Virus record (IMG/VR): IMGVR_UViG_3300036399_000312
Location: 1 to 29,293 of that record
Strand: one strand, 5' to 3'
DNA length: 29,293 nt
DNA from: a virus
The stretch's first letter is position 1; each line of letters opens with the position of its first letter. Shown here piece by piece: positions 1 through 29,293 of this stretch. Both the position numbers and the translations under genes were made by a program. Under the pieces are notes generated by a model. The model worked only from the letters and a program-made list of their open reading frames with translations, was not told the origin of the DNA and searched no databases.

Positions 1-148
1 AAGTTATATCAGTGAAACTGATACAATTTGCTGTAGAAGATCCACAACATTGACTCATTGTTTTGCCTAATTTATTAAGCTGTGCTTGAAGTTGCCATAA
101 TAAGTTTGACTGTTGGTCCCAACCTATCTGTCTTGATGGAATACCCAT
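1..148 (-). CDS. Small conserved phage protein, 3' part cut by window edge
   Basis: An open frame starts at the ATG at 148-146 and runs to the window edge, giving 49 residues with no stop. It begins MGIPSRQIGWDQQSNLLWQL and continues through a short amphipathic helix to a Cys-containing stretch (QCCGSS). From memory, the RQIGW...NLLW N-terminus recurs in small proteins near the tail or lysis genes of Bacteroidota phages; no function is known to me. The start lies 2 bases after the stop of the GIY-YIG gene, so it is probably read from the same transcript. The nine N-terminal residues are mirrored by the upstream endonuclease gene. The real length cannot be seen. Confidence 0.75.
   Translation of the reverse strand, partial: MGIPSRQIGWDQQSNLLWQLQAQLNKLGKTMSQCCGSSTANCISFTDIT
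122..148 (-). repeat. Diverged 27-bp direct repeat, copy 1 (start of the downstream gene)
   Basis: The first nine codons of the edge gene (MGIPSRQIG) match the first nine codons of the GIY-YIG gene at 733-759 in 20 of 27 bases. Four of the seven differences are silent third-base changes, and the other three fall in one codon (TCA, Ser, versus AAT, Asn). Confidence 0.8.
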
Positions 149-150
149 AT

Positions 151-759
151 TTATATGTATATTAAATTAGTATTGTTTTTAATTTTGCCTTGTAAAATTT
201 TACACAAGGTATTATAATTTAAGTTAAAAATCAAAGCAGCTTCTTTTATTCCAAAGTAAAATGTTCCTGTTTCTTTATGTAAAATAATTTTCATACTATT
301 TTTCATATTCTTCATTTTCATTCTTGTAGATAGAGAATGTTTTATTCCTTTATGAGAATCGCTTATCTTCTTTTTACTCTCTATAGAATGATTCCATTTT
401 CCTCTAGTTTGTAACATTTTATCAATAGATTCTTTAGGTAATTTTCCACCTCGACCACCTTCTTTTATGTTTAAAAGATTGCATCCAAGATCCTTATAAA
501 AATTAATATAGTAAATTTCTAATTCATCCAAATCAAATTGTGTAACATTATCAGACTGACATTCTTTAATTATTTCAAATTTATGGTTTTGCCACGTATG
601 TTTCTTAAATGAATTAAATAAAACTCTTTGTTTATAAACACTTTGTAAACTTCTATATTTAGAAAATCTTTTTTTAATGTCCCAACTTTGACCAATGTAG
701 ACTTTACCACTAGGGCTAGTAATTTTATAAATTCCTATTTGTCTATTTGGTATTCCCAT
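151..759 (-). CDS. GIY-YIG homing endonuclease with NUMOD-type DNA-binding tail
   Basis: A 202-residue site-specific endonuclease, likely a free-standing mobile gene of the I-TevI/Seg type. The GIY motif is at residues 9-11 and YIG at 21-23. Arg31 follows in the first helix, and the helix with Glu81 (LDELEIYYI) supplies the expected metal-binding Glu. GCNLLNIKEGG at 92-102 closes the catalytic domain. Residues about 121-141 (HSIESKKKISDSHKG) look like a NUMOD3 motif. The C-terminal 165-192 resembles a NUMOD1 helix-turn-helix (KEAALIFNLNYNTLCKIL). The first seven residues precede the usual start of the fold and copy the N-terminus of the next gene. Two sampled lines of the gene (241-300 and 301-360) have 12 and 15 G+C per 60 bases, against 19 in a sampled line of a giant gene (5041-5100), which fits foreign origin. 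It lies 30 bases after the preceding stop. Confidence 0.92.
   Translation of the reverse strand: MGIPNRQIGIYKITSPSGKVYIGQSWDIKKRFSKYRSLQSVYKQRVLFNSFKKHTWQNHKFEIIKECQSDNVTQFDLDELEIYYINFYKDLGCNLLNIKEGGRGGKLPKESIDKMLQTRGKWNHSIESKKKISDSHKGIKHSLSTRMKMKNMKNSMKIILHKETGTFYFGIKEAALIFNLNYNTLCKILQGKIKNNTNLIYI
733..759 (-). repeat. Diverged 27-bp direct repeat, copy 2 (start of the endonuclease gene)
   Basis: Encodes MGIPNRQIG and matches the repeat at 122-148 in 20 of 27 bases. The match ends exactly where the GIY motif of the endonuclease takes over, since the Gly of RQIG is also the Gly of GIY. Confidence 0.8.
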
Positions 760-781
760 TTCTTTATAATTTATTAGTTAT

Positions 782-789
782 CAAAGATA
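782..789 (-). promoter_or_regulatory. Possible -7 element before the endonuclease gene
   Basis: The minus strand reads TATCTTTG, matching the Bacteroidota -7 consensus TAnnTTTG, 22 bases before the endonuclease ATG and directly after the preceding stop. No TTG is seen at the right distance upstream, and such 8-mers arise by chance in AT-rich DNA, so this is weak. A private promoter would suit a mobile gene. Confidence 0.22.
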
Positions 790-936
790 TTAATTTATAT
801 CTAATGTTATTGTTATGAAACCAAGAAAGAGAACATATGATGTATAATCAAATTTCTCATCAGGGTGTAGGACTTCCCATCCTATTGCTAGTCTATCGTG
901 TGGCCAATGAAATGATATTTCTAATTGCCAATCCAT
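790..936 (-). CDS. Tiny conserved phage protein (48 aa)
   Basis: A 48-residue frame beginning MDWQLEISFHWPHDRLAIGW and ending with a hydrophobic stretch, VLFLGFITITLDIN. Its ATG overlaps the stop of the 44-aa gene by one base (TAATG), a sign of translational coupling and a good reason to call both real. Trp, His and Pro are frequent, and the last 15 residues could form a beta strand or a short membrane-associated segment. From memory, proteins with a HDRLAxGWE core and this size are common beside the other tiny gene in Bacteroidota phages, but their role is unknown. It lies directly upstream of the inserted endonuclease. Confidence 0.78.
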   Translation of the reverse strand: MDWQLEISFHWPHDRLAIGWEVLHPDEKFDYTSYVLFLGFITITLDIN

Positions 937-1070
937 TATCCCTGTCCTTTATTTAATTTCTTGTATAGTTTGCTAGATTTCAACTTTGATGTCTTTGCTT
1001 TTGCGTGTACACCAGGACGACTGATCGTAGGTTTTAAAATCTTTTCTGCTGTGTTGGTTTGTTTTGCCAT
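936..1070 (-). CDS. Tiny basic conserved phage protein (44 aa)
   Basis: A 44-residue Lys-rich protein. It starts MAKQTNTAEKILKPTISRPG and then has VHAKAKTSKLKSSKLYKKLN before a GQG end. RPGVHAK...KTSKLK and the YKK...GQG ending resemble a family of very small basic proteins that recurs in Bacteroidota phages; no function is established as far as I know. The strong positive charge would allow binding to nucleic acid or an acidic protein. It starts 5 bases after the stop of the outer spanin-like gene and overlaps the next start by one base, so it is part of the lysis transcript. Confidence 0.82.
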   Translation of the reverse strand: MAKQTNTAEKILKPTISRPGVHAKAKTSKLKSSKLYKKLNKGQG

Positions 1071-1075
1071 TGGTT

Positions 1076-1543
1076 TTAAAATAAGTTATATTCTACAATA
1101 AATCCATATCCTGATGGATTGTTTGGTTGTACAAAGTATTGTGCTCCTAAACTAAATTTAGGAAATTCAAGTAATAATGTTCCATATAAATATGGATTAA
1201 CTATAGTGGCATTTACACTTTGAACTCCTAAGTATCCATGAAGTTCAGGTTTCTTCCACCAGCCAATAGCTTTGTCTTGTATAGTGATTATTTCATCTTT
1301 TTTAGAGATGATGCTATCTTTAATTGCAATGATTGAATATAGTTCAATAGTTTGTTTTTTAAGAACATCATTCTTCTCTTGAGCAAGTGATAAGAGCTGT
1401 CTACAGATATCTCCTCTTACAAGGTCTTTAACAACTTCTCTACCAACTCTCTCATCTAATACTATCTTTTTTATTGTATCTGTTTGTGAAATACTTTTGA
1501 AGCTCACTAACAGACATAGTATCAATAATCTTAATTGTGTCAT
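1076..1543 (-). CDS. Putative outer-membrane spanin partner, beta-structured C-terminus
   Basis: 155 residues. A signal peptide spans residues 1-20 (basic start, LLILCLLVS core, SISQ before TD). A helical, probably coiled-coil part follows at about 45-95 (ending KKDEIITIQD). After WWKKPELHGY come four short alternating segments (about 103-155) that look like beta strands and end in VEYNLF. A terminal Phe preceded by alternating hydrophobics is typical of outer-membrane beta proteins. Cys10 lies in the hydrophobic core without a proper lipobox, so a lipoprotein is unlikely. The gene overlaps the membrane-anchored helical protein before it by 92 bases in another frame, recalling the overlapping Rz/Rz1 spanin genes. 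Role inferred: joining inner and outer membranes in the last lysis step. Alternatively, a periplasmic or outer-membrane protein unrelated to lysis. Confidence 0.72.
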   Translation of the reverse strand: MTQLRLLILCLLVSFKSISQTDTIKKIVLDERVGREVVKDLVRGDICRQLLSLAQEKNDVLKKQTIELYSIIAIKDSIISKKDEIITIQDKAIGWWKKPELHGYLGVQSVNATIVNPYLYGTLLLEFPKFSLGAQYFVQPNNPSGYGFIVEYNLF

Positions 1544-1802
1544 GTTGTATCTGTATTAATATTTTTTCTTTCTTAATTATAGTGCTCTCACTAACTTTTA
1601 AACTGTCAAGTTTATTCCAGTGTAGTTCTTCCTTTTGCTCAAGCACTTCAATCTCTTTTTCAAGACGTTGTTTTTCTTTTTGTAACTCACTATTCTTTCC
1701 TATTCCATAAACCAAGAACAGAATGAATAATATAATTAGGATGGTTCCTAACCATTGTTGTTTTATGAACTTACTTATATGGTACATAACTTGTTTTTCC
1801 AC
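1452..1802 (-). CDS. Putative inner-membrane spanin (i-spanin)
   Basis: 116 residues. A single membrane helix lies at about 17-34 (WLGTILIILFILFLVYGIG) after a short basic N-terminus, followed by a charged coiled-coil at about 38-82 and a C-terminal part (SVSELQKYFTNRYNKKDS) that would lie in the periplasm. This is the architecture of Rz-type inner-membrane spanins. Its end overlaps the next gene by 92 bases and its start overlaps the endolysin gene by 32 bases. An in-frame ATG at 1787-1785 (MYHISKFIK) would shorten the overlap and is an equally plausible start. Position after holin-like and endolysin genes supports the lysis role; no sequence family is claimed. Confidence 0.75.
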   Translation of the reverse strand: MEKQVMYHISKFIKQQWLGTILIILFILFLVYGIGKNSELQKEKQRLEKEIEVLEQKEELHWNKLDSLKVSESTIIKKEKILIQIQHDTIKIIDTMSVSELQKYFTNRYNKKDSIR

Positions 1803-2238
1803 CTTGTTTAACAGCTTTCAAAACTTGCTTACGTTGTTTACCAGTTGATTCGTATGATACGTGTACCCAGTCAGGGTTAGAATCTGTACCAAATTCCCAA
1901 ATCATTTGATCAAAGTTTAGATGTTGCTTAATGAAATCAAAAACTTGCTTATTGGTAACACCACTTGCACTACCATCCATGTCGATATCAATTGCTTCAC
2001 CAGAACAATGTTGTGATGTAAGTGATCCACCTATCTTTTTGTTTAATGCAGCACTTCTATATCCACTAGATATATGAATAGGAACTTTGAAGTGTTCTCT
2101 AATAGGTTCAAATACTTTTTCAGCTAATAACTTAAAGTTTTCTAAGTGTGCTGGAGTAGGCTCATTGCTTATTCCATTTCTTTTTGCTGAATCACTTCTT
2201 GTAACTTCAGCTAATGATAAGTGTTTACTCAGTTGCAT
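1771..2238 (-). CDS. M15-type peptidase endolysin
   Basis: 155 residues, a full-length zinc D-Ala-D-Ala carboxypeptidase/endopeptidase-like domain of the Peptidase_M15_3 kind. SxHxxGxAxD is present as SQHCSGEAID, giving zinc ligands His77 and Asp84. The third ligand is His126 in DWVHVSY. SGYRSAALNKKIGG at 58-71 is the usual substrate-side motif, and LSLAEVTRSDSAKRNGI at 7-23 is the common N-terminal stretch. No signal peptide is seen, so it needs holin-made lesions to reach peptidoglycan, where it would cut peptide stems or cross-links. It overlaps the small membrane protein before it by 14 bases and the i-spanin by 32, inside an evident lysis cassette. Confidence 0.93.
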   Translation of the reverse strand: MQLSKHLSLAEVTRSDSAKRNGISNEPTPAHLENFKLLAEKVFEPIREHFKVPIHISSGYRSAALNKKIGGSLTSQHCSGEAIDIDMDGSASGVTNKQVFDFIKQHLNFDQMIWEFGTDSNPDWVHVSYESTGKQRKQVLKAVKQGGKTSYVPYK

Positions 2239-2482
2239 CTTGTTCTTTCTTTTGTTTGTTCATACTAAATACTTTACCTGCTGTGGCTATACCAAAACAG
2301 ATCATTGTAAGAGTCATAAATCCATCAAAGATAAATTGTTTGATGATTAACTCTTTGCCCCATATCCCTGTAACTACATCTACTAACAATGTAAATACCA
2401 TTGCAAAAAATGAAATGACACCAACAAATGCTTTCTCATCTATTGAATTGTCATCACTTACTAATTCTTTAAAAAATCCCAT
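2225..2482 (-). CDS. Small two-helix membrane protein, holin-like
   Basis: 85 residues with two predicted membrane helices, about 18-38 (AFVGVISFFAMVFTLLVDVV) and 47-68 (IIKQFIFDGFMTLTMICFGI). An acidic N-terminus (SDDNSIDE) precedes them and a charged tail (MNKQKKEQDATE) follows. Size and shape fit a class II-like holin or an antiholin. The gene overlaps the endolysin start by 14 bases, the usual place for a holin. It is one of several membrane proteins in the cassette, so which one forms the lethal lesion cannot be told from sequence. Confidence 0.75.
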   Translation of the reverse strand: MGFFKELVSDDNSIDEKAFVGVISFFAMVFTLLVDVVTGIWGKELIIKQFIFDGFMTLTMICFGIATAGKVFSMNKQKKEQDATE

Positions 2483-2486
2483 TTAC

Positions 2487-3179
2487 CTATTTCTTTTTAG
2501 TGGTTGTACGTTTAACTGGTTTCTTTGTTCTTGGTTTTCTTACAGGTTTAGCTGCTTCTCTTTTTGTTTTTATAAAATCATATATCAATGTACCTAATAA
2601 GATAAAAGATAACGATAACACTCCTATCATGAAGTTTGAAAATGTATACATTGTAACCTTCATATCATCTGCTAACTTTTCTCCTTCTGTAGATTGTAAA
2701 TCAATTAGTAGGTTAATGTTATCCATGATTGGTGTTATCTTCTTTTCTATAACACCTGATTTAATTATAGAGTCTACTTCTTCTAAGTTCCTATTGTTCT
2801 CAACATCTTCTATAATGTCTTCTATAATAGCATCAACTTCTTTTGTATCCTCGTTTACTTTATCAATAATTTTCTGTTCTTCAGGAACCATTTCAGTAGC
2901 AATGTATGCTGACCACACACTGTCTCTTGATTTTTTCCAATCTTTTATATAATCAAGATTTTCTTTTAACTTGTCAACTGAAAATTCTTTATTTACAAAG
3001 TTTGCTTCTATAGGTGTACCATAGTAATCAAAAGCTCTTGATAGCCATGGTTGAGGTTTTAATCTATCTTCTATGATAGCTCGTGCGTTTTCTGATATCT
3101 TCACTTCAATCCATTTACCATAGATTGCAACTGATAACATAATTAGAGTTAGTGCTATTAATGAAGTATTCTTATTCAT
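2487..3179 (-). CDS. Membrane-anchored helical-bundle protein (4HB_MCP-like), lysis cassette
   Basis: 230 residues. An N-terminal membrane helix at about 5-21 is followed by a long helical region (22-178), a second membrane helix at about 180-202 (SNFMIGVLSLSFILLGTLIY) and a very basic tail (KPVRKPRTKKPVK...KKK). Two membrane helices bracketing an all-helical periplasmic part is the layout of four-helix-bundle chemoreceptor sensor domains (4HB_MCP type). The loop WSAYIATEMVPEEQKII is the kind found there, but no HAMP or signalling domain follows. The basic tail would be in the cytoplasm. Lying between holin-like genes, it may sense or tune lysis, or be a holin partner; that is inference. It is the only gene here ending in TAG. 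Its start overlaps the previous stop by one base (TAATG). Confidence 0.8.
   Translation of the reverse strand: MNKNTSLIALTLIMLSVAIYGKWIEVKISENARAIIEDRLKPQPWLSRAFDYYGTPIEANFVNKEFSVDKLKENLDYIKDWKKSRDSVWSAYIATEMVPEEQKIIDKVNEDTKEVDAIIEDIIEDVENNRNLEEVDSIIKSGVIEKKITPIMDNINLLIDLQSTEGEKLADDMKVTMYTFSNFMIGVLSLSFILLGTLIYDFIKTKREAAKPVRKPRTKKPVKRTTTKKK
2535..2549 (-). repeat. 15-bp direct repeat, copy 1, encodes KPVRK
   Basis: The plus-strand sequence ttttcttacaggttt is identical to 3194-3208. Both copies lie in the C-terminal basic tails of adjacent membrane-protein genes. Confidence 0.85.
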
Positions 3180-3553
3180 TACTTTATAGGTTTTTTTCTT
3201 ACAGGTTTTTTAGTTGATGTAACTTTACCTTTCTTAGCATTGGCTATAAACTTTGCAGGATCTTCAGAGAACGCACCAGATATTTTTGTTATACCTTTTA
3301 ATAGTTCTGGTGAGTTTAATCCAACAAGTCCATATGTCACTGCTTTAATCATTGAATTAATTTCGAACTGTTCTAATATGAACCAAGAGATGCTAGATGC
3401 AATCATTGCAGCAGATATGTTCTTGATTATTGTATTCATGGCATTCTCTTCTTCAGATACAGCCAGTCTTGCTATCATTCCTGCAGCACCAATTAACGTA
3501 ACAATCCATCCTCCTTTTAAAAATTTTGGAATAAATCCTTCTAGACTATCCAT
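3179..3553 (-). CDS. Three-helix holin-like protein (LydA/holin superfamily III-like)
   Basis: 124 residues with three predicted membrane helices, about 13-30 (KGGWIVTLIGAAGMIARL), 45-61 and 67-82. An amphipathic stretch and a basic tail (KKPVRKKPIK) follow. The first GGW...GxxGMIAR helix, the central helix with small residues and the third helix with a GL/PEL end resemble LydA-type holins. A class I-like arrangement with a positively charged cytoplasmic tail is compatible with a lesion-forming holin whose timing is set by that tail. The gene sits 6 bases after the holin_4-like gene and touches the four-helix-bundle gene by TAATG. Family assignment is by pattern only. Confidence 0.72.
   Translation of the reverse strand: MDSLEGFIPKFLKGGWIVTLIGAAGMIARLAVSEEENAMNTIIKNISAAMIASSISWFILEQFEINSMIKAVTYGLVGLNSPELLKGITKISGAFSEDPAKFIANAKKGKVTSTKKPVRKKPIK
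3194..3208 (-). repeat. 15-bp direct repeat, copy 2, encodes KPVRK
   Basis: Identical to 2535-2549. It encodes KPVRK in the basic tail of the three-helix protein. Confidence 0.85.
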
Positions 3554-3559
3554 AATATA

Positions 3560-4003
3560 TTATTTAGGATTGGCTATGTCATCTACATCATGGGAGATTT
3601 CTTTTGCTCTGTTGATTGTTCTTTTTAAAATCTGCCAGATATTAATCTTAAGAGCAGCTTCTACATTCTCTTTAATTGATGTAAGCTCTACTAGAATAAG
3701 AAGAACACATGCAACTTTTGTAGAAAAGAATTGAACTGAAACAATGTTCAGCAACAGTTCGTTCAATAAAAATTTATCAATTGGATAGAGGAGAATGATT
3801 GACACCTCATAAAGAACCAGTTTGCTTATTATATTTGACAACTTTCTACTACGAATGGATCTCCATCCATTCAATTTAACTGATTTATAAATACCTGTGA
3901 ATGTGTCTAGCATGATTGCTATACCTACGACCATAACTAACTGTTGAATTGGCGCAAAGAATAAGAGTAAGGCTGCTAGTAATTGTAAAAGAAATGTTCT
4001 CAT
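3560..4003 (-). CDS. Phage holin, phage_holin_4-like
   Basis: 147 residues, first gene of the lysis cassette. Hydrophobic segments lie at about 4-32 (LLQLLAALLLFFAPIQQLVM and on), 58-74 and 95-108. Landmarks of the phage_holin_4/toxin-secretion holin family are recognisable: D33-TFTGI-YK after the first helices, the basic loop ending SRKL at 52-55 followed by a helix, and E106...SIKEN at 109-113. It forms or regulates inner-membrane lesions that release the endolysin. The ATG lies about 70 bases downstream of a -7-like element, and the leader contains AAGGGAGAGAG, purine-rich but far (about 40 bases) from the start, so not a normal ribosome-binding site. Confidence 0.83.
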   Translation of the reverse strand: MRTFLLQLLAALLLFFAPIQQLVMVVGIAIMLDTFTGIYKSVKLNGWRSIRSRKLSNIISKLVLYEVSIILLYPIDKFLLNELLLNIVSVQFFSTKVACVLLILVELTSIKENVEAALKINIWQILKRTINRAKEISHDVDDIANPK

Positions 4004-4076
4004 TTAAGAATGATGTTATAGTTTGTAACTAGTTTTCCACTCTCTCCCTTGATAAAAACGATTAATTTGTAGTAAG

Positions 4077-4084
4077 CAAATGTA
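4077..4084 (-). promoter_or_regulatory. Candidate promoter -7 element for the lysis cassette
   Basis: The minus strand reads TACATTTG, a full match to the Bacteroidota TAnnTTTG, within TTACATTTGCTTA. The promoter at 24874 has TTACATTTGCTAA, 12 of 13 identical. The expected TTG about 20 bases upstream is missing (GCC at 4107-4105), so this may need an activator or be a weaker promoter. Transcription would start around 4070, giving a leader of roughly 65 bases. Confidence 0.5.
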
Positions 4085-4101
4085 ACAATTTATATATATT
4101 A

Positions 4102-4132
4102 TATGGCATCTAAGATGTAAATAAATGCCATA
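4102..4132 (-). terminator. Hairpin after the giant-gene operon, possible terminator
   Basis: Perfect 8-bp arms (tatggcat at 4102-4109, atgccata at 4125-4132) are separated by 15 bases, starting 9 bases beyond the stop of the 1635-aa gene. On the transcript the hairpin is followed by an AU-rich run (UAAUAUAUAUAAAUUG) but not a clean U tract. It overlaps the -33 region of the next promoter, so an operator is an alternative reading. Confidence 0.35.
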
Positions 4133-4141
4133 ATATAGCTA

Positions 4142-7100
4142 TTACTGTCTTCTTGATTCTGCACTCACTCTGATGCCCATTTCTTTAGCAAGTTCAGGAT
4201 AAAGGTAAGGAAGTATCTCAGTTTGAAATTGAGAAATTCCAGGAATCATTGCAAAGAAATACTTCATTGGATATGCTTTGTCAGGATCTTCCATCTCTTT
4301 ACCTATTGCATTAAAGATTCTCATTGCTTTTGTAATTATATTCAATGATGGAAGTACAGAACCTTTAGTCATACCTTCAAAAGATACAGGGTTATAATAG
4401 AATGTAATCTCATCAGAAATTTTATGCAATCCTCTAGCAGCTAATTTATATAAATTTTTTGTTTGATCATCAGCATCTTCAGGTGGTTCAGCAGCAGCAG
4501 CTGCAAACATCATTGCAGCAACAATTAATAAAAGTTTTAACTCTTTCATTTCATTAGTTAATTCTTTTCTTACAAGATCATAAAACTCCTCAGTGGTTAT
4601 CTCAAGAACCTGGCCAGTTTTTTTATAGTAATCATCTTTTTTTGCTTCAAGCATTTCATCTAAGATTCGTAAACCTTCATCAGTACCATTGATGATCTCA
4701 CGCATCTTCAAAAGATTTCTTGTTCCTAATTGATTCCAAGTTTTAAAGAAAAGTCTAACTCTACCATATTCCCATTCATCAAGTTCAACATTTTTAGTAA
4801 TGTCCATTCCACGTTCAGAAACTAATTTAGGAATCCATGTCTTAAACATCATAAATGATGAAATGATTGTATCTCTTCTGTAGCCAGCTTTGTTGTCTTC
4901 ATTCATTTGACCATTAAGCTTTCTACCATACTCAATAACTGTAGTTCTATACTTAGCTAATTCTTCATCAGTAACTCCAGGAATAACAAGTTTATCATTT
5001 TCAATCTTAGCAACCTTAGCTAAAGAAGAAGATTCTTTAAGTTCTTGAACTCTTTCTTCAAATGTTTTTTCAAGTTCCTTTCTTGCTGATTCAGAAAGAT
5101 CATATTTAGCTGCTCTATCTTGAGCTTTTATAAATTGTCTAATGTTTACAATCTTTCCATTTACAACCATTGAGTTGTCATTAAAACTCATTGCATTAGC
5201 AAATTGTAATTTCTTCTCACCAAATGAGTTAGTTATCATCATTGTGTCAGAGAATGTCCATGTACCTAACCATTTAGCATACTGACCTTTCTCCCATGTA
5301 GCTCTTCTTGCTTCTTCTGTAACAATGTCATCATTCAATGGAACAATTAAATCTAATAAACCTTTCTCAATAGTTGACAATCCTTTACCAAAAGGTAAAC
5401 TAATTTTTCCATTGTTTTTCTCAAACTCTCTAAAGCGATACATTCCTCCAGCATTGATGTAAGATTGGAACTGACCACCTGCCCAGTTTGCAAGTCCAAT
5501 AAGAGGTTTAAGACCAACAGCAAGAGCTCTAGTTAATGTATCAAGATTCTTAAGTCCTTTCTTAATGTTAACTGCTTTCTTTGATTTGTCTTCTTCTGTT
5601 TTACCAAGCTTCTCTCCAACTTTACCAATTCCAATATTTCCTAAAGATCCTAAGTCTTCTGTTAATTTGTATAGTCCATCATCGATGATTGTTTCTAATA
5701 CAATAGCATTTCTATTTTCTGCTTCATTTACCTTTGGACCTTGTTCATCAAATATGATTCTACCTTCTTGATCTTTCATTAATGAACCTTTTGCTTTTTC
5801 AACAGCAAGAAGTGTCTGCATAGTTTCTTCCATGTTTGCAGACTTCTCATACTCCAATAATGATTTAATCCACATAGCTCCCACTTTATTAAGATCTGTA
5901 GATAGCTGACTTACATCTTTGTCTGTTTTGGTAAAGTATTTAGGAATTTCTTTTCTAACCTTTCCTGTCTCAGGATCAATCTTAGAAAGATTTTGTTCTT
6001 CGTTAATTCTTGTTTGATAAAGATCTTTCCAAAAACTCTCACTTGCTTGACCTAAGAAGTCTTTATTTTTTGCAAACTTCTGAATTGTAGTAGCTTCTAT
6101 TAATGGGAAGAAGGAAGTTTCTTTTTCTGAAATATATCCAAGCAACTTAGCTTTATTATTAAGTGCAGTGAAATATTGCCACATGTCATATGCAGGCTTG
6201 TTTTTAATAAGTTCTCTAAACTCATTAGAATATAACTTGTCTTCTTTTAATGTTTGATTAACTAGTTTTTTGAACTCGTATCTATTGAATCCATTAAATG
6301 AATCTCTGTTTATATCAAGGGAGTCTTTTAGTTTACTTATTCTGAATTCTCTTATACGTACATCTTCTTCTTCTTCAGATGAATAAGTTGTATCGTTTAT
6401 AACTTGTATTCCTTTATTAATTTCTTCTTTTGCTAATCTGTTATATTTATCAACGTTTATGTTTCTTAAGAAGAAATCAACGTCTTTTTTCTCAGAAGCT
6501 TCTTTAAGTTGAGCCCAAAATTTAGGATCAATTTTATTAATAAGTTTTAATCCTGATGGGGTTATTCTTCCTATAAAATCAAATGCGTTCTTACCTTGTT
6601 TACTAGCTTCTTTTTCTAATGGTTCAAGTAATTGTTGAAACTCTGTATAGTTTTGTTTAAACTTAATGTTTACAAGACTCTTTGCATTCATCAATAAGTT
6701 AGAAGCAAGTTTTATAATTCTTGCATTGAGTTTAGTTCCCTCAGCCCAAGTCTTAGCAAAACCACTTATCTCAGCTTCAGCTTGTAACTTTTTATTCCCT
6801 AATTCATCTTCAGTGTAGGGCATATCAAATCCTTCTTTCTCTCCTAACTGAATAGCATATTCTGTTTGAAGTTGAAGAATTTTCTTAAGCATCCTTTCTG
6901 TACTTTTACTTAAGTGTTCTAATTCAAGAAGTGTCTTTTTGTTTTCAGCAGTCATTCCTTCTCTTGGATATTGAGAAAGAAACACCTGATCTAATGCTCT
7001 AAATTTCTCAGCACTTTTTGAATATTCTAATAAGTCTGCAAGTTTTTTCTTAATTTCATCTTTTGATAATGTAGAATAATCTAAATTCTCAAATGAATCT

Positions 7101-9049
7101 ACTGTCTTCTTTGCACTCTTCAAGAATGTTTCACCCACTGCTTGCAATGGTGCAAAGTTTAACTTGATATGTAAGTTACGAATAGCCTTACTAAGTTCAT
7201 TAAGTTGTTCTGTTCTAGCAATCTTTTGCTCAACAGAAGTAATTTTTATTTTGGATATTTTTTCCCAGTGCTCTCTTAAAGATTTAACAAGAGCATCTAC
7301 TCCTGAATTACCTGTTGATTCAGCAGCTGAAGGAACAGGAAGTAAGTATAAGTTTGTCTCTGTTAATGAATCAAGTTTTCCTATTTCAATAGCTGTAGGA
7401 ATAAGACCAGACTTTCTATCATTAACTATAGCATAATCATAGTTTACTATAAATGGAACCATTCTAGCTTTACCTATCTGATCTCTTTTAACACCAAGGT
7501 TGTAATCAATCTGAGTGTATTCACCCATCTGAGGAATCCATTCTTTTTGTTTAAACCATGGAATATCTTCTTCTGTTGTTTTGTTTATACTTGTAAACTT
7601 CCAGTCAAGTGTATCAACTTTGAATCCTTGTGTGTTGTCTTTTTTAGTTACAGGATAGATAGCCTTGAAATCCACAGTGGAAGCTAGCATGTCTTTAACT
7701 TTAGTGTTTACCACTTCCTTCTCTACAAGGAATCTAGTTCCTTCTGGATATGAGTCTATAAGTTCTTTTGCAAATCTTCTTAATTGAATTTGTATTTCTG
7801 GACTTAATGTTGACGATATAGATTCTGTTCCAGAAGGTTTTCTTTTGTAACCATCTTTATCTATTAAGTTTGTAAGAAAATGTTGTTCTAAAAATCTATG
7901 TCCTTCAGATCCCCAGTCTTTCTTTTGGTCATCTTCTATTTTTTGAGCAGGAGTTCTTTCAAAAATTTTATTGAATTTTCCTTTTACTTTCTCTGTAACA
8001 GTTTGACCTACTCTATTACCTTCATAAGTATAGTGTCGTTTGTCTATAACATTACCATCTTTATCTAAAACTTCAGGAAAAGGTCCTTTAATCTTATTAG
8101 CAGTTTCAATATATGCATTGTATAGATCATCTATTTGTTTTTTGACATCATCAGATAAGTTAAAAAATACTCCTCCTTCTTGTATGTCAGCAACTGTACC
8201 ATCTACTTGAGCAGTTGCAATTTGTTGTGCAGCTGTTTCAAAAATGTCAATGTTAGATTTACCATAGATACCTCTGATGTAATCAAGAATAGTATTCCAA
8301 AATTCTTGAATCATGTTTCTATTTTCTTCTTCCATTAACTCAGGAAACTCTGTAGAGCCTTCTGATTGTTTAACTATAAGTTCAGTTATTAATTTATCAA
8401 CAGCCTCTTTCTTAATCTTACGAATGTCTGGTTTACCATTAGATAGTTGGTATTCTTTTCTCTTACCATACTTGTCCAAAACTTCTTTATATATCTTGAA
8501 TCTATCAATCTTACTGATAAGAGCTGTAATAAATTTTGGATTGGTTTGTTCAAGAATAGCTGTAGCAATGTGCACAATCTCTTCTGTTGTAGCAACGCTT
8601 TCCATTCCTTGTGCCACTGCAATTGTTCCTTTGATAAGATCAGCAAGACCATTTACACCTTTTACATTTATGTCTGGATTAGCTTTAGCATACTCCTCAA
8701 GAGATTGGAAGTCTATGCCCATCTTCTGAGCAGCAGCTTTCATAATAGCTAATGTCTCAGCAGAAGATTTAGATACAGGCATTTCATCCTCTTGATAGAA
8801 GATACCTTTAGAGTTATCAATTTTTTTAAATGCTTCTTTATTTGGAATAGCTCTGCTGTTCTCTTCTGAAAAAAGTTTACCCTTAATATCAAAACGTTCT
8901 TGAGCATCTTTACTCCATTGATTATTTAAGTTGTTAAACTTATTATAATCAATAATATTTAAAAATTTATCAATAGCACCCTTAGTTCTTAAGGATGCTT
9001 TTGTTGATGCTTCTGAAGTTCTAAACTTTTTTTTGTCGTTACAACTCAT
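4142..9049 (-). CDS. Giant internal virion protein with RecB-type PD-(D/E)XK nuclease domain
   Basis: 1635 residues, last of three giant cargo genes, 10 bases after the polymerase stop. Residues about 384-511 carry the ordered motifs of a RecB/Cas4-like PD-(D/E)XK nuclease: GHRFLE (His384, Glu388), VEKEVV near 442-447, STVDF (Asp460), LDWKF (Asp482, Lys484) and QMGEY (Gln507, Tyr511). It should therefore cut DNA with metal ions. The N-terminal part has TTEEIVHIA (155-163), vaguely like a decayed zinc-peptidase helix. The middle is largely helical and charged. Near 1500-1520 is a hydrophobic Ala-rich segment (LLLIVAAMMFAAAAA), and the C-terminus FAMIPGISQF...YLYPELAKEMG is compact. Position after the virion polymerase in a crAss-like phage implies packaging and ejection. 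The nuclease may act on host DNA, or on phage DNA during entry or packaging; which is unknown. Confidence 0.85.
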   Translation of the reverse strand: MSCNDKKKFRTSEASTKASLRTKGAIDKFLNIIDYNKFNNLNNQWSKDAQERFDIKGKLFSEENSRAIPNKEAFKKIDNSKGIFYQEDEMPVSKSSAETLAIMKAAAQKMGIDFQSLEEYAKANPDINVKGVNGLADLIKGTIAVAQGMESVATTEEIVHIATAILEQTNPKFITALISKIDRFKIYKEVLDKYGKRKEYQLSNGKPDIRKIKKEAVDKLITELIVKQSEGSTEFPELMEEENRNMIQEFWNTILDYIRGIYGKSNIDIFETAAQQIATAQVDGTVADIQEGGVFFNLSDDVKKQIDDLYNAYIETANKIKGPFPEVLDKDGNVIDKRHYTYEGNRVGQTVTEKVKGKFNKIFERTPAQKIEDDQKKDWGSEGHRFLEQHFLTNLIDKDGYKRKPSGTESISSTLSPEIQIQLRRFAKELIDSYPEGTRFLVEKEVVNTKVKDMLASTVDFKAIYPVTKKDNTQGFKVDTLDWKFTSINKTTEEDIPWFKQKEWIPQMGEYTQIDYNLGVKRDQIGKARMVPFIVNYDYAIVNDRKSGLIPTAIEIGKLDSLTETNLYLLPVPSAAESTGNSGVDALVKSLREHWEKISKIKITSVEQKIARTEQLNELSKAIRNLHIKLNFAPLQAVGETFLKSAKKTVDSFENLDYSTLSKDEIKKKLADLLEYSKSAEKFRALDQVFLSQYPREGMTAENKKTLLELEHLSKSTERMLKKILQLQTEYAIQLGEKEGFDMPYTEDELGNKKLQAEAEISGFAKTWAEGTKLNARIIKLASNLLMNAKSLVNIKFKQNYTEFQQLLEPLEKEASKQGKNAFDFIGRITPSGLKLINKIDPKFWAQLKEASEKKDVDFFLRNINVDKYNRLAKEEINKGIQVINDTTYSSEEEEDVRIREFRISKLKDSLDINRDSFNGFNRYEFKKLVNQTLKEDKLYSNEFRELIKNKPAYDMWQYFTALNNKAKLLGYISEKETSFFPLIEATTIQKFAKNKDFLGQASESFWKDLYQTRINEEQNLSKIDPETGKVRKEIPKYFTKTDKDVSQLSTDLNKVGAMWIKSLLEYEKSANMEETMQTLLAVEKAKGSLMKDQEGRIIFDEQGPKVNEAENRNAIVLETIIDDGLYKLTEDLGSLGNIGIGKVGEKLGKTEEDKSKKAVNIKKGLKNLDTLTRALAVGLKPLIGLANWAGGQFQSYINAGGMYRFREFEKNNGKISLPFGKGLSTIEKGLLDLIVPLNDDIVTEEARRATWEKGQYAKWLGTWTFSDTMMITNSFGEKKLQFANAMSFNDNSMVVNGKIVNIRQFIKAQDRAAKYDLSESARKELEKTFEERVQELKESSSLAKVAKIENDKLVIPGVTDEELAKYRTTVIEYGRKLNGQMNEDNKAGYRRDTIISSFMMFKTWIPKLVSERGMDITKNVELDEWEYGRVRLFFKTWNQLGTRNLLKMREIINGTDEGLRILDEMLEAKKDDYYKKTGQVLEITTEEFYDLVRKELTNEMKELKLLLIVAAMMFAAAAAEPPEDADDQTKNLYKLAARGLHKISDEITFYYNPVSFEGMTKGSVLPSLNIITKAMRIFNAIGKEMEDPDKAYPMKYFFAMIPGISQFQTEILPYLYPELAKEMGIRVSAESRRQ

Positions 9050-9059
9050 GGTTTATTTA

Positions 9060-12000
9060 TTAAAAAGGATTGCATGTATCATTGTTGTCTTCTTCTTCCC
9101 AAGATTCTTCTTGTTCTTCAATTACTGGTTGAGCTACTGGCTGATTACCAAACACTGATGCAATTTCTTCATCACTCACTTCACCTGATGCAATCTGATT
9201 ACCTTGAGCATCTGTTATTCTTTCTACTTTCTCAAAATCATTGTCTAGCACTGATGGTCGAATATCATCATAGAACTCTTGAGCTCTGAATGAATCTCCC
9301 CAAGCATTGATTGCTTTGTATATGTATTTCATATACACAACAGGTTTTCCTTGTTTGTCAGTTTTTTCATCAATTTGCATTAAAGGAATTGGATTATTCT
9401 TATCATCTTTTGTGTACACTTTTTGCAATAACACTTTCTTGATATGAGAACGATCTCCTGCTTTTGCTCTTTTGAGTTGTTCTGCGTATGGAATATCATC
9501 AGTCCAACTGTATGAAACAAATTCACTCCTTCCTTCAGATGAGAATGCGCTGATTGCTACAAGCTTTGGAAGTTTTCCCTCTCTCACTGCATTCTTCAAG
9601 TTTTCATTCAAGTATGAAGTATTAGGATCATAGAATGTTGCAAACCCTGAATAGAAATCTTCACCCATTTTCATCTTAGCTTTCATGAATGGTATGATGT
9701 CTGAGTTGTTCCAATTGTTTCTTTCAAACACATGTAATTTTTGGAAGTCAGCTAAGTTAGGCATATTTTCTAAATTGGACAATGTATTATTGTACACTGC
9801 TTTGAAATCTTCGTATGGAAGTAAGTTGGTGAAAGCAATAGGAGAGTTAGTAAGTCCTGACTGCAATACAGCAAGTCTTACAAGTTTTCCATAAAGATCT
9901 TTACCTTCACTACCTAAATACTTTTTAAGTTCACTGAATCCATATATGATGAGGTTTTGATCATACACTTTGTTATCTCTTCCTGCAATGTAAAGGTTAT
10001 TAACTTTACCCTCTCTAGCACCAGCCTCCATCTTAATGGAATTAAGAATGATGTTATTGTACAATGGGTGTAAAGGATTTCCTGTCATACCTTTTGATTC
10101 ATTTCCTAATATGGAATCTCTGAGGTTTATGATTTGTTGAGCAGTATTTTCTCTTGTGTCACTTCCTAATAATATATTGGCAACATTGATGTTAACTGTA
10201 TCATTAGTTTGCATAGCCCAGTCAAAAAGATCATTAACAGCTTTCTGAGACACTTTAACAAAGTCTCTGTCACTTAATCCTACATAAGGAGTGAGGACAT
10301 CTTCCATCACTTTTCTTACATTAGGTTTATCAGAAATAAGAATCTCTGCAAATGCATCTCTGAAATCATAAATAAGATCTTTCAAAGGACCAATAAATGA
10401 TTTGTCTAACAACTTATCTACAGAAGAGATGATTGTTTTACGAGCTTTTTCCAATTGCAATCTTTTCTTAAACACTAAGTATGGATCATTGATTGTGGCT
10501 GTATCAAAGTTAGAACCTTGTGTTACATCAAACAATTGAGAAGACATCTTAGCATACTTGATAAACTCTTTCAATATATATTGTTGTTGAGCTTTTTGGA
10601 AATCATCCATTTTATCCTTTGCTCCTACTTGATTAAATTTAATTGTTTTAAATAAATCTTCTTCAGCAGGAATTCCTGTAATTTCTATTTCTTTACTAGG
10701 AGAATATTCATCTAGTTTCTCTTGTATAATAGAATCAATGAATAACCAAGAGTACCCTTTGTTCTCAACAGAACGTAAGTAATCTTTAATGATTGGTTGA
10801 TTCATGAAGTATCCTACAGTTTTAATAGGCACACCCACTTTGGCTAAGAACAACCATGTAGAAGCTACGTTAGGAGTGGCTCCAAGCTCCATGATCCATG
10901 CACCTTTAGAGATATCCACATATCCATCAATAAACATCCCTATGATATCTGATATAGTTTCTCCAGCTTTATTCTTAATCATAGATAGATTTGGTTTCAA
11001 TCTACCATCTATTAATATAGTGTTGTATTCTTTGAAGTTAATGTTAGGGTTTGTAGAATAAGTGGTTGATTTTGGATCACCACCTAAAATTTCTCTATCC
11101 ACTCCATCCACTTGACTTAATCTATCTATATCAACATACATTGCTGAACGTTGATTTTGAGCATGGTTAGTTTGACCTACAGCAGCAATACCAATTGCAT
11201 ACTTACCAGATACAAATGATTGACGTAACGTGGACATGAACTTTCTATTCAACATGTTACCAACAGATGAATAGTCAACTTCAGGTATTCCAAGTTCTTT
11301 ATTGATTTCTTTTGTAAGGTCTTTTAATTCTTTTGCAGAGTTAGGTTTAATAAGACTGTCAAAGTTTGAAGGATGCTCAACAAGATCTTGTAAAGATTGA
11401 ATGTATTCGTTCTCTAATACTTTCTTGTATATACCATCTATGAAGTCTTGTTTATTTAACTCTTTCTTATTGATCTTTTCTTGTCGATCCATAAGACGTT
11501 GTTCAGCATCAACATCTAATTCATCTTCTTTAGATAGTTTAGCAAGTTGTCTTAGTACATATTGTTGTTCGCTATCTATTAACTTGTCAAATAAGTTAGA
11601 GTAGTATTCAATAGTTTGTTCTTTAGTTCCTTTTCTTTCGATCAATCTTATTTCTCCATTCTCATCAGTGATAACATTTTTCAAATAGATTGAAAGTTTA
11701 TCAATATCAAAGTCAGATCCCACTTTCTTAACAAGAGCAGATGGAACTACAACAGAATCTTTAAAATCAGCAGGAAGGAATCCTTTGATAATGAAACTAT
11801 CAATAGAGTTTTGTTTCTGTGTAGGAATACGATAACCTAGTCCTGATAATATCTTTTGACCTTCATCTGTATTATTCAAATAGTTAAGAAGTTCTTTGTC
11901 AGACATAGAGCTTTCAAACCATCTAGGGAGCATGATTTCACACACGTTGATTTTCTTACCATCTTTAGATTTAGAATAAAACTTAAGAGAGTCTGATTGG

Positions 12001-15000
12001 TATGCTAATGTTTCTGTACCATCTTCTTTAACGATTCGTTTGGCTTCTTTTCTAGTTCCTTCAAATAATGTAGAAGGAATTTGAACTTTCAATCCACCTG
12101 ATATCTTAGGACGTACAACATTCTTGTCAGCAATAGAATAAAGAATGTTTCTGATTTGTTGATATGCAGGAGTGGCTTCAAGAACTACACTACCTTTTTC
12201 AAATCCTGCAAGAGCAGCAGTGATGTTATCATTTACTTCTCTTTTTAGAATCTCATCTTTTAATACATTTATTAATTTCTTTGGATCTGCTAAAACAAAA
12301 CCTTTGTTATTTTTAGAGATACCAAGTTTTTTAAGAAGTGATTTAAACCCTTCCTCAGTTTTTTCTTGTAATAAGTTTTGATTGTTTTTAATCATTCTGT
12401 ATACCTCAGACTGTGCCATTCTCTCATTCTCATCAGTGATTGCTTCCCATTTAACAAAACGATCATTGAAGTCTTTATTCTGAGAATCAAAATCAATTGG
12501 CACACCAGCTTCTAAGAAGTCCATGGTTACAAGTTTTGTAATCTGAGAACCCTGTGTTACTGATGGAGTGTCTTTAGAAGGAACTTCAGATTGTACTCCC
12601 ATTATACTGAATGGTATATTGTTTACTTCTGCAAATGGTGTAGTATTGAAACTACCATTAGTATTGTATAAAGGTGTAGTGATACCAGCTCCAACTTTTC
12701 TACCTGACTTGTAAACAGCATAATCTACTTTATCTGATGCCATTTTCTCATAGAACTTCATTGCATTTGAATTAGGATTCATCTCATGAAGAATTCTAAA
12801 TGAAAGAGGAACCAATGCAAACTTGTCTAATACGATATCATTATAGTTTTTGCCATCAGCTTTACTTCCAGATACAATAGGTTTAATAGGAGTGTATACA
12901 CTAGCTACACCAGGATTCTTTCCTACAATTCTAACATTGCCTTCTTTGTCTGTAATTTCTTTAAGTTCAAATTTCTTTTCTTCAGGACTTAAATCAATTC
13001 CTTTAACAAATTTTTCATAAGCAATATCATATCTGTATTGTGCTTCTTTAGAACTATTCCATTCTCCTGAACGAAGAGCAAATATGCGATAGGCTTTCAA
13101 TGAAATATAACCACCACCATCTGTTTCTTCATATGGTTCATCATATCCTGGAAGATCATTTGTTGAGAATACGTCAGAGATGACTGTAGATCTGAAATAA
13201 TCTTTCATCATGTCTGTATATCCTATATCTTTTGAATTATAACCTTTGTTATACTTATCATTGAATGAAACATTTATTCTTGTAGATCCATACACAAGTG
13301 CTTGTCTAGGTGAGTTGAAGTTTTTGATACGTTTCAACTCATCAGAATATTGATAAGGATCTGAGTAGATAAGTTTGTGCATCTCAATATTAGCAATCAT
13401 GTAATTTACAGAAAGTATCTTGAGTTTTTTATTAAGAATATCTTGTGTCAATCCTCTTTGATTAAGTGACAATCCTTTAGCAGTTAATCCTTCTTCTTTA
13501 GTTGAAGTGATTACACCAAAGTTTTTCAATAATCCTTCTGTATCTTTTGCTTGTGTTTCAACAAATTGTTTTACAGCAGCATTGATATCATTTTTATTGG
13601 CATTATAAATTTCTAGTGGTGTCTTCTTAAGATTTCCTTTTATGATTTTATCATGCAAACTGTTTCCTAAGATAGCTTTGAAGAAACGTAAATCTTGTGA
13701 ATTTTTATTTCCAACAACTTTTCTTCCATCTCTTGATAATAAAACCTCAGAGATAAAGTAGTTCTTGAATATATCTAAATAGTCTCCACTTGAGAAAGAT
13801 GCCTCAGTTACAAAAGGTGTTTGTGAATTATGCATCTTGATAGCATGTTCAATAGAAGCATCTCCAGGAACTAAGTTCAAATAGATTCCATCAAGATTCA
13901 AGTTGATCTCTTGTACAAGTCTTTGTTTAAATGTAAGTTTTGATGATTCTTTTTTCTTACCTGTTTCTTGGTCAACTGTACCATCAATGAATACAGGTTT
14001 CATAAACTGTTCTGTATTCTTTTTACGTCCACCATCTCCATCTGGATCAAGATCAAACATTCTTTGTAGCATCACACTACTATCTTTTGTAAAGACATCT
14101 GTCAATAAATGTTTGAATGACGAATATCCTCTTTCAACATCATTTAAATCATTGATGTTTTCTAGTTTGGAAAGAACATCGTATAACGTACTAATTGCAC
14201 TAACCCCTACATATGATTGTGTACGTTCACCATTCAGGTTAAAGTAAGTTGTCTCAAATGAAGTGTTCTCAAGAACAGCTTTAACTAATCCTAATTCAAA
14301 CAAACGTCCATCAATGTCTAACGTTTTTGAAGTGATAGAAGAAATATCTTTTACAGCAATTAAACTGTCACGAAGTCCTTCAACAGCTTCTGTAAACATT
14401 TTACGTTTGTCTGGTGTTAATTTAGTTTTACTTTCTAAATCTGCAACTTTAAAATTGATTCCTAAATTATTTAAGAATGTAACATAGCTAGACATATCAG
14501 AAGGATTAAGTCTTCTGTTAGTTAGCATTGATGTAGGATTATATTTTAATGTTTGTCTGTTGTAAGAAATGTATGGAGATTTGTCACCTCTAATTCTTTC
14601 AGAGATACCACCCATCATCTCACGAGCAGCTTGTTTAGCTGCTGATGTAAGAGTTGAATCACTAACTACAATCTCTCCTGAAGGAAGAACAAACACTGTT
14701 ACAACATCTGCATTTTGTTTCTTAACAGCTTTCCAGAAAGCACTCATTAACTGTAAGTTATAATCTTCAAGATTATTAAAGTTAATAGCTTCTCCTAAAG
14801 GACTGTTTGTAATACGTGTATATAATTTTGCATAGTTAGAGTTTCCTTTTGCAAGAACTCTAAGTCTTTCAAACATGTCATCAATGTTCACAGAGCTATG
14901 TAGTTTATCTACAAGGGTAGCATAAACTTCATCTGCAGGCATTAATATCATACCTCCTACAGAAGAACGTTGTGGAATAGGATTAGCGTAATTGTTATTG

Positions 15001-18000
15001 TATTCCATTTTAGGAAGTGTAGCCAATAAAAGTTTAATTACACTATTTGCTTTTCTGAAAGAATCAATCTTTCTAGCATCCATATAATCTGCTTTACCAG
15101 AATTGTTCTCATCAGTTACATTTACATCATCATTCTCATCAAACTCGATAGAGAAAGTTTTCAAATGCTCTTGATGTTTTTCAATTATCTGATTCCATTC
15201 TGATTTAATATCTTCAAATAATGTTGCAAGATTGTTTATATCACGAGTGGCTGTTGCAACATCTAATTCACCTTTGTTGATAGATTGAACAAGTAGGTCT
15301 CTCTTGAACTTAATAAGATTCAATACTTCTTTTCTAAGTCTTGTATATAACTCTTGTTTGTTTTCTTTCTGTACGTTAAATATATTTCCTTTATTTTCAA
15401 CAATATTGGAAAGTGTACTGTATGTCATGTGTTGAATAATATCATGTGCTTGAGCACTTGGTATTTTCTCCAATCTAAATTCTGATGTTTCATCAGCAGC
15501 AACGTCATCAATATCAATCACTCCTACTTTAGCATAAGCAAGTTTACTTTCGTAAGGATTGTATTTTGCAAAGTACCCATCACCTATCTTATTAAATAAC
15601 TCTTGTGTATTCTTCTGAGCATTCTTTCCTGTAAAGAAAGATTTAATAAACTCAATCAGTTCAGAGAATAGTCTACCAATTAAACCTTTAGATGCGACAG
15701 GTTTTCCTAACTTATCTTGAAGAACAGCATCTCTAAATTGTTCAGCAAGTTCTTCTTTGATTTGTTGGTTTGTTGCATTTTTATATTCAATAAGTTCTCC
15801 TGTGAATCTATCTTGATAACTTCCTTCTCTGTTTCTAAACTCATCAATAATCAATTGTTTCTCAGCAGGACCAGCAAACATTTTCCATACAGCTTCAAAC
15901 ACCTCGTGATAAGCAGTACCCACCTCAGCATTTTCATATACATAAACAGCACCATTGTGAAGCATACCCCAAGCTTGTCTTCCATTAGTAGCTTGAATCA
16001 TGTTCTTCACTCTATAGAATGGAACATTAGGAAGCATTTTTGCATAATCTTTTTCTAGACTAGTCCAGTCTTCTTGTTGAAACTCTTCAGCTTCTTGTAC
16101 AAGTTTTAAACGAAACGTTTCATCTGTTCTTCCTGTAGATGGTGTATTAAAGTCTTCTGAGTCATCTTCAATTTCTTCAATTTCTTCAGCTTCTTGAACT
16201 TCTTCTGTATCAGAAGTCTGAACTGTAGGAGTTTCAGTAGGAGCACTATCTTGTATAGCAGGTTGAACAGGAACAAGCTTTTGTGTTATCTGTGGAGTTA
16301 TATCTTTAAAGATAGTTTGTATAACAATACCCACTGCCTTTGGAAACAATACAGCATCTGTTGTTTCTGATGCTGGAAGTTCTCTATCAATTGCAGAATT
16401 CAACAAGTCTCCTTTGATACTGAAAATAGCATCTTCGTTACTTGGATCTGTTATATCTATTAATTTTTCTGCCTTAAGAGATTGTATAACATTAGCAGGT
16501 AATATTACATTATCTTTAATTAATTCCAAATGATTAGGAATAGTTTTTAAGAAATCAACAATACCTTCTAAGTTTGCTTTAAACTTAACAGGTCCTGCAC
16601 CTCGTCCAAATACTTTAATATTTTCAGCTTGGCCATTTAAATTATAAGTGGTTGGTGAAGGTTGTACAGTTGGTTGTACAGGAGCAGGAGTAGAAACTGG
16701 TTGTGCTGGTTGTGCTGCTTGCGCAGGTTGAGCTTGTTGAACTGGAGCTACTTTCTGTACAGGTTGTTGTACAGGTTGTTCCATTACAACAGGAGCACTA
16801 GGTTTTACATAATCATCAACTGTAGAGTCAAGTGTAAAATAAATACCAGTTCTGTTTACAGGATTAGATTCTGTAACAGGTTTATATTGTGTAGCCAAAG
16901 GAAGATCTTTACCTTCTCTAGTGATAGTTAGTTCTCCATTTTCGTTTGGAGCTTTATCAGACAATAAATATGTTTGATAGTTTGGCCATCTTTGATATAT
17001 AGGATTTCCTTGTTTATCAATTCCTGTTATTTCGAAATAAGGATTATTAAAATTGTCTCCTTTGAGTTTTGAGTTATTTGTGTTATTGTACAATTGTTTC
17101 AACAAACCAACAATTTCTGCTCTTGTACTTGGGCTCCCTAGTTCAGAAGGAGTGAAGTTGAACATTTGTTTAGAATCTTTTGTCAATCCTGTAATAAATA
17201 ATTTTGTTACAGGTTTACCATCTTCAGTTACTGTCTCAAACCAAACATTGTTATATCCAAATGGTTTTGGTTTTCCATCAGGATAATGAGCAAATCCCCA
17301 ATAAATTGTTGATTTTAACCATTCAAACAATTCATTAGATCTTTCTTTTAATTCACCATCCTCAAGAGCATTTTTAGAAACTTGAAGAATTACATCATAT
17401 ATTGTATTTGCTTCTTTATCGTTAAACTTTCTATTGAATAGTTTAGCCATACCAACTCCTGGTACTTTTAAAAACACTCTACCTTTTGGTGTATTGAAAG
17501 CTACAGATCCTTCTTTGATAGTATCATTTGTTACTGCTACTTGAATTACTGGTTCCTTTCTTAGTGTTGAATTTGTAACTAGTCCTGCAGCTTGTGCTGA
17601 AGTTCTTGCTCCTTTGTCAACTGTTTCATTTCCTGCTACATCTCTAACAGTGACAAGTTTTGGTGAACCAAACGAAGGAGTGAATGCTTGAGGCTCTCCT
17701 AACACTGCTTGTGATAGTTGCCCTGTTCTCCATTGTTTGTATTGTTGTGTAAATGATGTTACAATATTTTCAGGAGTACCTTCTCTAAACATTGATTGTT
17801 TCTTACCATCATATTCTCCTGTAAGAGTTTCAGCTGGAAACACTTGATAGATGGCATTATCAATCTTATTAGCACCTTCAGCTAAAGGTTGACCATCTTG
17901 ACCTACAACACTATGTGCACCATTACCATTATCTTGAACCATCACCATATAGATGATTTCATTTCTGGCTGTATCTTTTCTAGTGCCTTCAGCAATATCT

Positions 18001-21000
18001 TTCAAGAAACTTTCTGTAAGTCCAGGGATAATTTGATCTTCTGTCTTAGCTGTAACAATCATCGCTTTCAATCGATTCTTGTTAGTGAATGTTTGGAATT
18101 TATTACCAAAGTAATTAGCTCTAGCTTGATGAGGAATATTGTCATCAGCAGCAGGTCTTGAACCTCCCACTACATCATATTCATTTTTCTTACTTACTGG
18201 TTCGTATTGTTTTGTTCCAAAGAAGTTTTGCACATCAGTTGTCAGTGTTGCAAACAACTGTTGTGTTAGTTTTGGATTATTCTTTAAGAAATCTTCTTGG
18301 ATTTTTTGTTGTTTGTACTTCTCAGCAACTTGTTCAAATTTGTCAAGAATTAAACCTTTGGCTGTTATCTCATTGTTTAAATCTTTGAGCTGACCAACCA
18401 TTATGTCAATGTGCTCTTTCAAATCCTCAATACGTTTCTCATTAGGAGTGATGTCTCCATCCTCCATAACTGAAACAATATCTTCTAAGTTCTGTAACTC
18501 TTCTCTATAGTTAGGTTTTATCTTTAAGAAGTTTGGATTTTCTTTTAAGAAGTCTACCCAGTCTTGTCCCATAAGTCTAGGAACATTTGGATATCTATTT
18601 TCAAAGTCTTGAATCAATCCTGAAAGCAAACTGATTGCAGAATCAATTGCTCTTTGTACCTCATCTATTAATTTTGAGATGAAGCTAATTTGTTTAGCTG
18701 TCTTCTCTTGTAACATTTCAAGATCAAGAAGTTCATTCTCTAATTCATTTTTGAACTCATAGAAGTTTGTAGAATACTCATCAATATTACTTGCAACATC
18801 TGCAACATACTCCATGTTGTATTCTATCTCTTGAAGATCACTTTGAAGTTTTTCAACTTCTTCTTCAAGTTGAGTTTGCATTCTAGATAACTTCATAGCG
18901 TTATCCAATGCTTTCTTAGTTACTTTTTTGAAACGAATTGCTTTCTTAGAACGATTATCTACTTGAGCATTCTGTTCAATTTCTTTTTGAAGTTCAGCAA
19001 GTTCTTCAGATATAGCTTCAAATGATTTTTGTTTTTGCTCAATTAAACTCTTTGTGCTATCCTGTCTTTTAGAAAGATCATCAAATAACTCATTAAGAAT
19101 TCTAAGACGCTCTTGTCTTTTTTCTGTTACACGTGGATCAGTTTTAGCATCTTCATTGAATTCTTGTTCAGCCTGTATTTGTTCAGCAGTTAGTTCACCA
19201 ACAGCTTTTATTAATGGATGTTTGTAACCTTTCTTTTTTGCTAATGCATCATCAACTTGATCTCCTGTGAATTCTTCTCTTTTAACTTTACCATCTCTTG
19301 TATATACAAGTGTTAGAGTTCTGTCTTTATCGTTATATTCTAAACGACCTTTTGCAGGTGATCCATCTTTATTTTTTCTACCATAATGTTCAAACACTGT
19401 ATTCCAATGTTTCATATAGTAGTTAAGCTTCTTATTAGATTGTGCTTTGTCAACCTCTACAAGGTTGTAGTCTTCAAATTCTTCTTTAGAGATATCTCTA
19501 ATTCGTCCATTGGAAGTTCTAATTTTAATAGTACCATCTTCGTTCTCTCCAAGAACTGTTAGCATTGGAGCACGATAAACTTCTTTACCTTTTGCATCAT
19601 ACTCAACAATTCTTCCTAAGAAGTATTCTTTGTTAAGTTTAATATTTCGTATACCTGCTTTTGTAGTGATGTTTACACTAGGAACATTTTCTTGTCCTTC
19701 TATATCTTCAACAGAAGTGCCATCAGGATTAACACCTCTACCTTCAGGAAGAGCTAATAATTCTTGTGGTTCATCATCTGGAGTGTTTTCTATAAGTTCA
19801 TCTTTGTAGTTCTCAGGTTTAGCAAGAATGTCATTGTACTCATTAATGAATGCTTTTCTTCTTACAGCTATCTCTGCTAAGTCATTAAGATCTTGTATCA
19901 AGTCTTGCTTAGTGTCATTATCTACATCCATGTTAGCAATTGTAGAAAGAGCAGCTTTATAACTGTCTACATCAACTGAATCATCCTCAAGAACATCTTT
20001 GATTATGTCTTGTGTAATAATGTTATTTTCTAATAAGAATCCATTTATTCCAGGAATACGTGAATCATAATCTTTGATCTTAGATGCAGCATAAACTAAT
20101 CTATCAATAACATCATCAGAATAAACTCTTTGTCCATCTACAATCTTATCTCCATATTTATCATTTAGCTTAGAATATAAATTATCTACATTCTTAGCTA
20201 CTGATTGTAAGTTATCAATTCGTTGTATGAAGTCTTCTCTAGTTTCATTCTCATTAACTATTCCACCTGTTACCAATTGTCTAAATCCATCAGCATCCAT
20301 TGCTTGATTTTTGTAATAATCAAGTTCTTCATTCACTGATTCAATTTTTCCATATTTAGCTCTTGGCATAACATAAGAAAGAGCAAAGTCTTTCTCATAA
20401 TCTTTCTCAGAAAGTAAGTCGTTATTTGCAATTGCTTGTTGTCTAAGTTTTTGTGAGCCAATACCAATACCCATAAATTTGAGTTGGTCCTTCAATGCTT
20501 TATCAACATTAGTTTTATTTAATGCTGTTAAAGCTGCCTCTGTGTTTGCTTGTCTTTCTCCACCAAGACCAAACAATCCTTGCTCTGCAATCAGTCCAGA
20601 TTTACCAACCCCAATTCTAGTTTTACCTTTTTCATCTTTATATGTTCCAACAAAACCAGCTTGTTGAATACCTCCTGATAAACCACCAATAAGAATGCTT
20701 TCAAGTCCTTCTTTTGATGTTAGGGTTTCAGGGATACCTTCTGTAAAAATATTACCCCAAGACTCACTTATATCTGTAAGAATTTTTTTAGAACCATTTC
20801 TATTTTTATATGCTCTTTCAAAGTAATTAGTTACACCTGTTTGAATAGCACTTTGCATACCCTCTTCAAATGCTTCTGAAGGTGCAAATAAAACTGTGGC
20901 CTTACCAGTAGCTAATGATTTCATTGTACTACCAACACCTTTTGTAATTCTACCAAAAGCTGTTTTTGGAACATTCTGAACAAACCCACCACCAAGAGTT

Positions 21001-22079
21001 TCTTGTTCAATCTTATTAATCAAAGCTTTATCAGCCTTTCTAGAAGATCCTAATATTTTTGGTAACTGAATATAGTTAGTTGCAGTTAATAATAATGAGT
21101 TAGCTCCCCAAGTATGCATACCTACCTTATCAGCCATCTCATTTATTTGTTCAAGACTTTCTCCTGTAGGGTCTAGACCATATACACTTTTATATTCTTC
21201 AATAGCTTTATTTCTAAAAGTGTTCATTGACTGAAGACCTTCCATAGAAGCTTCTCCAAATGTTCCCATTGCAGAAGTTAGAATTCTATCTGAGTTTTTA
21301 AGTACACTTGATACTGGAGATTTTACATATTGTTGTGCAAGAGAGTTTAATGTATTCTCAAATGCTGCATACTTTCCTAATTTAGGAGCAACAGACATTG
21401 CTTCTTCAATAGCTGTAGCAGCTTGTAATCCTTTACCTGCTTGAACAAGTTTACTTGTTAAACCTATTCCACGCAACACACTTCCCCAAGCAACTCCACC
21501 TGCAAGAGCACCTACAGAATATCCTAAGTTCTTTAAAACTTTATCAGACCAAAAGTTTACAGTTAAAATGTTATCAGGAGAATACCATGAGGCATCTTGT
21601 TCTTGATGTGTGTAATAGTTAGGAAGTTCATCTTCAAGATTTTTCATGATGTCATCCATCCCTCTTGTGACATCATTATCAATTAGTCCTGCCCATCTTT
21701 GATCTCTTACAGCAGTACCAATACCAGCTACTAATCCTACAGTACCAGAAACAAAAGATGTTCCTGCTACTCCTGCAAACTTAGCTGTAGCATTTCCTAA
21801 CTTAGATAGTCCAGACTGTTGTTGTGCAGCCATCTCTTCATAGTCAGTACCAGGAAGAGTTTCTTTATATCTGTTGCCTTTATAAATAGAAGATAGAGGA
21901 ATCTGTGCCACTCCTAATTCTTTAGGGGCTGCTAATCCTGCTCTCCATATATCATCAAAAGATCTATTGTTATTTGGCTCTCCTCCAAAAGCAGAGTTTG
22001 GAGTTGGCACATCAGGAGTTGTTGGTAGACCTTGTGCTACACCACGCAGGTTGACTATTTTTGGCTTGTTATCTGGCAT
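9060..22079 (-). CDS. crAss-like virion RNA polymerase polyprotein
   Basis: 4339 residues, 13 kb in a single frame. The RNA polymerase core is at about 3150-3680. GSDFDIDKLSIYL holds the catalytic DFDID triad, Asp3456, Asp3458 and Asp3460. It follows GYRIPTQ and KGFLPADF, landmarks of the crAss-like single-chain polymerase family (phi14:2 gp66, related to eukaryotic RNA-interference polymerases). TQGSQITKL with Lys3182 lies 274 residues earlier, a candidate for the lysine of the first double-psi barrel. SGKYAIGIAAVGQTNHAQ lies at about 3620-3640. Known role of the family: packaged, injected and transcribing early phage genes. N-terminal 101-124 and 183-208 are Gly-rich hydrophobic, suited to membrane passage. 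Coiled coils lie at about 980-1150, a Pro/Gln/Ala linker at 1766-1810 and an acidic stretch near 1960-1975. A peptidase-like segment has HEVFE (2058-2062) and EELAEQF (from 2109). The C-terminus is acidic. The start overlaps the 921-aa gene by 11 bases. Confidence 0.95.
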   Translation of the reverse strand: MPDNKPKIVNLRGVAQGLPTTPDVPTPNSAFGGEPNNNRSFDDIWRAGLAAPKELGVAQIPLSSIYKGNRYKETLPGTDYEEMAAQQQSGLSKLGNATAKFAGVAGTSFVSGTVGLVAGIGTAVRDQRWAGLIDNDVTRGMDDIMKNLEDELPNYYTHQEQDASWYSPDNILTVNFWSDKVLKNLGYSVGALAGGVAWGSVLRGIGLTSKLVQAGKGLQAATAIEEAMSVAPKLGKYAAFENTLNSLAQQYVKSPVSSVLKNSDRILTSAMGTFGEASMEGLQSMNTFRNKAIEEYKSVYGLDPTGESLEQINEMADKVGMHTWGANSLLLTATNYIQLPKILGSSRKADKALINKIEQETLGGGFVQNVPKTAFGRITKGVGSTMKSLATGKATVLFAPSEAFEEGMQSAIQTGVTNYFERAYKNRNGSKKILTDISESWGNIFTEGIPETLTSKEGLESILIGGLSGGIQQAGFVGTYKDEKGKTRIGVGKSGLIAEQGLFGLGGERQANTEAALTALNKTNVDKALKDQLKFMGIGIGSQKLRQQAIANNDLLSEKDYEKDFALSYVMPRAKYGKIESVNEELDYYKNQAMDADGFRQLVTGGIVNENETREDFIQRIDNLQSVAKNVDNLYSKLNDKYGDKIVDGQRVYSDDVIDRLVYAASKIKDYDSRIPGINGFLLENNIITQDIIKDVLEDDSVDVDSYKAALSTIANMDVDNDTKQDLIQDLNDLAEIAVRRKAFINEYNDILAKPENYKDELIENTPDDEPQELLALPEGRGVNPDGTSVEDIEGQENVPSVNITTKAGIRNIKLNKEYFLGRIVEYDAKGKEVYRAPMLTVLGENEDGTIKIRTSNGRIRDISKEEFEDYNLVEVDKAQSNKKLNYYMKHWNTVFEHYGRKNKDGSPAKGRLEYNDKDRTLTLVYTRDGKVKREEFTGDQVDDALAKKKGYKHPLIKAVGELTAEQIQAEQEFNEDAKTDPRVTEKRQERLRILNELFDDLSKRQDSTKSLIEQKQKSFEAISEELAELQKEIEQNAQVDNRSKKAIRFKKVTKKALDNAMKLSRMQTQLEEEVEKLQSDLQEIEYNMEYVADVASNIDEYSTNFYEFKNELENELLDLEMLQEKTAKQISFISKLIDEVQRAIDSAISLLSGLIQDFENRYPNVPRLMGQDWVDFLKENPNFLKIKPNYREELQNLEDIVSVMEDGDITPNEKRIEDLKEHIDIMVGQLKDLNNEITAKGLILDKFEQVAEKYKQQKIQEDFLKNNPKLTQQLFATLTTDVQNFFGTKQYEPVSKKNEYDVVGGSRPAADDNIPHQARANYFGNKFQTFTNKNRLKAMIVTAKTEDQIIPGLTESFLKDIAEGTRKDTARNEIIYMVMVQDNGNGAHSVVGQDGQPLAEGANKIDNAIYQVFPAETLTGEYDGKKQSMFREGTPENIVTSFTQQYKQWRTGQLSQAVLGEPQAFTPSFGSPKLVTVRDVAGNETVDKGARTSAQAAGLVTNSTLRKEPVIQVAVTNDTIKEGSVAFNTPKGRVFLKVPGVGMAKLFNRKFNDKEANTIYDVILQVSKNALEDGELKERSNELFEWLKSTIYWGFAHYPDGKPKPFGYNNVWFETVTEDGKPVTKLFITGLTKDSKQMFNFTPSELGSPSTRAEIVGLLKQLYNNTNNSKLKGDNFNNPYFEITGIDKQGNPIYQRWPNYQTYLLSDKAPNENGELTITREGKDLPLATQYKPVTESNPVNRTGIYFTLDSTVDDYVKPSAPVVMEQPVQQPVQKVAPVQQAQPAQAAQPAQPVSTPAPVQPTVQPSPTTYNLNGQAENIKVFGRGAGPVKFKANLEGIVDFLKTIPNHLELIKDNVILPANVIQSLKAEKLIDITDPSNEDAIFSIKGDLLNSAIDRELPASETTDAVLFPKAVGIVIQTIFKDITPQITQKLVPVQPAIQDSAPTETPTVQTSDTEEVQEAEEIEEIEDDSEDFNTPSTGRTDETFRLKLVQEAEEFQQEDWTSLEKDYAKMLPNVPFYRVKNMIQATNGRQAWGMLHNGAVYVYENAEVGTAYHEVFEAVWKMFAGPAEKQLIIDEFRNREGSYQDRFTGELIEYKNATNQQIKEELAEQFRDAVLQDKLGKPVASKGLIGRLFSELIEFIKSFFTGKNAQKNTQELFNKIGDGYFAKYNPYESKLAYAKVGVIDIDDVAADETSEFRLEKIPSAQAHDIIQHMTYSTLSNIVENKGNIFNVQKENKQELYTRLRKEVLNLIKFKRDLLVQSINKGELDVATATRDINNLATLFEDIKSEWNQIIEKHQEHLKTFSIEFDENDDVNVTDENNSGKADYMDARKIDSFRKANSVIKLLLATLPKMEYNNNYANPIPQRSSVGGMILMPADEVYATLVDKLHSSVNIDDMFERLRVLAKGNSNYAKLYTRITNSPLGEAINFNNLEDYNLQLMSAFWKAVKKQNADVVTVFVLPSGEIVVSDSTLTSAAKQAAREMMGGISERIRGDKSPYISYNRQTLKYNPTSMLTNRRLNPSDMSSYVTFLNNLGINFKVADLESKTKLTPDKRKMFTEAVEGLRDSLIAVKDISSITSKTLDIDGRLFELGLVKAVLENTSFETTYFNLNGERTQSYVGVSAISTLYDVLSKLENINDLNDVERGYSSFKHLLTDVFTKDSSVMLQRMFDLDPDGDGGRKKNTEQFMKPVFIDGTVDQETGKKKESSKLTFKQRLVQEINLNLDGIYLNLVPGDASIEHAIKMHNSQTPFVTEASFSSGDYLDIFKNYFISEVLLSRDGRKVVGNKNSQDLRFFKAILGNSLHDKIIKGNLKKTPLEIYNANKNDINAAVKQFVETQAKDTEGLLKNFGVITSTKEEGLTAKGLSLNQRGLTQDILNKKLKILSVNYMIANIEMHKLIYSDPYQYSDELKRIKNFNSPRQALVYGSTRINVSFNDKYNKGYNSKDIGYTDMMKDYFRSTVISDVFSTNDLPGYDEPYEETDGGGYISLKAYRIFALRSGEWNSSKEAQYRYDIAYEKFVKGIDLSPEEKKFELKEITDKEGNVRIVGKNPGVASVYTPIKPIVSGSKADGKNYNDIVLDKFALVPLSFRILHEMNPNSNAMKFYEKMASDKVDYAVYKSGRKVGAGITTPLYNTNGSFNTTPFAEVNNIPFSIMGVQSEVPSKDTPSVTQGSQITKLVTMDFLEAGVPIDFDSQNKDFNDRFVKWEAITDENERMAQSEVYRMIKNNQNLLQEKTEEGFKSLLKKLGISKNNKGFVLADPKKLINVLKDEILKREVNDNITAALAGFEKGSVVLEATPAYQQIRNILYSIADKNVVRPKISGGLKVQIPSTLFEGTRKEAKRIVKEDGTETLAYQSDSLKFYSKSKDGKKINVCEIMLPRWFESSMSDKELLNYLNNTDEGQKILSGLGYRIPTQKQNSIDSFIIKGFLPADFKDSVVVPSALVKKVGSDFDIDKLSIYLKNVITDENGEIRLIERKGTKEQTIEYYSNLFDKLIDSEQQYVLRQLAKLSKEDELDVDAEQRLMDRQEKINKKELNKQDFIDGIYKKVLENEYIQSLQDLVEHPSNFDSLIKPNSAKELKDLTKEINKELGIPEVDYSSVGNMLNRKFMSTLRQSFVSGKYAIGIAAVGQTNHAQNQRSAMYVDIDRLSQVDGVDREILGGDPKSTTYSTNPNINFKEYNTILIDGRLKPNLSMIKNKAGETISDIIGMFIDGYVDISKGAWIMELGATPNVASTWLFLAKVGVPIKTVGYFMNQPIIKDYLRSVENKGYSWLFIDSIIQEKLDEYSPSKEIEITGIPAEEDLFKTIKFNQVGAKDKMDDFQKAQQQYILKEFIKYAKMSSQLFDVTQGSNFDTATINDPYLVFKKRLQLEKARKTIISSVDKLLDKSFIGPLKDLIYDFRDAFAEILISDKPNVRKVMEDVLTPYVGLSDRDFVKVSQKAVNDLFDWAMQTNDTVNINVANILLGSDTRENTAQQIINLRDSILGNESKGMTGNPLHPLYNNIILNSIKMEAGAREGKVNNLYIAGRDNKVYDQNLIIYGFSELKKYLGSEGKDLYGKLVRLAVLQSGLTNSPIAFTNLLPYEDFKAVYNNTLSNLENMPNLADFQKLHVFERNNWNNSDIIPFMKAKMKMGEDFYSGFATFYDPNTSYLNENLKNAVREGKLPKLVAISAFSSEGRSEFVSYSWTDDIPYAEQLKRAKAGDRSHIKKVLLQKVYTKDDKNNPIPLMQIDEKTDKQGKPVVYMKYIYKAINAWGDSFRAQEFYDDIRPSVLDNDFEKVERITDAQGNQIASGEVSDEEIASVFGNQPVAQPVIEEQEESWEEEDNNDTCNPF
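16650..16784 (-). repeat. Low-complexity repeat encoding a Pro/Gln/Ala linker
   Basis: Imperfect short units around ggttgtacagg and ggttgtgctggttgtgctgc encode about 45 residues (1766-1810) made almost wholly of P, Q, A, V and T, such as QPVQQPV and QPAQAAQPAQPV. It separates the upstream beta and coiled-coil half from the peptidase-like and polymerase half and is likely a flexible hinge. Confidence 0.8.
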
Positions 22080-24834
22080 TGTTTTGAAGTAAAGCTAGTT
22101 GAACAGATGTTGGATTTATTGTTGTTTTCAAACTCATGATTACATTTTGAAGATTTGTATCTCCATCTAATTCTTTAATTATAGATTTATTTGTAGATGG
22201 ATCTTTTGCATATAAGTATGAATAGTATTTTCCATTGATGTATTTAATATTAGACTGAACTTCAAATCTACTATTTTGCATATTAGGAAGATCATCATTA
22301 TCAAACCATGAATCTCCATTTATGTATGTACTTTTTTCCAATGGATCACCTTTTGAAGTTGATCTAAGAGGATTATTGTTTATTACATTTCTAACTGTGA
22401 TTACATCTTGAGGTTCGTATATACCATTAACATCTAAATTTAATCTAGCAGCTTGATCAGTAGTCACTGTCATTCCTCCTGCTCTACCATCTGGACTATA
22501 TGATATAATTTCTACTGCAGGTTCACCTCTTTCATTTGTAGTCACTCTATATTCTAAAGTAAGGTCTGTCATATCCTTAACCTCCTTACTAGTAATGCTT
22601 GAATAGAAATCATCAAAGTCACCAGAAAGATTTTGATCTGCAGCTTTAAAACCACCTGCTATTACTTTTATATCAGCAAGTGTTGCTTTATCAGTTTCAG
22701 TATCTCCAGTTGCTACAGTAAATGATCTATTAGGAGACTTACCATAAGCAGCTCTTATTACATCAGCTTTCTTTTTTAGTCCTTCTTTGTATTGTTTTTT
22801 AGCAATAGTCTCACTTACTTTCCTTACACCTCCAAATAAAGCTGGCTCATTAAAAGAAAATAAATTACCCCAAAGCTGATCGTTCTCAGATAGCATTCCT
22901 AATTTAGTAGAACCTTGTCCATTGTTATATGATTGCCATGCATTAAGTAATTCTCCTTTACCTCTTTTTTGTAATCTAGCAACAGCAGCATTTGCTTCAG
23001 AACTCATAAGCTTTGCCTCTGTAGATCCACTTAATGCTTCTCTTGCTGTAGGAGATTGTGTAGCAATTGCAAGATCAAACATATCTTCTTTTGATAGATT
23101 ATATGTTTTATCTTTCCACTTGATTGTTTCAGGTTTCAAATCCATATTAACTAACTCATTTGCAACTTCTCCAAGAGATTCACGAGTTCGTTTTTTTATA
23201 TTGTTATCAATAGCTAATACAGCATCATATGATTTTTTTGAATTTTTATAAGCTATGTAACTATCTTTGACAGATGGTTTTGCGTTAGTTGATTTTTGAT
23301 ACTCTTGTGTAGCTCTATTTAACCATGTTGTTTTATATGCCTCTGGATCTTGACCAGATTTTTTAGCAGCATTGTTTATCATTAAAGAGATAGCTTTATC
23401 AGGATCCATTCCTTCATCTACTAATTTATTATATTTAGTGACATTGCTAGGAATTTTACTAAACATAGTTTCCCACATAAATGAATCTGATGCATTGGCA
23501 TAATCATTTGAAGCCATTTGCATTTGTGTATCATGAAACTGAATTTCATTTCTATTTTTTTCTGCAGATTCAAAAGTTGCATCTCCACCATCACCAGCAC
23601 CTCCAGCACCTCCACCAGCAGTACCTGCTTTAGGTTTACCTTTTAAGTTAGCAAGACGTTCATCTTGATCAAATTTTAATTGCCATTTAGCATCGTCAAT
23701 CTGATCTCTTCCTCTTTTATATGCTTGTTCACTTGCCCATCGAGTTTGTTCGTTTCTTTCTTTCTGCATATCAAACTCAGCCTTCCATGCAGGATTATCT
23801 AATGTTTGTTGTTTAGTTTTATTCCAACCAAACATTGTTGTATACTTAGAACTTACATCATCTTTGTAAAGCATACCTTTAACTCCATCAGGATTGTCAT
23901 AAGATAGTTGAGCAAGTTCATCATATGAACTACTGGTTTTGTTTATTTGAGATTGTAACTCACTTATTTGATCATCTACTTTTTCACCCATAGATTTTTT
24001 CAAATTCAAATCCATAAGTTTATCTGCATAAGCAGCCATTGTATCATCTCTTTGCAAAGATATTTTCTCTTCAAGAGCTTTAGAATCAAGTCCTCTATAA
24101 TTGTATTGTCCAGAAATATTTAATTGTTGTCCAACACGAGGATCTGAAAACACTTGATCTAAAGTTGCTTTTACTTTATCTGGAAAGATTCCTTCTTTCT
24201 CTAAGCGAACCATTGTTGTACTTAGTATAGGATTTCCTTTAGCATCAACTCTAGGGTTACCAGCTGCATCAGTTTCAAAGATTTGATCATAAGAATAACC
24301 ATCAGGTTTCACTGCATCAAATGTTTCTTTTGTGAATTTAAATACATCAAAGTATGGAGTGTATGAAGCATTGAATGATTTACCTATTGTAGAATCATTC
24401 AACCATTCGCCTGCTTGTTTATCAAATACGTATTTATTGTCAGGAGTTAAAGTTCCTTTCTTTTTCTCCTCTTCCATTAATGCAACTTCCTTTCTGTATT
24501 TTGCAGCAGAACCAACAGCATTTTGTACATTGGGATCACCAATAATTTGAGTTGTCATTCCTGATACAGAATTGACAAGCTGAAAGTTTGAGAAGTCTCC
24601 AGCAGCTACATATCTTAAATCATTACCTAACTTGTTTATCTTAGATTGTAGATAAGCTTTATCCACATCTCTAACAACATCTAGTCCAGCAATGTTATCA
24701 ATACTTGTTTGAATCTTTTGTACACCCTCCTCATACTGTTTTTGTTTTTGTACTCCAACCTCAACCATTGCCTCAACAGGTAATTGCTGTATATAGGGAT
24801 TAAAGGTTGGGGTTTTATCAGTCCATGAAGCCAT
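22069..24834 (-). CDS. crAss-like internal virion (cargo) protein
   Basis: 921 residues. The N-terminus MASWTDKTPTFNPYIQQLP and the following VGVQKQKQYEEGVQKIQ, DNIAGLDV..DVDKAYLQSK and AAGDFSNFQLVNSV stretches are, from memory, a conserved signature of the protein encoded just before the virion polymerase in crAss-like phages. It is mostly charged and helical, with a Gly-rich hinge near 402-418 (GTAGGGAGGAGDGGD). No enzyme motif was recognised and there is no signal peptide or membrane helix. By position it is expected to fill the capsid or tail channel and be ejected with the polymerase, as for cargo proteins of phage crAss001; that is inference. It has its own promoter and 5' hairpin upstream, and its last 11 bases overlap the polymerase start (ATGCCAGATAA). 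Confidence 0.85.
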   Translation of the reverse strand: MASWTDKTPTFNPYIQQLPVEAMVEVGVQKQKQYEEGVQKIQTSIDNIAGLDVVRDVDKAYLQSKINKLGNDLRYVAAGDFSNFQLVNSVSGMTTQIIGDPNVQNAVGSAAKYRKEVALMEEEKKKGTLTPDNKYVFDKQAGEWLNDSTIGKSFNASYTPYFDVFKFTKETFDAVKPDGYSYDQIFETDAAGNPRVDAKGNPILSTTMVRLEKEGIFPDKVKATLDQVFSDPRVGQQLNISGQYNYRGLDSKALEEKISLQRDDTMAAYADKLMDLNLKKSMGEKVDDQISELQSQINKTSSSYDELAQLSYDNPDGVKGMLYKDDVSSKYTTMFGWNKTKQQTLDNPAWKAEFDMQKERNEQTRWASEQAYKRGRDQIDDAKWQLKFDQDERLANLKGKPKAGTAGGGAGGAGDGGDATFESAEKNRNEIQFHDTQMQMASNDYANASDSFMWETMFSKIPSNVTKYNKLVDEGMDPDKAISLMINNAAKKSGQDPEAYKTTWLNRATQEYQKSTNAKPSVKDSYIAYKNSKKSYDAVLAIDNNIKKRTRESLGEVANELVNMDLKPETIKWKDKTYNLSKEDMFDLAIATQSPTAREALSGSTEAKLMSSEANAAVARLQKRGKGELLNAWQSYNNGQGSTKLGMLSENDQLWGNLFSFNEPALFGGVRKVSETIAKKQYKEGLKKKADVIRAAYGKSPNRSFTVATGDTETDKATLADIKVIAGGFKAADQNLSGDFDDFYSSITSKEVKDMTDLTLEYRVTTNERGEPAVEIISYSPDGRAGGMTVTTDQAARLNLDVNGIYEPQDVITVRNVINNNPLRSTSKGDPLEKSTYINGDSWFDNDDLPNMQNSRFEVQSNIKYINGKYYSYLYAKDPSTNKSIIKELDGDTNLQNVIMSLKTTINPTSVQLALLQNNAR

Positions 24835-24851
24835 AGGTCTTTATTTTTTAT

Positions 24852-24867
24852 ACACGATTTATCGTGT
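24852..24867 (-). promoter_or_regulatory. Inverted repeat in the 5' leader of the cargo operon
   Basis: Perfect 7-bp arms (acacgat at 24852-24858 and atcgtgt at 24861-24867) are split by 2 bases. On RNA this folds as a 6-bp stem with a UAAA loop. It begins 6 bases after the -7 element, so it would form at the very 5' end of the transcript, 17 bases before the ATG. It could be a transcript-protecting stem-loop or an operator covering the start site. Confidence 0.55.
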
Positions 24868-24873
24868 GATTAG

Positions 24874-24904
24874 CAAATGTAATATGAATAATAATACTAT
24901 CCAA
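24874..24904 (-). promoter_or_regulatory. Bacteroidota-type promoter of the cargo operon
   Basis: The minus strand has TTG at 24904-24902, a 20-base spacer, then TACATTTG at 24881-24874, matching the Bacteroidota arrangement TTTG-N19/20-TAnnTTTG closely. It lies in the only gap between the 1439-aa and 921-aa genes and is followed by an AT-rich leader of about 30 bases. It would drive the three giant cargo genes. The extended box TTACATTTGCTAA recurs before the lysis cassette. Confidence 0.65.
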
Positions 24905-24946
24905 TAGTGAGTAATAAATTTTGGTAATTCTTTATAACTAAAAAAG

Positions 24947-27900
24947 TTAGAGATTTCTAGCAGCTCTTACAATAGATCCATTCTTAGCAGCAAGTTTTAA
25001 TTTTTTTCCATTCTTACCTGGAAGTGGTGCAAGAGGATCATCATAATCAATTACAATAGGAGAATACAATGTTGTAGTTGGAGATGTTGTTGCAGGAGTA
25101 TTATTTGTAGGTATGACAGGAGTAGTTTTTGTTTGAGCAGGTGTAGTAGTTGTTCCAGCTTTTTTCTTAACTTCTGTATATCCAATTATATTTCCTTTTT
25201 CATCTTTCTGAGCAACATGTGTAATCTCTCCACCAGGACCATATATGTAAGGCATATTAAATTGTTGTGGAGCATTCATATTGATTGCTCTACCAGCATT
25301 ATCATATCTGTAATTATACAAGTTTTCGTATACACCAAGAGTTCTGTTTTCAAGTTTGTTCTTACCATACTTATCAGCAATAGAATTCAATGCAGCTTGT
25401 GTAGCTTCTTTTGTATTAGAAACAGCTTGTGATTGTCTTTGGTATTGTTGATCGTATATAGCTAGGTTTTTAATTTTAGCATCATTCAATGTGTTTCTAT
25501 TCTCACCATACACTTTATCTTTCATTGCTTGGTTAGCTCTAAACTCTTCACCTTTCACTTTGTTAATAGCATCATATGCATTTGATGCAATCAATGCTTG
25601 GGCTTCAGGATTACCTTGTGCCATTCTTTGAGCAGCTCTTGTTTGAGCAGTAATCTCATTCATTTGATCTTGTAATGAAATATCATATGGAGAACTAAGT
25701 TCAGGTTGATAAGTTTGAGCTTGTACAGGATCAACTAAGTTGTTACTTAAAGCATACATCTCTCCAGACAACTGTCGTGGATCAAGTCCTTCTTGATCTG
25801 TAGGTCTAAAGAATGGTAACACTTGTCCTAATATATCCACCCATTTATTTCTTTCGTAAGGAATAACTTCGTATTGGTCATCTGTAGCAACAGCAGCTGT
25901 AGTAGTTTGTGTAGTTGTAGGTGCTTTTGCTTTTGGCATAGTGACATCTCTTGCTGCTTTAATAATATAATGCATATCTCCAACTTGAGAGTTACTTGAT
26001 TGCTCTTTTATAAATTTTATTTTTTCATCACGAGTTTTTTTACTAGCAAGATCTTCTTTAATCTTTTGTCCTTCAGGTCCAGGAGCACTTTCCATATACT
26101 TAATCATTTGATCAGCTCTATCTTTATCAGCAAGAGCATCATCAATAGATTTTCCCCATTGAGTTACATATAGTCCTGGATCATCCCATTCAGCAACACC
26201 TGTTTGTCCTGCAGGAGTGAAAGACCATTTCTTACCTTTTCCTTGAACTTTATATTTACCATTCTGAGCTTTCTCTAACTTGGTACCATATCTAGCTTCA
26301 TTGATAGCTTCTTTATTAACTTTACCTCTTCCTTGTGCAAGACTATCAGCATCTAAATAATGTTCTTCAGATGAATCATTGATTGCGTTTTGGAAATTGG
26401 CAAGATTCATTTTATCTGTTGCATAACCTTTTAGTTTTGCATTAGCTCCTTGGATATTTGCTTTAAGTGCAGAAAGTGTAAGTTTATCAAATGAGTTGTT
26501 TACATCTAATCCATTTAACTTGTCTGTCGAACTAGCAATAACTTTATTCTCTTTAGCTTCTTGTTTAGAAATAATATCTCCAATATTCTTAAATTTCTTA
26601 CCATTGTATTTATTTGATAAAGCAATAATATCTTGATCACCTGTTTGTGCTGCAATTCTTTTATCAAATTTAAGATTACCTAATACAGTTAAGTTTTTCT
26701 CACCTGTTTCAGGATCTTCCATTTCAAATGCTGGTTCATTTCTTTCCACTTCTACATCAGCATCAGCGTTCTGTGAACCATACTCAGCATAGTCTGTATA
26801 TGAATCGTGTCCACCTTCACCATATTTAACACCAATACCTGTGTGACCATTACCATCAGATTCATCATGTGACTTTCCTCTGAACATAATAGTTTCACCT
26901 GTACCTGGCATGTATGGATTTTGAGAAATAGTTTCAGCATGTCCACCCCAAGTAGTTTTAACTTGTCCACCTAATGCCATAGTTTCTAATGCACTAGGGC
27001 TAGGCTGTACGTAACGACCACTAATGTGCCCACCACTTCTTAACGTATCCATAGTTTCATCTGGAGCTAATAGTTTTTTCATACTATGATCACCAAATTG
27101 TGTAATAACTTGTGGCTGCCAATCATGACTTACCCATCCACCATCTTTCATGTGAGAGGCATAACCTGCTTGTATAGCAGGAAGCTTTTGGTTAAGCATT
27201 ATAGTTTGTTGATTTCTTTCTGTTTGTCTTCGTAATCTTTCTATCTCTTTTGGATTTTGATCAGCAAATCCACCAATTAATGCTCCTGCTGTTTGTCCAA
27301 TAGCTGAACCAGCTGGTCCAAATATACTACCAACAGCTCCACCTACAGATCCACCAATAGCCCCACCTGCATTGTTACCTGTTACAGCATTTGCTAAATT
27401 GCCACCAATTTGACCATATTGTCCCAAAGAACTACCAGCACCAGAAGCACCATCAACACCAGAGAATCCACTTCCTCCACCATTTATTGTATTTAGCCAA
27501 TTGCTCCACCCACTCTGTGCTTGTGGAACATGTCCACCATGTCTATATCCTTTTACCATAGATGAATCATTGAGGGGCTCATATCCAAGATCATCATATA
27601 ACGTTCCAGGAGCATAAGTGTTTTGGATCTCTCCTCCATCTTCATACATTACAAAATTAGGATGAGGTCCTCTTCCTATCTGTTTCATTTTCCCTGGTCC
27701 AAGTTGTTTCACAGTTCTTGCACCTAATTGTTTAGGAGCACCTTGACCTAATCTTTTTGCACCTTCACCTATTTGTTTTGCTGCTCTTTGATAATTTCTT
27801 GCTCCTGGAAGTCCTTGGAGATATGGTAAGTATTTAGTGTTTTTCAATAACCCTAATGCTGGGAGTGCTCCTAATGCTTCCATCCCTGCTCTTTTATATT

Positions 27901-29266
27901 CTCCTTCAGTTGCATAGTCACTTGCATTAGCTGCTGAGTTTACCCAGTATGCAGGATTTATTGCTCCTAAAACTTCATCGTATGCATTCTTATTATTTTT
28001 AGAGAACCCTTCTGCAGGAAGTTCACCATACTTACTATAGTGAGCATAACTCTGTAAAGGATTAGCTAACACTTCTCCTGTTCTAGTTATGAAATTATCT
28101 TCTTCTGGATCTTGTATATTTCCAAAATCTTTTTTGCCCATCTTTGGTTTACTTGCCATTGCTTGAGCAAATGTTTGTTGTTTACCAACTTGTTTTTTAG
28201 CAGAAGGTTTACTTCCACCAGGAGGAGTTAATTTTTCACCTCTTAGTAATCTGTCAGCTAATGCTAAATTATTTTTAGCTGATCCATCTGTATATCCTTT
28301 TTTCTTTGCTTCACTCCAAGGTGTACCTGTTGTATCTTCCCATATCTTCCAAACCTCTTTACTTTTAGGTTTTGATATAGCTTTGATAGTTTCAGTTTCT
28401 TTAGGAGCCACATATCCTGCTGGTGCTTCTTGTGGACCAAATGCCACTTGATTAGATTTTCTATTTTCAATAGCTGCTTTTTGTCTTGCAGCATTTGGAT
28501 ATTTATTTATTAAGTCTGATTTCTCTTCTGTCACATAACCATTCTGTGCCTTATCTACAAAACCACCATTACGTTTAAGAATATTTGTACCTACACCCAT
28601 TGTAGGAAATACTTGGTTAGCACTTGTCAATGCATCTTCAGGTCTTACATATTTACGCTCAATAGGTTGAGCTCTTTTTGAAGATTGTTGAGCTTTAAGT
28701 TGTACATCACTTATTGCTTTATCTTGTCTTGCTTGCTTCACTGCATCTTTCTCTTGTTCAAATGCATCAAGTCCTTGTACTATTCCACCTATTATTGGAA
28801 GTGCTCCTAGAGCACTACTAATTCCACTTGTTTCTTTTGCAGGAGATTGAGGAGTAAATCCTATATCTTCAGGAACACTTCTATCTGTAACACCTGCTGG
28901 AAGTTGATTGTTTGTAGCCCATCGTTTTCCAACTTTATTATTTAACGCAAATGGATCTTGTGTTTGAAATGATTGATTAGCAAAGGCTTGCGCATTAGGT
29001 GCACTTATTCCTCCTGCTGGAATGTTTGTATTCCCAGGATTGAATCCTGCACCAGGAGTTGATGATATACCATATGGTTGATTATTCTGATACCAATTAG
29101 GGGCAGAAAATTGATTACCAAATTGAGCTTTCTCAACAGCATTAGAAGTTTGAGCTTTCTTAAACTCTTTACCATGCACTTTCATAAATGCTTCTTCTGA
29201 AGGATACTTTTTATAGAATTCTTTTTCAGATTTAACACCAGCAATTTTTAATATTTGAGCCTTCAT
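24947..29266 (-). CDS. crAss-like tail protein, muzzle-like, motif-rich
   Basis: 1439 residues. The N-terminus ILKIAGVKSEKEFYKKYPSE is, from memory, a recurrent opening in large tail proteins of crAss-like and related Bacteroidota phages. Residues about 596-668 are a Gly/Ala glycine-zipper stretch (IGGSVGGAVGSIFGPAGSAI) that could insert in a membrane. Residues 496-533 carry five degenerate K-[QR]-[IL]-G units. RGKSHDESDGNGHTGIGV at 796-813 and ADVEVERNEPAFEME at 836-850 form a conserved module. Short GG-x-[VI] and AQxG motifs are scattered from 46 to 1003. After about 1060 it is helical, and the C-terminus is a Thr/Pro linker plus a basic tail (GKNGKKLKLAAKNGSIVRAA). By place in the order it corresponds to the protein at the tail tip (muzzle) of crAss001; inference. 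It starts one base after the preceding stop. Confidence 0.82.
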   Translation of the reverse strand: MKAQILKIAGVKSEKEFYKKYPSEEAFMKVHGKEFKKAQTSNAVEKAQFGNQFSAPNWYQNNQPYGISSTPGAGFNPGNTNIPAGGISAPNAQAFANQSFQTQDPFALNNKVGKRWATNNQLPAGVTDRSVPEDIGFTPQSPAKETSGISSALGALPIIGGIVQGLDAFEQEKDAVKQARQDKAISDVQLKAQQSSKRAQPIERKYVRPEDALTSANQVFPTMGVGTNILKRNGGFVDKAQNGYVTEEKSDLINKYPNAARQKAAIENRKSNQVAFGPQEAPAGYVAPKETETIKAISKPKSKEVWKIWEDTTGTPWSEAKKKGYTDGSAKNNLALADRLLRGEKLTPPGGSKPSAKKQVGKQQTFAQAMASKPKMGKKDFGNIQDPEEDNFITRTGEVLANPLQSYAHYSKYGELPAEGFSKNNKNAYDEVLGAINPAYWVNSAANASDYATEGEYKRAGMEALGALPALGLLKNTKYLPYLQGLPGARNYQRAAKQIGEGAKRLGQGAPKQLGARTVKQLGPGKMKQIGRGPHPNFVMYEDGGEIQNTYAPGTLYDDLGYEPLNDSSMVKGYRHGGHVPQAQSGWSNWLNTINGGGSGFSGVDGASGAGSSLGQYGQIGGNLANAVTGNNAGGAIGGSVGGAVGSIFGPAGSAIGQTAGALIGGFADQNPKEIERLRRQTERNQQTIMLNQKLPAIQAGYASHMKDGGWVSHDWQPQVITQFGDHSMKKLLAPDETMDTLRSGGHISGRYVQPSPSALETMALGGQVKTTWGGHAETISQNPYMPGTGETIMFRGKSHDESDGNGHTGIGVKYGEGGHDSYTDYAEYGSQNADADVEVERNEPAFEMEDPETGEKNLTVLGNLKFDKRIAAQTGDQDIIALSNKYNGKKFKNIGDIISKQEAKENKVIASSTDKLNGLDVNNSFDKLTLSALKANIQGANAKLKGYATDKMNLANFQNAINDSSEEHYLDADSLAQGRGKVNKEAINEARYGTKLEKAQNGKYKVQGKGKKWSFTPAGQTGVAEWDDPGLYVTQWGKSIDDALADKDRADQMIKYMESAPGPEGQKIKEDLASKKTRDEKIKFIKEQSSNSQVGDMHYIIKAARDVTMPKAKAPTTTQTTTAAVATDDQYEVIPYERNKWVDILGQVLPFFRPTDQEGLDPRQLSGEMYALSNNLVDPVQAQTYQPELSSPYDISLQDQMNEITAQTRAAQRMAQGNPEAQALIASNAYDAINKVKGEEFRANQAMKDKVYGENRNTLNDAKIKNLAIYDQQYQRQSQAVSNTKEATQAALNSIADKYGKNKLENRTLGVYENLYNYRYDNAGRAINMNAPQQFNMPYIYGPGGEITHVAQKDEKGNIIGYTEVKKKAGTTTTPAQTKTTPVIPTNNTPATTSPTTTLYSPIVIDYDDPLAPLPGKNGKKLKLAAKNGSIVRAARNL

Positions 29267-29267
29267 A

Positions 29268-29293
29268 TTAATTGTATTTGTTCAACCATCCAC
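29268..29293 (-). CDS. C-terminal end of an upstream gene, cut by window edge
   Basis: The frame GGA TGG TTG AAC AAA TAC AAT TAA gives GWLNKYN and a stop one base before the 1439-aa start, a spacing like the other tight junctions here. GWLxKY is similar in style to the GG-x-[VI] motifs of the next protein. Too short to identify; another frame, ending in a TGA that overlaps the ATG, is also open. Confidence 0.4.

Follow-up and report, generated by a model that had tools for sequence, protein, structure and literature searches.

The window analysed here is a whole viral fragment of 29,293 bases, which begins with two reverse-strand genes, a homing endonuclease ORF placed directly ahead of a large tail-type gene (Table 1). 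The ORF matches Pfam PF01541 above the cut-off for the GIY-YIG class (28.8 bits vs. 22.6) and PHROG 314, homing endonuclease (E = 3e-30). GIY, YIG, R31, E81 and N97 are invariant in an alignment of four endonuclease members; no homologue with a solved structure was found by sequence. The gap between the endonuclease stop codon and the next gene start is 2 nt, and the tail gene is probably translated by re-initiation. No Rfam intron was found in the window or in L003, L119, L013 and L353, and the insert comprises the ORF and a rebuilt gene start only; the endonuclease is free-standing, and an enzyme encoded within a group I intron was rejected. Elsewhere in the window, the reverse strand at 2487-3179 matches a four-helix-bundle sensory domain (4HB_MCP_1, E = 3e-11), which is unusual in a phage lysis region, and a single ORF of 4339 aa occupies 9060-22079 (-).

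Table 1. Features at the insertion site, in window coordinates; occupied and empty refer to alleles with and without the endonuclease.
Feature	Position	Strand	Remarks
GIY-YIG homing endonuclease ORF, 202 aa	151..759	-	begins MGIPNRQIGIYKI (longer start MGIPNRQIGIYKITSPSGK); GIY-YIG catalytic domain, weak NUMOD3 match
Native upstream flank with translation signals that the endonuclease now uses	760..833	-	found before the intact gene in L002, and its last ~50 bases also in that position in L007 and L008
Captured native start, ATGGGAATACCAAATAGACAAATAGG	734..759	-	endonuclease codons 1-8 and two bases of codon 9
Net insertion relative to the empty allele, 611 bp	123..733	-	placed after ATAGG, base 26, inside codon 9
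Start of the target gene	148	-	begins MGIPSRQIGWDQQ (longer MGIPSRQIGWDQQSNLLW); gene runs off the window at base 1
Rebuilt tail-gene start, ATGGGTATTCCATCAAGACAGATAGG	123..148	-	in all occupied contigs, in no empty one
Target gene, large tail-type protein with MxIPxRQIGW N-terminal tag	1..148	-	cut off where the window ends; the protein has 1284 aa in L003/L004

The duplicated gene start

The endonuclease ORF and the tail gene behind it begin almost alike. An earlier note on this DNA had counted seven differences over 27 bases; the count stands, but base 27 marks the insertion junction, which leaves a true repeat of 26 bases with six differences, namely three silent third-base changes and a replaced codon 5 (AAT to TCA). 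The duplication itself is real. In a control with 200 rounds of re-pairing among 89 distinct GIY family ORFs and their downstream genes, the window's start score of 11 was expected about 0.01-0.02 times per survey, and the next best real score among the 89 was 5; a chance repeat was rejected on this basis. Most family members in this survey start M-(I)GIYKI, without a long captured start. The survey is blind to cases with codon gains or losses (L119 and TPR, below) and thus underestimates the frequency of such duplications. The arrangement recurs in four further IMG/VR contigs, with 0-4 mismatches over 6-10 kb, and is therefore no artefact of assembly; comparable structures in sequenced isolates also led us to reject that explanation.

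The duplicated sequence encodes an N-terminal tag, M[AGKSP]IP[SN]RQIGW (140 instances), which is common to many tail-type genes, often 2-3 per phage, and which perhaps serves in docking to the virion; a literature search on the RQIGW tag gave no result. A second tag-bearing endonuclease, 61% identical to that of the window, is encoded on another phage contig (L119, 114-kb). Its N-terminus reads MGIPNRQIGIY, and behind it lies a different tag gene, MIPSRQIGWSQEANLLW, such that the tag is again duplicated, and in both phages the same tag position is Asn (AAT) in the endonuclease copy and Ser (TCA) in the rebuilt copy. Natural genes in L084 and L095 have starts identical to that of the L119 endonuclease. 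A search for close relatives of L119 with an empty site gave none, so that capture at this locus is read from the duplication itself.

Empty relatives and the direction of insertion

Both alleles of the window's site are represented, with five occupied records and three empty loci (L002, L007 and L008). The empty locus of L007 reads ...ataaattataaagaa ATGGGAATACCAAATAGACAAATAGG TTGGGACC, and L002 and L008 have the same flank with small variants. The captured start is identical to the intact tail-gene start of L007 (26/26) and matches that of L002 at 23/26 positions, codon 5 alone differing. Because the empty relatives carry both the flank and the start before an intact gene, those preceding the endonuclease are the ancestral ones of the tail gene. 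This comparison, which the earlier note had proposed, upholds its view that the element took over the original start and that the downstream start is a rebuilt one. The empty starts resemble both copies, and every real match to MGIPxRQ followed by GIY has such a neighbour. The breakpoint, which the note had put at codon 9-10, is located by the same alignment inside codon 9: ATAGG is joined directly to TTGGGACC in L002, L007 and L008, and the ATG-to-ATG distance in the occupied L003 is 611. Contigs from three metagenomes (L226, L228 and L229) all end at ATGGGAATACCA, the fork between occupied and empty alleles, which we take as a sign of mixed populations.

Relative to the empty L002, the rebuilt start has three silent changes in codons 2-9 (GGA>GGT, ATA>ATT, CAA>CAG), while the following 35 codons have none (Fisher p = 0.018, a modest value); relative to L007, one further codon is changed (AAT to TCA; p = 0.088). 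In the first 150 flanking bases, 2 differences from L002 are seen on one side and 1 on the other. With three silent changes, the recoding signal of the window itself is small. A donor of its rebuilt start was not found, the nearest natural start being 3/30 away, and donor hints are limited to crAss001 TPR and L020.

Start-type and end-type cases in other phages

The cultured gut phage crAss001 has two start-type cases, gp37/gp38 (TPR) and gp18/TerL. At the gp37/gp38 site the empty PhiCrAssBcn1 reads ...tatgaact ATGCTACATTTTAATGAATTAAGAATAACACAAGATAAC, and in crAss001 and PhiCrAssBcn17 the Bcn1 flank and ATGCTA(AAGAGA)TTTAATG (ATGATAAAGGGATTTAGTG in Bcn17) now begin the endonuclease (gp37), with the TPR gene restarting as ATGCACTTTAATGAGCTTAGGATTAGTCAGGATAAC. 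Of the first TPR codons 8/10 are changed, compared with 6/206 beyond (p = 1.2e-9). The altered tract does not stop at the insertion point but continues to codon 11, and it lies closer to a phage from a different genus (5/30) than to its empty sister (9/30). In the gp18/TerL case, the flank and ATGAATAAA are captured and TerL restarts as ATGAACAAG (ATGAACAAGTAT), with few changes. The annotated starts of crAss001 gp18 and TerL (gp19) look misplaced (L013:3007 and L013:3602; record about 8716 and 9311): the true gp18 start lies upstream (MNKCGIYMITSPSG), and TerL begins at MNKYQTEL, not at the ATG inside gp18.

The arrangement also occurs at gene ends. Comparison of L020 with L110 shows that the native end of the upstream gene (...AAAACTAAATATCTATTAACCTTGTCTTAA) is now the C-terminus of a GIY ORF, while the upstream gene itself has received a variant, mostly silent end (11/16 codons changed vs. 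12/94, p = 7.6e-6). L101 and L205, compared with L094 and L099, respectively, display end-type capture as in L020. Insertions at gene boundaries without capture also exist (L219/L220 and frurule/cr126), and capture is thus recurrent and not universal; the frurule GIY gene, which lies between genes, was rejected as a capture case, since no capture was seen. Pattern matches in L137, L351 and L352 were rejected as spurious, and a usable empty relative of Flavobacterium phage FL-1 was not found.

Altered gene ends co-segregate with endonucleases

The starts and ends of 102 orthologues of crAss001 and PhiCrAssBcn1 were ranked blindly by excess codon change. Among the starts, TPR (behind gp37) ranked top, TerL (behind gp18) fourth and dUTPase, which follows an HNH endonuclease that Bcn1 alone possesses, fifth; among the ends, gp40, in front of gp41, ranked top. 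PhiCrAssBcn20 was then added as a third genome for a segregation test. Where occupancy differed, terminal changes numbered 8/10 (TPR), 2/10 (TerL), 7/11 (gp40 end) and 6/10 (dUTPase); there were none at gp40 and dUTPase when both genomes were occupied, and 2 (TPR) and 0 (TerL) when both were empty. Altered termini therefore co-segregate with endonucleases at all four of the variable sites tested (4/4), as predicted. The starts of gp82 and DUF1360 (L359 crAss001, record 87795-88208 and 98418-98849) are strongly altered with no endonuclease adjoining, an observation that counts against the explanation below; they are possible scars of lost elements. In PhiCrAssBcn1 (L361, record 93636-94418), the HNH-type endonuclease is accompanied by a small ORF (MKIETKYSM) before dUTPase, which may itself have captured the dUTPase start (MKI).

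A probable homing endonuclease with a spare gene end

The locus is best explained, with a probability that we put at roughly 0.7, as a free-standing homing endonuclease accompanied by a variant end of the disrupted gene, probably one that the enzyme cannot cleave, much like a natural ‘home-and-rescue’ drive. The GIY-YIG gene inserts a few codons into a conserved phage gene, whose native start and translation signals become those of the endonuclease ORF; the element would bring its own variant of the first codons, by which the target is restored right after the endonuclease stop. The enzyme most probably cleaves alleles that lack the element, at the captured site, and spreads through double-strand-break repair, while the imported or re-spelled start, with its mostly silent changes, would keep the carrier from being cut. 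In the gene-end version, the native last codons become the endonuclease C-terminus and the target receives a variant end. Of this scheme, the genome comparisons demonstrate the captured native start, the rebuilt variant start, the recurrence of the design and the co-segregation of altered termini with the endonuclease, and cutting, resistance and homing are inferred. With the target gene intact again, a spare of unchanged sequence would give the carrier a new cutting site, so a variant spelling would be required for self-protection. The reading of the earlier note, in which the start is captured and the target start rebuilt, is supported, with protection from self-cleavage staying putative.

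The TPR start is nearer to DAC17 and the L020 end shares a variant with L076, which suggests that spare ends come from diverged relatives and that only uncleavable ones could persist; in both of these parallel cases, import from a diverged relative seems a better description of the rebuilt end than recoding in place. The same similarities (TPR with DAC17; a K-V-R-YLLTLS variant in the L020 rebuilt end and L076), along with the foreign ends of fungal hybrids, are what might be expected if the variant end were no more than the allele of the donor phage, brought along by co-conversion and devoid of a protective role. We consider this less likely as a full account: co-conversion alone leaves unexplained why the altered tract reaches no further than about 10-16 codons from the junction and gives way to near-identity. 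This reading is also compatible with a home-and-rescue element, as only an uncleavable donor allele could be carried.

A plain insertion with a drifted target-site duplication, in which the silent changes are meaningless, would account for the 26-bp near-repeat that flanks the insert and for the small number of changes in the window. It is made improbable by the concentration of changes in the rebuilt tract, with adjacent codons unchanged, by the TPR tract, whose alteration passes the insertion point and points to another genus, and by the tracking of altered termini with the endonuclease across genomes. There is similarly little likelihood that divergence between the copies is maintained because it guards the element against deletion through direct-repeat recombination. 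Identical 26-bp flanking repeats would favour such loss, and the copies have indeed diverged, but 26 bp is short for recombination and alteration of the TPR tract is not confined to the repeated part. That the MGIPNRQ leader is a functional tag addressing the endonuclease to the virion, as in the tag-bearing tail proteins, is very improbable, for although the tag begins so many tail-type genes and MGIPNRQIG is retained in both endonucleases that bear the tag, the conserved W and the NLLW part are missing from the endonuclease, and the leaders of other capture cases are unrelated (MNK, MLKRFN).

Extending the home-and-rescue reading to the homing endonucleases of crAss-like and related phages as a group, we lean slightly towards regarding them as natural drives that target conserved gene ends, carry a cleavage-resistant variant end and fuse the displaced native end to themselves (at the N-terminus in start-type and the C-terminus in end-type cases), such that the captured sequence would record the target site.

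Relationship to known systems

The closest parallels are the mORFs of fungal mitochondria (Allomyces atp6; Glomus atp6/atp9/cox2/nad3), which imported foreign C-terminal gene parts (PMC3630166). As in the phages, an endonuclease ORF lies near the end of a conserved gene, and an inserted terminal part, foreign in the mORFs and putatively so in the phages, restores the gene and displaces the native end. The mORFs are confined to the C-terminal side and to mitochondria (PMC3630166); here the elements are in phages, the start is swapped, and the native start that is displaced has become an in-frame part of the endonuclease, whose translation start it provides. The end-type cases (L020, L101 and L205) are the closer match, and the start-type cases are the mirror image of mORFs. 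The earlier note knew of no description of such capture; this has to be amended for gene ends, which are described in fungal mitochondria (PMC3630166), and holds for phages and for starts, for which no description was found in a literature search whose coverage was incomplete, so that absence is not proof.

Mitochondrial ‘N-terminal duplication’ elements of Tremella fuciformis are likewise mobile elements that carry a gene fragment exchange, but they are mostly predicted introns or cDNA insertions with an analogue of the following exon, and have no captured start before a free-standing ORF (PMC7315562). Seg and Mob of the T-even phages are, like the gene described here, intronless homing genes between phage genes, and their start often overlaps a neighbour; in the parts of the review consulted, cleavage and insertion sites of these free-standing enzymes are described as separate, and captured starts or a variant rescue end are not mentioned (PMC2988022). 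The consulted parts of a study of Skunavirus HNH enzymes treat free-standing endonucleases without such end swapping (PMC12724721). The engineered HomeR drive also combines a homing nuclease with a re-coded target end, placed at the gene end to limit recoding, and differs in being synthetic, CRISPR-based and built in flies, whereas the present elements are natural and in phages (PMC7968924).

The arrangement offers a testable answer to how a selfish gene may reside inside a conserved gene without an intron or intein: it would bring along a re-spelled spare end. Each enzyme's target site would be predictable from the ends of the enzyme itself, and such elements would account for sudden silent variation at gene termini and for misplaced gene starts in phage annotations. 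They would also be the natural counterpart of a gene-drive design conceived independently.
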